Assembly: GCA_913045135.1 (NCBI GenBank)
Contig: CAJWQD010000007.1
Span: forward strand, 1 to 64,000
Length of the DNA: 64,000 nt
Direction: 5' to 3'
DNA from: an uncultured Flammeovirgaceae bacterium
GTDB taxonomy: Bacteria > Bacteroidota > Bacteroidia > Cytophagales > Cyclobacteriaceae
Shown in pieces: positions 1-64,000 of the stretch. The stretch's first letter is position 1, and each line of letters starts with the position of its first letter. The translations under genes and the position numbers were made by a program. The notes beneath the pieces were generated by a model. That model worked only from the letters and a program-made list of their open reading frames with translations, searched no databases and was not told the origin of the DNA.

Positions 1-742
1 TAATAGCCTTGTAGGAGGTTAAGTCAAATTTACAGGGAACTATACTTACATAATTGTTTTTTATGGCCCACTCATCATGATCCTGTCCTTGATCGTTATT
101 GATCAGGTTTCCCACCATCCAATAATAGTCTCTACCATAAGGGTCTATTCGTAAATCAAAATCTTCTTGCCATCGAGTATCAGCCTGACGGCATATTTTT
201 ATACCCTTAATCTGATCATTACTCATGGCTGGTATGTTTACATTTAAGGCAATATTTTTTGGTAATCCTTTACTAAGAACTTCCTTTACAATTTTAACTA
301 CATATGGTAACCCATGAGAAAAGTTAACCTTGGGATCATAATCGCACAATGAAAAACCTATCGAAGAGGTACCTTCAATTGCTCCTTCAATAGCAGCACC
401 CATAGTACCTGAATATAAAACATTTATTGAAGTATTACTACCATGGTTGATTCCACTAAGTAGCAAATCTACTGTCCTACCTTTCAAAATTTGGTACTTC
501 GCCAATTTCACACAGTCAGCAGGTGTTCCACTACATTCATAAGCTTCAATATCCTTGAATATATGGCTTTTTTTAATCTTAAGTGTATCGCCAACTGTTA
601 TAGCATGACCCATTCCTGATTGAGGACGAGTTGGAGCTACCACAACAATTTCTCCTAAACTTTTGACTGCAGAAATTAATTCAAATATTCCTTTTGAAGC
701 AATTCCGTCATCATTTGTAATTAGAATTAATGGTTTTTTCAT
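1..742 (-). CDS. surE: 5'/3'-nucleotidase SurE (C-terminus cut by window edge)
   Basis: Translation from the ATG at 742 gives MKKPLILITNDDGI at the N-terminus, the SurE signature in which the paired Asp residues bind the catalytic divalent metal. Further in come the family's SGTPADCV and LLSGINHGSN segments and YSGTMGAAIEGA. SurE hydrolyses nucleoside 5'- and 3'-monophosphates in the cytoplasm. About 247 codons are visible and no stop is reached, so only the last few residues are likely missing, since the family is usually about 250-260 residues. The start lies 2 bp after the stop of the preceding small secreted-protein gene, so it is probably the last gene of a dnaG-ribBA-surE operon. Identification is firm. 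Confidence 0.93.
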   Translation of the reverse strand, partial: MKKPLILITNDDGIASKGIFELISAVKSLGEIVVVAPTRPQSGMGHAITVGDTLKIKKSHIFKDIEAYECSGTPADCVKLAKYQILKGRTVDLLLSGINHGSNTSINVLYSGTMGAAIEGAIEGTSSIGFSLCDYDPKVNFSHGLPYVVKIVKEVLSKGLPKNIALNVNIPAMSNDQIKGIKICRQADTRWQEDFDLRIDPYGRDYYWMVGNLINNDQGQDHDEWAIKNNYVSIVPCKFDLTSYKAI

Positions 743-744
743 AA

Positions 745-1341
745 TTAAATGGAATTGTAAAAGGCAATAATTCTCACTAAATCTCTAAGGTCATCTGTTT
801 TTAATCTATTTCCTTTTATGAACGATTGAATTTCATTTTTCTTCTTTGCTAGGATTGTTAGAAGATCCCTCTTTGATCCACTGAATTGGGTAAGTTTACC
901 TCCTTTGGTAAGAAAATAAAAATCATATCTAACAGTAGGTTGAGAAATAACAGGTACACCATAGCCGTAACCTACACTAGAAGTTTCAATAACAATCTTT
1001 TCTCGAGACAATAAAGATAAAACACCTTCAAATTGAAGCTCAAATAAAATTGGGGTAAGATAGTTTGAAGCATTTCTATGGGGAATGGCATAAAATTCAC
1101 GATAGCTTTTATAGCTCTCGTCATAAATTTCAAAATACATCAACTTATGGCTTGAAAAGGCAATCACAGATTCGTTTTTTATCAATGTGATCATATTACT
1201 TGAAAAATCATACTTAATCTCTCCAGAAATCGTATCTTGATTTGTAGTTACTACAATTCCCTTGTGCCACTCTCTGGATGACAACTGACTAAAAGACCAA
1301 GTCGAGTGCAATAGAAAAATAAGATAAAAAATAATGCGCAT
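745..1341 (-). CDS. Conserved secreted protein of unknown function
   Basis: A 198-residue protein starting with a typical Sec signal peptide (residues 1-18, cleavage near FSQ). The mature part is mostly beta-strand-like and has no catalytic motif I recognise. It contains a WHKGIVVTTNQDTISG segment, a pattern seen in small Bacteroidota exported proteins that I cannot name. It begins 2 bp after the ribBA stop and ends 2 bp before surE, so it is translated as part of the same operon. Its export sets it apart from its cytoplasmic neighbours, so co-transcription need not mean a shared function. Confidence 0.7.
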   Translation of the reverse strand: MRIIFYLIFLLHSTWSFSQLSSREWHKGIVVTTNQDTISGEIKYDFSSNMITLIKNESVIAFSSHKLMYFEIYDESYKSYREFYAIPHRNASNYLTPILFELQFEGVLSLLSREKIVIETSSVGYGYGVPVISQPTVRYDFYFLTKGGKLTQFSGSKRDLLTILAKKKNEIQSFIKGNRLKTDDLRDLVRIIAFYNSI

Positions 1342-1342
1342 A

Positions 1343-2557
1343 TTATTTTAGAATATCATGCCCCATACGGTCTCGTTTAGTTTCTAAATATTTTTTATTA
1401 TGGGTATTAGCGTCTATTTCAATAGAAATATTTTCTATAATTTCTAAACCATATCCAATTAAACCAACACGTTTTTTTGGATTATTTGTAATGAGTTTGA
1501 GCTTTGAAATACCCATATCCCTAATAATCTGAGCCCCTACCCCATAATCCCTTTCGTCTCCCTTAAATCCTAAATGCTCATTAGCCTCTACTGTATCCAG
1601 TCCTCTTTCCTGGAGTTTATAAGCCTTCAATTTATTGATTAGACCAATACCTCTGCCCTCTTGATTCATATAAATAACAGCTCCCTTTCCTTCTTTTTCT
1701 ACCATCCTCATGGCGTTGTGAAGTTGCACACCGCAATCACATCTGCAAGAACCAAAAATATCACCTGTAACACATGATGAGTGAACTCTAACCAACACAG
1801 GCTCATCAGCTTTCCATTGGCCTTTATAAAGTACCATGTGGTCATCCCCAGTATTAATTTGTCTATAAGCTTTAAGCTTAAAGTCACCAAAGTCTGTAGG
1901 AAGATCTATAAGAATTTGCTCCTTAATAAGAGATTCATTTCGAAGTCTATAAGCTATTAAATCATTTATAGAAACTAGCTTTAATTTAAACTTATCCGCA
2001 ATAACCCTTAAATCTGGTAGTCGAGCCATAGTTCCATCTTCTTTAAGTACTTCTATCAAAACACCTGCAGGTTTTAATCCTGCTAAACGTGCAAAATCTA
2101 TGGCAGCTTCAGTATGCCCTGCTCTTCTTAAAACTCCACCTTTTTTCGCTTTTAAGGGAAAAATATGACCTGGTCTGCCCAAATCACCCGGTTTAGTATT
2201 AGGATCTGCTAATGCATGAATAGTCAAAGATCTATCCGATGTAGAAATTCCAGTACTCGTCGCTTTGCTTTTCAAATCAACGCTTACTGTAAAAGGGGTA
2301 TCATGAAGAGCTGTATTTTTACCAACCATGAGTTCTAATTGAAGTTCATCACACCTTTCTTCGATCAAGGGAACACAAATCAATCCACGTCCCTCTCTTA
2401 CCATAAAATTGACTATTTCAGGATTTATTTTCTCAGCAGCACAAATAAAATCTCCCTCATTTTCACGACCTTCATCGTCAACCACTATGATGACTTGCCC
2501 TTTATTTATCGCTTCTATCGCTTCATCTATTGAATCGAGTTTAATATCTTCTTGCAT
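1343..2557 (-). CDS. ribBA: Bifunctional 3,4-dihydroxy-2-butanone-4-phosphate synthase / GTP cyclohydrolase II
   Basis: A 404-residue fusion of the two enzymes that supply both precursors of riboflavin. Residues 1-205 are the RibB domain, with the acidic [11 protein letters not shown] metal/substrate loop and [16 protein letters not shown]. Residues 210-404 are the RibA domain, with the zinc-binding cysteines in [17 protein letters not shown] and the catalytic region [13 protein letters not shown]. Both active sites appear complete, so it should make DHBP from ribulose 5-phosphate and the pyrimidine intermediate from GTP. It follows dnaG by 27 bp and precedes the small secreted protein and surE. 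The length is normal for the fused form. Confidence 0.96.
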
Positions 2558-2584
2558 AAGAATGTTTTAGATAATTTATAACAA

Positions 2585-4510
2585 TTATTTTACGGTTACG
2601 TTCCCTATAATTTTGGCAATTTCCATTTCAGTTTGCTTCAAATTACTGATTTCATCTAATAAATTATCTATTTCGCCATCCTTTGCAGTTTTCAATTTTT
2701 TAATTTGAACTTCTATTAAATGTTGTATCACCCTGAACTTAAAGCGCAAGATATTAGAATAAGTTACGTCTTTGATATAATCTTCTTCCTGGGGGACGTC
2801 AATGTGATATTTTTCCTTCCAAAATTCACTAATTTCGTATTTTGGAGCGCACAAATCAATAACCGTTTTTTGAATTTCTGGATCTTCAATAGACAAAAAA
2901 TACTCAATATTTAAAGGTAAATTTTTATTATTACGCTGAATCATTAACTGAAATATTTTATTGTATACAGGATGGGTGAATTCAATATCTTCAGACTCAT
3001 CGATAAAATAATCCCATAACTTAATCTCTTTCTTGTTTAACTTTTGAATGATCTCATCTCCATAATTTAAAAGTACTCTAATACTTTCTTTTTCTTGATA
3101 TGCAATGATTTTTGAATAATCAGTAATCTTACTTTCATCTAATTCCAAAGGAAGATATACTGAAGCCTCTTTATGTTGCGATCCCTTTTGGTTAAAACGG
3201 TTCCGAGTTATTAAAATCTTATTTTGTTCTGCAATCAAGATTTCCTCACTGATTTGCAATACATCACTACATTCTTTCAAATAAACTGATCTCTTGATGG
3301 CGTCACCTATTTTGGAGATACTCTCTACAATGTCTCTGACCGCTCCCGCCTTCTTAATCGGATCATCATTTATACCATCAATCAATAGCGATGTTTTAAA
3401 TTTGATAAAATCAACTGCTCCTTCAGTCAAAAAATGGACATAAGCAGTGGCTCCTAACTTATGGCTATAACTGTCTGGATCCTCACCATCCGGAAAAGTA
3501 ACCGCACGCACGTTAAGACCCCCCTCCAATAATATATCTATACCTCTAAACGAGGCACGTATTCCCGGTGCATCACCATCATAAAGTACAGTGACATTTT
3601 GAGTATATCTTTTGATCAGTTTTACCTGGTCTTCGCTTAAGGCAGTACCTGACGAGGAAACTACATTTTTTACACCGATTTGATGCATGGATATTACATC
3701 TGTATAACCCTCTACTAAATAGCAATTATCCTCTTGTCTTATTTCCTTCTTAGATTGAAACAACCCGTACAGTACCCTACTTTTATTATAAAGTTCAGAT
3801 TCAGGTGAATTTAAATATTTGGGTTGGTTTTTAGATATATCTGAACCAAGAGCTCTTGCACCAAAAGCAATAGTTTTACCGGTGACATTTTGTATCGGGA
3901 ACATGACCCTACCTCTGAAACGATCATAAACCTTATTTTCTTTACTTACAACCAAACCTGCTGCTTCCAAATTTTCTTTCGTAAGACCCTTTTTGATCCC
4001 TTCTTGATAGAAATTATTCCAAACATTTAAGCTATAACCCAGATTGAAAGATTCAATGATCTCATCGGAAAAGCCACGTTCTTTGAAATAGGTTAAACCA
4101 ATAGACTTCCCTTCCTCATTTGTGTTTAATACCTTTTGAAAATAGTCGGAGGCATATTGCAGTACAATATATAAGCTCTCGCGCCGATTTTGTACCTCTT
4201 GAATCTCATCAGTTTGAATTTCTTCTTCAATAGCAATATTATATTTATCGGCAAGATATTTGAGTGCTTCAACGTAACTCAATCCATCAACTTCCATAAC
4301 AAAGGAAATGGCATCACCACCTTTTCCTGAACTAAAGCATTTAAATATGCCTTTTGAAGGTACTACGTAAAAAGAAGGTGTTTTTTCGTTCGTAAAAGGA
4401 CTCAAAGCTTTTAAGCTAGAGCCCGATTTTTTAAGATTTACAAAATCACTAACCACCTCAACAATATTCATTGCCATTTTTATATCATCAATTGTCGAGG
4501 GTTTAATCAT
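2585..4510 (-). CDS. dnaG: DNA primase DnaG with a degenerate zinc-binding domain
   Basis: A 641-residue primase that makes RNA primers at the replication fork. The N-terminal CHC2 region (residues 1-100), the catalytic core with TOPRIM (about 255-345, EGYTDVISM and YDGDAPG) and the C-terminal helicase-interaction region are all present. The N-terminal fold is recognisable from NEKTPSF and SGKGGDA. However, the four zinc ligands expected at C37, H40, C58 and C61 read S37, T40, C58 and S61, so a normal zinc site cannot form. The TOPRIM acidic residues are intact, so the enzyme is likely active and the loss looks like a lineage feature rather than decay. It is the first gene of the dnaG-ribBA-surE operon. 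Confidence 0.95.
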   Translation of the reverse strand: MIKPSTIDDIKMAMNIVEVVSDFVNLKKSGSSLKALSPFTNEKTPSFYVVPSKGIFKCFSSGKGGDAISFVMEVDGLSYVEALKYLADKYNIAIEEEIQTDEIQEVQNRRESLYIVLQYASDYFQKVLNTNEEGKSIGLTYFKERGFSDEIIESFNLGYSLNVWNNFYQEGIKKGLTKENLEAAGLVVSKENKVYDRFRGRVMFPIQNVTGKTIAFGARALGSDISKNQPKYLNSPESELYNKSRVLYGLFQSKKEIRQEDNCYLVEGYTDVISMHQIGVKNVVSSSGTALSEDQVKLIKRYTQNVTVLYDGDAPGIRASFRGIDILLEGGLNVRAVTFPDGEDPDSYSHKLGATAYVHFLTEGAVDFIKFKTSLLIDGINDDPIKKAGAVRDIVESISKIGDAIKRSVYLKECSDVLQISEEILIAEQNKILITRNRFNQKGSQHKEASVYLPLELDESKITDYSKIIAYQEKESIRVLLNYGDEIIQKLNKKEIKLWDYFIDESEDIEFTHPVYNKIFQLMIQRNNKNLPLNIEYFLSIEDPEIQKTVIDLCAPKYEISEFWKEKYHIDVPQEEDYIKDVTYSNILRFKFRVIQHLIEVQIKKLKTAKDGEIDNLLDEISNLKQTEMEIAKIIGNVTVK

Positions 4511-4529
4511 TGAACAAATAATTCTTTTT

Positions 4530-4537
4530 CAAAAGTA
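4530..4537 (-). promoter_or_regulatory. Bacteroidota -7 promoter motif for dnaG
   Basis: The minus strand reads TACTTTTG, matching the Bacteroidota -7 consensus TAnnTTTG, 19 bp before the dnaG ATG. No convincing -33 TTTG at the usual spacing was found, so this is a motif match only. Confidence 0.4.
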
Positions 4538-5850
4538 ACACTTATGGGTTTTTGATAAAACAAGTCCTTAATTTAACTTTCAAAGGTTTATCTTTAATTT
4601 GACAAATCAAGCCTTATAATACCGTTAAACAATTCTATTTTTTTATTGATAAAATAAAAAATATTCCTACAGCTTTTTGAGAGATTGATATAATTAAATA
4701 CTCTTTTTTTTGATCTCCAAATTAAAAAATGTTATAAAAACGCAGTTATTCAGATCTTGTTTTACTGAACGTTTCTCTATCTACTACTAGATAAGATGAG
4801 CTATCCGAAAGGTAGTTTTTTAAATATTTCAGTAGTAGATTCAAAAAATAATAAAAGCGTTGTTAACCTCTAAAAAACTGTATTTGATAAAATCTGTATT
4901 ATTTGTATAGCGTATGTTTTATATTCATATCATTTAAAAGGTAACTTGTGGAGAAATCTGTTACTACTAGCTGTTTTATTTTTTTGCACAATTGAACCTT
5001 ATAAATTCTGATTACTCCAATAACTCTATCGTTTCTTTTTAGGTTAACCGCTACATGTAGTAATTATTTAAATAATTTTACTTTTTATTAATTACATAAG
5101 CATACTTTACGAGATCCTTTTGAGACGAAGGATTTGACATCATTCTTAATATCACGTATAAATAACCATTTCTATTTCCCATTTTAATCACTTTTATACC
5201 TTTTTATGTTTAAATTATGATTAATGTATCAAATAGAGATTTAGAGATGCTCCCTATATTTTGGAGGTATCATTTTACGATTTCTTGTATGTCTGATTTA
5301 TTAATTTGTCTAGAATTTAATAATATGTGGTAATAAATCATCATACCCTCAAATCGGAAAGTAAAGCAATCGAAAAAAAATACAATTAATGTTTAATTAT
5401 TTAATAAAAACTTTGAGCACAAATAAAATCTTGGATTTGTCTAAGACATTTAAATATTTTTCTGTTCAGGGAATATATTCTCAATTGCATTACTTCTGAT
5501 TAGATGACTCATCTCTATCATGAGTATACTAGTCAAAACGTCGCTTCTTAGTATTTCAAAATTAGCCTAAGACTAATACAATTTAAGACTGTTATATTCA
5601 AGATCACATATTTTCCTTTTCACCAAAATTGAAGATTGATTAAATTAGTTCTCATTAGGAAGAAAGATGTAGGAAATACAAAAAGCTGATTATAACTTAG
5701 GAACTTTTTTCTTCATTATTCAGTTGAAAATTTTTAATTTATTGATTATTTATCAATGCTTTGAAAACATTTTAAAAGTGCCTATATTGGTCGAAAAAAG
5801 GGATTATCTTAAGAATTATTTAATTCTACATTAAAACCTACATTAAGAAA
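4538..5850. other. Long AT-rich spacer between dnaG and mrp, no gene recognised
   Basis: About 1.3 kb without a confident gene between the divergent dnaG and mrp. On the minus strand two short stop-free stretches look somewhat protein-like: 5078-5182 (ATG start, 34 residues, begins MGNRNGYLYVILRMMS) and 5450-5566 (38 residues, contains RSDVLTSILMIEMSHLIRS). I could not match either to a family. A 10-bp inverted repeat ATCTACTACT / AGTAGTAGAT sits at 4779-4788 and 4831-4840, and TACTACTAG recurs at 4962-4970. Given the decayed genes in other spacers of this window, this may be the residue of one or more lost genes. Confidence 0.4.
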
Positions 5851-6945
5851 ATGGCTATAACAAAAAAAGCTTTACTCAAAGCGCTGAGCACCGTGCAAGA
5901 TCCTGATTTAAAACAAGATCTAGTCACCCTAGATATGATAAAAAATATTAAAATTGAAGCAAAAAAAGTTTCTTTTGATGTAGTTCTTACCACTCCTGCA
6001 TGCCCATTGAAAGAATTGATTAGAAAGGAATGTGAAAATGCTCTTTTAGAGACTTTCGATAATGCCGTTGCTTTTTTAATTAACATGACGTCAAACGTTA
6101 CCACCATAAGAGATAAAGGCCCTCTAATTCCGCAAGTGAAAAACATCATTGCAGTGGCCTCTGGTAAAGGTGGTGTAGGAAAGTCTACGACAACTGCTAA
6201 TTTGGCCGTAGCTTTGGCAAAAACGGGCGCTAAAGTTGGTATTATTGATGCTGATATTTTTGGTCCAAGCATTCCAACTATGTTCAATTGTGAAAATGAG
6301 CAACCTGCGGTAAAGGTGGAGGGTGGGCGTAATATGATTATCCCTATCAAGCAATATAGCGTACAATTAATGTCTATCGGTTTTTTAACGCCTGCCGAGA
6401 ATGCCGTTGTATGGCGAGGGCCAATGGCTAGCTCAGCCTTCAAACAATTCATAGGTGATACTAAATGGAATGATTTGGACTACCTCCTAATCGACTTACC
6501 ACCTGGCACCAGCGATATTCATCTAACCTTAGTTCAAACTTTACCGGTGACTGGGGCCGTCATAGTTACTACGCCACAAAAAGTAGCTCTCGCAGATGCT
6601 CAAAAAGGACTGGCTATGTTTAAACAACCACCAATTAATGTACCAGTCCTGGGAATTGTTGAAAATATGGCTTTTTTCACTCCTGAAGAATTACCTAATT
6701 CTAAATACTTTATATTTGGAGAAGAAGGGGGTGCTAAATTTGCAAAAAAGAACAAAGTGCCTCTTTTAGGTCAGATTCCAATCGTTCAGTCCATCAGAGA
6801 AAGTAGCGATAATGGATATCCAGCCGTAATGACTGATGGGATTATTGCAGAAGCTTATATGCAGCTAGCAGCAGAGCTGGCAAGACAAGTGGCCATCAGA
6901 AATGCCAAAAAAGATAAGACGCAAGTCATTGAAGTTACAGTCTAA
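5851..6945 (+). CDS. mrp: Mrp/ApbC-type iron-sulfur cluster carrier ATPase
   Basis: A 364-residue P-loop ATPase of the Mrp/NBP35 family that carries Fe-S clusters to apoproteins. Residues 1-90 form a MIP18/DUF59-like domain. The deviant Walker A GKGGVGKST starts at residue 105, followed by DADIFGPSIPT and the Walker B region LIDLPPGTSD. The ENMAFF segment seen in other Mrp proteins is present, but the CxxC of some members is not: the following stretch is TPEELPNSKYF. It is immediately followed, 4 bp downstream, by a NifU-like scaffold, which supports a joint role in cluster assembly and transfer. The ATG start gives the normal family length. Confidence 0.93.
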   Translation: MAITKKALLKALSTVQDPDLKQDLVTLDMIKNIKIEAKKVSFDVVLTTPACPLKELIRKECENALLETFDNAVAFLINMTSNVTTIRDKGPLIPQVKNIIAVASGKGGVGKSTTTANLAVALAKTGAKVGIIDADIFGPSIPTMFNCENEQPAVKVEGGRNMIIPIKQYSVQLMSIGFLTPAENAVVWRGPMASSAFKQFIGDTKWNDLDYLLIDLPPGTSDIHLTLVQTLPVTGAVIVTTPQKVALADAQKGLAMFKQPPINVPVLGIVENMAFFTPEELPNSKYFIFGEEGGAKFAKKNKVPLLGQIPIVQSIRESSDNGYPAVMTDGIIAEAYMQLAAELARQVAIRNAKKDKTQVIEVTV

Positions 6946-6949
6946 ATAA

Positions 6950-7201
6950 ATGAATAGCTCAGACTTAAAAGAAAGAATAGAGTTCGCACTGACCAATATT
7001 AGACCTTATCTTGAGGCTGATGGAGGTGATGTACGTATAGTAGAAATTAAAAAAGATACCGTTTTCCTAGAGCTATTGGGAAATTGTGGTACCTGCCCCA
7101 TGTCTGCCATGTCGCTAAAAGCAGGTGTTGAAGAAGCTATTAAACGCGAGGCTCCCGAAATTTTGCATGTAGAAGCCCTGAACCTAATGCATGAGTCATG
7201 A
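6950..7201 (+). CDS. NifU C-terminal domain Fe-S scaffold protein
   Basis: An 83-residue stand-alone NifU C-terminal (Nfu) domain. It shows the diagnostic YLEADGGDVRIVEI opening and the cluster-binding GNCGTCPMSAMSLKAGVE, in which the CxxC pair binds a 4Fe-4S cluster between two subunits. The protein acts as a scaffold or carrier for Fe-S clusters in the cytoplasm. It starts 4 bp after mrp, so the two are certainly co-transcribed. It lacks the N-terminal degenerate domain of NfuA, as is usual for the short bacterial form. Confidence 0.93.
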   Translation: MNSSDLKERIEFALTNIRPYLEADGGDVRIVEIKKDTVFLELLGNCGTCPMSAMSLKAGVEEAIKREAPEILHVEALNLMHES

Positions 7202-7236
7202 TACCCATTTGATATTGCATTTACAAATTAATATTC

Positions 7237-10197
7237 ATGCCATTAAGCAGGCTCTTATTCATAGCAGCTTTTTTTTCGTTCATTGACGGATTAAGTCAAG
7301 TGAGGTGCGGATTAGATGATTATTTTCCACATAAAGAATCGGTAGATCAGTTTGAAAAATGGCTTTCAAATCATCGTATAAATGCTGTAGCTCCTTTTAA
7401 TAGCCCTCTAAAAACTAAAAAAACACTCAATATACCTGTAGTTTTTCATATCATTCACCGCGGAGAAAACCTTGGAACGGGTACCAATCTGCCAGATGAG
7501 AAAATAATAGAGCAATTGCAAATTCTAAATGAAGATTTCAGAAAAGCAAATGACGATCATATACTCACCCCATTGGAGTTTTTAGATAAAGCAGCAGATA
7601 CTGAAATAAATTTTATTTTAGCCAAGCAAGACAGTGAAGGCCTCCCCTCTCAAGGAATCACAAGACAACAAGGAAATCAAAATACTTATAATCGTTCTGA
7701 AGAGGGTATCTTGTACGCAGAAAATTATTGGCCTGCAGAAAATTATCTTAATATATACATCGCAGACTTGGAGGACTATCTTGGTTGGGCGACTTTTCCT
7801 TTTTCAGACTTGGAGGGTAACATAGAAATCAATAATGATCGATTATTGGATGGTGTAGCCATTGATTATAAATGGCTGGGAGTTAATGAAAATACAGGAA
7901 GTTTTAGTAGCTATGGCAGAACCCTTACGCATGAAATTGGTCATTATTTTGGTTTGAGACATCTCTGGGGAAATCAGCAAAACTGTAGTACCGATGATTA
8001 TTGTATAGATACCCCTTATCAATCTACCTCTTATAGCGGAGAATGTCCTTCTCAAACGGTTATTAGTTGTGGGACCTCTGATATGTATTCAAATTATATG
8101 AATTATACTGACGATGCTTGCATGAATATTTTCACTCAAAATCAAAAAGAAAGAATGCATGCCGTTTTGAATCATAGTCCGCGCCGAAATACACTGCTAC
8201 ATTCACCCGCTTTGGATAATCCCATTGTAGCTTTAAATGACTTGGGAATAAAAACTATGAATGCGACCCCTTTGAACGATTGTAATAGTCTTCTTTTACC
8301 AAAGGTTGTAGTACGAAATTATGGAACAAACGTCATTGAAAATTTTATAATCTCATTTTTTTTAAACGATACTTTAATCGAATCACTTGGTATAACCGAG
8401 CGCTACCAGCCTCTCGAAATCGATACCATCGACTTTCAACCAATTACAGTGGATAATGTCATAGATCCAGTACTAAGCTTTCAGATAGGCTTTGTTAACC
8501 AAGCTGAAGATGGTAATTTGAATAATAATTTGTTGAGTATACCCCTTCCAAACTATGTAACAAGGACTTTACCTTTTTTTATGGATTTTGAAAGAACTAT
8601 TGATTTTGAAACTACACTAGAACAAAATCAAATGAGTAATTGGGATACCGTTCTCTTAAATACAAATGATCTCCAGAATCAAGCCATCTCCATCGATTTT
8701 ACAAATGATCCCACTTCATTAGGATTATTTGATTATCTATTTACCCCCAATTTTAACCTGAGTAATTACACCATCCCACAAATTTCATTTAAATACGCAT
8801 ACCAAAGTACAGGATTAGCTCACCAACAAGATGGTCTCATTGTTGCCCTCTCTTATGATTGTGGTCAAAACTTTTTCTCTGAAGATTATTTAGTTGAATT
8901 ATACGGTCCAAATCTAGCTTCTGTAATTTCAACAAGCTCCTCTTTTTTTGCTCCTAAAGATACTTCAGAATGGAAAAAAATGACAATTGATTTGATGGAT
9001 TTCCAAGATCATAAAAATATTCAATTTGCTTTTATTGGCCAATCTAGCGCTGCTTCACAATTATACTTGGATGACATAAGAGTAATTGATATTGCCAATT
9101 TTAATTTTGACCTCCATTTAGAATTTCAAAAAAAAGTTGCTCTAGTTACCTGTGAGAGCGAGCAAATTATCAGCCTTAACCTTGAAAATAGAGGTGATCA
9201 AACACATAGTGATGTTAAGCTTAATATCTCTATAAATGATATTCTAAAGCCTTCCCAACTTATCACAAGCTCCTTAGATAATGGTAAATCTGTTTCATAT
9301 GAGCTTACTATTGAAGAGTTAAATATAGGCTTATCAAACTTTAAAATTTGGGTATCAACCACAAATGGATCTGCTCACGAATATATTAGTGACACCCTTC
9401 AATGGTCTACTACCTTGAACGATCTTGAAGTTGAATTACCCATAAAACTAGATTTTGAAGAAAGAGATGATTGGATCATTGCTAATAAGGAAAATAAGCC
9501 CCTTTGGCAACCTGCCAGTTTTCAAAATAATAATTATTTAATGGCCAGTGGTTATGAAAATGTAGATTTGGGAAATGAGAGTTGGTTAATCAGTCCCTTA
9601 TTGTATTCCGGATATTTAGATAGCATGAGTCTTCAATTTGATTTTGCTTATCAAAGAATATTAGGCAAAAATGATCGACTGAGGGTACTTATCTCGACAG
9701 ACTGTGGAGAAAGTTTTGATCACGTTATTTTTGACAAAAATAGCGAACAGCTGAGCAATATTATCTCAAATGAGAACTTTCTGATAAAAACAAATACGAT
9801 ATGGCAGAATGTGTTCATTGATCTGAATAATTTTTTAAATGAGGAATCACTACGTATCGCCTTTGTTTTTACTAATGGCAATGGAAATAACTTGTTCTTA
9901 GACAACATTGAATTCACAAACACAGGTAATTCTAAACGTCCTAAATTTGATGATTGGGTCAACTTTTACCCCAATCCGGTTTCAAAATATATCAATGTCA
10001 GCTTTAACTTATCTCAGAAAAAGGATGTCAAAGTTCAACTTGTAGACATTTTAGGTCAAATACATCAACAACTAGAATACACCCAATTATTGAATGAAAC
10101 AGTACAATTAGAGGTCCAAAAACTATCTGGCCTCTTTTTCCTCATAATTACAGAATCAAATGAACGTTTTATTGAAAAGGTAATTATTAAGAATTGA
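7237..10197 (+). CDS. Secreted M43 (pappalysin-like) metalloprotease with T9SS sorting domain
   Basis: A 986-residue exported zinc protease. A Sec signal peptide covers about residues 1-20. The M43 catalytic domain carries HEIGHYFGLRHLWG starting at H232, giving the HExxHxxGxxH zinc site, followed by the SNYMNYTDD methionine turn. The middle part (about 330-900) is a series of beta-rich modules including two MAM-like or 'choice-of-anchor' segments. The last 80 residues (NFYPNPVSKYINVSF onward) are a type A T9SS C-terminal sorting domain. The protein is therefore secreted to the surface by T9SS and probably degrades extracellular protein. It sits between the Fe-S genes and ddl with no obvious functional link. 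Confidence 0.9.
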   Translation: MPLSRLLFIAAFFSFIDGLSQVRCGLDDYFPHKESVDQFEKWLSNHRINAVAPFNSPLKTKKTLNIPVVFHIIHRGENLGTGTNLPDEKIIEQLQILNEDFRKANDDHILTPLEFLDKAADTEINFILAKQDSEGLPSQGITRQQGNQNTYNRSEEGILYAENYWPAENYLNIYIADLEDYLGWATFPFSDLEGNIEINNDRLLDGVAIDYKWLGVNENTGSFSSYGRTLTHEIGHYFGLRHLWGNQQNCSTDDYCIDTPYQSTSYSGECPSQTVISCGTSDMYSNYMNYTDDACMNIFTQNQKERMHAVLNHSPRRNTLLHSPALDNPIVALNDLGIKTMNATPLNDCNSLLLPKVVVRNYGTNVIENFIISFFLNDTLIESLGITERYQPLEIDTIDFQPITVDNVIDPVLSFQIGFVNQAEDGNLNNNLLSIPLPNYVTRTLPFFMDFERTIDFETTLEQNQMSNWDTVLLNTNDLQNQAISIDFTNDPTSLGLFDYLFTPNFNLSNYTIPQISFKYAYQSTGLAHQQDGLIVALSYDCGQNFFSEDYLVELYGPNLASVISTSSSFFAPKDTSEWKKMTIDLMDFQDHKNIQFAFIGQSSAASQLYLDDIRVIDIANFNFDLHLEFQKKVALVTCESEQIISLNLENRGDQTHSDVKLNISINDILKPSQLITSSLDNGKSVSYELTIEELNIGLSNFKIWVSTTNGSAHEYISDTLQWSTTLNDLEVELPIKLDFEERDDWIIANKENKPLWQPASFQNNNYLMASGYENVDLGNESWLISPLLYSGYLDSMSLQFDFAYQRILGKNDRLRVLISTDCGESFDHVIFDKNSEQLSNIISNENFLIKTNTIWQNVFIDLNNFLNEESLRIAFVFTNGNGNNLFLDNIEFTNTGNSKRPKFDDWVNFYPNPVSKYINVSFNLSQKKDVKVQLVDILGQIHQQLEYTQLLNETVQLEVQKLSGLFFLIITESNERFIEKVIIKN

Positions 10198-10239
10198 ACG
10201 ATTATTTAAATTAAAATTTTCATATCCCAGCCTAACGTC

Positions 10240-10247
10240 TATTTTTG
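10240..10247 (+). promoter_or_regulatory. -7 promoter motif just upstream of ddl
   Basis: TATTTTTG matches TAnnTTTG and ends only 6 bp before the ddl ATG at 10254, which would give a leaderless or nearly leaderless transcript. This is a motif match only, and ddl could also be read from upstream. Confidence 0.35.
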
Positions 10248-10253
10248 TGATGT

Positions 10254-11312
10254 ATGCCGAATAAAAATTTAATCATCCTTTTTGGCGGTCGGTCAGTTGA
10301 ACATGAAATCTCTCGACGATCTGCAATAAATGTCGTCAAATATATAGACACAGGTCATTTTAATCTGTCTGTTATTGGCATATCCAAAGAAGGGAATTGG
10401 TTTTTACTTGATAATCCTCAACAACTTATTGAGTCAGGAAAAGAAATTTCCATATCCTTATCCACCACACATCCTCGTTTTGAAATCAAGTCCTCAGGTG
10501 AAACGTTCGCTATTCAAATTGTGTTTCCCATACTTCACGGAACAGATGGTGAAGATGGTAGTGTTCAAGGACTGATACAATGTTTGAATGTGATCCTCAT
10601 CGGCTCTAACGTTTTGGGTTCGGCCTTATCAATGAATAAAATTATATCAAAAAAACTTTTAGAGCATGCTGGAGTTCCTGTAATTCCATACATGTATTTT
10701 AACAAAGATGAGAAGATCTCTTTCGAAAAAGTAAAGAATAAACTGGGACTGCCATTTATAGTTAAAGCAGGTAATTTGGGTTCTAGTATTGGAATATCAA
10801 AGGTAAATACCTTCGAGAACTTTGAAGATGCTTTAAAAGATAGTTTTAAATATGGAGATGAAATTCTAATAGAAACATTCGTGAAGTGTCGGGAACTTGA
10901 ATGTGGAATAATAGGTAATAAACTGCTTTCATCTACGCTCATAGGTGAAGTTGTTCTTTTAAAGAATTATGATTTCTATACTTACAAGGCAAAATACCAT
11001 GATAAATCTGCCATTAGAGTTGAGATTCCTGCTCAAATACCTAGAACGACACATCAACAAATAAGAGATCTATGTGAAAAAGCTTTTTTAACCTTAAAAT
11101 GTAATGACTTTGCTCGTGTTGATGTTTTTCTAACCCCAGATAATGAGATTTTCATAAATGAAATTAATACAATTCCGGGATTTACTGATTGTAGTATGTT
11201 TCCTGGTCTCTGGGAAAATATGGGTATCTCTCCCCGCGAACTTATTACTAAAATCATCGAATTTGGTGAATTAAGATGGCAACAAGAACAGCAATACATC
11301 ACTGATTTATAA
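10254..11312 (+). CDS. ddl: D-alanine--D-alanine ligase
   Basis: A 352-residue ATP-grasp ligase that joins two D-alanines for peptidoglycan precursors. Visible motifs are LFGGRSVEHEIS at the N-terminus, FPILHGTDGEDGSVQG, the ATP-binding PFIVKAGNLGSSIGISKV, and the C-terminal metal-binding INEINTIPGFTDCSMFP. All conserved segments are present in the right order and the length is normal. Downstream, 19 bp away, lies a PASTA-domain protein; a ddl-PASTA pairing fits a cell-wall context. Which amino acid is accepted in the second position cannot be decided by eye. Confidence 0.96.
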   Translation: MPNKNLIILFGGRSVEHEISRRSAINVVKYIDTGHFNLSVIGISKEGNWFLLDNPQQLIESGKEISISLSTTHPRFEIKSSGETFAIQIVFPILHGTDGEDGSVQGLIQCLNVILIGSNVLGSALSMNKIISKKLLEHAGVPVIPYMYFNKDEKISFEKVKNKLGLPFIVKAGNLGSSIGISKVNTFENFEDALKDSFKYGDEILIETFVKCRELECGIIGNKLLSSTLIGEVVLLKNYDFYTYKAKYHDKSAIRVEIPAQIPRTTHQQIRDLCEKAFLTLKCNDFARVDVFLTPDNEIFINEINTIPGFTDCSMFPGLWENMGISPRELITKIIEFGELRWQQEQQYITDL

Positions 11313-11331
11313 AGCCACGATAGATAGAAAA

Positions 11332-12192
11332 ATGCTGCAAAAAATGTTTAATTTCCTTAGTAGTGTGGTAATGCCAAATTCTATGCTGCAACTTATAAAA
11401 CAGTCATTATTATTAGCTTCAATTGGTATTTTAGCCATTTACATATTTTTCTACATTTATTTACCCATCTCCACAAATCATGGCCAAACACTTACTGTTC
11501 CTGATATAACAGGAGTTCACGTAAATGAACTTGACGATTATTTATCGCTTAGAAATCTTCGATATGAGATTAGCAAGGACTCGGGCTATTCATCGGAAAT
11601 TAACCCATTAACCGTTTTAAAGCAATTTCCTATGCCAAACGCTCAAGTTAAGCAATTCAGAAAAATTTACCTTACATTGAATTCAATTACTCCTCCAATG
11701 GTGAAAATGCCTGATTTAACGAACGGTTCGCTGAAGAACGCCCTAGTCATTTTGAATAACTTTGACCTTAAATTTGGTAAAACCAGATATGTAGCGGATT
11801 TAGCATTTAATGCAGTCTTGATTCAAAAAATAAATGGAGAAGAAGTCATTCCAGGTACAAAAATACCCAAAGGATCTGTGATTGATTTAACCATTGGCGA
11901 TGGATACGGAAATTCCAATCTAGAATCTCCATACCTCATCGGTTTAGATGCCGATGTCGCACAAGTTACCATTACTGGTTCAGCATTGAAATTAGGAAAT
12001 ATTGTATACCACAATGTTGATACAGCCATATTAATATCCAAAGATAAATTTGAAACTACAGATACGCTAAAAATTCCAGTTGAGGTGGGACAAGTTGTGG
12101 ATCAATATCCATCGCCAGGTAAATCCATGGTTATAAAAGAATCTGTGAATTTATGGATTTATCATCCTGATTCAACGAATAATAATCTTTAA
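11332..12192 (+). CDS. Membrane-anchored PASTA-domain protein
   Basis: A 286-residue protein with a short cytoplasmic N-terminus, one transmembrane helix (about residues 25-45) and then three PASTA repeats (about 55-118, 122-190 and 195-278), each opening with a PDITGV or PDLTNG-like turn and containing the G-x-x-V/I-P-x-G-x signature (VIPGTKIPKGS). PASTA domains bind peptidoglycan fragments. No kinase or transpeptidase domain is attached, so it may be a stand-alone wall sensor or scaffold. It follows ddl by 19 bp and precedes a T9SS cargo gene by 10 bp. An ATG at 11344 is an alternative start. Confidence 0.85.
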   Translation: MLQKMFNFLSSVVMPNSMLQLIKQSLLLASIGILAIYIFFYIYLPISTNHGQTLTVPDITGVHVNELDDYLSLRNLRYEISKDSGYSSEINPLTVLKQFPMPNAQVKQFRKIYLTLNSITPPMVKMPDLTNGSLKNALVILNNFDLKFGKTRYVADLAFNAVLIQKINGEEVIPGTKIPKGSVIDLTIGDGYGNSNLESPYLIGLDADVAQVTITGSALKLGNIVYHNVDTAILISKDKFETTDTLKIPVEVGQVVDQYPSPGKSMVIKESVNLWIYHPDSTNNNL

Positions 12193-12202
12193 GAAAGCAA
12201 AA

Positions 12203-14080
12203 ATGATACGGTACATTTCAGTTTGGCTAACTCTTATCCTTCAATTTTCATTATTTGGTCAAATTCAGCTAAGGCCTCTAAAAAATTTTAATGAATACAG
12301 TTCCAATGGCAGAATAAATCAAAATTTAACAAGCTTAAGCTTGCCTTTTTGGGATGATTTTTCATTATCTCGAAATATTCCTGACTCCCTTTTATGGGAA
12401 AGTGGTAATGATATCTTTGTAAATAATAATCTAGGAATCCATCCTCCGTCTCAGTATGTGGCCACCTTTGATGGCACCAATATGAATGGCAATCCTTATG
12501 CTTTAAATAACCTTTTCAATGGTGCTGGTGACAGCTTAATCACGCGTCCTATTGATCTAAGCCAAATAGCACCATCAAAAAGAACTCAAGTGCTTTTAAG
12601 TTTTTATTGGCAACTTTTGGGAAGAGGTGATATTCCAGAATTACAAGACTCGTTATCCATCATGTTTTGGAGTATCGACAGTACTTGGATCGTACAGGAC
12701 CTTTATCCCGATGATGAGACTCTGTTTTCGCTTGTTGGTGGTTTGGATCAATTATATCTAGATGCTGATAGCCTACCCAGTTTCCAACAAATTATAATTC
12801 CTGTATTGGGTAGTGAATTTTATCACTCTTCTTTTAAAGTAAAATTTCAGTCTTTCAGTAGTCTAAATGGTATTTACGACACGTGGAATCTTGACTATAT
12901 CTATCTTAACGAAAATAGAGACTTAGATGACTTTAGTTATCAAGATCGTACGCTTTCTTCAGCTCCAAGTTTACTGTTCAGTCCTTATTTTGAAATCCCC
13001 CTTAAACAATACAGATCTGATCCTTTCAAATACATCACACCTCAATATACAACAGCTAATAACCTCTATGGACTGCCAAGTCCCTTGGAATATACTCATA
13101 GCTTAACTAATCAAATCAATGACAATACTATTACAACAGGAAGTGTAGCCTTATTTAGATTATCTGCACATGAGACCGGAAGAAAAGTAGAGGGACTGGG
13201 AATGGATGCATCGTTAATTAATAGTGAAGATGATTCAGCAGTGATTGAATCTTCTTTTACCTTCAACACAGGGGATAAATTCCTATATGAGCAAATCAAC
13301 AAAGAAGGAGATACACTTTTTTCAAATATTAATTTACGCGCCAATGACACCCTCCGACAGTATTATGAATTAAATGATTACTTTGCCTATGATGATGGAA
13401 TAGCAGATTTTGCGGCTGGCATAAATTTTATGACCGGTAAGTTAGCTGTTCGCTTTGTAATTAATGAACCTGATACATTGACAGGCATGAAGATCAATTT
13501 TCCAGCAGTTAATCCCAGTTCAAATGGAAAGGGATTAGAATTAATGGTTTGGAATGAGTTATCCGATTCTTCTGTTCTTCATCGACAAGCATTTCAAATT
13601 ATCAACAATAGCCGCTATGAATTTAATGAAATTATCTTATCCCAAAATATCTATGTAAAAGATACCATATACCTAGGATTCAAACAGTTTACGGAGGATT
13701 ATATCGGAGTAGGATTTGATAAAGACAATACCCTCGGCCAAGAAGCAATTTTTTCAAATGTAGGCACTGAATGGGAGCAAAATTCACGTCTTCAAGGCTC
13801 CTTAATGATAAGAGCCGTATTTGGTGAGGTCAAAAATTCTATACTAGGGGCTCCTGAAACAGAATTAGAAGCGCATATCTATCCAAATCCTACAGATGGG
13901 TTTATTAATATTTCTGACGCCTATGACCATTACTTTTTATACAACTTATCAGGAAAATTGATGACTCATGGAAATTTTAATACCACATTAGATTTCCGAA
14001 CATATCCGAAAGGTATATATTTATTGAACTTACAACGTGGATTAAATTTAATTAGTCAAAAAATACTAATTGAAAAATAA
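12203..14080 (+). CDS. Large secreted protein with T9SS type A sorting domain
   Basis: A 625-residue exported protein with a signal peptide (residues 1-19, ending LFGQ) and a C-terminal T9SS sorting domain of about 70 residues beginning HIYPNPTDGFINISD. The body is beta-rich and shows no catalytic motif I can name; FDGTNMNGNPY and YDDGIADFAAG resemble segments seen in other T9SS cargo of Cytophagales. It is probably a surface or extracellular structural or binding protein. It lies in a tight plus-strand series between the PASTA protein (10 bp gap) and the rhodanese (2 bp gap). Confidence 0.8.
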   Translation: MIRYISVWLTLILQFSLFGQIQLRPLKNFNEYSSNGRINQNLTSLSLPFWDDFSLSRNIPDSLLWESGNDIFVNNNLGIHPPSQYVATFDGTNMNGNPYALNNLFNGAGDSLITRPIDLSQIAPSKRTQVLLSFYWQLLGRGDIPELQDSLSIMFWSIDSTWIVQDLYPDDETLFSLVGGLDQLYLDADSLPSFQQIIIPVLGSEFYHSSFKVKFQSFSSLNGIYDTWNLDYIYLNENRDLDDFSYQDRTLSSAPSLLFSPYFEIPLKQYRSDPFKYITPQYTTANNLYGLPSPLEYTHSLTNQINDNTITTGSVALFRLSAHETGRKVEGLGMDASLINSEDDSAVIESSFTFNTGDKFLYEQINKEGDTLFSNINLRANDTLRQYYELNDYFAYDDGIADFAAGINFMTGKLAVRFVINEPDTLTGMKINFPAVNPSSNGKGLELMVWNELSDSSVLHRQAFQIINNSRYEFNEIILSQNIYVKDTIYLGFKQFTEDYIGVGFDKDNTLGQEAIFSNVGTEWEQNSRLQGSLMIRAVFGEVKNSILGAPETELEAHIYPNPTDGFINISDAYDHYFLYNLSGKLMTHGNFNTTLDFRTYPKGIYLLNLQRGLNLISQKILIEK

Positions 14081-14082
14081 GT

Positions 14083-14373
14083 ATGGATATTAAAGTTTCA
14101 GAATTAAAAAACAGGTTGAATGACGGTGAAAAACTCAATTTTTTTGATGTCAGAGAACCTTGGGAATACGAAGAATCTAATATAGGGGCAAAATTGATGC
14201 CACTTACTAGTATTCCAGACCAACTCATTGAGCTCAGTACCCTCAAAAATCAAGAAATTATTGTCCATTGTAAGACTGGTAACAGATCAAATCAAGCCAA
14301 AATCTTTCTTGAGTCAAATGGTTTTACTCAGGTAAGAAGCCTTTTGGGAGGTATTGATGCATTTTTGAAGTAA
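14083..14373 (+). CDS. Rhodanese-like domain protein
   Basis: A 96-residue single rhodanese domain. It has FFDVREPWEYEESNIGAKLMP, the usual first half, and the active-site loop HCKTGNRSNQA, whose Cys would carry the persulfide. Small proteins of this kind move sulfane sulfur, but the substrate is not predictable. The gene begins 2 bp after the T9SS cargo gene and is followed by a clear terminator, so it closes this plus-strand run. Confidence 0.9.
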   Translation: MDIKVSELKNRLNDGEKLNFFDVREPWEYEESNIGAKLMPLTSIPDQLIELSTLKNQEIIVHCKTGNRSNQAKIFLESNGFTQVRSLLGGIDAFLK

Positions 14374-14394
14374 TTATTAAAATCAGAAGCATAA

Positions 14395-14426
14395 AAAAAC
14401 CAAGCGAATTTCTCATCTTGGTTTTT
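14395..14426. terminator. Bidirectional intrinsic terminator
   Basis: A perfect 10-bp stem AAAAACCAAG / CTTGGTTTTT surrounds a 12-base loop, with the A run on one side and the T run on the other. It can stop the plus-strand operon ending with the rhodanese and the minus-strand gene ending at 14511. Confidence 0.85.
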
Positions 14427-14510
14427 CTTCTTCATATAATGGTTTGTATCTATAATTTTAAAACACTTGAAGGGTAATAATGGTTGGAAAGATGTATAAA
14501 CTTTATCAAG

Positions 14511-15644
14511 TTAGTCAGTATCGGGTATTCCACTCATACCTCTTTGAGGTGCCCAGTTACCATGAATAACCTTCCAACCCTCATTTGTGCGTGTCCATAC
14601 ACTAGAAGCACGGGTTCTATATGCAACATCTTCTCCACCATTTACCGAATAAGCACCTTTTGCATAAAAGGACAAAATAGCCGTACTCATATCTGGAGAA
14701 AATTGACTGTGGAAATCGTATAATTCCAAAGCGCTCCAGTTTACCTTTCCACTATCACCCATCTCGGATATATTAAATTCATAGAAACTTTCAAGATTTG
14801 AATCACCTGTATACATAGGATTGTTGCTATCCATTAGTGATAATGCAGTTTCTTTATCCCCTTCTGTAATGGCTATTTGAAGTTTATTTTGATTTTTAAT
14901 TAGATTATTTATTACCTCCTCTTTGTTGTTATAATGCCAATATTTTACAACACCAGTCCAATAAGGTGAACCTCCGCCAGCAGCAAAGTCTACTGCCTTG
15001 AGTTGATTATCTAATGCATTTTGATAGTTACCCAGTTCAAACTCAATCTCGGCCATAGTATCATAAATGTTCGGTCCGTTATGTAAAGAAATCGATTTGT
15101 TTTTACTGTCAATGGCTTTAGCATAATCAGCTGCCACATCTTCTCCGCGACCATAACCGTAAGTAATCGAATTAAGAGCAGGCGACGCATAGATAGGAAA
15201 TTTTTCTGCAAATTCAATACTAGCATTGACATCCTCTCCAACTGAAAAGTAATTGAACATAGGACTATTAGGATAAGAGGCTAATGCTGTATTTAATTTT
15301 TCTTTTATTTGAGCATCACTAGCCATCAAAATATCATACCAAGCCTTTTCTTCACCTGACAAACTAGAGCGATCTATTTGGGCTAATTTTTCCCTTCTAG
15401 ACCCCCAATCCTTATTTGCACTTCCAAGTCCCGCAATAAGAATTTGTGCGCATCCACAATCTGGATCTAAAATCAGGGCTGCTCTGGCTTGACCTAATGC
15501 AATTAAAGGCTCTACGTTGAATCGAGATTCGAGAGCCTCATTGGTAATCATAGCTGCCTTTTTAGAACAGGAAGTTTTAGAAATCCATTGTGCATGGGAA
15601 TTAAAGACAAAAAGCAAAAAAGAAGTAATTAATAAATTTTTCAT
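14511..15644 (-). CDS. Exported protein with TPR-like region and SnoaL-like C-terminal domain
   Basis: About 377 residues from the ATG at 15644, chosen because it gives a clean signal peptide (MKNLLITSFLLFVFNSHAQ); an upstream in-frame ATG at 15689 would add 15 residues in front of it. The middle is helical with TPR-like spacing (EALESRFNVEPLIALGQARA, AEIEFELGNYQNALDNQ). The last 120 residues resemble an NTF2/SnoaL-like domain (AITEGDKETALSLMDSN and ASSVWTRTNEGWKVIHGNW). It is likely periplasmic and I cannot name a substrate. It is monocistronic and shares the terminator at 14395-14426 with the convergent operon. Confidence 0.7.
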   Translation of the reverse strand: MKNLLITSFLLFVFNSHAQWISKTSCSKKAAMITNEALESRFNVEPLIALGQARAALILDPDCGCAQILIAGLGSANKDWGSRREKLAQIDRSSLSGEEKAWYDILMASDAQIKEKLNTALASYPNSPMFNYFSVGEDVNASIEFAEKFPIYASPALNSITYGYGRGEDVAADYAKAIDSKNKSISLHNGPNIYDTMAEIEFELGNYQNALDNQLKAVDFAAGGGSPYWTGVVKYWHYNNKEEVINNLIKNQNKLQIAITEGDKETALSLMDSNNPMYTGDSNLESFYEFNISEMGDSGKVNWSALELYDFHSQFSPDMSTAILSFYAKGAYSVNGGEDVAYRTRASSVWTRTNEGWKVIHGNWAPQRGMSGIPDTD

Positions 15645-16058
15645 CAGTATAATTAGTTTTATGTTTAAGATATAAATTTTATTAGACATTATTCATATGT
15701 CTAAATCGGATAAATGTTTAATAATTATAATAATTAAAATTAATACTTTATAATAAATAAGTTAAAATATTAATAAACAGATAGTTATAAATATGATATT
15801 TTAAAAACCGAGTCATCTTTCATTTTACACGAAAATCAAAAATCACAAATTACTTATCAATAATTTTTGATAAATTAAAATCAAGTTAGTTTACAAACTT
15901 AAAACAGTATGTATTTGCTTTATTATTATTATTGTTAACAACAAATTTCTTAATCTATATAAATCAAAATTACTGATAAAATGTCTCATCAAATAAAGAT
16001 ATTTAGTCGACCTCTCCTTATCTATATAACCCAAAATCTCCACCCATGCTTATTTTGT
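15645..16058. other. AT-rich spacer, nothing recognised
   Basis: Very AT-rich. No open frame or motif convinced me. It must contain the promoter of the exported TPR/SnoaL-like gene, but no clear TAnnTTTG was found on the minus strand. Confidence 0.5.
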
Positions 16059-16709
16059 TTAATTAGAAATATGAGCCAAATGTCGAGTGTCATTTGAGGC
16101 TGCTAATGAAAAATTATTTCCATCATAATTGATTTGATACCTGCACATATTGGAATGTTTAAAACTTTCCATTTTACTCAAAGAATCAAAGAGAAGCCAT
16201 GAGAGTAAAATTCGCATGGCTCGACCATGCATACAAATCAAGATTTCAGACTCATTTTCCTGTTGCATGATATAAGCAATAGCCTCTCGTTGACGAGCCA
16301 TCACTTGATTGGGAGATTCTCCCCCGGGGGCCATTCGTTCGTAATCCCCTTTTTGCCAACTATCCAAAACATCAAAATGATTTTTCTTAATTTCTGGAGT
16401 GAAAACCGCTCCCTCGTGATGACCCCAACTAATTTCATTGAGACCTAACAATGATTCATATTGAACTCCCTTATCTAAAAAATGTACGACTGACTCTTTG
16501 GTTCGTTTTAGAGCTGATACATAAATTTTATCGAACTTCCGAGTTTGATAAGTTTGGAAAAAAGCAGCACTTTGTTTTTTTCCCTTATCATTTAATGGAG
16601 CATCGATACCTTGTCCTTGGATACGCCCTGTTTTGTTATAAGCCGTCTCACCATGGCGAATGATATGTATGATTTTCTTACTTAAAATGATCTTTAAATT
16701 TAAAAGCAA
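16059..16709 (-). CDS. Histidine phosphatase family protein (phosphoglycerate mutase-like)
   Basis: A 216-residue histidine phosphatase. The phosphohistidine motif is IIHIIRHGETAYNKTGRIQG near residue 17, followed by the second-half ALKRTKESV region, the WGHHEG loop and MHGRAMRILLSWL with the second catalytic His. Such enzymes dephosphorylate small molecules; being cofactor-dependent-mutase-like but with broad family roles (for example alpha-ribazole phosphatase), the substrate cannot be told. It is divergent from the menaquinone cluster. A slightly later start is possible because the first 11 residues precede the conserved strand. Confidence 0.88.
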   Translation of the reverse strand: MLLNLKIILSKKIIHIIRHGETAYNKTGRIQGQGIDAPLNDKGKKQSAAFFQTYQTRKFDKIYVSALKRTKESVVHFLDKGVQYESLLGLNEISWGHHEGAVFTPEIKKNHFDVLDSWQKGDYERMAPGGESPNQVMARQREAIAYIMQQENESEILICMHGRAMRILLSWLLFDSLSKMESFKHSNMCRYQINYDGNNFSLAASNDTRHLAHISN

Positions 16710-16858
16710 AAATATGAGTTTTCACTTGAATCACATAAAATAAAATTTCGAAGATAGTACAACTTCATGGAAATTTTTGAATATTAATTCATATAATGAG
16801 CATAAAACTAAAATAAGAGAATTTTTGATTGAATGGAACCAATATAAGCGTCTCGTTG

Positions 16859-16866
16859 TATCTTTG
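16859..16866 (+). promoter_or_regulatory. -7 promoter motif of the men cluster
   Basis: TATCTTTG matches TAnnTTTG and ends 15 bp before the ATG at 16882. Its position inside the longer open frame argues that translation starts at 16882 rather than at the TTG at 16777. Confidence 0.45.
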
Positions 16867-16881
16867 AAATTAAACATTATT

Positions 16882-17319
16882 ATGTTTCCATCAGGCTATA
16901 CTTTAAATATGTTAAATACGTCGGTCAAAGGTACTTTGGTTGCGCATTTAGGTATCGAAATAATAGAGATTGGCATTGACTTCCTTTTAGCAAAAATGCC
17001 CGTCGACCATCGAACAAAACAACCTATGGGTTTATTGCATGGCGGGGCTTCTGTTGCCCTCTCTGAAACTTTGGGAAGTCTAGCCGCGTCATTATTGGTT
17101 GATAAATCTGTTGAATTTCCGGTTGGCCTAGAAATTAATGCCAATCACATTAAATCTGTAAAATCTGGCTATGTATTTGGGAAAGTAAGTCCCATTCATG
17201 TGGGAAGAAGAACACACATATGGCGAACAGACATAAGGAATGAAGCAGGAAAATTAGTATGCACAAGCAAACTTACCGTAGCGATAATTGAAAAGGACAA
17301 TGCCTCTGCAAACAGCTAA
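16882..17319 (+). CDS. menI: Hotdog-fold thioesterase, probably 1,4-dihydroxy-2-naphthoyl-CoA hydrolase
   Basis: A 145-residue PaaI/MenI-type hotdog thioesterase. The catalytic region is HRTKQPMGLLHGGASVALSE, followed by GLEINANHIKSVKSG and VGRRTHIWRTDI. In this family the Glu after GGASVAL-S is catalytic. Position at the head of menF-menD-menB suggests it hydrolyses DHNA-CoA, the step after MenB. The open frame extends upstream to a TTG at 16777, but homology begins only at the ATG at 16882 and a promoter motif lies just before it, so I chose 16882. The end overlaps menF by 20 bp. Another acyl-CoA substrate is possible. Confidence 0.85.
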   Translation: MFPSGYTLNMLNTSVKGTLVAHLGIEIIEIGIDFLLAKMPVDHRTKQPMGLLHGGASVALSETLGSLAASLLVDKSVEFPVGLEINANHIKSVKSGYVFGKVSPIHVGRRTHIWRTDIRNEAGKLVCTSKLTVAIIEKDNASANS

Positions 17320-18484
17320 AACCAATTTAAACACCATTGCCTTTAAGACGCCTTCAATGCTTTGGCATTCTTTGATGGGAAGTAACTATCCTGTGGCCAT
17401 TTGGCGGCTTCCTGATGATTCTTATGTATATGGAATTTCAGATTTAAGACCTCAAATTCAAAAGCATCAGAAACTAGAAGATGCTGGTAAAGGATTTTAC
17501 GTCAATCCCTTTTTAAAACACCACCCTACTAATCCTCAGCTGATCAAAAGCGATTTAATGGTTAAATGGCATAAAAAGCAATGGATACAAACCTCTTTTG
17601 ATACACGCCTAAATGATCAAGATATTAATGATTTTCAAAAAACTTTAAGGATTACTACAGGAGTCCTCCATCAAGAAACAGTAACCCCCAACAATGAATT
17701 CTGTAATGATGTAGTTGAAGCAGTCCAATCAATTAAGGGGGGTATTTTTGAAAAGGTCGTATTGTCCCGATTTGATGATCAAACTTTACCTGATGATTTT
17801 GATCTCATGATTGCCTTTGACGCAGCCTGTAAAGCTTATCCAAATGCTTTTGTCTACATGATTTCTACCCCTAATTTTGGATGTTGGTTGGGTGCAACCC
17901 CCGAAACCTTACTCGAGATCAATAATAATGTATTCAAAACTGTTTCTTTGGCAAGTACCCAAAAACTGAGTGCTAATCAAACTATGAATGAAGTAGCTTG
18001 GACCCAAAAAGAAATTCAAGAGCAAGCTATGGTCAGTCGATACATAATTGATTGTTTTAAGAAAATAAGACTACGAGAATATCTGGAAAATGGACCTAAA
18101 ACTATTCAAGCAGGTCGTATGGCTCATTTAAAGACTATTTATGAAGTAGATATGGAAGCGGTAAATATACCTGAACTCGCAAGTACCATGCTCGAGCTGC
18201 TAAATCCTACATCTGCGGTTTGCGGTATGCCTTTGCAACCGGCATTAGACTTTATCAAAAAACATGAAAAGTATGACCGTGAACTATATGCTGGTTTTTT
18301 GGGCCCTATTAATATGGACGGTTATACACATCTATTTGTAAATCTGCGTTGCATGAAAATTATGGGACAAACTGGGCGTTTTTATGCCGGGGCAGGCATT
18401 ACAGAAAATTCTAATCCTGAAAAAGAATTTGAAGAGACCCAGTTAAAAATGCAAACCTTAAAAAAAATTATCTTTAGGCGATGA
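17300..18484 (+). CDS. menF: Isochorismate synthase
   Basis: A 394-residue chorismate-binding enzyme that converts chorismate to isochorismate, the first committed step of menaquinone synthesis. The C-terminal two-thirds shows KVVLSRFDDQ, WLGATPETLL, a HLKTIYEVD motif and the end signature YAGAGITENSNPEKEFEET; CGMPLQPALDF is the usual loop near the active site. I chose the ATG at 17300, which overlaps menI by 20 bp and has AAAAGG just upstream; a TTG at 17288 is an alternative. It overlaps menD by 4 bp (ATGA), which implies translational coupling. Confidence 0.93.
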   Translation: MPLQTAKTNLNTIAFKTPSMLWHSLMGSNYPVAIWRLPDDSYVYGISDLRPQIQKHQKLEDAGKGFYVNPFLKHHPTNPQLIKSDLMVKWHKKQWIQTSFDTRLNDQDINDFQKTLRITTGVLHQETVTPNNEFCNDVVEAVQSIKGGIFEKVVLSRFDDQTLPDDFDLMIAFDAACKAYPNAFVYMISTPNFGCWLGATPETLLEINNNVFKTVSLASTQKLSANQTMNEVAWTQKEIQEQAMVSRYIIDCFKKIRLREYLENGPKTIQAGRMAHLKTIYEVDMEAVNIPELASTMLELLNPTSAVCGMPLQPALDFIKKHEKYDRELYAGFLGPINMDGYTHLFVNLRCMKIMGQTGRFYAGAGITENSNPEKEFEETQLKMQTLKKIIFRR

Positions 18485-20154
18485 ATCAAATTCATTTCGA
18501 TACCTCTGAAATATGCTATCAATTGGGTATCCGAGATGCGGTATTTTCTCCCGGATCACGAAATGCGCCTTTAAGTATCAGTTTTTCGAGACATCCAAAA
18601 ATCCATACTCGGGTAGTGGTGGATGAAAGATCTGCTGGATTTATAGCATTAGGTATCGCTCAGCAAACAAAAAAACCAGTAGTCATTTGCTGTACTTCTG
18701 GGACTGCATTACTTAATTACGGTCCTGCAATTGCAGAAGCATATTATAGTCGAACTCCATTGATTATTTTAAGTGGAGATAGACCTTCAGAGTGGATTGA
18801 CCAATGGGATGGTCAGACCATCCGGCAACAAAATGTTTTTAGATCATTTGTCAAAGAATTTATTCAAATGCCTACATCACTCAATTTTGAAGATGCCCAA
18901 TGGGCGTACCATAAAAAAATTGTACATGGCTTTCATTTAGCAAATCAGTCAAATATTCCAGTACACATTAATTTCCCATTCAGAGAACCTTTTTATCCAG
19001 AAAAAAATCAAAAACTAGCATTTAGTCAAGATATTAAAATTGCCAAAAGCTATCCTGCACAAAATCAGCCCGACTGCGAGGCTTTGATAAATGACTGGGT
19101 TAATGCTAAAAAAAAAATTATTGTTATTGGTCAAGGTCATTTGTCTGACGATTGTATAAATGAGCTGACCCGTCTGGCCGATCAAAATATTCCAATCATA
19201 GCGGATATTATTTCAAACGGACATAATTTGATAGGTGTGATCCAACATCACGATCTTTTTCTGGATAATAAAATCCTTCAAGGTTATTTAAAACCTGATC
19301 TATTAGTTACTTTTGGGAAGTCTATCATTTCAAAAAATCTGAAACTTTTTATAAGAAAAAGTTTAGCAACACAATGGCATATTGATTCACAACCTGAGCT
19401 TCAAGATCCCTTTCAACGTCTATCAGGTATAATTGAAGGAAATCCAGAGCAAGTATTGTATCATCTCATCGATCCAGGTCAGCAATCTCAAGTGTTTGCT
19501 AATCTCTGGAAAGAGGCTCAAGATCAAACAGCCCAACTACTCAATCGATATAAAGCTCCACATAGTGAATTTTCGGCCATGAGAAAAATCTTAAAAAAAA
19601 TACCTAAAGATATTCAAATTCATCTAGGAAATAGTATGCCTGTGAGATATGCCAATTTTCTCGGTATTGCACCTTCTGCTAGTAGAATTTGGGCAAATCG
19701 TGGCACTAGTGGTATTGATGGCAGCAATGGCACTGCAATAGGTCATGCACTTTCTTCAAATCAATTATCCCTACTGGTTACGGGAGATTTAAGTTTCCTA
19801 TATGACCGCAATGCTTTTTTTCATAATGAGAATTTATCTAACATGAGAATCATTGTTTTAAATAATTTTGGTGGGGGTATCTTTGATTTAATTTCAGGTC
19901 CTGAAACCTTTGATTTATTAGAAAAAAATAAATTCCTGATAAGTTCACATAAAAAAAACTTAAGACATAGTGCTCTGGATATGGGATTTGAATACCATAA
20001 ATGTGATGAATCATCAGAGTTAAATGCCCTACTAAAGCACTTTTTTGAAACCTCTGGTGTAGGAAAATTATTAGAAATACAGACTCAACAAACGATAAAT
20101 AAACAAGTTTTTAAAACGTTAAAAAAAATCATCTATGAGCACAAATTCATTTAA
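18481..20154 (+). CDS. menD: 2-succinyl-5-enolpyruvyl-6-hydroxy-3-cyclohexene-1-carboxylate synthase
   Basis: A 557-residue thiamine-diphosphate enzyme that joins isochorismate and 2-oxoglutarate. The N-terminal Pyr domain has [17 protein letters not shown], the catalytic-Glu region [13 protein letters not shown] and [14 protein letters not shown]. The C-terminal ThDP/metal domain has [15 protein letters not shown] followed by [11 protein letters not shown]. All active-site segments are present and the length is normal. It starts inside the menF stop (ATGA) and its end overlaps menB by 20 bp. Confidence 0.96.
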
Positions 20155-20962
20155 GTGGACCTCTATTAAATCCTACCAAGACATCAAATTTGATTTCTTC
20201 GATGGTATTGCTAAAATCACTATCAATCGACCCAAGGTATACAATGCCTTTCGCCCAGAAACTAATATGGAGATGTTAGAAGCTATGGACATCGCTCGGG
20301 AGCGACAGGATATAGGCGTAGTTGTCTTGACAGGAATTGGAGATAAAGCTTTTTGTTCAGGAGGAGATCAAAATGTCAAAGGAGTAGGTGGTTATATCAG
20401 CGAGAATGGTATTCCACGCTTAAATGTATTGGATTTACATAAAAAAATTCGAGAAATTCCTAAACCTGTAATCGCTATGGTTAATGGATATGCCATAGGT
20501 GGTGGACACGTTTTACATGTAGTCTGTGATTTAACCATTGCTGCTGATCATGCTAAATTCGGTCAAACAGGTCCAAAAGTAGGTAGTTTTGACGGAGGAT
20601 TTGGATCTTCATACCTAGCGCGACATGTCGGTCAAAAAAAAGCACGTGAAATCTGGTTTTTATGTGAACAGTACACGGCAGTAGAAGCCGAAAAGATGGG
20701 AATGGTCAATAAGGTAGTACCATTGAAAGAATTAGAAACCACTACTATACAATGGTGTCAAACCATCATGCAACGAAGTCCCATGGCTATTAGAATGATA
20801 AAGCGAGGACTTAATGCCGAGCTTGATGGACAAAGGGGATTGATGGAATTTGCTGGAGATGCGACCCTCATGTACTACATGATGGAAGAGGCACAAGAGG
20901 GTAAAAATGCGTTTTTGGAAAAGCGAAATCCTAATTTTAAGAAATTTCCTAAATTTCCCTGA
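20135..20962 (+). CDS. menB: 1,4-dihydroxy-2-naphthoyl-CoA synthase
   Basis: A 275-residue crotonase-fold enzyme that cyclises succinylbenzoyl-CoA. Diagnostic segments are [49 protein letters not shown] and [20 protein letters not shown], the MenB-specific loop. The closing KKFPKFP is typical of MenB. The gene overlaps menD by 20 bp. It ends 3 bp before the stop of the convergent FecR-like gene, which separates it from menE. Confidence 0.96.
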
Positions 20963-20965
20963 TAC

Positions 20966-21706
20966 TTATGAGCAAGACCCCTCAAACATTATAGTACGGT
21001 CCACTATGGTATAATCAAAACCAAATATCTTTGAGATGGCAGCGGCAATTTCTTTTGGAGTTTGTTTTACATAACTCCTACTTAAAAGACATTTGGAAGC
21101 TGTAATATCAATAAATTTGACTTGATAACCATATACCCGATCCATTACTGACGCCACCTCACTTAGAGGTGTGTTTTGAAAAAGTAATATTTGGTTAGCC
21201 CAAGCTATAAAGTTAGGGTCTTTATTAACTGTTTTAATGGCGCCACGTGTGTTAATTTTAATAATACCAATTTGACTCGGTTTGATGTTCAAAGGTGTGC
21301 GATTACCTTTATAATTATCTCTATTTTGTGTTATTTCAACAAGTCCCTCTGCTACCCTAACAATGGTTTCTTTGGGATTACTTTCAATAGAAAAAATAGC
21401 ATCAGCAGCTGTGATTTCTGCTAAATCTGTCACTACCACAAGAGGACTATTCTCTTCTTCTCGAGCTTCGAAATAAACTAACCCTTCCATCGTATAAATC
21501 TGCTGATTTGGTCCACCTTGACGAGGTGTCAGTCGTGCTGATTTATATAATTTGGATACTGTATTAGGGGTCAAAATCACGGATGTAGTAAGATTAGTTT
21601 CTAGGACTGATAATTTATTTCGATAAATTAAAATAATTAAAATTACCAAATACAAAGCCATGAAAACATAAGCTTTTCTTGGTATATTTTTCAAGTTAAT
21701 CGTCAT
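20966..21706 (-). CDS. Orphan FecR-like periplasmic protein with DUF4974 domain
   Basis: A 246-residue protein with one N-terminal transmembrane helix (about residues 12-28), a FecR domain (about 75-165, with AADAIFSIESNPKETIVRVAEG) and a C-terminal DUF4974 domain (about 168-246, WANQILLFQNTPLSEVASVM and KIFGFDYTIVD). FecR proteins normally pass signals from a TonB transporter to an ECF sigma factor through a cytoplasmic N-terminal domain. Here only about 11 residues precede the membrane, so that domain is missing, and no sigma factor or transporter is adjacent. It sits inverted inside the menaquinone cluster. A role other than sigma regulation, or a relic, is likely. Confidence 0.8.
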   Translation of the reverse strand: MTINLKNIPRKAYVFMALYLVILIILIYRNKLSVLETNLTTSVILTPNTVSKLYKSARLTPRQGGPNQQIYTMEGLVYFEAREEENSPLVVVTDLAEITAADAIFSIESNPKETIVRVAEGLVEITQNRDNYKGNRTPLNIKPSQIGIIKINTRGAIKTVNKDPNFIAWANQILLFQNTPLSEVASVMDRVYGYQVKFIDITASKCLLSRSYVKQTPKEIAAAISKIFGFDYTIVDRTIMFEGSCS

Positions 21707-21904
21707 TTTTTCATATAATTATTTAAGCCGTAATGAGCATGAATATCATACACTCAGAATTAACGAACAAAGATGTGAATACTTTTTTTTAAAACCCAAT
21801 TGTAAATCAATCAAGTACATTAATCTAAATGATCATATTACTTACATACGAAGATAATTGGCTAAATTTAAGATTAAATTATAATCCCTATTATTCAATA
21901 AATT

Positions 21905-22975
21905 TTGCGCATACACTTCAAACGCCTTTCTTTAACCTTGCATAAAGGTAATTTTAGATCTTTTTTAAAAGGCGGTAGCCTTGGAACATCATTAACCCTG
22001 CAAGAGCTTTGCATTCTAGAAATAGCTACAAAACTTCAAGAAGATGTATCTGATTTTTCATTTCAAACCTCAGGCTCAACAGGAGCACCAAAGAAAATAA
22101 CTCTAACCAAAGATCAATTAATACAAAGTGCCAAAACCACCTTGTCCTATTTTTCAATAAAATCGGACGCAAGGTTTCTGCTATGTATTCACCCCCAATT
22201 CATTGGGGGGACCATGCAGATTGTACGTGCTTTTGTAAGTCAAGGAAGATTAGATGTTTTGGCTCCGGAAAAAATTTTAGATTTAGACCATACACGATAT
22301 GATCTTGTTTCTATGGTTCCCATACAGCTCAATAAGCTTTATAAATATTTAAAACCTAATCTCAATGATTTCAAGTATCTGCTCATAGGTGGTACTACAA
22401 TAGATCCCAAACTTGAACAAAAAATTGTATCTGACAACACCATTAATTCTAAAATATATGGAACCTACGGCATGACTGAAACGGCCTCTCATATCGCTGT
22501 GAGATACTTCGGATCAACTTTATATGAGAAAATAGGACCTTTAAAAATATCTGTTAATAAAAACTCATGTCTTAAAATTAAAGGTGTACTCACAAAAAAT
22601 AAATGGATGCAAACTAAAGATATCGTGGAATTAATTGATGAAAACACATTCAAATGGTTAGGTCGTAAAGATTTTGTGATTAATTCGGGAGGATTCAAGA
22701 TACATCCCGAAAAAATAGAGCATGAGCTAAAAAAGCAGACCGATCGAGCCCTTATGATTACCTTCTTACCAGATGAGATCTTAGGTCAAAAAGTAATCTT
22801 ATTAATAGAGGGAGAACGGTTGCCTACACTCGATTTTAATCTGCTTCACATTTACGAAAAACCAAAAAAAGCATTCAAAATTAAAAAATTTACTTACTCC
22901 AAGAATGGTAAAATAGATCGAGTGTCCACACATAAAATTTTCAAAAAAAAATACCCAAACACTTTTTTGGTTTAA
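21905..22975 (+). CDS. menE: 2-succinylbenzoate--CoA ligase, short Bacteroidota form
   Basis: A 356-residue AMP-forming acyl-CoA ligase. Motifs are FQTSGSTGAPKKITLTK (P-loop), GTYGMTETASH (A5), the adenylate-binding WLGRKDFVINSGGFKIHPEKIE, and SKNGKIDR with the catalytic Lys near the C-terminus. It is shorter than Proteobacterial MenE but normal for Bacteroidota. The frame opens after a TAA at 21899 and contains no ATG near the conserved start, so the TTG at 21905 is the probable start. It activates succinylbenzoate for MenB although it is separated from the other men genes by the inverted FecR-like gene. I see no menC, menA or menG in the window. Confidence 0.9.
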   Translation: MRIHFKRLSLTLHKGNFRSFLKGGSLGTSLTLQELCILEIATKLQEDVSDFSFQTSGSTGAPKKITLTKDQLIQSAKTTLSYFSIKSDARFLLCIHPQFIGGTMQIVRAFVSQGRLDVLAPEKILDLDHTRYDLVSMVPIQLNKLYKYLKPNLNDFKYLLIGGTTIDPKLEQKIVSDNTINSKIYGTYGMTETASHIAVRYFGSTLYEKIGPLKISVNKNSCLKIKGVLTKNKWMQTKDIVELIDENTFKWLGRKDFVINSGGFKIHPEKIEHELKKQTDRALMITFLPDEILGQKVILLIEGERLPTLDFNLLHIYEKPKKAFKIKKFTYSKNGKIDRVSTHKIFKKKYPNTFLV

Positions 22976-23018
22976 ATTTTCTTTGAGGATATAATTACTT
23001 TTATTGGTATTATTAAAA

Positions 23019-23053
23019 CAGACTGAAAGCTAAATTTAGCTTAGAAAAGTCTG
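23019..23053 (+). repeat. Hairpin with 16-bp palindrome downstream of menE
   Basis: CAGACT and AGTCTG enclose a perfect palindrome AAGCTAAATTTAGCTT (23027-23042). It lies 43 bp after the menE stop, so it may end menE transcription, though no T run follows it. Confidence 0.45.
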
Positions 23054-23342
23054 ATTCTACTGCTATTTTCAACCCTTATAAGTGTTAATCATCTTATTAT
23101 AAAAACTTTATAATATTTTATTATTTCAATGTAAATTTTCTTGTTTTTTACCTCGGAATAATCCTGTAATTTATGTTCCTTATCAATTTATCAACGGAGT
23201 TATAAAGTATCCTGCCAAAATAGAAATCAATTCCAGTTATTGATCCTACATTTAATTAACTGTATTATTTGGAACACCCTCATCTTTTAAAATATTTGTT
23301 CCCGATTAGAAATCAATAAATACATTATTTGCACTTTTAATT

Positions 23343-23375
23343 ACTCAATGATTTTTTCCGTGAAAATTATTGAGT
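23343..23375. repeat. Long hairpin, 14-bp stem
   Basis: ACTCAATGATTTTT pairs with GAAAATTATTGAGT (two G-T pairs) around a TCCGT loop. It lies in the spacer between menE and the convergent rhomboid gene. It has no flanking T run, so its role as a terminator is uncertain. Confidence 0.45.
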
Positions 23376-23747
23376 CTTCTAAATAGAAAAAAAGATTTAC
23401 TAAATACCTCCTATTAAGTTAAAATATACTTTAACATATATTTTAATTTGTAGCAAACTTTTAATAGAAACCTTTAAAAAAAAACATATATCACGCTACG
23501 GAATATTCTCCAGTAATAAAAACCTAATAAAAATATAATCTAAGGTTTACTTAATCTTGAGTTAAAAAATTAAGCTCAGAAAATAAGTTGTAAGACGCTC
23601 TTTCCTGTCAAACATTATTAGGGTTCAAAAACCACCGTTTTAATCCAGATATGATTTCATAATACTACAATGAACTAAAAAAATTGTAAGAAAAATACTG
23701 AAAACAAGCCTTCGAACGTAGCTTAATGAATTGATAAACGGGGAGTA

Positions 23748-24304
23748 CTAATCTAAATGCCCATACGATTTGATACTGTAAGCTGATGTCACTCCTACCA
23801 AGGCACCAAATAAATGAGATTCCCAACTAATCGCTTGATTGAAATCAAAAACAGTATAAATCATACCGCCATAAACAGCCAAAACTGAGATAGAAATAAT
23901 CAACGCTTTAAATTTTCCTTCAAAGAAGCCAATTGAAATTAAAAAAAAAGCCATAGCATAAATCAAGCCACTTGCACCAATATGAAAAAAATTTCTTCCA
24001 AAAAACCAGACCAAAATATTAGTAAAAAAATAGCATTGAAGAAATATCCTATTAGCAATAATGGGGTAGAAAAAATAAAGTACTGTACCTAGGAAAAGTA
24101 CCGGAATAGAGTTAGAGGATATATGATTTATATTCCCATGAATTAATGGACCAGTAAATATTCCAATAATACCAGAATAGCTTCTAGGTAAAATACCCAA
24201 ATAACCAAAGTCAATATTCAAAAAAAAACTTATCAAAAAAAAAACCACATCAACGTCAATAACTTCAAAGGCCTAAAGATGTGATTTTTAATTAATGAAT
24301 TCAT
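23748..24304 (-). pseudogene. Rhomboid intramembrane serine protease with frameshift in a T10 tract
   Basis: The main open part (from 24248 leftward) is a rhomboid protease: IHGNINHISSNS, the catalytic Ser in IGASGLIYA and the catalytic His in WESHLFGALVG, over about five membrane segments. It has no proper start. The expected N-terminus (MNSLIKNHIFRPLKLLTLMW, ATG at 24304) lies in another frame and ends at a stop right after the run of ten T on the minus strand (plus 24235-24244). One extra T would join the two parts into a normal 185-residue rhomboid. This is either a real mutation, phase-variable slippage, or a sequencing error. Confidence 0.82.
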
Positions 24305-24367
24305 ATATCAATTTCGTGTGATGAAATTTAAAATTTTTCCTTAATACTCAGAATAGATTTTCGTATA

Positions 24368-24829
24368 CTATTTAGGGGTATTAATCATTTTAAGTGTTAA
24401 TAGTTTTGCCTCCTCATAGGTTACCGACATGTAACCTAAAATCCCTCCTGAAGCCTCTGCTATTCGCTTAGCCCAATCCTCAATACTAGCGTAAAATTTA
24501 ATTGAAAAATGCTTATCAATTTTAGGTAAAATTAAGTTTAATTTTCTCAATTCATGGATGAGATCACCATTTCTTACTTCTAAATCATCGGATGTTTTTG
24601 AAATACAAGTCAGTAATTTTTCTTCAAAATTGTAACCTACCAATCGATAATATCCTGACAACTCTTTAGTTACATGGTGTTGTTTGTTATAAGCCAACAA
24701 GATAGCTTCTTTCTTCTCTTTCTGATCAATATTACCATCTGCGCCGGCTATCAAAACGGAAACAAGAATAGGAATACTTAACATCAAATCAATTTCATCC
24801 TCACTTAACCCTTCAAATTCCTTTAACAT
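24368..24829 (-). CDS. Small conserved protein, possibly TerB-like
   Basis: A 153-residue cytoplasmic helical protein. The segment PILVSVLIAGADGNIDQKEKK resembles the metal-binding start of TerB-like folds (an acidic ADG-x-ID-x-x-E loop), hence the tentative name. No catalytic motif. The gene is on the minus strand between the rhomboid and the SanA-like gene with its own spacers of about 60-100 bp. Function unknown. Confidence 0.65.
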   Translation of the reverse strand: MLKEFEGLSEDEIDLMLSIPILVSVLIAGADGNIDQKEKKEAILLAYNKQHHVTKELSGYYRLVGYNFEEKLLTCISKTSDDLEVRNGDLIHELRKLNLILPKIDKHFSIKFYASIEDWAKRIAEASGGILGYMSVTYEEAKLLTLKMINTPK

Positions 24830-24924
24830 TCTATTATCAAATCTTTTTTACCAAAGCGAAAATACATCAAAAAGTAACTCCAAAACAATTTTACTTCAAA
24901 ACTAATTTTTTATAATATCATTTT

Positions 24925-25557
24925 TTAGATAGGACGAAAATCATCCATAATTTCAGGTTTTTTATTCCATAAATAGAGATCGAATACTGCCAATACACGT
25001 GCTGTAAGTTCTCTTATCCTGACTTTTGTAGGTACCGATAACTGCGACGATTTTAGTATAAACCCATAAGAATTTAAGCCATAATAATTAGCGATAAATA
25101 ATGCCCTATACAAATGAAACTCTTGAGTTATGATTATAAAACTAGTCTGTCCAAAGATATGTTCACAACGCACTATCGAATCTAGAGTTCGCAATCCAGC
25201 ATAATCTAAAGTAATTGCTGATTGGGGAACACCTCTTTCTTTCAACGCATTCAGCATATCACGAGGCTCATTGTAGTATATACTTCTATTGTCACCGCTT
25301 ACTAAAATATGAACAATAATTCCACGCTCAAAAAGCTGGGCAGCTGCGTTCATTCGTTCTTCGAAAAATTCATTTTTGACCCCCGTGGCTATAAATCGAG
25401 AAGTACCAAGTACTAAGCCCACCTTTTGGGCAGGTGGAAAATTATCTTCTTTAAATATTTGATCTGAAGTACTTACTAAAATCCAAATATTCATGGATAT
25501 CATAGTTAAAAAACCAATACCCAAAGAAATAAACATTCGTTTAAACCATTTTGTCAC
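24925..25557 (-). CDS. SanA/YdcF-like DUF218 membrane protein
   Basis: A 210-residue protein with one N-terminal transmembrane helix (about 9-30) followed by a DUF218 domain: VGLVLGTSRF, EERMNAAAQLFERG, LVSGDNRSIYYNEP and FIIITQEFHLYRALFIA. Family members (SanA, ElyC, YdcF) act in envelope integrity or peptidoglycan-related processes, with the biochemical reaction not settled. All conserved DUF218 segments are present. A -7 motif lies 29 bp upstream. Confidence 0.88.
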   Translation of the reverse strand: MTKWFKRMFISLGIGFLTMISMNIWILVSTSDQIFKEDNFPPAQKVGLVLGTSRFIATGVKNEFFEERMNAAAQLFERGIIVHILVSGDNRSIYYNEPRDMLNALKERGVPQSAITLDYAGLRTLDSIVRCEHIFGQTSFIIITQEFHLYRALFIANYYGLNSYGFILKSSQLSVPTKVRIRELTARVLAVFDLYLWNKKPEIMDDFRPI

Positions 25558-25586
25558 GACCGGTTGTTATGTTTTTCATACCTATA

Positions 25587-25594
25587 CAAAATTA
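25587..25594 (-). promoter_or_regulatory. -7 promoter motif for the SanA-like gene
   Basis: The minus strand reads TAATTTTG (TAnnTTTG), 29 bp before the ATG. Motif match only. Confidence 0.35.
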
Positions 25595-25627
25595 ACTTAT
25601 TTATGATAATTTAACTTTCGTAAAAAT

Positions 25628-28204
25628 TTAGTCGAAAAGTCCCATTTGATTATCTTCCCGCTCGACCTCATCTTGAATAAATGATTTTAATAATTCAATA
25701 TCCTCCTTTTCAGAATTTTCAAGTTTAGTTTCTTGGTTAATTAATTCAATTTTAACTAAATTTTGTATGCTGAATTTATTTCCCAACGCTTTCCATCCTT
25801 TGACATCTATAAGTGAATTCAGATTTAGATTTTTATGTAATTTTTTATTTTTCTCTTTATAGGTTACTGAAACTTCTACTTTTATAGCATCACTTACAAA
25901 ATACAATTTTGAATTTTTAGTCTCAGATATGAAGAAAAATGATTTTTGTATTTTAACTGTCTCGATTTTAAACCTTTTGATAAAAAAAGATTTAGTATCA
26001 CCCTCCTGATAAACAGCAGTAATAATTCCATCAGGTATAAATTTAGTCAAATAACATATGCTTTTAGATTCAAAACGATTACGCATATCAAAAGTGGTCA
26101 ACTCGTAATGACCGTCATAATAAAAAACAATAATCAAATCTTCTGATTTGAAATTACCTAAATAAAAACCCCTATCATCAGTGTTTAAGCGACCAATAAT
26201 GTCATCATACCAAATATCTAGTCCACCCAAAGTAGATTTCCCTACAATTTTGAGCAGTACTTTTCTCACAGGATATTTAGTCACTATATTACCAGAGGCC
26301 AAACGACCTTTGATTTCATAATCCGAAAAATCAATATCAAATATTTTCTTTCTCGCCGTACTCGATGTAGTCAAATTCACAGTAACTACCTCTGCCTCTC
26401 CATTCGGATTAGCCGTAAAATACAATACCTTAGACCCTTTGGCTCCTTTAGCTAAATGATATTCCTTTTCTCTAGTCACACTGAGTATATTGAATCTCTT
26501 GATCATAGACCTACCCGAAATTCCGTCTTTGTAAATCATATTATATACCATTCGCTCATCACCCTTCTTGTAGACAGCCACATAAATAATGTCTTTACCT
26601 ACAAAAACTTTATCTTGAATTCTGCAGACTAAACATACCCCATCTCTCCTGAACACAATGACATCATCAATATCAGAACATTCCGATACAAATTCATCTT
26701 TCTTGATACCTTTACCTACAAAACCCTCTGCTCTATTAACATACAACTTTGCATTATTTGCCGCAACAACAGTGGCCTTAATCGTATCAAAACTAGCAAT
26801 TTCGGTTTTTCGCTCTTTACCTTTACCATATTTTTCAAGTAATTGCTTGTAATATGAAATCGTAAATTCTGTTAAGTGTGCAAGATCATGGAGGGTTTGC
26901 TTTAGCTCTTTCTCAAGGTTTGTCATAAGTGCATTTGCCCTAAAGGCATCAAACTTAGATATTCGTTTAATTTTAATTTCAGTCAAGCGAATCAGATCCT
27001 CCTCATTAATATTCCTATGAAATTTTGCCTTAAATGGTTCTAGTTCACTATCTATCACATTTAAAACGTCCTCCCAAGTCTCACATTCCTCAATATCCCT
27101 GTAAATTCTGTTCTCAATAAATATTTTCTCCAATGAAGAAAATAGAATCTTTTCAAGTAATTCACTTTTTCGTATTTCAAGTTCTTGTCTCAACAAATCT
27201 TCAGTTTGATCCACACTATATTTTAGGATCTGTTTAATTCCAACAAAATGAGGCTTATCTTCAATGATGATGCATGCATTAGGTGAAATAGAAACTTCGC
27301 AATCAGTAAAAGCATACAAAGCATCAATAGTAATATTTGGAGAAACTCCATTTGCCAACTTGATCTGAATTTCTATTTCTGATGCAGTATTATCTATTAC
27401 TTGTTTTATCTTTATTTTTCCTTTATCACTAGCTTTAACAATCGAGTCAATTAATGAGGTAGTAGTGGTTCCATAAGGTATTTGTTTAATCAGTAATGTT
27501 TTACTGTCCTCTTCTTCTATAACGGCTCTTACCCGGACTTTACCTCCCCTTTTTCCATCGTTATAATCAGTTACATCAATTCTTCCACCCGTTTGAAAAT
27601 CAGGAAATAACTTGACGGATCTTCCTTTTAGAATACTAATACAGCCACTGACTAATTCAACAAAATTATGAGGCATCATTTTAGTGGATAGGCCCACTGC
27701 TATTCCTTCTACGCCTTGCGATAGCAATAAAGGGAATTTGACAGGAAAGGTCACGGGTTCCTTTTTTCTTCCGTCATAAGACAATTGCCAATTTGTCGTT
27801 TGTGAATTGTAAAGCACATCCAATCCAAATTTGGATAAACGGGCCTCAATATACCGAGGTGCGGCAGCACCATCTCCAGTACGCACATCACCCCAATTCC
27901 CCTGCATATCAATCAGTAAATCTTTCTGACCCAAATTAACTATAGCATCCGCGATGGATGTATCTCCATGAGGGTGAAACTGCATAGTAGTACCAATAAT
28001 ATTAGCCACTTTATTGAATCTACCGTCATCCAATTCCTTCATGGCATGCAATATTCTTCTTTGTACAGGCTTTAAGCCATCTTCAATAGTAGGGATGGCT
28101 CTTTCAAGAATTACATAAGAAGCATAATCTAAAAACCAGTTTTCGTACAATCCTGTAACAGGCAGTACCTCATGAATCTCATCCTCATTTAAATTCTCAT
28201 TCAT
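25628..28204 (-). CDS. parC: DNA topoisomerase IV subunit A
   Basis: An 858-residue type IIA topoisomerase A subunit. The breakage-reunion domain has YASYVILERAIPTIEDGLKP, FHPHGDTSIADAIVN and APRYIEARLS, with the DNA-linking Tyr at residue 118. The C-terminal half holds the DNA-wrapping repeats but lacks a clear GyrA box, which supports topoisomerase IV rather than gyrase, as does pairing with a 626-residue B subunit nearby. It decatenates daughter chromosomes. The parE-like gene lies upstream on the same strand, with a lipase-like lipoprotein gene between them. Confidence 0.92.
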   Translation of the reverse strand: MNENLNEDEIHEVLPVTGLYENWFLDYASYVILERAIPTIEDGLKPVQRRILHAMKELDDGRFNKVANIIGTTMQFHPHGDTSIADAIVNLGQKDLLIDMQGNWGDVRTGDGAAAPRYIEARLSKFGLDVLYNSQTTNWQLSYDGRKKEPVTFPVKFPLLLSQGVEGIAVGLSTKMMPHNFVELVSGCISILKGRSVKLFPDFQTGGRIDVTDYNDGKRGGKVRVRAVIEEEDSKTLLIKQIPYGTTTTSLIDSIVKASDKGKIKIKQVIDNTASEIEIQIKLANGVSPNITIDALYAFTDCEVSISPNACIIIEDKPHFVGIKQILKYSVDQTEDLLRQELEIRKSELLEKILFSSLEKIFIENRIYRDIEECETWEDVLNVIDSELEPFKAKFHRNINEEDLIRLTEIKIKRISKFDAFRANALMTNLEKELKQTLHDLAHLTEFTISYYKQLLEKYGKGKERKTEIASFDTIKATVVAANNAKLYVNRAEGFVGKGIKKDEFVSECSDIDDVIVFRRDGVCLVCRIQDKVFVGKDIIYVAVYKKGDERMVYNMIYKDGISGRSMIKRFNILSVTREKEYHLAKGAKGSKVLYFTANPNGEAEVVTVNLTTSSTARKKIFDIDFSDYEIKGRLASGNIVTKYPVRKVLLKIVGKSTLGGLDIWYDDIIGRLNTDDRGFYLGNFKSEDLIIVFYYDGHYELTTFDMRNRFESKSICYLTKFIPDGIITAVYQEGDTKSFFIKRFKIETVKIQKSFFFISETKNSKLYFVSDAIKVEVSVTYKEKNKKLHKNLNLNSLIDVKGWKALGNKFSIQNLVKIELINQETKLENSEKEDIELLKSFIQDEVEREDNQMGLFD

Positions 28205-28239
28205 ATATCTTTATCCTTCTATTACCAATATTAAGCTAC

Positions 28240-29517
28240 TCAATATCCTTCAAGCTCAATAATTATATTCAAAAAGTTTTCCAAATATGGGATGACAGCT
28301 GTATAATGATCAGCACCCTCAAAAGCAGTTAATGTAATCGTTTCAGGAGAACCTCCCAATGCCAGAAAAGCATCATATGTATCCACTGAATTTTGATAAG
28401 GAATGGTGATATCAGCATCACCGTGAAACAAATATACGGGAATATTAGGTATCCAATCCAGCAAACTATTTTGTTCAAAAAGATCAGAGATTTTTGAAAA
28501 TTTTTTATTTTCCGGATTTGATAAAAAATTGGCCGCAATTAATACTGCTACTGTATCATTTAACTTACTATTAATCTGCGATCCATCAGATATACCATCA
28601 AAAATATTTATAACTCGTTTTGAATAGGGCTCATTAAAAATTTGACTTGCCCAAGAGGTATCAATATCATAGTAGGATCGATAAGATTCGGCAATATAAG
28701 CCATAAAATAAGGACGTTCATAAATATGCTGATCAAAGAAAAAATCACGAACACCCTTCATATCATAGCCTCCGCAGGCTGGAAAAGAGGCCTTCAAATT
28801 AAAATATTCAAGACCTTTTTCTTCAATATATTTATGTGTAGCCATAGATACGTAACCACCTTCCGAAAAACCACTTAAATACAACTCTGCATCTGATCTA
28901 ATTTCTTCTTGATTCATTAATTCTCTAACAGCTCTGAGTCCGTCAATAACTGCCAAAGCAGACGTTTCTTCTACATAATAAGGATGCATAATCTCCTTAG
29001 AACTTCCAAAACCTATAAAATCAGGTACTACTGTAATTAAACCTGTTGAAGCCATAGCTGCATATACAAAAGTCTCAATATTCGCAATTGATAATTCACT
29101 TGGTGCATCTTTATTAGCTACAATAGTGCCATGTGCAAAAGTTAAATAGCTAAATTCTTCCCTATTGCCCAAGGGTATGAATGCTCTTCCAGATGCTATT
29201 ATATTAGACCCTTTGTAGATTGTCTCATATGTTATTTCCCATATCTGGACATTATACTTCATTTGAGATACTGGAAATCCTAAACCACTTGAATAAACTA
29301 AACTACTAATATTTGTTATCGATAGTTTACTTATTTTAACTGCTGAAAGCAAACGAATAGGTATCTGATCTTTTTCCTTGAGTTCAAAATATTCATCTTC
29401 AGTGCCACATGAAGACAAAAATAGACTTATTTGCAAGAACAAATTTACCAATATAAAGGCCTTAAACTTTTTGTATATTTGTATATTAATTCTCAATTTT
29501 TGAGTTTTCTTCCTCAA
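28240..29517 (-). CDS. Lipoprotein alpha/beta-hydrolase (secretory-lipase-like)
   Basis: A 425-residue lipoprotein whose signal peptide ends in LFLSSC with the lipidated Cys near residue 37. The alpha/beta-hydrolase has the oxyanion region [11 protein letters not shown], the nucleophile elbow [12 protein letters not shown] (GxSxGG), and near the end [14 protein letters not shown] (Asp) and GADHYTAV (His). It resembles bacterial relatives of fungal secretory lipases; the substrate is unknown. The only available start near the signal peptide is TTG at 29517 (or TTG at 29496), overlapping the parE end by 32 bp. It lies between parE and parC, probably in one transcript. Confidence 0.78.
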
Positions 29518-31366
29518 TCAAATCTTTTTCTACTCTGAGTTTATCAATAATAAACTGCTGACGATTTGGGGTGTTTTTCCCCATATAAAATGACAGTAAA
29601 TCTTTAATCTTAGTTTCCTTTCTCAAAATAACTGGTTCTAGTCTAATATCCTCACCGATAAAACCCGCAAACTCATTGGGTGATATCTCACCTAAACCTT
29701 TAAAACGAGTTATTTCAGCATTTTTTCCTAACTTTTGGATTGCTGCTTGTCGTTCAATATCATCATAACAATAATAAGTTTCTTTTTTATTCCTTATGCG
29801 AAAAAGGGGTGTATCTAAAATAAATAAATGACCGTTTCTGACTAATTCAGGGAAAAATTGCAAAAAATAAGTTAATAAGAGCAATCGAATGTGCATTCCA
29901 TCAACATCCGCATCAGTGGCAATAATTATTTTCTTGTATCGCAAACCTTCTAGACCGTCTTCAATGTTTAAGGCGTGCTGTAACAAATTAAATTCTTCAT
30001 TTTCATAAACTACCTTTTTGGTATGGGCATAGCAATTAAAAGGCTTCCCCCTCAAACTGAAAACAGCTTGTGTTTGCACATCTCGAGTTTTGGTGATAGA
30101 TCCACTGGCTGAGTCTCCCTCGGTAATAAAGATCATGCTATCATTTCGGCGCTCTTCGACTAATTTCTTGTCATTAAGGTGAACCCTACAATCTCGAAGC
30201 TTTTTGTTATGCAAATTAGCTTTTTTGGCGCGCTCATTTGCCAGTTTTTTTATCCCTGCTATTTCCTTTCGCTCACGTTCGGATTGAAGAATACGTTTTA
30301 GCAACAAAGCTGCTGATTCACTATTTTGATGCAAATAATTATCTAGCTCTTTTTTAATAAAGTCATTGACAAAAGTTCGCATCGTAGGCCCATCTGGCCC
30401 CATGTTCTGGGAACCTAATTTAGTCTTGGTCTGAGACTCAAATACAGGCTCTTGTACCCTAATTGCTATTGCCGCCACAATACTTGCCCTCACGTCAGAC
30501 GCATCAAAATCTTTTTTAAAAAATTCTCTGACGGTTTTAACGATAGATTCTCTAAATGCAGCCAAATGAGTACCTCCTTGAGTCGTATGCTGACCATTTA
30601 CAAATGAATAATATTCTTCCCCATATTGATTTGAATGAGTCAAGGCGATTTCAATATCCTCTCCCTTGATGTGCATTATAGGATATTTGATATTTTCTTC
30701 ATCGGTTTTACGCCTCAAAAGGTCTAGTAAACCATATTCTGAATGATATTTTTTACCATTTAGGACTAGAGTTAGTCCCGAATTCAAATAAGCATAATTC
30801 CAAATAAGATTATCTAAATAATCGGGAATGAAATGAAAGTTTTTAAAAATAACATTATCTGGGACAAAAGTGATGTAAGTCCCATTTCGATCTGAAGTAC
30901 TCACAATACTAGAATCCGAGGATACTGTTCCTTGATTGAATTCAGCCATTTTGGTTTTGCCCTCGCGAAAAGATTGCACTTTGAAATAACTGGATAAGGC
31001 ATTTACCGCCTTAGTACCTACTCCGTTTAGCCCTACTGATTTTTGAAAGGCTCCAGAATCGTATTTACCTCCAGTATTTATTTTAGAAACACAATCAATG
31101 ACTTTACCTAAAGGAATACCCCTACCATAATCCCTGATTTTAACTTTATGATCACTAACCTTTATTTCAATGGTTTTGCCAAATCCCATCATATGTTCAT
31201 CGATACAATTATCGATGATTTCTTTTACCAAAACATAGATACCATCATCGTGGGCAGAACCATCTCCCAACTTTCCGATGTACATACCTGGCCGAAGACG
31301 AATGTGTTCCTTCCAATCTAAAGACTTTATACTTTCTTCGGTGTAATTAGAATTACCTATTGCCAT
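29486..31366 (-). CDS. parE: DNA topoisomerase IV subunit B
   Basis: A 626-residue type IIA topoisomerase B subunit. The GHKL ATPase domain shows [22 protein letters not shown] and GRGIPLG plus [14 protein letters not shown]. The TOPRIM domain has [10 protein letters not shown] and [11 protein letters not shown], and the C-terminal contact region is present. The length and short C-terminus match ParE-type subunits. It is the first intact gene of the transcript that also holds the lipase-like lipoprotein and parC. Confidence 0.93.
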
Positions 31367-31507
31367 TAATAATATGAATATTATGGATCGTTAAAACCAA
31401 GTGGGAAATTATAAAAAAAAACGCACCTATTGATAAAATATTTTTTTAAAGTACTCGACTTATTATTTAAATAGATTTGTATAAAACTTTGATTTACAAA
31501 TATTTAA

Positions 31508-31948
31508 TTAGTGAAACCATTTTTTGGTTGACATAAAATAAATTGCCAATGCCATCCAAATCAACAATAATATTGGGCCTAAAAAATTTAAATAAACATA
31601 ATTTGAAAGCTCTAGGCTTGACGTATTGTTAAGTACTCCAAGAAATCCTATCAAAAAACAGATATAAAAATTTACAACTACAGGAAGGGCTGCAAACCAA
31701 CCTGCTAAAAGAAGCCCAAATTTTTGGACTATTAATGGAGCTATGATTTTGATCAAAAGCCAAAGAAGAATATTGATCACCAAAAATAGCAACGAACCCA
31801 AATAAAAAAAATAGGTGCGGTGCATGGTTGGCATATCTGCCTTTAAGGAAAAGATTACTACAGGGTCTAAATAGGCATATACTACACTTAAGGTTCCTAA
31901 GAAAATTATGATAGACAACAATCTAACAAAATTTACGGCTTTGAGCAT
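31508..31948 (-). CDS. Small integral membrane protein of unknown function
   Basis: A 146-residue protein with four predicted transmembrane helices (about 7-27, 45-68, 78-105 and 117-138). No conserved motif that I recognise. It is followed by parE after 141 bp. It may be a conserved Bacteroidota membrane protein linked to the topoisomerase genes by position only. Confidence 0.6.
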   Translation of the reverse strand: MLKAVNFVRLLSIIIFLGTLSVVYAYLDPVVIFSLKADMPTMHRTYFFYLGSLLFLVINILLWLLIKIIAPLIVQKFGLLLAGWFAALPVVVNFYICFLIGFLGVLNNTSSLELSNYVYLNFLGPILLLIWMALAIYFMSTKKWFH

Positions 31949-32600
31949 AGAATGAGATTTTAAAATATCGTACCTGGTTAATCGCGTTTCACAAAACTAG
32001 AATCAAAAACAATAATATTTAAATATATTTTATTACAAAATATCCAAAATTATTTTTATTTATTAATTTTTACAAAGGTATATCGTAAGCTTAATTTATT
32101 TGAATCTTCTTACCTGAATAATCACCGGATTAACTTTTCAAATCAAATTGGTATACCAAAATACATTTACTTTAACAGTAATAGCACATGCACTTGCCTT
32201 ACCGTTTTAATCATTGTCTGCTTGTACTTGCATCGTCTTAGCTGTCTAATAAGCTATAACTTAAGGGTACCTTAGGTTCAAATCAAAGCCCACTGACCAA
32301 TAAATCTAATTCGTCTCAAATTGGTTAAATATGAAATTTCATAAGGATGCCAATATTATTATTCATCAATACCATGTAAGATTCCTAAGCTGATTTACTT
32401 TTTTCCAAAAGGTAGCTCTTCACATGAGGTTAATTGAAAAAAAGTTAATCTTTCTAGAATAAATGATCTTCAGATATCTTAAACTACCTAACCATTGTAA
32501 AGATAAATACCAATGACCTGCATCTACGATGTCCAATTGGTTCGCAATGCCTTAAAGTTGTGCAAGTCCTATGCCAAAATAAAATACTTTATGAAAATTG
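31949..32600. other. AT-rich spacer, no gene recognised
   Basis: No intact gene. A minus-strand -7 motif (TACCTTTG, plus 32073-32080) lies 125 bp before the membrane-protein start. Several minus-strand stretches between 32170 and 32590 look weakly protein-like but contain about as many stops as expected by chance, so I do not call a remnant. Confidence 0.4.
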
Positions 32601-32843
32601 TTAACTCAACTTGCGCGTCCAATACTCAGACTCACTGAGTTGATCTATTCTCCCGGCCTGCTGCGCCTGTTTTAATGTATCATCGATCTCTCCCGAAGAA
32701 GTCAAATGAAAATGTCCACATTGATCGCAGGTATAAAATGTTCGAGTTGCTGAATTTTGGTATTTTACATGAATCCTGATCAAAGCTTCTTTAGCTTCCT
32801 GTTCGCTATGATAAATATTTTTTTTTGAAGGGCAGTCGCTCAT
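32601..32843 (-). CDS. Small zinc-ribbon-like conserved protein
   Basis: An 80-residue protein with CPSKKNIY at the start and a FYTCDQCGHFHLTS core. Together the first Cys, the CxxC pair and the nearby His residues suggest a zinc ribbon. It resembles a family of small Bacteroidota proteins of unknown role. A TAnnTTTG motif lies 18 bp upstream, so it is probably expressed as a single gene. Confidence 0.7.
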   Translation of the reverse strand: MSDCPSKKNIYHSEQEAKEALIRIHVKYQNSATRTFYTCDQCGHFHLTSSGEIDDTLKQAQQAGRIDQLSESEYWTRKLS

Positions 32844-32861
32844 TTAATTTACATTTAATCT

Positions 32862-32869
32862 CAAAATTA
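32862..32869 (-). promoter_or_regulatory. -7 promoter motif for the zinc-ribbon gene
   Basis: The minus strand reads TAATTTTG, 18 bp before the ATG at 32843. Motif match only. Confidence 0.4.
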
Positions 32870-32923
32870 TGAAATTCATTGTAATTTAACACACTAAATA
32901 CAGTTTGATCTGTATGGCCAGCA

Positions 32924-32940
32924 ATGACTTTGAAAGTCAT
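32924..32940. promoter_or_regulatory. 17-bp palindrome between divergent genes, possible operator
   Basis: ATGACTTT-G-AAAGTCAT is a perfect 8+1+8 inverted repeat, 26 bp upstream of the maoC -7 motif and between two divergent promoters. Position and symmetry fit a dimeric regulator's binding site; no regulator gene is nearby. Confidence 0.45.
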
Positions 32941-32965
32941 ATGATTTTTTAAAACCTGAATTATT

Positions 32966-32973
32966 TAAATTTG
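32966..32973 (+). promoter_or_regulatory. -7 promoter motif for the MaoC-like gene
   Basis: TAAATTTG matches the consensus exactly and ends 23 bp before the ATG at 32997. The same octamer precedes the S1-protein, fba and hydroxyacyl-CoA dehydrogenase genes. Confidence 0.5.
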
Positions 32974-32996
32974 CTTAGAATTTAATACTTAAATGT

Positions 32997-33464
32997 ATGA
33001 AACGTTTAATCTTATCAAATTTTCATGATTTTGAGTCTAGAATAAATACGGTTTTAGGATCATCAGCGTATTTTAAAATTGATCAAGATCAAGTCAATAA
33101 ATTTGCCGATGCAACCGAGGATCATCAATGGATTCATACAGATCCAAATCGAGCTGTTCAAGAAAGTCCTTTTGGTGGGACCATTGCTCATGGTTATCTG
33201 ACCTTGTCTTTGGTTCCTCATTTATGGGACCAAATCTTAGAGGTTAAAAACCTTAAAATGATGGTGAATTATGGTATTGAAGCTCTTCGATTCAATCAGC
33301 CTGTAGCTGTTGGTGCCCAAGTTAAATTACATGCAACCTTAAAGTCAGCGATCAATTTGCGTGGTATTACCAAAATAGAAGTTGATACCAAACTAGAAAT
33401 AAAAGATGTCAGAAAACCTGCCTTCTCTGCAGTTTTGGTTTTTTTATATCATTTCAATCAATGA
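32997..33464 (+). CDS. MaoC-family (R)-specific enoyl-CoA hydratase
   Basis: A 155-residue single-hotdog dehydratase. The hydratase-2 motif is ADATEDHQWIHTDP, with the catalytic Asp/His pair, followed by GGTIAHGYLTLSLVP. Such enzymes hydrate trans-2-enoyl-CoA to the (R)-3-hydroxyacyl-CoA. The motif and length are standard, but chain-length preference is unknown. It is monocistronic, divergent from the zinc-ribbon gene across a palindrome-containing promoter region. Confidence 0.9.
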   Translation: MKRLILSNFHDFESRINTVLGSSAYFKIDQDQVNKFADATEDHQWIHTDPNRAVQESPFGGTIAHGYLTLSLVPHLWDQILEVKNLKMMVNYGIEALRFNQPVAVGAQVKLHATLKSAINLRGITKIEVDTKLEIKDVRKPAFSAVLVFLYHFNQ

Positions 33465-33708
33465 AATCAAATTATAATTACCTATTTTAACTATAGCTTT
33501 TTGGTTTATATAATTAGTGATAATCAAAAAAATAATTTTATAACCATCTTTATGTGGATCGATGGTGTTTGGATATCACTGAAGAACCATGTAAATCCAT
33601 TTATCATAATGAATGTGAAAATCAGTCATATTTATTTTAATATTAATTAGCTTAATTAAATTAAATCAGCTTAAACTGCTTAAGACACCTTAATTTCTAA
33701 ACAAAACG

Positions 33709-33927
33709 ATGTGAGATCATAAAAACGCCCTCCAGACAGGTTTAATAATTATCTTTTGTCTAAATGTTTTTGTAAACTTTTTAAATGCTCACGCTTAAAA
33801 AGTTTACACAGCAGATGTCGATTGTAAATCAGACTTAAAAGTTTATCTAGTGAGCTCTGGTATTCGAACAGACTTATTTGTTTACAACATGAACTCAGGT
33901 AATCAAGCTAGGGAAAACAATGATTAA
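33709..33927 (+). pseudogene. Remnant of a small secreted repeat protein
   Basis: From the ATG at 33709 one frame reads a signal peptide (GLIIIFCLNVFVNFLNAHA) and then KVYTADVDCKSDLKVYLVSS and GIRTDLFVYNMNSGNQAREN. The recurring 'KVY...DLKVY...DLFVY' pattern resembles a family of small exported Bacteroidota proteins built from such units (possibly DUF6150; not certain). The frame is broken by TGA at codon 2 and TAA at 33796, exactly after the signal-peptide AHA where Gln would be normal, and ends at TAA 33925. Weak similarity continues to about 34035 with more stops. The gene is dead. Confidence 0.6.
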
Positions 33928-34022
33928 TGATTTTTTTAATCTCTGATCTTGAATTATACCAACAATAATGAAACAGACATATGATTCGAAAAAAAATAGT
34001 CATGCCATACGAGATCATCAAA

Positions 34023-34311
34023 TCATTTAATACCTTTTTTTACAATAACTTTAATTACCGGTTTCCCTCAGATGACAGGGGTATCTATTTCAATTTCAAT
34101 ATTATCATCTTCATCGATCATCATCGCTCCGTCATGTTAAAACATTATTATATCCTATCCCCTCATATGTACCATATGAAGAACGTCGGGACCGTTCAAT
34201 ATTCTTAGACTTTGATTACTGTTTTGATGACCTAACAAATAACCTAATAGACCAAACACAATTGTGATTATGATGATTATAAACCTATTTAATGTTTAAA
34301 GCTTTCATCAT
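34023..34311 (-). pseudogene. Remnant of a membrane-anchored protein
   Basis: On the minus strand MMKALNI (ATG at 34311) is joined by a one-base shift to NRFIIIIITIVFGLLGYLLG, a clear membrane anchor, followed by HQNSNQSLRILNGPDVLHMV, then MIDEDDNIEIEIDTPV and KPVIKVIVKKGIK. At least three stops and one frameshift interrupt it. I cannot name the family. It overlaps, on the opposite strand, the weak tail of the preceding remnant, so at least one of the two boundaries is approximate. Confidence 0.5.
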
Positions 34312-34456
34312 TTTTATAAATATGCTGAAAGCAAAAATTGAATCGAAATGAAGTTTTTAGCTTATAATCGAATCATTGCATGAATAGGTTAACAACGGTT
34401 TAGTAAATGAGCACCTATCTTCACAAAAGTTTTTATTAATAAATAAACGATTTTAT

Positions 34457-34636
34457 CTAAAATATTTCTTCTACGCTACCAACCTCACCATCCTCGAGCC
34501 GTACCTTGATTCCATGGGGGTGACTGGCTGATTTAGTCAAGATATTTTTTACAAAGTCATGAGTCACTTTCATCAGCCTTGAATACAATTTTTACTTACA
34601 AACCTAACTAATATTACTTCGCTGTGTACCCTTCAT
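34457..34636 (-). pseudogene. ywbE: Decayed ywbE (DUF2196)
   Basis: The minus strand reads MKGTQRSNIS, then in another frame VKIVFKADESD, then in the first frame FVKNILTKSASHPHGIKVRL followed by EDGEVGSVEEIF and a stop. This matches the small YwbE/DUF2196 protein in order and length, including its hallmark HPHGIKVRL. Two frameshifts and three or more stops make it non-functional. It lies 4 bp after the PIF1-like helicase gene. Confidence 0.85.
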
Positions 34637-34640
34637 TAAT

Positions 34641-36311
34641 TTAGATCTTGATATTTAACTCTTGGTTAAAATATTTTTTCAATGTATTCAAATTCTTTTG
34701 CTCTAAATCATTTAGTAATAATTCTCTTTTATTAACCCACTCCAAATAAATCCGTTTACACTTATCAAATAAAGGTTGCTGGGTATCATTCCTGTAGCCT
34801 ATCCCATTTGTAATACATTCTCGACATTCCAAAAAACGATAATTAAAAAAAGCTTTTCGTGCTAATTTATAAAAATAATCTGCCTTCCCATTGAGAAGAT
34901 CTTGCTCATTTTGACTCTTTTGATCGTAGTATTGAGAAAAATAAATAACAATTGGATCGGTCTTAATGGCGTTTGGGTTAAATAAAGACTTAAAGACTAA
35001 TCCCTTCAATGAAGTACATCTACTCAGAGCTACATAAGCTTGACCATTAGTAAAAGTATCGTTAATGTCAGCAATTACCTTCTCAAAAGTTATTCCTTGA
35101 CTTTTGTGGATAGTAATAGCCCAAGCCAGTCGGACAGGTATCTGAGTGAAAGCACCAATTTCTTCTGATACAATGGTCTTTAGCTCTGGATGCCATCGGT
35201 AAGAAATATTGGTCCAAGTAGTCCGATATATTGTAATATATTCGTGAGATTTAGTACTGATCACAATATGATCTTCGTGTAATTCCAGAATAGTCCCAAT
35301 ACTTCCATTGAAATATTTTTTAGAGGTGTATTGATTCACTCCATCATCAGAAGGAATCACCCCTGAGTCATTGATGATAGTCATTATTTGTGCTCCAATT
35401 TTTAAGGCTAAATTTTCTTGAGTCCGCATAAAAGATGAAGGAAAAACACCTTCAACTAAGCCCACATAATTTCTCTTGTCAGTCTTTAAGGCCTTCAATT
35501 TATTTTCATTCACCTTATCTACCCTTTGATTAGTCGTGCTTAATTGAATATAGTTGTCCTCTAATTTGGGCTTAAAATTAGGGATGTAACGACGATTCAA
35601 TAAAGCCATATCATCAGTAGTTATTTGATTGAACCGGACTTTATTCAGCAATTCAACAAATTGTAAATTTTTTTGTCGGTAGATTTTTTTTAACTCAAGT
35701 TTTACTGGTTTGATCATTTTAAATACATTGGAGCTAAAAAAATACAAAGTTTTATAATATTCTTTCAGTATGGCTTGTTCCTCACGTTTTACTACTGGAG
35801 GTAACTGAAACGGATCTCCCAACATCAATACCTGAACTCCACCAAATGGTAGGTAGGGTTTATCTCTGTATACCCTTAAAATATATTCAATAGCATCTAG
35901 CACATCACAGCGTACCATTGATATCTCATCAATAATTAATAATTCCATCTCTCGAATGATTTGAGATTTTTCGCGATTATATTTAAGCATTTCAAATATA
36001 TTGATTTGATCCTCACTCATTTTTTGAGTACTAAATCGCGTATCGTCGGGGCGCAAAGGCTCAAAAGGGAGTTTAAAAAAGGAATGAATGGTTACACCTC
36101 CCGAATTGATGGCTGCCACCCCTGTTGGAGCTACGACTACTTTTTTTTTTGAAGAAATAGCTGTAACATATTTCAGAAAAGTAGTCTTGCCTGTTCCAGC
36201 TCTTCCGGTAAGATATATTGAACGATCTGTAGACTGAACAAATTCTACAGCCGAATTGAATTCCCGATTGTGTGGATCGAGAGTAGCTAAAAACTCCACC
36301 AAATTATCCAT
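34641..36311 (-). CDS. PIF1-like superfamily 1 DNA helicase
   Basis: A 556-residue helicase. Walker A is YLTGRAGTGKTTFLKYV, followed by VVVAPTGVAAINSGGVTIHS, Walker B LLIIDEISMV and the sensor GDPFQLPPV. The C-terminal RecA-like half has AWAITIHKSQGITFEKV and AYVALSRCTSLKGL (motifs V and VI). A helical region of about 70 residues at the end (FYKLARKAFFNYRFLECREC) is specific to some Bacteroidota members. It probably unwinds structured DNA. It starts 3 bp after the DEAD-box helicase stop, so the two helicases are co-transcribed. Confidence 0.9.
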   Translation of the reverse strand: MDNLVEFLATLDPHNREFNSAVEFVQSTDRSIYLTGRAGTGKTTFLKYVTAISSKKKVVVAPTGVAAINSGGVTIHSFFKLPFEPLRPDDTRFSTQKMSEDQINIFEMLKYNREKSQIIREMELLIIDEISMVRCDVLDAIEYILRVYRDKPYLPFGGVQVLMLGDPFQLPPVVKREEQAILKEYYKTLYFFSSNVFKMIKPVKLELKKIYRQKNLQFVELLNKVRFNQITTDDMALLNRRYIPNFKPKLEDNYIQLSTTNQRVDKVNENKLKALKTDKRNYVGLVEGVFPSSFMRTQENLALKIGAQIMTIINDSGVIPSDDGVNQYTSKKYFNGSIGTILELHEDHIVISTKSHEYITIYRTTWTNISYRWHPELKTIVSEEIGAFTQIPVRLAWAITIHKSQGITFEKVIADINDTFTNGQAYVALSRCTSLKGLVFKSLFNPNAIKTDPIVIYFSQYYDQKSQNEQDLLNGKADYFYKLARKAFFNYRFLECRECITNGIGYRNDTQQPLFDKCKRIYLEWVNKRELLLNDLEQKNLNTLKKYFNQELNIKI

Positions 36312-36314
36312 GAA

Positions 36315-37427
36315 TTATTGTAGTTGCTTGAATTCAATATGGAGTTGCTTACTAATCAACCTCATTTGCTTAACCTCTTTTGGCGCAACTAATAGGATAG
36401 ATACGCCTCTCTTCCCTTTTCGGGCCGTGCGCCCACTTCTATGGGTATAATATTCTACTTGATCAGGTAATTGATAATGAAATACGTAAGCTAAATTATC
36501 TATATCTATACCTCTTGCGGAAATATCTGTGGCGATCAATACCTTGAGCTTATCTCCCTTAAAAGCACGCATGACTTTGTTCCGTTCAATCTGCTTGAGA
36601 TCACCGTGAATACAGCCCACTTGATAATTCTTCTCTGTTAATTGATCGTGAAGTTGTTTGGTTGCTCGTTTGGTCTTACAAAAAATGATACCTCGTTCCT
36701 TTTTATGTGACTTTAGAAAAAAAACCAAAGCCTCCATTTTTTGAGCTTGCTCACAAATGGCATATTGATGTGATATATCTGGATTGACTTGTTGACCTCT
36801 ATTGACCTCTACCTTAACTGCATCAGGATCCATATAATTACTGATGATCTGAGTAATTTCTTTGGGCATAGTCGCAGAAAACATCCAGGTATTGCTTGCA
36901 CGTGAAGTTTGTTCTAATATCAAATCTAAATCTTTTTTAAATCCAATACTCAGCATTTCGTCTGCCTCGTCCAACACGACTATTTTTAATTGCCTCAAGT
37001 CCACTGCCTTTCTGCGCCGTAAATCTAATAATCTTCCTGGCGTAGCCACTAATATGTGAGTTTTTCTCCTTAGGGAACTGATCTGAGTTTCTATTTTTTC
37101 ACCACCATAAACGGCTTCAACAAATATCTTTTCTGTATATTTTGTTAACTTAAATATTTGCTTGGCAATTTGTTTTCCCAATTCTCTAGTGGGACATAAA
37201 ATCAACGCTTGAATTTTAGGTTTAGTGAAATCTATATTCTGTATGATTGGAATGCTGTAGGCCGCTGTTTTTCCCGTACCCGTTTGTGCTAAACCAATAA
37301 AATCTATCGGTGATCTAATGAGCTTAGGAATAGACTGAACTTGAATTCCTGTAGGCTTAAAGATGCCGAGCCCTTCAAGACCTTGAATAACTTGATGAGT
37401 AACACCCAATGATTTAAATGATGCCAA
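36315..37427 (-). CDS. DEAD-box ATP-dependent RNA helicase
   Basis: A 370-residue DEAD-box protein with all motifs: Q motif PTGIQVQSIP, AQTGTGKTAAY, PTRELGKQIA, VATPGRLLDL, LDEADEMLSIG, SAT, TDISARGIDI and HRSGRTARKGKRG. The frame is open to a TTG at 37451, but a perfect TAnnTTTG motif overlaps that codon. The family's usual start (MxFKSLG) corresponds to the TTG at 37427, which I chose. It is a minimal helicase core without a C-terminal extension, likely involved in RNA remodelling or ribosome assembly. It is divergent from the S1 protein gene. Confidence 0.92.
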   Translation of the reverse strand: MASFKSLGVTHQVIQGLEGLGIFKPTGIQVQSIPKLIRSPIDFIGLAQTGTGKTAAYSIPIIQNIDFTKPKIQALILCPTRELGKQIAKQIFKLTKYTEKIFVEAVYGGEKIETQISSLRRKTHILVATPGRLLDLRRRKAVDLRQLKIVVLDEADEMLSIGFKKDLDLILEQTSRASNTWMFSATMPKEITQIISNYMDPDAVKVEVNRGQQVNPDISHQYAICEQAQKMEALVFFLKSHKKERGIIFCKTKRATKQLHDQLTEKNYQVGCIHGDLKQIERNKVMRAFKGDKLKVLIATDISARGIDIDNLAYVFHYQLPDQVEYYTHRSGRTARKGKRGVSILLVAPKEVKQMRLISKQLHIEFKQLQ

Positions 37428-37448
37428 AATATATAAATTATTTATCGT

Positions 37449-37456
37449 CAAAGTTA
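37449..37456 (-). promoter_or_regulatory. -7 promoter motif for the helicase operon
   Basis: The minus strand reads TAACTTTG, 21 bp before the chosen TTG start. It overlaps the other candidate TTG at 37451, which argues against that start. Confidence 0.45.
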
Positions 37457-37518
37457 CTCCAATTTATTTGCTCGGATGAAATAAAGGAAATGAGCATCAT
37501 ATTAGTTTAGATTCAGAG

Positions 37519-37526
37519 TAAATTTG
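37519..37526 (+). promoter_or_regulatory. -7 promoter motif for the S1 protein gene
   Basis: TAAATTTG ends 6 bp before the ATG at 37533 and overlaps the alternative TTG codon at 37524, implying a leaderless or nearly leaderless mRNA. Confidence 0.45.
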
Positions 37527-37532
37527 CTATGT

Positions 37533-38393
37533 ATGATTTATATTGGAATACATAACGAACTGGTAGTTGATCGCATATTGAGCCCTGGCGCTTTTTTGAT
37601 AGACAGTGAAGGAAATGATGTCCTCCTGCCTAATAAATATTTACCTAAAGAAACAAAAGTAGGTGATCAACTCAAAGTATTTGTCTATAATGACTCTAAA
37701 GACCGTATCGTGGCTACCACTCTAAGTCCTTTACTACAGTTAAATCAATTTGGTTACTTGAAAGTAAAAGATATCAATAATATAGGTGCTTTTTTGGATT
37801 GGGGTCTGGAAAAAGACTTACTTGTTCCATTTAGACAACAGCATGGACGCCTTAATGTTGGCCAGTGGTGTCTAGTCTATTTATATGTTGATAAACTCAC
37901 CAATCGATTAGCCGCAACCACTAAAGTAGAGAAGTACTTTAAAAAAGAAAATATTGAACTTGAAGTAAACCAAGAAGTTGATCTAATTATCACTAGTAAG
38001 AGTAATTTAGGAGTTAATGTCATAATTAACAACACCTATAGTGGTATGATTTTCCAAAATCAAATCTACAAAGACATTATGATGGGTGATAAGGTCAAAG
38101 GATTCATTGAACAGATTCGGCCTGATGGGAAAATTAATGTGACTTTAAGAAAAAAGGGAATGAAAAACCTTGAAGAAGGTGCTCAAACCATTTTGGATGA
38201 ATTGAAAACCTCTGAGGGTTTTATGGCCCTGACTGACAAAAGTACTCCTGAAGAAATTCAATCGGTACTTCAAATGAGTAAAAAAAATTTTAAGAAATCG
38301 TTGGGTATTCTTTACCGGAACAAACAGGTATTATTAAAAAAAGAAGGAGTCTTGTTAAAGTCAATTGAAGAAAAAAAGACCTTTTTATCTTAA
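37533..38393 (+). CDS. S1-domain RNA-binding protein, CvfB-like
   Basis: A 286-residue protein with CvfB/YitL architecture: three or four S1-type OB domains (about 1-60, 62-130 and 135-210) and a C-terminal winged helix (about 215-286, ending LKSIEEKKTFLS). Characteristic text is DVLLPNKYLPKETKVGDQ and NIGAFLDWGLEKDLLVPFRQ. Family members bind RNA and affect gene expression; the targets here are unknown. The ATG at 37533 is preferred to a TTG at 37524, which lies in the promoter motif. Its last 9 bp overlap the opposite-strand beta-helix pseudogene. Confidence 0.88.
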   Translation: MIYIGIHNELVVDRILSPGAFLIDSEGNDVLLPNKYLPKETKVGDQLKVFVYNDSKDRIVATTLSPLLQLNQFGYLKVKDINNIGAFLDWGLEKDLLVPFRQQHGRLNVGQWCLVYLYVDKLTNRLAATTKVEKYFKKENIELEVNQEVDLIITSKSNLGVNVIINNTYSGMIFQNQIYKDIMMGDKVKGFIEQIRPDGKINVTLRKKGMKNLEEGAQTILDELKTSEGFMALTDKSTPEEIQSVLQMSKKNFKKSLGILYRNKQVLLKKEGVLLKSIEEKKTFLS

Positions 38394-38795
38394 AATGACA
38401 TTTCTCGCAAATTGATTAAATACTTTAAAGTCATCCATATTTTTTATTCTTGTGCCACTTACGATTATATTTTCTAGAGAAAATCTGTCAACTATATGAT
38501 TTTCATCAAAACAATTTATTACTGAATAGGGTAGTTTTCCATCCATAACCTGTACATTTCTGAATGTAATATTCTTTAATTACCCCCTGTTCGAAGAATG
38601 AAATGCCTCTTTGCCAGGTAATACAGGAAGCAAATTATCCCAACTGTTATTAAATTGATATTTTTTAATCATTATGTAGTCTTCAAATTTATCATAGCTC
38701 CATTTTGGAAATAAGATGGCAATGTCAATTAACTTACTATTTGAAACAAAATCCGCAATTTCAACTCTATATGTGTATTGTTTCATAACTGACAT
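38385..38795 (-). pseudogene. C-terminal fragment of a beta-helix (glycosidase/pectin-lyase-like) protein
   Basis: The minus strand holds a 71-codon open stretch (EIADFVSNSKLIDIAILFP, FNNSWDNLLPVLPGKEAFHS) interrupted by a single TAA at 38580 and continuing in the same frame with LKNITFRNVQVMDGKLPYSV, then DENHIVDRFSLENIIVSG and a stop at 38385. The repeated NITF / NIIV strands are typical of right-handed parallel beta-helix enzymes such as GH28-like polysaccharide hydrolases. The N-terminal two-thirds of such an enzyme is absent, and there is no signal peptide. It is therefore a truncated and nonsense-broken remnant. The exact family is uncertain. Confidence 0.65.
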
Positions 38796-39043
38796 TTTAA
38801 TGCGATTGAATTTATAATTAAAATACTAAAGGTTAAAGCATATGTTAAATTTTAATTTAACTATTATACCTCATTCGTTGTTTTATGCTTTTTTTCTGAT
38901 GTTCCAATTAATTATTTAGCTGAGACTATTGCACCAGAATAAAAGATCCACGTATTTTAATAATTATTTAGGAGGAGAATTTTAAAATAAAATAAATTTA
39001 TCTGAAAAAATGTTTTTACTACCACGATATGTATGAAAATCGT

Positions 39044-40114
39044 TTAGAGAGTAGAAGGGCTCACTTCTTCGTTTAAATTCTCCCGTTGCTCGATATGCTT
39101 GGAGGAATAGAAATAATATAAAATTTGACTGGTAAAGAGCATTAAGGCGCCAAACTGATGTATTGCACCTAATTCAATTGGTACTGCATAAAGTAAAGTA
39201 AATATGCCCAAGAGCACCTGAATAAATACGATAGCTACCATGAAGTAGAGACTTTTATGTTGGCCCTTATTGTGTTTTTTGTAGCGTGAAACAACAAAGA
39301 TATACACTACCAGTCCAAGGACTATAAACCCCAGATAACGATGAATTAACTGAACCGAAGCTAAATTTTCAAAAAAACTGATGATACCTTCAGTTTGAAA
39401 AGCGTATAAAACAGATTCGGCAATCCACTCAGTACCCATCTTGGGAAATGTATTGTAGACTAAGCCCGCTTTTAAACCCGAAACAAAAGCTCCATAGATA
39501 ATCTGAAGAACCGTGAAGAGAATCAAGATCTGAATTCCGAATAATGATGTTGTGGTGTTTGATGATATTTGTGGGTATACTTCGCCCAACAAGACCCAAA
39601 GTAAATAAGCGTATAGTACAAATGCAATGGTAAGGTGTACAGCTAATCGGTAATGACTGACATTGGGATCATTTATAAGGCCACTCTTGACCATGTACCA
39701 ACCCATACCTGCCTGTATTGCACCCAAAATACAAGCTATTAATAGCTTTTGAACTAACACTTTAGACAATCTTTTTTGAATGATGAAATAAAGAAAAGGT
39801 ATTAAAAAAACCACGCCAATAAACCTTCCTATCATTCGATGGATGTACTCCCACCAAAATATGGATTTAAATTCATTTAGCGTAAAGTCATAATTTTTTA
39901 GTTTAAATTCTGGCGTTTGTTGATAAAGTTGGAAAGTTTCCATCCAATCTCCGATAGTCAAAGGAGGAATTGTTTCCATAAAAAGACTCCACTGAACCAT
40001 GGACAATCCAGAATGAGTAAGTCTGGTCAAACCACCCACAATTACCATAATAGCTACCATTAAGCAACCAGAAAACAGCCAAATAATAACACCTTTATCA
40101 ACTGATGATTTCAT
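39044..40114 (-). CDS. ctaA: Heme A synthase (COX15/CtaA)
   Basis: A 356-residue integral membrane protein that oxidises heme O to heme A for cytochrome oxidase. Eight transmembrane helices are apparent. The COX15 signature is present: VGGLTRLTHSGLSMVQW near the N-terminus, the heme-ligand WEYIHRMIGRFIGV, SHYRLAVHL and LIHRYLGFIV, each with a conserved His. I took the ATG at 40114 (MKSSVDKG) rather than the TTG at 40153, because the first helix follows directly. No other oxidase genes are nearby. Confidence 0.92.
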   Translation of the reverse strand: MKSSVDKGVIIWLFSGCLMVAIMVIVGGLTRLTHSGLSMVQWSLFMETIPPLTIGDWMETFQLYQQTPEFKLKNYDFTLNEFKSIFWWEYIHRMIGRFIGVVFLIPFLYFIIQKRLSKVLVQKLLIACILGAIQAGMGWYMVKSGLINDPNVSHYRLAVHLTIAFVLYAYLLWVLLGEVYPQISSNTTTSLFGIQILILFTVLQIIYGAFVSGLKAGLVYNTFPKMGTEWIAESVLYAFQTEGIISFFENLASVQLIHRYLGFIVLGLVVYIFVVSRYKKHNKGQHKSLYFMVAIVFIQVLLGIFTLLYAVPIELGAIHQFGALMLFTSQILYYFYSSKHIEQRENLNEEVSPSTL

Positions 40115-40192
40115 AGGGGTAAAAATACGACTGGCCCGCTTAGACTCCAACACATAAAATTAATTATATAAATAAAAATCAATTATCGGTAC

Positions 40193-41215
40193 TTAAATCC
40201 AAGAGATATGCATTTCCACGCCAGTACCATTTTGATTAGAAATTATTACCTCTCCATCATGATAACTTGGACCCGAGGCGATATCGTTACGAATAAGTAA
40301 GGGGCCATCCATATCTACATAATCTAGCATTGGCAACAACTGACTAATCGCTGAAATGCCCACGGATGACTCGGTCATGCAACCTACCATAACCTTTAAA
40401 CCCATTAATTGGGCCTGAGCAATCATTTTCCGAGCTACCAACAACCCTCCACATTTCATCAATTTTATATTTATCCCCTGGAAGTAGCCCTTGCAACGCG
40501 CCACGTCAGCCATTTCGATACAACTTTCATCGGCCATGATCGGCAAAGTGGTGTATTTACAAACTTCAGCCATCCCCTCCCAGTCTTCAGCATCAAGAGG
40601 CTGTTCGATAAATTCTACACCTAAATTTTTGAAAGACTTACTATATTCAATGGTTTGGTTTGCTGTCCACGCACAATTGGCATCAATACGAAAAACAGCA
40701 TTTGTCACTTTTCTTAAGGATTGGATGATTCTTAAATCATCATCAGTACCTAATTTTACCTTATAAATAGGCCAAGGAAAAGCCTTGATTTTTTCAACCA
40801 TTTTGGGCAGTTCATCAATCCCAATGGTATAATTGGTAATGGGCAGACTTGAAGTATTTAAATTCCAATATTGATAGATCGGAAATCCATTGATTTTACC
40901 AAATAAGTCATGTGCTGCGACATCCAATGCACACATAGCGAAATTATTATCCTCAAAAAAAGGTGATATATCCTCTATAAATTCTTCAACTGACTCCAGA
41001 GAAGATTTTTCAATAAATGACCTATTTTTCTCTAAACTTTCAATTATAGATGCCAAAGATTTTTGGTAATATTTACTAGCTGTAGCTTCACCAAATCCTA
41101 TCTTACCAAGGTGCTCTAGTCCTACAATCAAAGTCTGCTGCAGATCGCGCTTATCATGAGCTATCTCAAAGGTTGCATTTAGATGAAGATTAAAAACCTT
41201 GTAATGTAATCTCAT
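40193..41215 (-). CDS. Dipeptide epimerase (L-Ala-D/L-Glu epimerase-like)
   Basis: A 340-residue enolase-superfamily enzyme. The catalytic pair is in YKVKLGTDDDL (KxK), metal ligands in FRIDANCAW, EFIEQPL and MADESC, and the second catalytic Lys in GINIKLMKCGG. This set, with the DES and K-C-G-G elements, fits the dipeptide epimerase (YkfB/YcjG) branch used for recycling murein peptides. The related enzyme MenC is missing from the men cluster here, so a succinylbenzoate synthase role cannot be fully excluded, but motifs favour epimerase. Confidence 0.85.
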   Translation of the reverse strand: MRLHYKVFNLHLNATFEIAHDKRDLQQTLIVGLEHLGKIGFGEATASKYYQKSLASIIESLEKNRSFIEKSSLESVEEFIEDISPFFEDNNFAMCALDVAAHDLFGKINGFPIYQYWNLNTSSLPITNYTIGIDELPKMVEKIKAFPWPIYKVKLGTDDDLRIIQSLRKVTNAVFRIDANCAWTANQTIEYSKSFKNLGVEFIEQPLDAEDWEGMAEVCKYTTLPIMADESCIEMADVARCKGYFQGINIKLMKCGGLLVARKMIAQAQLMGLKVMVGCMTESSVGISAISQLLPMLDYVDMDGPLLIRNDIASGPSYHDGEVIISNQNGTGVEMHISWI

Positions 41216-41398
41216 TTTAAATTTATTTTCAAAGAAAAATAACGAATAGCAGCAAATATATCATCTGATCAAATACAATTATTATGATCTCCCAAAATCA
41301 GAAATGTCCAAATTCTATAAATACGATTACTCAGCAAAATAAACGTTAAAGAAAAAATTAGCATTTCAAAGAGTTTAATAGGAAAATTTCAAGTAATC

Positions 41399-41838
41399 TT
41401 AATTTACGACCTTAACAGATGTTAAATGCGAAAAACGATCAATGATTTCATTTTCCCCGTGATTTTTAAGTAATCCCTCTGGAATAATAAAGATCCGAAA
41501 CACCCCTAGACTCAATATTTGACTGACTAACGACTACTGGTTCCTAATCAATTACTCGGAGCGTGAGGCTACGTTTATTTTCATTAATCACATTCCAATA
41601 TAAGTTCGGATGTCTGCTGTTGTCAAAGTAATGAGTTTGTAGTCATCCTGCACCACACGACTCGGATCCATAATATTATTCAGTAAATAAGCCACATCAG
41701 TTCGGTTGGCCCCTGTTAATTCAGATCCAATATTACCTCCTTTAAAAGTCAATAAGTCGATTTATCATTTTCGATGCAAGAAACAAGAAAACCTGTCAAA
41801 ACAAAAAAATTAAAATAATTAATTATTGAAAATTTCAT
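41399..41838 (-). pseudogene. Internally deleted heme-binding (cytochrome c-type) lipoprotein
   Basis: From the ATG at 41838 a lipoprotein signal peptide reads MKFSIINYFNFFVLTGFLVS with the lipobox Cys next, then a stop. Shortly after, in another frame, GGNIGSELTGANRTDVAYLL and NNIMDPSRVVQDDYKL appear, the C-terminal part of PVC-type heme-binding domain proteins. After further stops and shifts the end reads IIPEGLLKNHGENEIIDRFS and HLTSVKVVN, then TAA at 41399. The catalytic and CxxCH parts are gone. This is the start and end of a long gene with the middle deleted, beside an intact relative. Confidence 0.82.
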
Positions 41839-41942
41839 TAAGTATGAAATAGATTTGAGATATTTTTCAAAAATAACATTATAAATTTAAAAAATTTGTA
41901 ATTCAAGTAAAATAAACTCTTTTATTTCTAAAAACAATCTAT

Positions 41943-43052
41943 TTAGTCAATGGTAAATTCTGGAAGTTTTACTTTTTTGCCTCCATTCATAGCTGATTCA
42001 TGAGCGCATATCCCGACACAGGTCCAATTAGCACTTTTTACGGCATTGAGCCAAGGTTCTCGATCTTCTACCAATGCCCTGAGAAACGCATGAACCATGT
42101 GGGGATGTGATCCACCATGTCCTCCTCCTTGCAAAAAAGAAAGATGATCAGCATCTTGAATACTTTTAGTAAAAGATCTAATTTCTGGGGGCAATAAATA
42201 CGCAAAATCAGGAATACTTATACGTGTGGGGATCTCATTTTCAGATTTTTTCGCCGTATGAATAATATGTTCATCTCCTTCTACCAACCCCCATTCGAAT
42301 GATTTTTTTGTACCATAAACATCAAAAGATTCTCTGTATTGTCGTGCCGTATCATATAAGAACCGCCAAACTTGGGCTACAACATCCATATCTTTAATTT
42401 TGATATGGCAAGACTCCACGGCAAAAGGATTACCTGAAAGAGTTTTGACTTCTTCATTCACAGTACCCGAACCAAAACATGAGACGTACTCAGCAAAACC
42501 GTTTACTAATCCCAATACCGGGGAGACTACATGAGTAGCATAATGCATAGGAATCATTTTTTTCCAATAATCTGGCCAACCTTCCATATCTTGAGGATGT
42601 GAGGCCTTCATAAATTGAATATCTCCAAGATCACCACGCTCGTACATTTCTTTGATGAACAAAAACTCTCTGCTATAGACCACTGTCTCGGCCATCATAT
42701 ATTTTAATCCAGTATCTTTGACTAGTGAAACAATTTCTTCACATTCACTGATATTAGTAGCCATTGGAACTGTACAAATCACGTGTTTACCCGATTTCAA
42801 TGCTTCAATGGACATCCATCCATGATCGCCAATAGGTGAATTGATATGAACAAAATCTACTTTTTCATCCTTCAAAACATCTTGATAATTATCAAATCGA
42901 TTTTCAATTTTGAAATGATCTCCAATAACCTCAAGTTCAGACTTATCTCTACGACATATACCATAGAGGTCTGCTTCCATATGGTGCTGATATATCGGAA
43001 TAAATTCTGCTCCAAACCCAAGCCCCACTAGGACTACTCTGTACTTTTTCAT
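41943..43052 (-). CDS. Gfo/Idh/MocA-family oxidoreductase
   Basis: A 369-residue NAD(P)-dependent oxidoreductase. The Rossmann part starts VVLVGLGFGAEF and includes SIEALKSGKHVICTVPMATN, where many relatives have EKP instead of VPM. The C-terminal alpha/beta domain has SHPQDMEGWPDYWKKMIPMH and GGGHGGSHPHMVHAFLRAL with several His. Such enzymes act on sugars or sugar-like polyols. The gene lies downstream of the large dehydrogenase-cytochrome gene on the same strand, a pairing seen in sugar-degradation loci. The substrate is unknown. Confidence 0.88.
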   Translation of the reverse strand: MKKYRVVLVGLGFGAEFIPIYQHHMEADLYGICRRDKSELEVIGDHFKIENRFDNYQDVLKDEKVDFVHINSPIGDHGWMSIEALKSGKHVICTVPMATNISECEEIVSLVKDTGLKYMMAETVVYSREFLFIKEMYERGDLGDIQFMKASHPQDMEGWPDYWKKMIPMHYATHVVSPVLGLVNGFAEYVSCFGSGTVNEEVKTLSGNPFAVESCHIKIKDMDVVAQVWRFLYDTARQYRESFDVYGTKKSFEWGLVEGDEHIIHTAKKSENEIPTRISIPDFAYLLPPEIRSFTKSIQDADHLSFLQGGGHGGSHPHMVHAFLRALVEDREPWLNAVKSANWTCVGICAHESAMNGGKKVKLPEFTID

Positions 43053-43362
43053 ACTTAAGCATTCAAAAAAAAATTTTAATCTATAAAATTATAGTCTATT
43101 AATAAATTTAGTCAAACACAAAATAAAGGGTATTCAACTATCATTGCATTAATTACTACTAACCTTACAAGAATAAAATGTCTTTTTTTAATAATGATTA
43201 TCAAATACTTCAAAAAGGTCCATTTTTAAGTCAAAAAACAAAACATGCTAGTCCCTTTAAAATATCAAGAATGAATGGATAGTTGAGAATTTAGAAAAAT
43301 TCTAACTTTCTAGACTATTATTAAAAATGATTTCATTCATTTTGGAAACTTGAAATATCAGT
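43053..43362. other. Spacer, nothing firm
   Basis: AT-rich. The only start-to-stop frame of note is 43178-43282 plus (34 residues, starts MSFFNNDYQILQKGPFL), which has no recognisable relatives and may be chance. Confidence 0.4.
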
Positions 43363-46300
43363 TTAATCCCCTTTTAGACTGGACAGGAACGCTAAAACAT
43401 CTCGTAACTCTCTTTTGGTCAAAATCTGCCCCATTGAAGGCATACTTGAAGGCGCATTAATACGAGTTTTAATTCTTTCCAAAGGAATTTCTATAGGTTC
43501 AGCTTCGCTCGTTTTTAAGACGAGTTCTTCTTCATTTTCTTCCATTAAAATACCAGCCACCATTTGACCTCCTATTAGGGTAAGGTTCACCACTCCATAA
43601 CCTGGAGCTAGACGCTTACTCGGCTTAACTAAGGCCTCTAGCAATTGTTCACGCGTTAAAAGTCCGCCAATTTCACGTAAATTCGGTCCAACCCCCACAG
43701 AACCTTTTTCTAAACCATGGCATCTCACACATTGTCCAGCACTACCTTCATAGAAATAATCTCGGCCATTTTCTATATTTCCGCCATACATGACATCATT
43801 ATAATCTGATAACTTATCAGTAGCCAAAGTCGTCAGCTTATCATTCAAGTAAACTGATTGAGTCTTTGCAACGGCTTCAGTCAAGTCAAGATGAAGGCTA
43901 GGATCTAAATTATTAGTACCCATCTTTACAATTAATCCGTCGATCAGAGTTTGTGTAACTAGAGTATCTAGCTGACCCAAAACTTTTAATAATTTTTGTT
44001 GCTCTACAATTGATCCTTCTTCGAAAACTGACTTCATGGTATAGTCAAATTTATCCTTTTCAAGGATTACTTGGGTTAAAAGTCCAATAGCCTCTGAACG
44101 CACTAAGGATGACTTATCAGTCATCCCCTGCATCACTACTTGGTTAAGCTCCTCGTAATTTAATTGACCAAGAGCTTGTAGAGCAGCCGCTCGGACAGGT
44201 GCATCTTTATCAATCTGTAATAGCTTAAGAATTTTTTTTGAAGTCGAACGCTCTCCTACCTCGGCAAACATATGTATTAATTCTACTTTTACCTCAATTT
44301 TATTTTCGATATCCAGATGTGATATCATTGGCCTCAAATACCGTTTTAATAATTCTAAATCTCTATTTTTATGACCCCTGAAGCGTCCATCTACCCGATC
44401 CAACAAAGAAGGCTCGGCCCAATGACTCAAGGCATCAATCGCCTCTACTTTTAGTACCATGGGGATATCATTCCTTTGAGCAAAGTGGACCAACAATGCT
44501 AACGTTTCTCGAGTTCCAAGTCTTGAAGCTGCATTTATCGCCCTTCTTCCAAGAATCTCAGATGTCAATTGGGTATTTTTGAGGACTGAAGCTAGGTCAG
44601 GCAAGGCTTCCTCTACTGACCAATCATCGTTTATTGCCCGGGCAGCTTCTAAAACTATTAAGTCATCCTCGTCGGTCAAAAAATATCTTAAATCTGGATG
44701 CGACCATTTTCTCAACACCAAAACCGCAGCAATTCTCAAAGAGCGATCTGGACTGCTTCTTAAGTTGAGAATAGGAGTCTGCAAACCGATTCTACTCAAT
44801 GCCAATACTGCTGCGTGTCTAAGATAAACATCCTCGTCATTATTTTTAGCAAGGAGCTGAATTATGTTATTTACTGCATTTTCATCTTTAATTCGGCCCA
44901 AAGCCTGTGCTGCATAAAATTTAACTCTTGGGTTTTCATGTGAAAGCAACGGGATCAAGTGAGACCCTGCTGCTATAAATTTTACATCTCCTAAGACCTT
45001 AGCAGCTTGTGCAATGATTTCACCATCCTCATCTACTAAATAAGGTATTAAATCAGAGGCAAGATCCTCCTCTTTGGCAATCAGCTGTCCTAAACCCCAA
45101 ATGCCATGAATACGCATAAATTTATCCTCTTTCTGAGCTATCGCGTTTATTAGTAACTGTGACTTACCTCTATTAACCAATTCGAATTGAGCTTTCTGAC
45201 GAATGCGCATATCGGGATATTTTAACAACTCAAAAAGATTTACTTCATTTTCTTTTTCATAATTTTTACTCATCAAATCCTTAGTTTTTCTGCGGACTGC
45301 TTGAAGATCATTCTGTTCCTCAGAGACATCCAATCGCCAGACACGACCCAAGTTTTTAGTACCCCAACCATTGATCCAATCAGCAAAATATAAAGCGCCG
45401 TCAGGACCAAAACGAATACCTGTGGGGAGTAAACCACTCATGACAGCTATTTCTCTATCTAACTCAAATGAGAAACCTTTGCGCTTTAAGGTAAATCCCC
45501 AAATATGGGATCCAGAGGGTTCTCCCACAAATTCACTCACAAAAAAATGATTTTGCCATTTTTTACTCAAGCCCGAACCGGGATTATAAGTAAAGCCCGT
45601 AGGTCCATTATGATAGTTCATTATCGGTGGTAGAATATAAGCAGCCTGACCCTGCCATCGAGGCCTGAACATAATCTCGTCCATCCAAACATTATAACTA
45701 TTATTTTTAGGATCTGTATACTTACCAAACTGCCAGTTAGTTCTCCAACCTGAATCGGATCCCTCTACAATATGAACCAATCTTTCACTTTCGCCTTTAT
45801 GATCACCATCATTGTCTTGACCAATAATATTTCCATATTCATCAAAAGCAAATTCATGCGTATTTCTCAATCCTGCGGCAAAGACCTCAAAGTCAGAACC
45901 GTCAGGGTTAGATCTAACTAAAACACCCTGATTCGGGTAAAAATAATTTTTTCCTCTTTTATCAGTAATATTTGCTCCAATATCGCCAATTCCCCAATAA
46001 ATTTTACCATCAGGACCTTCAATAGCACCTGACATACCATGTCCACTAAAACCGATATGAACGGCGAATCCAGTATTAATCGATTCTTTACTCTCATAAT
46101 ACCCATCTTTATCTATATCCTTGAGACGCCACATATCAGGGCCGATTCCAACAAACATATCTTCCTTTCGTACTAGAAGAGCTCCAGCGACATCGGTAAT
46201 CTCATTATGAAAATCATTAAGCACTTGAGTAGACATCTCTGCCATCCCATCCTCATCAAGATCTTGTAATTTCCATACCTCATCTCTTTCTACTGTCAAA

Positions 46301-46752
46301 TCTCTCCAGTCATGAACACCGTCAGCATTGAGATCCTTAAGCCAACTGTTTTGTTCACTTTTTTCAGTGGCAAATATATCCTTAAGTAATCCTCTTCTCT
46401 CCTCTACAGATTGCAGTGCAATGGATCTAGTCATCCAATCCTCATGACTTCTGATATCAAACTCTGAATTTTTTTGTCGGTTGGTTCTTGTCAAATAAAT
46501 GTTTCCCAAATCATCTATGGACATGGCGATCGGATCAGGTGCTAAAGTTTCTGATGCCCAAAGATTGATTTCAAGGCCCTCCGCCACCTGAATGGGTATA
46601 TCAGCGAGAACCTTTCGTGCTTTTAAAAAACTACTGGATGAATCTTCTCTCACCACCCTCATAGGCATTGTTTTTTGTACGGACATATCAGTACTGCAAG
46701 AACAAATAAATATGAAAACAAAAGGCGATATACATTTAAAAAAATTGATCAT
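43363..46752 (-). CDS. Large PVC-type membrane-bound dehydrogenase lipoprotein with HEAT repeats and cytochrome c
   Basis: About 1129 residues from the ATG at 46752, which gives a lipoprotein signal peptide (MINFFKCISPFVFIFICSC). Residues 40-480 form a PQQ/glucose-dehydrogenase-like beta-propeller (GFSGHGMSGAIEGPDGKIYW, GLLPTGIRFGPDGALYFADW) containing three calcium-type DxDxDG loops (DLNADGVHDW, DLDEDGMAEM, DIDKDGYYES). Residues 500-960 are HEAT repeats. A cytochrome c motif CVRCH lies near residue 1010, followed by the heme-binding C-terminal domain. Such proteins, best known from Planctomycetes and Verrucomicrobia, probably oxidise sugars and pass electrons to a c heme. The open frame continues to 46785. 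Confidence 0.87.
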   Translation of the reverse strand: MINFFKCISPFVFIFICSCSTDMSVQKTMPMRVVREDSSSSFLKARKVLADIPIQVAEGLEINLWASETLAPDPIAMSIDDLGNIYLTRTNRQKNSEFDIRSHEDWMTRSIALQSVEERRGLLKDIFATEKSEQNSWLKDLNADGVHDWRDLTVERDEVWKLQDLDEDGMAEMSTQVLNDFHNEITDVAGALLVRKEDMFVGIGPDMWRLKDIDKDGYYESKESINTGFAVHIGFSGHGMSGAIEGPDGKIYWGIGDIGANITDKRGKNYFYPNQGVLVRSNPDGSDFEVFAAGLRNTHEFAFDEYGNIIGQDNDGDHKGESERLVHIVEGSDSGWRTNWQFGKYTDPKNNSYNVWMDEIMFRPRWQGQAAYILPPIMNYHNGPTGFTYNPGSGLSKKWQNHFFVSEFVGEPSGSHIWGFTLKRKGFSFELDREIAVMSGLLPTGIRFGPDGALYFADWINGWGTKNLGRVWRLDVSEEQNDLQAVRRKTKDLMSKNYEKENEVNLFELLKYPDMRIRQKAQFELVNRGKSQLLINAIAQKEDKFMRIHGIWGLGQLIAKEEDLASDLIPYLVDEDGEIIAQAAKVLGDVKFIAAGSHLIPLLSHENPRVKFYAAQALGRIKDENAVNNIIQLLAKNNDEDVYLRHAAVLALSRIGLQTPILNLRSSPDRSLRIAAVLVLRKWSHPDLRYFLTDEDDLIVLEAARAINDDWSVEEALPDLASVLKNTQLTSEILGRRAINAASRLGTRETLALLVHFAQRNDIPMVLKVEAIDALSHWAEPSLLDRVDGRFRGHKNRDLELLKRYLRPMISHLDIENKIEVKVELIHMFAEVGERSTSKKILKLLQIDKDAPVRAAALQALGQLNYEELNQVVMQGMTDKSSLVRSEAIGLLTQVILEKDKFDYTMKSVFEEGSIVEQQKLLKVLGQLDTLVTQTLIDGLIVKMGTNNLDPSLHLDLTEAVAKTQSVYLNDKLTTLATDKLSDYNDVMYGGNIENGRDYFYEGSAGQCVRCHGLEKGSVGVGPNLREIGGLLTREQLLEALVKPSKRLAPGYGVVNLTLIGGQMVAGILMEENEEELVLKTSEAEPIEIPLERIKTRINAPSSMPSMGQILTKRELRDVLAFLSSLKGD

Positions 46753-46996
46753 AAAAACAACATTAATACGAGCATTTATTAACATAAGTTAAGATTGTTT
46801 AATTCACAGATACATAGATTAATTTTAATGGATCCATAAAGAGTCAATAAAAGCAATACCCATTTGTGAAAAAAGTTCTTTGTTTATAGACTATTTTTAA
46901 AATGAAAACATCACAAAGGTCTATAAAATCGCTAAAGTAATGTATAAGAATGAATATTTGTAACAATTAATTTTGCAAATTAAAAAATAATTATTC

Positions 46997-49048
46997 CTAT
47001 TTTGGATGGTAAATATTTTTAGCATTTTGACGCACAACGTCAATATCTAAGGTCATTGATTTACGTTTTTGCTCAACAAACATTTCCATTTGATCGTTAA
47101 AATGAGGGCTCCCGGGTCGATTCGAGGCGCCATAACTATGAACCGTTTCGATTATCGGAAGACCCGTACTTGGATAACGAACCAGCATAATATACGACTC
47201 CCCCGCAACTCCCTTTACTTTGCCCTCTTTATATGGTCTACTGTACATAGCCGCCAACACATCTCCCAAACCTCGCATTGGTAAGGCTTTGTCTCCTCGA
47301 ACTAAAAACTGATACTCCCCCAAGGTTACATCAATTTTACCAAAATTTTCAAGTAAATAATTGTGTGCATAATGAAGAGATTCTATCATCTCTACTGGTT
47401 GTACCAATGCCACATCTATTATTTTTTTCTTCCCCATCAAATGAGTGTAAAATTCATTGAAATGAGCGGGACCCACATCAATGAGTTCTGAACGTCGATT
47501 CCATTTTTGTAAAATCCTTACTGTTTCGGCAGCTAGACCTGCGATCTTAGGATCCATAGTAAATAGCAAATTTACGTTGATATTATATTGTAATGAATCT
47601 GGTAACGTAACATCATGTTTAATTTTCAAAAAATCTTGCCAATTTACCTCTTCATACTGATCTATGAGTGTCATGAACCTAATGCTTCTGTTATTTTCAT
47701 GGAGTCGATAACCCATGGTCGAATCAAAATCATGAAAACTCAAATTATCTACTGAATCCGTAGCGTTAAAAGGAGAATTATTCATATTAAACAAATATCC
47801 AGCGTTGGGATTGGTTAATTGAGGCAAATCCACAAGATTGTGGTATTCGGTGCTTAACGTAAGTTCAGTATTACCGGGCACTATTTTTTTCCAATCAAAG
47901 TTTGGATTTCGTAAAGGTAACCTACCATTGCTAATGTAAAATATACTATCATATTTATCGGCATAAATAATATTAAAACTAGGGATTGCTACCTTTGACA
48001 AAGCTTTTTTAAACTGAGATAAGTTTTGGGCTTTATTCATATTGTACCACTGTTCTATAGCCCTTATTTCATCAAAAACAGACATTTTAAACGCAAAAGT
48101 TCCTTTATCATTTTTTATAACCGGTCCATACTTGGAATAAAACGTCGATTTTTTTACTCTAATTTTCAACCCAAAAATAGTTTTGAGATACAAGGGAATA
48201 CGAGTTTCCTCTAGGTCATACCAATGATCATCTATACGGTACCGATTTTCATTTTCAGAGTCTATTTCAAGTTGAAAAAGATCAATTTTATCTGGATGAT
48301 TTACCGTATGAGCCCAACCGAGATATTCATTGGTGCCATGAAAAACTACGGGCCCGCCAGGAAATAAGCCCCCCATTATATTCCATCCCTCATCACTGAC
48401 CAAATGGGCTTCATACCAAGATGCAGGACCTTCCAAAGGCTGATGGGCATTAATAGCTAACATCACATGATCACTATTAGTTTTATTTCGACTAAACGCG
48501 AGCGCATTCGATCCAATTCCAACGAGCGCTGAATGATCGATATTACCATTAAATAAATCAGCAATTACTCCATCTGCTCCATCCATTAGCGCAAGCTGTA
48601 GAACATATGCCTGAAATACATCTTGAACAGTAATGGGAAAAGCTTTTTTAACGAAGACTTCTTTTGGATGTTCAGCTGCATAAGCGTTCATACCAGCCAG
48701 GTAACCTTTTACTAATTTCAAAAATTTCGGAGAGACTTTAGATAAATTTTCCTCCACTATCTCTTTAGCACGAAGCAAGCGGACGACATAGTCTACAACG
48801 GCACCATCCTTTCCTAAATGGCGGCCTAACATGCTCTTGGCTGCTAGTAAAGTAGACTGGATGGTTTCAAAATCATCCTCAGCATGTGCCCAGGCCAAGC
48901 CATAAGACACCTGCGCGTCGGTAGGTGCATAAATGTGCGGTACCCCCCACTGATCTCGGATGATCTCAATTTGATCAGGACGCCATTGTGCATATATTTC
49001 AAAGGAAATAGTAAATAAAAAAAGTATCGTAAGGTATTTTCCATCCAT
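46997..49048 (-). CDS. Penicillin acylase family amidohydrolase
   Basis: About 683 residues from the ATG at 49048, chosen because it starts a signal peptide (MDGKYLTILFLFTISFEIYA); the frame runs on to 49153. It is an N-terminal-nucleophile hydrolase: the alpha chain has IIRDQWGVPHIYAPTDAQVS and GLAWAHAEDDF, and the beta chain would start at the Ser in GIGSNALAF (about residue 200) after self-cleavage, followed by HVMLAINAHQP and FPGGPVVFHGTNEYLGWAHT. Substrates of such enzymes include penicillins and acyl-homoserine lactones; none can be assigned here. Exported to the periplasm. Confidence 0.9.
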   Translation of the reverse strand: MDGKYLTILFLFTISFEIYAQWRPDQIEIIRDQWGVPHIYAPTDAQVSYGLAWAHAEDDFETIQSTLLAAKSMLGRHLGKDGAVVDYVVRLLRAKEIVEENLSKVSPKFLKLVKGYLAGMNAYAAEHPKEVFVKKAFPITVQDVFQAYVLQLALMDGADGVIADLFNGNIDHSALVGIGSNALAFSRNKTNSDHVMLAINAHQPLEGPASWYEAHLVSDEGWNIMGGLFPGGPVVFHGTNEYLGWAHTVNHPDKIDLFQLEIDSENENRYRIDDHWYDLEETRIPLYLKTIFGLKIRVKKSTFYSKYGPVIKNDKGTFAFKMSVFDEIRAIEQWYNMNKAQNLSQFKKALSKVAIPSFNIIYADKYDSIFYISNGRLPLRNPNFDWKKIVPGNTELTLSTEYHNLVDLPQLTNPNAGYLFNMNNSPFNATDSVDNLSFHDFDSTMGYRLHENNRSIRFMTLIDQYEEVNWQDFLKIKHDVTLPDSLQYNINVNLLFTMDPKIAGLAAETVRILQKWNRRSELIDVGPAHFNEFYTHLMGKKKIIDVALVQPVEMIESLHYAHNYLLENFGKIDVTLGEYQFLVRGDKALPMRGLGDVLAAMYSRPYKEGKVKGVAGESYIMLVRYPSTGLPIIETVHSYGASNRPGSPHFNDQMEMFVEQKRKSMTLDIDVVRQNAKNIYHPK

Positions 49049-49217
49049 ATTTAAGAATCTTTCTATTTTACCAAATTTATGGACAATATGAGCTCCATGA
49101 TCTAACATCCAAAAAAACTTAGAAATATAACAATTAACAAAAGAAATGATCAATACTTGATTGTACTCTCTTCATAATGAGCAAAACACTCAAAACTTTG
49201 TCAAAGCTCTTGAAACG

Positions 49218-49607
49218 TTAATTTGCCTCAACATTTTTGACTCCTGGATCATCTACTTCAATGGAGCCAAGCCAAGCACATGTTGTTTTACTGGTTTCAA
49301 GCATCGCCGGATTACCTCCTATTTTAGTTTTTTTAGCAGCAGGATTCCAAGGCATAATTGGAATAGGAATACACGATGAAGGAACAAATACCGGTACTGG
49401 GCCAGCCATTTTCCAATTCATAGGATTGATTGGTGAAGTACAATTCCCAAATGCCGGAATGTTAAGTAAGGGCACAAAATCCATCTTCGAAGCTACTGGC
49501 TTTACCATCGAAGTCAATGTTTTACCTATCGGAAGAACAATCATACTTTTTGGGCCTGAACCGAAGGAACATTTTAATTTGGCACCCATACAAACACATT
49601 TTGGCAT
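49218..49607 (-). CDS. Orphan PAAR-like (DUF4280) spike-tip protein
   Basis: A 129-residue protein beginning MPKCVCMGAKLKCSFG, with VLPIGKTLTS, LNIPAFGNCTSPINP, CIPIPIMPWNPA and a C-terminal CAWLGSIEVDDPG. Order, length and the regularly spaced Cys and Pro match DUF4280, a PAAR-like family that caps the spike of type VI secretion systems and extracellular contractile injection systems. The opposite strand is also open over this stretch, but only this strand gives a family match. No sheath, tube, baseplate or effector gene is near. Upstream lies the SDR/DUF2867 gene on the other strand. Confidence 0.82.
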   Translation of the reverse strand: MPKCVCMGAKLKCSFGSGPKSMIVLPIGKTLTSMVKPVASKMDFVPLLNIPAFGNCTSPINPMNWKMAGPVPVFVPSSCIPIPIMPWNPAAKKTKIGGNPAMLETSKTTCAWLGSIEVDDPGVKNVEAN

Positions 49608-49921
49608 AAAATCAATTAATTTAATTTAGGAAGCATTTGATGATGAATATCATTGTTCAAATATAAAAAAGTTTTTTTATAGAAATGAATTGCTAGAATA
49701 TCTAAAATAAATAAAAAAGATTTGAAAACTCTTAAATGGTTTAAAGGACTTAAGATTTTTATTCAGACTTTATATACACTGTAACTATAACAATACTCTC
49801 GAATCTCATTCATGTTGAGCAATTGTAATGTCAATTACTATATTACCTGTGAGAAAAAAACAAATGTCAAAACTTATTTGCAATAAATTTTGTAAAATTA
49901 TACCAAAAATAATTGCTGTAA
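49608..49921. other. Intergenic region between divergent genes
   Basis: AT-rich region that should contain the promoters of the PAAR-like gene (minus) and the DUF2867 gene (plus). I found no exact TAnnTTTG motif and no open frame of note. Confidence 0.4.
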
Positions 49922-51295
49922 TTGAAACAAAAAAAGAAATTGGCCATTGCAGGCGCCTCAGGATTTATTGGTAGGTGGTTCATTGAGGCTTATAAAAATG
50001 ACTATCATATTATTGCGCTTTCACGGAAAAAAATAGCTCCTTCAAATTCAAAAATTGAATGGAGAACTGTAGATTTATTTTCAATATCAAGCAGTATCGA
50101 AGCTCTCAGGGATATTGATTACGCACTATATTTAGTTCATTCTATGCAACCTTCAACGAGATTAAATCAGAGTAATTTTGAAGATACTGATTTATTGCTC
50201 GCCGACAATTTCTCCAGAGCAGCTGAAGCATGTTCACTCTCTCACATTGTATACGTAGGTGGTATCCTTCCAAAGGATAGTTTAAATATTTCAAAGCATT
50301 TGAGATCCAGGTATGAAGTTGAACGTATTTTAGGTTCTCGGAAAACTCCGATTACTCCCATTCGCGCAGGCATAATCATTGGACCCGGAGGATCATCATT
50401 TAATATTGTTAAAAAATTAGTGAAAAACTTGCCCATTATGGCTTGTCCAAGCTGGACAAAATCCAAAAATCAACCCGTTGACTTAAGGGTAACCCTAGCA
50501 TGCATTAATCATACGTTAGGTAATTCAAATTTATATGGTCTGCCACTCGAAATAGGAGGTACAGAAATTGTCCAATACATGGACCTACTAAAATTAACGG
50601 CTAAGGAAATGAAAAAAAAAAGATGGATATTTTCTGTTCCTTTTTTTTCATTGGGCATGTCAAAATTATGGGTTAGCTTATTTAGCGGATCTAGCCATAA
50701 TTTTGTCTCTCCATTGATAGAAAGTCTCAGACATGACATGACGTTGAAAAAGCAAGATTTTCTATCTATTTTCCCAAAATTTACACTATCTGAAACTATC
50801 AAAAGAGCGCTTGATCAATCAGTGATAATTCCAAAAATACCCAAAGGAATTACGCCTATAAAAGATAAAAACACGGTAAGAAGTGTTCAAAGGATAACCA
50901 ATCCAGGCAAAAAAACATCACTTTGGGCAGCCAAACAATACCCTATCTGGTTGAGTGATATGTTTGGAAAAGTTATTGATTTTAAAGAAAATGAAAAAAT
51001 TTTAAAATTTACACTTTTAGGCATTCCGCTATTACAACTGGAATTTATCGAAAACAGAAGTGATAAAAATAGACAACTCTTTTACATCACAGGTGGCTTA
51101 TTATCAAAAAGAAGCAATACCGGTTGGTTAGAGTTTAGGTCTATTTTAGAAGGTGAATATATCATAACAGCCATTCATGATTTTGTACCTAGATTACCTT
51201 GGATCATCTATAAATACACTCAGGCTAAAGCCCATTTATATGTTATGAAACAATTCGAAAAATACCTTTCATCATTTCAAATTAATTCAAAATAG
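49922..51295 (+). CDS. NAD(P)-binding epimerase-like protein with DUF2867 domain
   Basis: A 457-residue protein. Residues 1-290 are an atypical SDR/NAD(P)H-binding domain with KLAIAGASGFIGRWF (GASGFIG nucleotide loop), LVHSMQPSTRLNQS and TPIRAGIIIGPGGSSFN. Residues 310-457 are a DUF2867 domain (FKENEKILKFTLLGIPLLQL, IITAIHDFVPRLPWIIY). The combination is common in bacteria and of unknown reaction. The frame opens directly after a stop at 49919, so the start must be the TTG at 49922. Confidence 0.85.
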   Translation: MKQKKKLAIAGASGFIGRWFIEAYKNDYHIIALSRKKIAPSNSKIEWRTVDLFSISSSIEALRDIDYALYLVHSMQPSTRLNQSNFEDTDLLLADNFSRAAEACSLSHIVYVGGILPKDSLNISKHLRSRYEVERILGSRKTPITPIRAGIIIGPGGSSFNIVKKLVKNLPIMACPSWTKSKNQPVDLRVTLACINHTLGNSNLYGLPLEIGGTEIVQYMDLLKLTAKEMKKKRWIFSVPFFSLGMSKLWVSLFSGSSHNFVSPLIESLRHDMTLKKQDFLSIFPKFTLSETIKRALDQSVIIPKIPKGITPIKDKNTVRSVQRITNPGKKTSLWAAKQYPIWLSDMFGKVIDFKENEKILKFTLLGIPLLQLEFIENRSDKNRQLFYITGGLLSKRSNTGWLEFRSILEGEYIITAIHDFVPRLPWIIYKYTQAKAHLYVMKQFEKYLSSFQINSK

Positions 51296-51343
51296 TTAAT
51301 TTTCTAAACTGAAGATATTTATTATATCGCAGAGTTAACTAAA

Positions 51344-51778
51344 ATGAAACAGAAACAAAATTTTAAAAATCATTTTATCTTCCTAAAAGGGTTTCATGGT
51401 CTTTTATCTATTGGGATATTGGGATATGCCGTGAGAAGTATAAATTATTTGCTGCAAGGAAATGCTCATAGGATCCATCACATACACTCTTTAAATTAAT
51501 TTCTATTTTTTTTATTAAATGTAATCATGTGGTATATCAGGGTATTCCCTTTAAAAGCACAGGATAGAGCTATCAGAGCTGAGGAGAACCTTAGGCATTA
51601 TGTGTTTCCAGGTAAACTATTACCACCCAATCTTGAAAATTTTCAAATTGTATCCCTTCGCTTTGCTTCAGATAACGAGTTTTTACCACTTATTGAGCAA
51701 GCGTTAAAGAAAAATCTAAATCAAAAGGAAATTAAAAAAGAAATTAAAAATTGGAAGCCGGATTTCCATAAAGTTTAA
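51344..51778 (+). pseudogene. DUF6526 membrane protein interrupted by one in-frame stop
   Basis: One frame runs from the ATG at 51344 to the TAA ending at 51778, 144 codons, the usual size of DUF6526 proteins. It starts MKQKQNFKNHFIFLKGFHGL, has two membrane segments (about 20-37 and 52-64) and ends with the typical LRFASDNEFLPLIEQALKKN and KKEIKNWKPDFHKV. The only defect is TAA at 51497 (codon 52) in the second membrane segment. Everything after it is well preserved. It is either a fresh nonsense mutation or, less likely, a read-through. The C-terminal 83 codons could still be started at ATG 51527. Confidence 0.8.
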
Positions 51779-51802
51779 AGAAACCCAAAATACATAGCTT
51801 AA

Positions 51803-53125
51803 TTAATCCTTTTTTTCGACCACAAACATTGCAAAAACAGCAGCTATAATCAGTGATACCCCTCCCATCATTAAAGCAAATATTGCCTGTGATTCAAATA
51901 GATTTTTTACGATAGGACCTCCGATAATACCACTAATTATTTGAGGAATTACGATGAAGAAGTTAAATATCCCCATATAAATACCCATTTTACTTAAAGG
52001 TATCGACCCTGCTAAAAGGGCGTAAGGCATAGATAAAATACTCGCCCAAGCCATTCCTACAAAGACCATGGAGAGAATCAACATAAGTGGTTCTTGGACA
52101 AAATATATGGATAACAATCCGAGTCCACCTGCCATTAAAGACAGGCTGTGCGTTTGCTTTTTACCAATCTTATCAGATATTGTGGGAAGCAACAATGCAA
52201 AACCAACAGAAACAGCATTGTAAATCCCAAAAATTATACCTACCCAATTACCTGCTTCATTGAAAATTAGCGAGCTACTGTCATCCATGTCCGAACCATA
52301 GATATGTTGAGCAATCGCAGGAGTTGAATAGACCCACATACAGAACAAGCCAAACCAACTAAAAAATTGTACCCAACCGAGCTGTTTCATCGTTTGAGGC
52401 ATTTGTTTAAGACTTATGAAAATATTCATTAAACCCATTTTTACTTCAACAACTTCTTGAGGGTTAAAAGACTGAAATTCAGTAGGACTATATTCTTTGG
52501 TCTTGAGAACCGTCCAGAGGATAGAGCCAACTAATACCATCGCTCCAAAATAAAAGCTGTAAATGACATTGTCAGGTACCTCTCCAGCTAATGTTAGTTG
52601 TGAAAAATTGAAAAAGTTTGCCAAAATGTAAGGCAACCAAGAGCCTAATACCGCACCTATACCAATTAGGGTGGCTTGTGCAGAAAAACCAACAGTATTT
52701 TGCTCTTCGGGTAACATATCACCAACTAGTGCCCGAAAAGGTTCCATCGCAATATTAAATGAGGCGTCCATAATCATCAACATACCTGCACCTATTACAA
52801 TAGGTGATAAGGCTACTGCTAAAACACCCGCATTCGGCATAATGCACAAGGCAATGGCCGCTAGAAATGCACCAGTCAAAAAAAAAGGTTTCCTACGTCC
52901 AAACCGAGTCCAGGTTTGATCACTGTAATGACCTATGATAGGCTGAACAATCAGACCTGTAATTGGGGCCGCAAGCCAAAACCATGACAAACTTTCAATA
53001 TCAGCACCAAAGTTCTGTAAAATCCTACTTGCATTCGCATTTTGAAGCGCAAACCCAAATTGAATACCCATAAACCCCATACTCATATTCCATATTTGCA
53101 CAGTTGATAACTTGGGTTTTTTCAT
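51803..53125 (-). CDS. MFS sugar transporter (SLC45/maltose-transporter-like)
   Basis: A 440-residue transporter with 12 transmembrane helices. The first part reads NMSMGFMGIQFGFALQNANA and IIGHYSDQTWTRFGRRKPFF (MFS loop motif with GRR), and the middle has a long cytoplasmic loop. This pattern is that of the SLC45-like/GPH-type sugar:cation symporters found in Bacteroidota maltose and sucrose loci. No glycosidase is adjacent, so the sugar is unknown. It runs convergent to the broken DUF6526 gene and divergent from fba. Confidence 0.85.
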   Translation of the reverse strand: MKKPKLSTVQIWNMSMGFMGIQFGFALQNANASRILQNFGADIESLSWFWLAAPITGLIVQPIIGHYSDQTWTRFGRRKPFFLTGAFLAAIALCIMPNAGVLAVALSPIVIGAGMLMIMDASFNIAMEPFRALVGDMLPEEQNTVGFSAQATLIGIGAVLGSWLPYILANFFNFSQLTLAGEVPDNVIYSFYFGAMVLVGSILWTVLKTKEYSPTEFQSFNPQEVVEVKMGLMNIFISLKQMPQTMKQLGWVQFFSWFGLFCMWVYSTPAIAQHIYGSDMDDSSSLIFNEAGNWVGIIFGIYNAVSVGFALLLPTISDKIGKKQTHSLSLMAGGLGLLSIYFVQEPLMLILSMVFVGMAWASILSMPYALLAGSIPLSKMGIYMGIFNFFIVIPQIISGIIGGPIVKNLFESQAIFALMMGGVSLIIAAVFAMFVVEKKD

Positions 53126-53283
53126 ATCGAATAGTTTTTTGTTAAAAACTTTTATTAATGAGTTAATAGAAGAGAAAGAAAGTCCTTCAATGTTGAATAA
53201 AGTGGCATCGAAATAATTTCTCCATCAAAATTTAACATTTTTTTGGCTTTTAAACCTTTTCAGAAAAACATATATTTTATCAA

Positions 53284-53415
53284 TTACAATTTCAGCCTTT
53301 GCTGAGAAAAATTAACCGTTATTACATCATCGGGTTTTGATTTTCTCCAAAAGCTACTTTTGTTTTTTCGCTTAGGCACTATACGGTCTGAAAAACCTGA
53401 ACTTAATTCGAGCAT
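53284..53415 (-). CDS. Possible small basic protein
   Basis: A 43-codon frame from ATG 53415 (starts MLELSSGFSDRIVPKRKNKS and ends VITVNFSQQRLKL). It has a normal amino-acid mix in an otherwise very AT-rich region and the open frame continues upstream for 14 codons without a start. It may be a real small protein or the end of a decayed gene. No family recognised. Confidence 0.3.
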   Translation of the reverse strand: MLELSSGFSDRIVPKRKNKSSFWRKSKPDDVITVNFSQQRLKL

Positions 53416-53910
53416 ATCTTGCTTCTTTTTTGTAATTATTTTTGATTCGAAGAAAATAAAATTTATAAAACCAAATTTTAAAAATAATGCTTACATATAA
53501 ATTTATTTAGGTAATACCTTATTACCTTTTAACAGAAAAATCGTTAACTCTTTTCCTCAAACATATTTTTTCTTTTGAATCACAATCAAAAGCAATATTT
53601 TACCTTTATAAAGTCAGCATGAACAAAAAAGATTCCACATATCCGAAGGTAGAAACGAATTTATTTCACTCATATAATCTCTGAGAATAAAAACATCATT
53701 TGACCCTTTTTTTGACATTAATGAGTTTTTTCAGGTCAATACAATTTTAATTGATTTCCCATTTTTCTAAATCTCAAAATGATGTTCGTTAATTCATAAA
53801 GTACTCTAAATTAATGACAAAATATTGCACAATGATTTTAAAATGAAAACAATCCAAGATATTTAAAATTTTAACAAAAAAAGCGATCTAATATACCCCA
53901 AATTATAAAA

Positions 53911-53919
53911 TTATCCACA
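53911..53919. other. Single exact DnaA box
   Basis: TTATCCACA matches the consensus DnaA box exactly, about 95 bp before fba. No second box or origin-like cluster was seen nearby, so it is at most an isolated DnaA site. Confidence 0.35.
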
Positions 53920-53975
53920 AAAATACATTGTTATTTAAATCATTAAAATTGATGAAATTTTAAGAGTTTATCAAG

Positions 53976-53983
53976 TAAATTTG
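53976..53983 (+). promoter_or_regulatory. -7 promoter motif for fba
   Basis: TAAATTTG, an exact TAnnTTTG, ends 30 bp before the fba ATG. A TTG lies 24 bp upstream, longer than the usual spacing to a -33 element. Confidence 0.5.
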
Positions 53984-54013
53984 CACATTATTTTTAAATT
54001 AAAATCATAGCAT

Positions 54014-55078
54014 ATGCAATTCAGACCTGGTGTTTTAACTGGAAGGGAAGTAACCGACCTTCTTAATTACGCAAAAGATAATAAATTTGCTCTACCTGCC
54101 GTCAATGTAACCAGCTCAAATACCATCAATGCAGTATTGGAAACTGCCAAAAAAGTTCAATCGCCGGTAATGATTCAATTCTCAAATGGGGGTGCCCAAT
54201 TTCACGCCGGAAAAGGACTCGCCAACAAAAATGAAACTTCAGCAATTGCAGGTGCCATAGCAGGTGCATATCACGTTCACCACATGGCAAAGGAATATGG
54301 AGTTACGGTTATCTTACATACCGATCATGCTGCGAAGAAATTATTACCATGGATTGATGGTCTACTCGATGCCAGTGAACAACATTTTGAAAAAACAGGA
54401 GCCCCACTTTATAGTTCACACATGTTGGATCTATCTGAGGAATCGATCGAAGAAAATATTGAAATTTCTGGTAAATATTTTACTAGAATGTCAGAAATGG
54501 ATATGACTTTAGAAATAGAATTAGGTGTAACCGGTGGTGAAGAAGATGGCATTGACAACACTGACATCGACAATTCTAAACTTTATACACAACCCGAAGA
54601 AGTAGCTTATTCTTACGAAAAGTTGAAAGCCATCAGTAACCATTTTACAGTTGCTGCTGCTTTTGGCAACGTTCATGGGGTATATAAGCCAGGAAATGTC
54701 AAACTAACTCCTAAAATTCTTAAAAATTCTCAAGAATTCATTCAAAAAAAATTTAGTACTGGTATTAATCCTGTAAACTTTGTTTTTCACGGCGGATCAG
54801 GATCCACAGCGGACGAAATAAGAGAGGCCATATCCTACGGAGCAATCAAAATGAACATCGATACCGATATGCAGTGGGCCTATTGGGAAGGTGTAAAAAG
54901 TTATTATAGCGAATTTGAAGATTTCCTTCAACGTCAAATAGGAAACCCCATCAGTGCTGATGAACCAAATAAAAAATATTATGATCCCAGAAAATGGCTC
55001 AGAGAGGGTGAAAAAACATTTGTTGAGAGACTCAGTGCAGCTTTCGAGGATCTAAATTGTATCAAAAAAAATGTTTAA
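54014..55078 (+). CDS. fba: Class II fructose-bisphosphate aldolase
   Basis: A 354-residue zinc-dependent aldolase of glycolysis and gluconeogenesis, class IIA. The zinc and catalytic region is VILHTDHAAKKLLPW with an SSHMLDLSEE loop, then MTLEIELGVTGGEEDG, FGNVHGVYKPGNVKL (zinc His) and FVFHGGSGST (phosphate binding), and MNIDTDMQWAYWEGV. All are intact and the length is normal. It is preceded by a clear promoter motif, as expected for a highly expressed gene. Confidence 0.96.
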   Translation: MQFRPGVLTGREVTDLLNYAKDNKFALPAVNVTSSNTINAVLETAKKVQSPVMIQFSNGGAQFHAGKGLANKNETSAIAGAIAGAYHVHHMAKEYGVTVILHTDHAAKKLLPWIDGLLDASEQHFEKTGAPLYSSHMLDLSEESIEENIEISGKYFTRMSEMDMTLEIELGVTGGEEDGIDNTDIDNSKLYTQPEEVAYSYEKLKAISNHFTVAAAFGNVHGVYKPGNVKLTPKILKNSQEFIQKKFSTGINPVNFVFHGGSGSTADEIREAISYGAIKMNIDTDMQWAYWEGVKSYYSEFEDFLQRQIGNPISADEPNKKYYDPRKWLREGEKTFVERLSAAFEDLNCIKKNV

Positions 55079-55236
55079 TAATAAAAGTTGTTTTATCTGG
55101 TCATCCTAAGCTCTGAAGTTCACAAAGACAAAAAAGGTTGAATTTAATAATCAGAGCATTTTATTGTTCCACAAATTTCGATTTCTCGAGGACGTGTATT
55201 AAAGATTTTTTAAAATATGTATAATTCAAACTTTTT

Positions 55237-55244
55237 TAAATTTG
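55237..55244 (+). promoter_or_regulatory. -7 promoter motif for the 3-hydroxyacyl-CoA dehydrogenase gene
   Basis: TAAATTTG ends 39 bp before the GTG start. The same octamer precedes fba, the MaoC-like gene and the S1 protein gene. Confidence 0.45.
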
Positions 55245-55283
55245 CTCTCAGAAGATTTGTTTGGCCATTAAAATCTCAATATC

Positions 55284-56180
55284 GTGGAAAACATAAACCA
55301 AGTATCAATTATCGGCGCAGGTACCATGGGCAATGGAATCGCACATGTCTTCGCCCAAAATGGATTTAAAGTAATACTTATTGACATAAATGAAAATTTT
55401 CTCAAAAATGGTCTTGAGAATATTAAGAAAAATATTGATAGGCAAATACTTAAAAAGCAACTTAAACATTCGGACAAGTCATCCATACTATCAAGAATAG
55501 TGACTAACAACAACTTAAAAGATGGAGTCACCTCCAGCCGTCTTGTCATTGAAGCTGCAACAGAAGATTATAACATCAAAAAAAAAATTTTTGAAGAAAT
55601 CGACAATTATGCCCCAAAAAATGCCATTCTAGCTACCAATACTTCATCCATATCCATAACTAAATTAGCTGCTACTACTGAAAGACCTGCTCAAGTTATA
55701 GGGATGCATTTTATGAACCCTGTGCCAATTATGAAATTGGTTGAGGTAATTAAAGGATTTGCAACATCAAAATCAACTGTCTCTACAATTATAAAAACGG
55801 TTACTGATTTAGAAAAAATAGCAATTGAAGTCAAAGATTATCCCGGATTTACAGCGAATCGCATACTCCTGCCCATGATAAATGAAGCGATATTTTCTCT
55901 TTTTGAAGGGGTGGCAGGAGTCTCCGAGATAGATACTGTAATGAAACTAGGCATGGCACATCCCATGGGTCCATTACAGCTTGCCGATTTTATTGGCCTT
56001 GATGTATGTCTCTCGGTTTTAAGAGTCCTTCAGGAAGGAATTGGCGATGATAAATATCGACCATGTCCTCTTTTAGTAAATATGGTATCCGCCGGTCGTT
56101 TAGGTAAAAAATCGGGTGAAGGATTCTATAAATATGACCAAAATTCAAAAGATTTCTCTGTCAGTAAACAATTTGAATAA
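55284..56180 (+). CDS. 3-hydroxyacyl-CoA (3-hydroxybutyryl-CoA) dehydrogenase
   Basis: A 298-residue NAD-dependent dehydrogenase of fatty-acid or butyrate metabolism. The Rossmann domain has VSIIGAGTMGNGIAHVFAQN and VILIDI, then NTSSISITKLA, the catalytic His region GMHFMNPVPIMKLVEVI, DYPGFTANRILLPMINEA and the C-terminal HPMGPLQLADFIGLD. It is the short, single-domain type. No ATG lies at the conserved start, so a GTG at 55284 is used. It could work with the MaoC-like hydratase elsewhere in the window only if stereochemistry allowed, since that one makes the R form. Confidence 0.93.
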   Translation: MENINQVSIIGAGTMGNGIAHVFAQNGFKVILIDINENFLKNGLENIKKNIDRQILKKQLKHSDKSSILSRIVTNNNLKDGVTSSRLVIEAATEDYNIKKKIFEEIDNYAPKNAILATNTSSISITKLAATTERPAQVIGMHFMNPVPIMKLVEVIKGFATSKSTVSTIIKTVTDLEKIAIEVKDYPGFTANRILLPMINEAIFSLFEGVAGVSEIDTVMKLGMAHPMGPLQLADFIGLDVCLSVLRVLQEGIGDDKYRPCPLLVNMVSAGRLGKKSGEGFYKYDQNSKDFSVSKQFE

Positions 56181-56249
56181 AAAAGTAGAAAAAAGAAACC
56201 CATCGTAAAAAATACGCGTTATACAAATAGAAAATTAAAACGATTATCA

Positions 56250-56753
56250 ATGAAAAAAATTCAAACTCTTTTGTTCTATACCTTCTTTTTATTCTCATGC
56301 AGCGGAAGCAATGAAAAAAAAGCAAATTCAGGCATGGAAAAAACTGAAGGAATTATAAATACTGAAGAACCCGGTGTAGTTAAAATTAGTATTGAAGGAA
56401 ATGACATGATGCGTTACAACCTTGATAAAATAGAGGTAAATGCTGGTCAAAAAGTAGAACTTACATTAATTCACACAGGAAAAATGTCGGCTCAAAGTAT
56501 GGGTCATAATTGGGTACTACTCTCTTTGGGTACTGACAAAGCTGCCTTCGCGATGGCTGCAATGAGTGCCAAAGAACAGGATTATATTCCCCAAACAATG
56601 AAAGAAAGTGTTCTTACTTCAACCAAGATAATTGGAGGTGGCGAAAGCACTACAATAAACTTTGACGCCCCTTCGCCTGGTTACTATGAGTTTATTTGTT
56701 CTTTCCCTGGGCACTATGGCCTCATGAATGGGAGTTTCGTGGTCCTTCCATAA
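56250..56753 (+). CDS. Azurin-like copper lipoprotein
   Basis: A 167-residue type 1 copper protein. A lipoprotein signal peptide ends at LFLFSC, followed by a Lys/Glu-rich linker (to about residue 45) and an azurin domain. Copper ligands are the His in MGHNWVLL, and Cys, His and Met in YEFICSFPGHYGLMNG. It probably carries electrons in the periplasm to an oxidase or peroxidase. A separate 36-bp gap leads to the S9 peptidase gene on the same strand; a functional link is not obvious. Confidence 0.93.
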   Translation: MKKIQTLLFYTFFLFSCSGSNEKKANSGMEKTEGIINTEEPGVVKISIEGNDMMRYNLDKIEVNAGQKVELTLIHTGKMSAQSMGHNWVLLSLGTDKAAFAMAAMSAKEQDYIPQTMKESVLTSTKIIGGGESTTINFDAPSPGYYEFICSFPGHYGLMNGSFVVLP

Positions 56754-56789
56754 CCAATTAAAGAGGCTTTATTTACCTATATTTAGGTC

Positions 56790-58955
56790 ATGAAAAAATT
56801 ATTATTATTGCTTCTTTATTCTATTAGTATTTTATCGGCTTGCCAAAAAACTTATCCAACGGAAATGCAAACAAAAGAGAATACTCCTCCTGTCGCAGAA
56901 AAAAAAGATTCTTTACTTGAAGCGCATGGGAACACTCGTGTGGATCCTTATTTTTGGATGCGACTGACTGATCAACAAAAAACAGCAGTTGACCCTGATA
57001 TCCAAACAAGAAAGGTAGTTCAATACCTTGAAAATGAAAATAATTATACAAATGAAGTAATGAAATCCACAAATAACTTGCAAACCAAGTTATTTAACGA
57101 AATGACTGGGCGTATTCCAAAAGATGATTCATCAGTTCCATATCTCAAAAACGATTACTGGTATTATACTCGTTTTGAAGAAGGTCAAGAATATCCCATT
57201 TATTGTCGCAAGAAAGATAGCCTCAACTCCAAAGAATCTATTATGCTAAATGTTAATCAATTGGCTGAAAGATACGATTACTATGCCGTTGGAGGGCTCC
57301 GCATCAGCCAAGACAATAAGATTCTAGCCTACGCCATTGATACCCTTAGCCGTAGAGTATACACCTACAAATTTTTAAATCTTGAAACGGGAAAACATTT
57401 AGAAGATAAGATAAACAATACCGAGCCTGGAGGCGCTTGGTCTAATGATAACTTGACCTTTTACTATACAACCAAAAACGATATTACATTACTGTCGGAG
57501 AAAATTTGGAGACATAAGCTAAAAACGGATCAGGAAGATGATGTTATGATGTATCACGAAAAAGATCCATCTTTTTATATCAGTGTAAAAAAATCAAAGT
57601 CAGATGAATATATTGTGATTTCATGTAGAAGTACTTTAACCACCGACTACCATATTCTTTCTGCCCATGAACCCAGAGGTAGCTTCCGTCGATTTACCCC
57701 TAGAAATGGACCACATGAATATTCAATTGAGCATTTTAGAGATAAGTTTTACATCCTTACCAATTGGGAGTCACAAAATTTTAAATTAATGGAAACCTCG
57801 CAAGAGACAACCGATCTTGAAAATTGGTCCACATTGATACCACACAATCCAGATACTTTGTTAAGCTCAGTTCAAGTGTTTAATGAACATTTGGTAATTG
57901 CTCAAAGATCGAATGCTCTTACTTCGCTCAAGGTCATCCACCAAAAAACAGGAAATTATCATGAGGTTTCTTTTGATGAACCCGTCTACATAGTATACCC
58001 CACAACCAATACTGAGTTCAATACTACAAAACTTAGATTCAGGTATTCTTCACTTACCACGCCTAGCACAATTTTTGAATATGAAATGAATGAGCGTAGC
58101 AAAAAAATTCTAAAAGAGACTCAAGTCATAGGAGGACATAAACCCTCACGGTACAAAACAGAGAGATTGTTTGCGAAAGGTCGAGATGGTGTATTTATAC
58201 CCATTTCTCTCGTTTATAAAAAAGGATTGATAAAAAACAAACAAAACCCGTTACTTCTTTACGCCTATGGATCTTATGGAAATTCTACCGATCCTTGGTT
58301 CAGCTCTATAAGGCTAAGTTTATTGGATAGAGGCTTTATATATGCCATTGCCCACGTAAGAGGTGGCCAAGAAATGGGACGTAAATGGTATGAAGAGGGT
58401 AGGTTATTCAAAAAGAAAAATACGTTCTATGACTTCATAGATTGCGCTGCTTTTCTATCAAAAAAGGGTTATACTTCAGCTTCGCACCTTTATGCACAAG
58501 GAGGAAGTGCAGGTGGTTTATTAATGGGCGCAGTGATCAATATGGCACCAGAACTATTCAATGGTGTGATTGCCGCAGTACCCTTTGTAGATGTCATTTC
58601 TACGATGATGGATGAATCAATTCCCCTTACCAGTGCTGAATTCAATGAATGGGGTAATCCAAAAAATTTTGAATCCTATGAATATATGAATTCTTACTCA
58701 CCGTATGACCAGGTAAGTGCACAAGATTATCCCAATTTACTGGTAACCACAGGTTATTTTGATTCTCAAGTACAATATTGGGAACCCGCCAAATGGGTTG
58801 CCAAACTTCGCGCACATAAAACAGATGAAAATTTATTATTGCTCCAAACCAATATGGCGGCGGGACACGGAGGTGTCTCAGGAAGATACCGCAAATATGA
58901 GAATATCGCCATGCAATATGCTTTTTTACTCTCTCTGGAAAATGTTAATGAATGA
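56790..58955 (+). CDS. S9A-family oligopeptidase (oligopeptidase B-like) lipoprotein
   Basis: A 721-residue serine peptidase. The signal peptide ends in ILSAC. The N-terminal half is a seven-bladed propeller opening with HGNTRVDPYFWMRL. The catalytic domain has YAYGSYGNSTDPWFSS, the nucleophile in AQGGSAGGLLMGAVIN, Asp in VTTGYFDSQVQYWEP and His in MAAGHGGVSGR. This matches oligopeptidase B/prolyl oligopeptidase with a complete triad. Lipidation places it in the envelope, so it likely trims imported or extracellular peptides. Confidence 0.92.
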   Translation: MKKLLLLLLYSISILSACQKTYPTEMQTKENTPPVAEKKDSLLEAHGNTRVDPYFWMRLTDQQKTAVDPDIQTRKVVQYLENENNYTNEVMKSTNNLQTKLFNEMTGRIPKDDSSVPYLKNDYWYYTRFEEGQEYPIYCRKKDSLNSKESIMLNVNQLAERYDYYAVGGLRISQDNKILAYAIDTLSRRVYTYKFLNLETGKHLEDKINNTEPGGAWSNDNLTFYYTTKNDITLLSEKIWRHKLKTDQEDDVMMYHEKDPSFYISVKKSKSDEYIVISCRSTLTTDYHILSAHEPRGSFRRFTPRNGPHEYSIEHFRDKFYILTNWESQNFKLMETSQETTDLENWSTLIPHNPDTLLSSVQVFNEHLVIAQRSNALTSLKVIHQKTGNYHEVSFDEPVYIVYPTTNTEFNTTKLRFRYSSLTTPSTIFEYEMNERSKKILKETQVIGGHKPSRYKTERLFAKGRDGVFIPISLVYKKGLIKNKQNPLLLYAYGSYGNSTDPWFSSIRLSLLDRGFIYAIAHVRGGQEMGRKWYEEGRLFKKKNTFYDFIDCAAFLSKKGYTSASHLYAQGGSAGGLLMGAVINMAPELFNGVIAAVPFVDVISTMMDESIPLTSAEFNEWGNPKNFESYEYMNSYSPYDQVSAQDYPNLLVTTGYFDSQVQYWEPAKWVAKLRAHKTDENLLLLQTNMAAGHGGVSGRYRKYENIAMQYAFLLSLENVNE

Positions 58956-58982
58956 TAACTATCTAAAGACATTGGTAATAAT

Positions 58983-59381
58983 ATGTTTTCCCATAAACGT
59001 AAAAACATTAAGTTAAGTATCAAAACAGGCGTTATACACCTTAAAGTCAAATATTTCACTTGTCTTATTGTTTTGTTGTTCGCCTGTTATCCTGCACCCA
59101 AAATAAAAGGATTTGATCGAAAAAAATGGATGCACGACTTGGTTGAATGTGATGATTATCGCACCGTTAAAGGTGCTCCACTTTTAATAAACCAAAAAGA
59201 AATTATTTTGGGATCCAATCAAAATGAAATTATAGCTCTTTTGGGAAGTCCCACAAAACAACGCTTAGATAAAAGAAATAGAAAATTCTTTTTTTATCAA
59301 TTGAACTGCAAAAATACAATAGAATTAAGTATCCGTTTCAATGCAATAGGTGCAGCAAAAGAAGTCTTTATCCTAAAATAA
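58983..59381 (+). CDS. Small lipoprotein, BamE/SmpA-like
   Basis: A 132-residue protein with an unusually long N-terminus before a lipobox-like VLLFAC (Cys near residue 34). The C-terminal part has ILGSNQNEIIALLGSPTKQR, a SmpA/BamE-like 'G-x-x-x-x-E-I-x-x-x-L-G-x-P' motif, followed by beta strands. Families with this motif often act in outer-membrane assembly, but the assignment is tentative. It follows the S9 peptidase gene by 27 bp on the same strand. Confidence 0.65.
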   Translation: MFSHKRKNIKLSIKTGVIHLKVKYFTCLIVLLFACYPAPKIKGFDRKKWMHDLVECDDYRTVKGAPLLINQKEIILGSNQNEIIALLGSPTKQRLDKRNRKFFFYQLNCKNTIELSIRFNAIGAAKEVFILK

Positions 59382-59433
59382 ATACATTCTATAAAAAAGT
59401 AATCCAACCATATCAAGGTTAACCTACCCTAAA

Positions 59434-60669
59434 CTATTCAAACCTTAATGAATCAATGGGATCGAGCTGAGAGGCTTTATGAGCAGGTATATAGCCTGAT
59501 ATGAGTCCAACAATCATACTGGTAATTATACCAAAAAAGACCCAAACCCAAGGAATTATGAATGAATCAGATCCAATGATTTGAGCTATCAAATTGCCAA
59601 TACCTATTCCCATGATAATTCCTCCAAAACCTCCAATTTGACAAATTACTAAGGCTTCAATTAAAAATTGCTGCCTAATTTTATTCGGTGTAGCTCCCAA
59701 AGACTTCCTGAGTCCAATTTCACGCGTACGTTCTGTAACTGATACCAGCATAATATTCATCAACCCTATGGAGGCACCCAATAATGTAATAAATCCTATG
59801 GTAAATCCCCCCAATTTTAAATATCCGGATATCTCATCTAACTCTTCGGCCATAGATTGATTTGCTCTAATTTCAAATGAATTTTCATCAATGGGTCTAT
59901 CACCCCTAATAGAACGCATTAGTCCTGTAGCCAATCCTATAGATTCATCTGCTTCATAAAACTCATCCATTGCTACAGTGGCTAGAAACCGTAAATTACG
60001 TTCTGAGCCAATAACTCTGGCAGCATTCAACGGGACAATCACGCGTCGATCAAAATTACCTTCACTTGAAGCTGATCCTTTAGATTTCAATGTACCGATC
60101 ACTCTACAACTAACCCCCAAGAAATTAATCTTTTTACCAATAGGACTTTCATTATCATCAAATAAAAGTGTTCTGATCTCACTGGTGATAATTGCCACAA
60201 GGCTACCACTCTGGATTTCATTTGAGGAGAAGTTCCTACCCTCACTTAGATCATATCCATCGATAGCTAAAAAATTGTCATCTGTTCCTCGAATCATGAC
60301 ATTAGGATTAGTAACTTTAGAATCTCTTTTGACCTCAGCATTGCCTGAAAGAACACTACTCAAGCTTACCATCCCTGACTTGTCAAACTTATTTTTAAAT
60401 TTTTGAAGCTCTTCAAATTTTATTTTAGTAAATATTTTTGATTTTTTTCCTCCATTCGAACCCCCCATTCTTTTATTACTAATGGTAAACTTTTTAGATC
60501 CTAAATTAGAAAAGGTATCCTCTACTGATTCTTTCATCGCATCAATAGCTGTTAGAATACCAACTAAAGAAGAAATACCGATGGCAATAATAGATGCTGT
60601 TAAAATCGTGCGCAATTTATTTCCTTTAATCGAATTTAATCCCTCCCCGATATTTTCTAAAATGTTCAT
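59434..60669 (-). CDS. MacB-like ABC transporter permease
   Basis: A 411-residue permease with an N-terminal helix (NKLRTILTASIIAIGISSLV), a MacB-type periplasmic domain (about 45-270) and three C-terminal FtsX helices. The ELEC-like turn is present as TRTREIGLRKSLGATPNKI. Such permeases act as mechanotransmitters in exporters of peptides or lipoproteins rather than as pores. No ATPase or membrane-fusion subunit is adjacent, so its partners must be encoded elsewhere. Confidence 0.9.
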   Translation of the reverse strand: MNILENIGEGLNSIKGNKLRTILTASIIAIGISSLVGILTAIDAMKESVEDTFSNLGSKKFTISNKRMGGSNGGKKSKIFTKIKFEELQKFKNKFDKSGMVSLSSVLSGNAEVKRDSKVTNPNVMIRGTDDNFLAIDGYDLSEGRNFSSNEIQSGSLVAIITSEIRTLLFDDNESPIGKKINFLGVSCRVIGTLKSKGSASSEGNFDRRVIVPLNAARVIGSERNLRFLATVAMDEFYEADESIGLATGLMRSIRGDRPIDENSFEIRANQSMAEELDEISGYLKLGGFTIGFITLLGASIGLMNIMLVSVTERTREIGLRKSLGATPNKIRQQFLIEALVICQIGGFGGIIMGIGIGNLIAQIIGSDSFIIPWVWVFFGIITSMIVGLISGYIPAHKASQLDPIDSLRFE

Positions 60670-60767
60670 TATTTTAAAGACAAACAGATTTGATATGCTA
60701 AATTTACTATTAAGCTTTTGGTAGGTGTAATATGGGCATTCACAATTAAAATATTGGCAAAACTCTA

Positions 60768-62030
60768 ATGAAAAATCTATTTCTTCCCTTTTTTATCGGA
60801 ATTTTATTGAGCTTAAATGCAAAATGTGCTTTTCTTTTATTGCCTATGGATGCATCGCAGACGAACCATCTAAAGGCCTATGGTATCACATACTGGTCCC
60901 TGACAAAGGAAGTACCCGTGGACTGGCTATTAAACTATCGAGGTGGTAGTTTTTTGATTCCTCAAAGTCCACTTATACAGAATGAATGCATGATAAGAAA
61001 TGTGAGTTTTGAAATCATTTCCGATGCACAAGTAAATCAGTTATTTGAAGAAATCGCCTCGCCCTCTTCCAACATGGATGTAATGAAACTTGAACAATAT
61101 CCTAAAATTGCAGTTTACTCTCCCAAAAGTAAACAGCCTTGGGATGATGCAGTGACATTAGTATTATCCTATGCTGAAATTCCATATAAAGTCATTTTTG
61201 ATGATGAGATAATGTACAATGAATTAATCAGATATGACTGGCTACATCTACATCATGAAGATTTTACAGGTCAATACGGAAGATTTTATAAAAACTATAA
61301 ACATATGCCTTGGTATCAGCAACAACAAAATGAATTTGAGGCAAATGCTCAAAAACACGGCTATGGAAAAGTATCGTTATTGAAGCTAGCAATAGCCAAA
61401 CGAATTAAAGCATATGTGGCCAGCGGTGGCTTTTTATTTGCAATGTGCTCAGCAACAGATACCTATGATATTGCTCTTGCTGCTGAGGGATTGGATATCT
61501 GTGAGAAAATGTACGACGGTGATCCAATGGATCCTACAGCTCAATCAAAGTTAGATTTTGAAAGAACTTTTGCCTTTAAAAATTTTAAATTGGTGCGAAA
61601 TCCTTATGAATATGAGTTTTCAAACATTGATAACTCACCCCAAAGCAGAGGCTTGAATGAACAAAACGATTACTTCACACTATTTGAATTTTCAGCAAAA
61701 TGGGATCCTATCCCTACCATGCTTACTCAAAATCATAAAAAAATTATTCATAGTTTTATGGGGCAAACTACGGGATTTAAAAAAGATTTGATCAAGGGCG
61801 ATGTGTTGGTCATGGGTGAAACTAAGCAACTGAATGAGGCACGATATATTCATGGGGTCATAGAAAAAGGTTTTTTTACTTTCTATGGAGGCCATGATCC
61901 CGAAGATTATCAACATTTTGTAAACGAGGAGCCCACTGATTTGAATTTACATCCAAACTCGCCAGGGTATCGTCTGATTTTAAATAATATATTATTCCCC
62001 GCGGCCAAGAAAAAAAAGCGAAAAACCTAA
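60768..62030 (+). CDS. Exported protein of the family often named 'asparagine synthetase B'
   Basis: A 420-residue protein with a signal peptide (about 1-20, ending NAKCA). It opens FLLLPMDASQTNHLKAYGI and WLLNYRGGSFLI and contains VASGGFLFAMCSATDTYDI and FYGGHDPEDYQHF. This corresponds to a Bacteroidota family that databases tend to label asparagine synthetase B, but I see neither an N-terminal Cys nucleophile nor an ATP-pyrophosphatase motif (SGGxDS), so that name should not be trusted. A glutamine-amidotransferase-like fold around FAMCSATD and a His-containing GGHDPED is plausible. It is divergent from the MacB-like permease. Confidence 0.7.
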   Translation: MKNLFLPFFIGILLSLNAKCAFLLLPMDASQTNHLKAYGITYWSLTKEVPVDWLLNYRGGSFLIPQSPLIQNECMIRNVSFEIISDAQVNQLFEEIASPSSNMDVMKLEQYPKIAVYSPKSKQPWDDAVTLVLSYAEIPYKVIFDDEIMYNELIRYDWLHLHHEDFTGQYGRFYKNYKHMPWYQQQQNEFEANAQKHGYGKVSLLKLAIAKRIKAYVASGGFLFAMCSATDTYDIALAAEGLDICEKMYDGDPMDPTAQSKLDFERTFAFKNFKLVRNPYEYEFSNIDNSPQSRGLNEQNDYFTLFEFSAKWDPIPTMLTQNHKKIIHSFMGQTTGFKKDLIKGDVLVMGETKQLNEARYIHGVIEKGFFTFYGGHDPEDYQHFVNEEPTDLNLHPNSPGYRLILNNILFPAAKKKKRKT

Positions 62031-62159
62031 ACTATTTTTAGTGAAGGCATTAAAAAAAGACAAAAATTATCCATTATTATTTCCAAATAGCCAAATTATG
62101 ATCTATAATTCTAACATAAAAAATAGTTCCGTTTTATTAAAAGATTGATTTTAATCTAC

Positions 62160-64000
62160 TCATCGCTTGATGAATCTTACTGAATAGCTTTGGCCTTTAT
62201 TATTTTCTAACTTAATTAAATAAACACCTCCGCTCAATGCACTTACATCAATTTGTTTGTTTGCTGAATTTATTAATATTTGACCCGATAAATTATAAAT
62301 TCTGGCTTCTTTAAATTGATCCATTTTAATGTTTATGACTCTTATTGATGGATTTGGATAAACCATTTGTATTATATCTTCAATAGAAAGTATTGGTAAA
62401 TTTCCACTTTCCATCAAATTAATATTGAAAAAAGCTGAATCACTTAAGGATCCATCAGAAACTTGTACAAGCAAGCTAAATGTCGGTGTAGTTTTATAAT
62501 CGAGAGCTGTGCTATTCAACACACTCAATACCCCTGTACTCGTATCCAAACCAAAAGCTTGATCAGTATTGCCATTAAGTATTGTATAATACAATGTATC
62601 TCCATCGGGATCTGAGGCTTCTACTGTTCCAACGACTGTGCCATTAGCACTGTTTTCTTCAATACTATAAGTAGCTGCTGTAATTGTAGGTGCTTGATTT
62701 GTATTGATAATATCGTCATTTACATCAGTTAAGTTAATAGTGACTGTGGCTGAATCACTTAAGAATCCATCAGAGGCTTGTATTAGCAAACTAAATGTCG
62801 GTGTGGTTTCATAATCTAGAGCTGTACTATCTATCACACTCAATACTCCTGTATCATAATTCAAACCAAAAGCTTGACCAGTATTACCATTAAGTATTGT
62901 ATAACTCAAAGTATCCCCATCAGGATCTGAGGCTTGCATTGTCCCCACAACTGTGCCATTAGAGCTGTTTTCTGCAAGGTTAAAGGCAGCCTCTGTCATT
63001 GTGGGAGCTTGATTTGTGGTAATGATATCCTCTTCTACATCAGTTAAATTAATAGTAACTGTAGCTGAATCACTCAAGGATTCATCGGAAGCTCGTATTA
63101 GCAAACTAAATTTCGGTGTAGTTTCATAATCAAGAGCTGTGCTATCCACTACAATCAATACTCCTGTAGCGGAATTCAAACTAAAGGCTTGACCAGTGTT
63201 GCCACTAAGGATTGTATAACTCAAAGTATCCCCATCAGGATCTGAGGCTTGTATTGTTCCCACAACTGTGCCATTAGAGATGTTTTCTGCAAGGTTAAAG
63301 GTAGCCTCTGTGATTGTGGGAGCTTGATTTGTAGTAACAATATCCTCATCTACATCAGTTAAATTAACAGTGACTGTAGCTGAATCACTCAAGGATCCAT
63401 CGGAAGCTTGTACAAGCAAACTAAATTTGGGTGTAGTTTCATAATCTAAAACTGTGCTATCCACTACAATCAATACTCCTGTACTAGAATCCAAAATAAA
63501 GGCTTGACCAGTATTGCCACTAAGAATTGCATAACTTAACGTATCACCATCAGCGTCTGAGGCTTGTATTGTTCCCACAAATGTGCCATTAGAGCTGTTT
63601 TCTGCCAAGGTAAAAGTGATATCCATTAGCTGTGGAGGATATTCTACATCATAGGTCCAATTAAATTGTGCAGCAGCAATGTTTTCATTCCCTGCGATAT
63701 CTTTAAAGGTACCTGCTGCAACTCCTATTGTCTTAACCCCCTCTCCTGAAGGAGTAAAGGTGGCTGAATAAGTATTATTATTTACGGCTACAAAAGCACT
63801 AATAGTTCCTCCAGTAACGGTAATGTCTCCAATAATAAAGTCAGTTATAGCCTCGCTACTAGTAAAAGTCAATGATAAAGTACTATCATTTGAAGTGAAA
63901 CCATCGACCCCTTCAGCGGCAATAATACTTATGATTGGCACATCATTATCTATTACAATGGCTTTATTCGCTCCTAATGATCCGCTCGCTCCGGGACTAA
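62160..64000 (-). CDS. Cadherin-repeat T9SS surface protein (N-terminus beyond window)
   Basis: At least 613 residues; the frame is open to the window edge (it reads GANKAIVIDNDVPIIS before the first possible GTG at 63941), so the start lies outside. A bacterial Ig-like domain (about 100 residues, LSLTFTSSEAITDFIIGDIT) is followed by four cadherin repeats, each with LAEN-S-NGT-VGT, ASDPDGDTLSYTIL, LDYETTP-FSLL and SDSATVTINLTDV. DxD and LDYE elements are the calcium-binding signatures. The last 75 residues (MVYPNPSIRVINIKMD) are a T9SS sorting domain. It is likely a calcium-stabilised adhesin on the cell surface. Confidence 0.9.
   Translation of the reverse strand, partial: SPGASGSLGANKAIVIDNDVPIISIIAAEGVDGFTSNDSTLSLTFTSSEAITDFIIGDITVTGGTISAFVAVNNNTYSATFTPSGEGVKTIGVAAGTFKDIAGNENIAAAQFNWTYDVEYPPQLMDITFTLAENSSNGTFVGTIQASDADGDTLSYAILSGNTGQAFILDSSTGVLIVVDSTVLDYETTPKFSLLVQASDGSLSDSATVTVNLTDVDEDIVTTNQAPTITEATFNLAENISNGTVVGTIQASDPDGDTLSYTILSGNTGQAFSLNSATGVLIVVDSTALDYETTPKFSLLIRASDESLSDSATVTINLTDVEEDIITTNQAPTMTEAAFNLAENSSNGTVVGTMQASDPDGDTLSYTILNGNTGQAFGLNYDTGVLSVIDSTALDYETTPTFSLLIQASDGFLSDSATVTINLTDVNDDIINTNQAPTITAATYSIEENSANGTVVGTVEASDPDGDTLYYTILNGNTDQAFGLDTSTGVLSVLNSTALDYKTTPTFSLLVQVSDGSLSDSAFFNINLMESGNLPILSIEDIIQMVYPNPSIRVINIKMDQFKEARIYNLSGQILINSANKQIDVSALSGGVYLIKLENNKGQSYSVRFIKR
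62405..63645 (-). repeat. Four tandem 315-bp cadherin repeats
   Basis: The plus-strand landmark CCATTAG occurs at 62641, 62956, 63271 and 63586, exactly 315 bp (105 codons) apart. Neighbouring units are highly similar at the DNA level, so the array arose by recent tandem duplication or is kept homogeneous by recombination. Confidence 0.9.

Follow-up and report, generated by a model that had tools for sequence, protein, structure and literature searches.

A DnaG primase whose N-terminal ribbon lacks zinc ligands, and its counterparts in Bacteroidota and green sulfur bacteria

The dnaG gene and its N-terminal ribbon

We analyzed the first 64,000 nucleotides of contig CAJWQD010000007.1 from an uncultured marine Flammeovirgaceae bacterium (assembly GCA_913045135.1; family Cyclobacteriaceae in GTDB), a stretch referred to below as the window. 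Near its start lies a gene for DNA primase, with the following parts.

2585..4510, minus strand: dnaG, DNA primase of 641 amino acids, the sole copy found (ORF translation and curated model match)
4220..4504, minus strand: N-terminal ribbon domain (PF01807), residues 3-97, zinc ligands gone, a four-stranded sheet in the model
3752..4144, minus strand: DNAG_N, the N-terminal domain of the catalytic core, residues 123-253 (profile match)
3467..3721, minus strand: Toprim domain, residues 264-348, EGYTD and DGD intact (profile match)
3242..3400, minus strand: DnaB_bind domain match, residues 371-423 (profile match)

By all features tested except the zinc ligands, the window protein is DnaG as judged from its sequence. 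It scored 434.8 bits against the NCBIfam dnaG equivalog model TIGR01391 (cut-off 283.6), 107.7 bits against PF01807, the CHC2 zinc ribbon (cut-off 24.9), 80.2 bits against the Toprim model PF13155 (cut-off 22.1), and 35.7 bits against the DnaB_bind model PF10410 (cut-off 20.6). The motifs YLNSPES (232), EGYTD (267), and DGD (311) are all present, the last two in line with the initial annotation, which had described the TOPRIM residues as intact. The length of 641 amino acids, the dnaG equivalog score, and the single copy found in each of four genomes from the genus do not fit a CHC2/Toprim primase of a mobile element. Between dnaG and the next gene lies an A+T-rich gap of about 1.3 kb (4511-5850); that gene was read as a P-loop ATPase of the Mrp/ApbC type; the only ORF of at least 80 amino acids in this gap overlaps that neighboring gene, on the opposite strand. 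An Rfam search of positions 2000-7300 returned nothing at the gathering score.

In the solved relatives 1d0q and 2au3, the CHC2 ligand positions are C, H, C, and C, and they align with the window protein without gaps. With the same spacing, the window DnaG reads S37, T40, C58, and S61, and thus lacks the four-ligand set. Below, zinc forms are sequences with all four ligands (164 in our sample) and zinc-less sequences are those with one or none (106). The codons concerned, together with others that differ between the two types, are as follows.

4400..4402, minus strand: codon 37, AGT, Ser for the first ligand Cys; Ser in 106/106 zinc-less sequences
4391..4393, minus strand: codon 40, ACG, Thr for the ligand His; Thr in 57/106 zinc-less sequences
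4337..4339, minus strand: codon 58, TGC, Cys, the single former ligand retained; Asp in 66/106 zinc-less sequences
4328..4330, minus strand: codon 61, TCA, Ser for the last ligand Cys; Ser or Thr in 106/106 zinc-less sequences
4331..4333, minus strand: codon 60, Ser; Gly in 155/164 zinc forms, Ser in 106/106 zinc-less sequences
4409..4411, minus strand: codon 34, Lys; mostly hydrophobic in zinc forms
4367..4369, minus strand: codon 48, Tyr; mostly Ser, Thr, or Asn in zinc forms
4424..4426, minus strand: codon 29, Ser; mostly Arg or Lys in zinc forms
4340..4342, minus strand: codon 57, Lys, aligned with C. difficile K70 (trinucleotide specificity); Lys in 106/106 zinc-less sequences

The codons and the alignment to solved relatives confirm the four residues and the unchanged spacing reported in the initial annotation. 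Its description was exact, but the start that it gave, 4327, is one base too low, as codon 61 occupies 4328-4330. Given these residues, we suggest that the ribbon of the window DnaG should not bear the name zinc ribbon.

Two ways in which the loss could be only apparent, a second complete dnaG and ligands restored by a sequencing correction, were pursued in the window's genome and its genus-level relatives, and neither was found. The genome itself comprises 2.1 Mb in 97 contigs and is 81.7% complete; no second dnaG was found in it, its only other PF01807 hit (E=0.2) being a 58-amino-acid frame with an internal stop. Three genus mates, 94-99% complete, have one PF01807 match each at E<=1e-8. 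These three (L142, L143, L145) all read STCS at the ligand positions, as do an uncultured Marinoscillum contig (L173) and a Cyclobacteriaceae MAG (L174), which are 86-87% identical; L143 and L174, whose contigs have the same length, may be one assembly. Agreement among the five genus-level loci and the single match in each genome make an error of base calling, or an intact dnaG that escaped notice, very unlikely, and sequencing error as the source of the ligand loss was rejected on account of the relatives that read STCS. The earlier proposal that this lineage uses a zinc-less primase domain is supported, for the only DnaG found.

Elsewhere in the sample, genome G517 (95% complete, 3% contamination) has two full-length zinc-less dnaG genes (L118 and L121), reflecting either duplication or contamination. 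Five genomes that are 99% complete, G407 and G493 from the same family and G385, G056, and G153 from the phylum, gave no PF01807 match at E<=1e-8, and their DnaG ribbon is absent, split, or very divergent. Extra PF01807 matches in G534, G502, G442, G401, G518, and G405 lie in frames of 987-1,089 amino acids and are probably mobile-element primase fusions.

Distribution and recurring residues of zinc-less DnaG

We read 280 loci, which gave 270 sequences distinct over the first 190 residues. The sample is non-random. It draws on the best hits of a phylum search and the places listed there, own-family best hits and chosen lower-scoring places, chosen class-level genomes, low-scoring genomes selected from other classes, and a named scan with two patterns, the zinc-less motif and a Toprim-region motif common to both types. 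Four ligands were found in 164 of the 270 sequences, one in 43, and none in 63, and no sequence had two or three; 106 of 270 are thus zinc-less, a pattern beyond chance. The distribution of the two types is patchy. Family mates from outside the genus contributed 90 sequences, of which 37 are zinc forms and 53 are not. Named zinc-less carriers are Marinoscillum, Reichenbachiella, Shiella, Mucilaginibacter, Aquimarina, Tenacibaculum, Flavobacterium, and a MAG labeled Chitinophaga; named zinc forms are Marivirga, Algoriphagus, Pedobacter, Sphingobacterium, Pontibacter, Rufibacter, Larkinella, Dyadobacter, and records labeled Spirosoma. One of six distinct records ranked Bacteroidales is zinc-less and the other five are zinc forms.

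In other classes, the 12 genomes that we read (families f16, f18, f29, and f50) are zinc-less without exception. All 12 carry PF02327 (BChl_A, the Fenna-Matthews-Olson protein), which is absent from the nine other genomes in the same search and which marks the 12 as green sulfur bacteria. One further genome, G109, is zinc-less in a family (f33) where two other members are zinc forms. Similar changes had been predicted for other Cytophagales, where they are indeed present, but that scope was too narrow, since flavobacteria, Mucilaginibacter, the MAG labeled Chitinophaga, a Bacteroidales MAG, and green sulfur bacteria have them as well. A few labels in the sample are doubtful: L190 and L191, labeled Spirosoma fluviale, share the ribbon motif of the Algoriphagus locus L193 and are probably mislabeled MAGs, and the same probably holds for L238, labeled Verrucomicrobia, which groups with Bacteroidia rows by its DnaG.

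The residues that stand in for the ligands form a recurring package. S37, K57, S60, and S or T at 61 are each found in 106/106 zinc-less sequences, position 58 is either D (66) or C (40) in all 106, K or R occupies position 34 in 101/106, and Y, F, M, I, or V occupies position 48, again in 101/106. Only position 40 is variable among the former ligands (T 57, S 22, N 10, A 8, V 4, H 3, others 2). At position 60, the 164 zinc forms have G in 155, S in 7, and A in 2. We contrasted zinc-less with zinc-form rows in five lineages: Cytophagales (67 v 58), Sphingobacteriaceae (5 v 13), Bacteroidales and kin (2 v 13), Flavobacteriales (20 v 3), and green sulfur bacteria against other classes (12 v 13). 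In two of these contrasts, one side has just two or three rows. Positions 29, 33, 34, 37, 40, 48, 58, 60, 61, and 69 shifted the same way in four or all of the five contrasts. No newly recurring Cys or His was found in zinc-less rows in this five-lineage contrast. Sphingobacteriaceae (Mucilaginibacter and kin) are an exception to the package, being zinc-less yet zinc-form-like at 29 (R) and 34 (V), with T rather than a hydrophobic residue at 48. Over residues 101-440, the same criterion picked out a single position, 127; as it is borderline, at four of five contrasts, we take it as noise and reject compensation in the catalytic body.

The zinc-less ribbon domain is under purifying selection. 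In pairs of the window gene with the five genus-level loci, in which synonymous sites have diverged (pS 0.40-0.60), codons 1-100 have a dN/dS of 0.03-0.07 and codons 30-66 one of 0.02-0.04; in each pair these values are lower than that of the body (codons 101-430; 0.06-0.08). An AlphaFold model built from 22 zinc-less sequences (mean pLDDT 84.7, pTM 0.54) keeps four strands (27-29, 32-35, 47-50, and 55-58) and superimposes on zinc-bound 1d0q of B. stearothermophilus at 1.0 A over 92 columns. Such a model inherits the fold of its homologues; it is consistent with, not proof of, a metal-free fold and says nothing on stability without zinc.

Evolutionary history of the two ribbon types

Because the trees are quick ones and 51 of the 121 inner branches of the body tree are under 80, we give the number of origins as a range. 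On the body tree (residues 101-440, 124 rows), mapping of the ligand loss, which the initial annotation had suggested, gives 15 state changes, at least seven of them forced by starred branches (*); the state arose or moved several times. An earlier body tree of 94 rows also gives 15, with at least five forced. The ribbon domain without its ligand columns needs three changes on 94 rows (two forced) and six on 124 rows (three forced), and without ten signature columns it needs five and nine, respectively, with one forced in each; the body and domain sets of 124 rows differ by one row. A single clade of zinc-less rows was rejected in a thinned set of 5 v 18 rows (dlnL 96; the printed p of 1e-71 is not to be taken literally).

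Removal of the ten signature columns places the green sulfur bacterial domain with zinc-form families from other classes (87) and pairs G109 with a zinc-form member of its own family (82). In the domain tree that omits the ligand columns alone, this pairing of G109 carries a flag as a possible long-branch artifact, although the body tree also puts G109 among zinc forms (99*). Because the green sulfur and G109 domains group with zinc-form rows, independent in-place conversion between classes is suggested.

A different history would have the zinc-less ribbon arise once or a few times and spread by recombination or lateral transfer of the dnaG 5´ end, perhaps from phage primases. Ribbon trees need far fewer changes than body trees (3 v 15; 6 v 15), which favors such spread and speaks against repeated origin. 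Convergence at about eight positions is also a lot to ask of repeated origin, and ancient exchange of short segments would explain the pattern too. In 54 genomes of the family, a single branch (99*) separates the two types in the ribbon tree that omits the ligand columns, and RpoB rejects one clade of the 18 zinc-form genomes (p-AU 7e-5, dlnL 115), again in favor of spread; the DnaG body of the same genomes needs seven changes and does not reject one clade (p-AU 0.21), which neither helps nor hurts. Phages could be a source, since zinc-less phage primases exist: that of Cellulophaga phage Ingeline_1 (L343, 301-1866) reads SVCS, and in a viral scan 78 of the 80 loci kept were zinc-less, with one CHCC and one without a readable domain, counts that show existence and not frequency because the zinc-less motif was one of the scan's two patterns. 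Many of the zinc-less primases at phage loci L347-L425 lie in frames of at least 1,000 amino acids, and others in frames of about 325.

Three observations run against spread. Without the signature columns, the green sulfur domain sits with other non-Bacteroidia rows, with modest support. Mucilaginibacter and its kin have the zinc-form-like residues at 29, 34, and 48 noted above. In Cytophagales, the difference between the types is concentrated in residues 31-40, unlike the outcome of whole-domain replacement: in pairs at 52-58% body identity, with ligand columns left out, identity over these residues is 0.49 for unlike pairs against 0.84 and 0.70 for like pairs, and the type difference shrinks in 21-30 and 41-60 and is no longer seen beyond residue 90. 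Across all rows, unlike pairs at 58-70% body identity (80 pairs, mostly Sphingobacteriaceae) show lower identity over most of residues 11-80. One spread through the whole phylum is weakened by the tree without signature columns, least so inside the Cyclobacteriaceae, and as an account of the data we consider spread from one or few origins rather unlikely. Within the Cyclobacteriaceae, the pattern would fit either exchange or sorting of two old types as short segments or the recurrence of linked replacements.

A more speculative picture, somewhat less likely than not, is that Bacteroidota have two interchangeable versions of this essential replication module, the zinc ribbon of DnaG and a zinc-free ribbon with the code S37 plus K57-[CD]-F-S-[ST]-G. 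The zinc-free ribbon would have originated independently at least in green sulfur bacteria, more than once in Bacteroidia, and in G109, with swaps of short cassettes in the Cyclobacteriaceae and further copies carried by phages.

A ribbon probably rebuilt without zinc

The reading that we prefer, and consider quite probable, is that the ribbon of the sole DnaG found was remodeled so that it folds and functions without zinc, in a form that evolved repeatedly from the zinc form and that may also be exchanged within the Cyclobacteriaceae. The four metal-holding residues would have given way to a mostly small, polar set on two loop turns (S37, T40, S60, S61, and C58 or D58), which could hold the turns together by hydrogen bonds with no metal bound, and K34 and the aromatic or hydrophobic residue at 48 would repack the sheet. 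Next to K57, the specificity lysine, such a ribbon would still offer the template to the Toprim core. We infer that the change ran from the ordinary zinc form to the zinc-free state, more than once in the phylum.

Retained template recognition is suggested by K57. The DnaG ribbon mediates sequence recognition according to a portion of PMC6163395, where the exact role of the zinc motif is called unresolved, and a portion of PMC5204125 describes the zinc-ribbon motif of the N-terminal domain as essential for primase function. The same portion reports that in the C. difficile primase CD1454, K70 beside the zinc site sets the preference for d(CCC), and that at the equivalent position G. stearothermophilus has His and A. 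aeolicus has Lys. At the aligned position 57, all 106 zinc-less sequences have K, green sulfur bacteria included, whereas the residue is H or Y in many of the zinc forms from other classes. The suggestion in the initial annotation that choice of the initiation site may differ is not supported; the invariant lysine argues for a kept, defined trinucleotide specificity in zinc-less DnaG. Because K57 aligns with K70 and is K in 106/106, we predict that priming is template-specific, with a d(CCC)-type preference, and needs no zinc.

The site could instead still hold metal, through S, T, D, or C residues or others nearby, and the C or D at position 58 of every zinc-less sequence would suit such a role. 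We regard this as improbable, as all four original ligands are gone from 63 of the 106 sequences and the five-lineage contrast shows no recurrent new Cys or His. Little likelihood attaches, too, to a general avoidance of zinc, in which these genomes would shed structural zinc throughout. The sulfidic and open-sea habitats of several carriers are zinc-poor, a point in its favor, but among the 60 genomes used for RpoB, RpoC has its N-terminal four-Cys motif intact in 35 of the 36 that are zinc-less and in all 24 zinc forms. Where it was read, the motif is always at the same distance from the anchoring motif used; in the one zinc-less genome without an RpoC reading, rpoC lies outside the locus. 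Because the RpoC motif is intact, the ligand loss does not appear to be part of a wholesale abandonment of zinc ribbons, RpoC being the one protein compared. Decay of the ribbon to a non-functional state, which would yield ligand loss and has a precedent in the inactive primase module of animal Twinkle (PMC10557236 and PMC9860392, in part), is highly improbable and was rejected given the strong purifying selection (dN/dS), the fixed replacement residues, the sole DnaG found, and the intact Toprim motifs.

Among the papers listed in searches of the open-access literature, we found no statement on DnaG without zinc ligands in Bacteroidota or Chlorobi; mention elsewhere is possible, and the residues are plain in public sequences. 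The portions available of PMC6163395, PMC9425974, PMC10557236, PMC10218098, PMC5512222, PMC7824862, PMC4164334, and PMC5204125 do not report ligand loss in DnaG. The recurring, metal-free-looking residue set suggests that a part of the replication machinery thought to need zinc can be rebuilt without it. A natural ligand-free ribbon that arose repeatedly in an essential enzyme offers a direct test of the metal's share against that of the fold and neighboring residues, and the presence of both DnaG types within one family provides matched pairs. There is also a caution for primase inhibitors directed against these bacteria, in which a zinc site is not to be assumed.

Compared with known systems, the window protein is like other DnaG proteins (TIGR01391; 1d0q of B. 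stearothermophilus and 2au3 of A. aeolicus) in domain order, Toprim, helicase-binding domain, modeled ribbon fold, and spacing, and differs from 1d0q and 2au3 in the replacement of three of the four ligands, with G60S, K34, and Y48 in addition. It has in common with C. difficile CD1454 the lysine beside the zinc site (K70 and, by alignment, K57), but CD1454 keeps the CHC2 zinc motif and the window DnaG does not. The N-terminal domain of animal Twinkle is likewise a primase-type module that departs from an ancestral active form; however, animal Twinkle has lost primase activity, whereas the window DnaG has intact Toprim motifs and no second DnaG was found. The C+/C- pairs of ribosomal proteins also match a zinc ribbon with a metal-free version, as paralogues that are switched by zinc supply. 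Unlike these pairs, dnaG is one gene, of either type.
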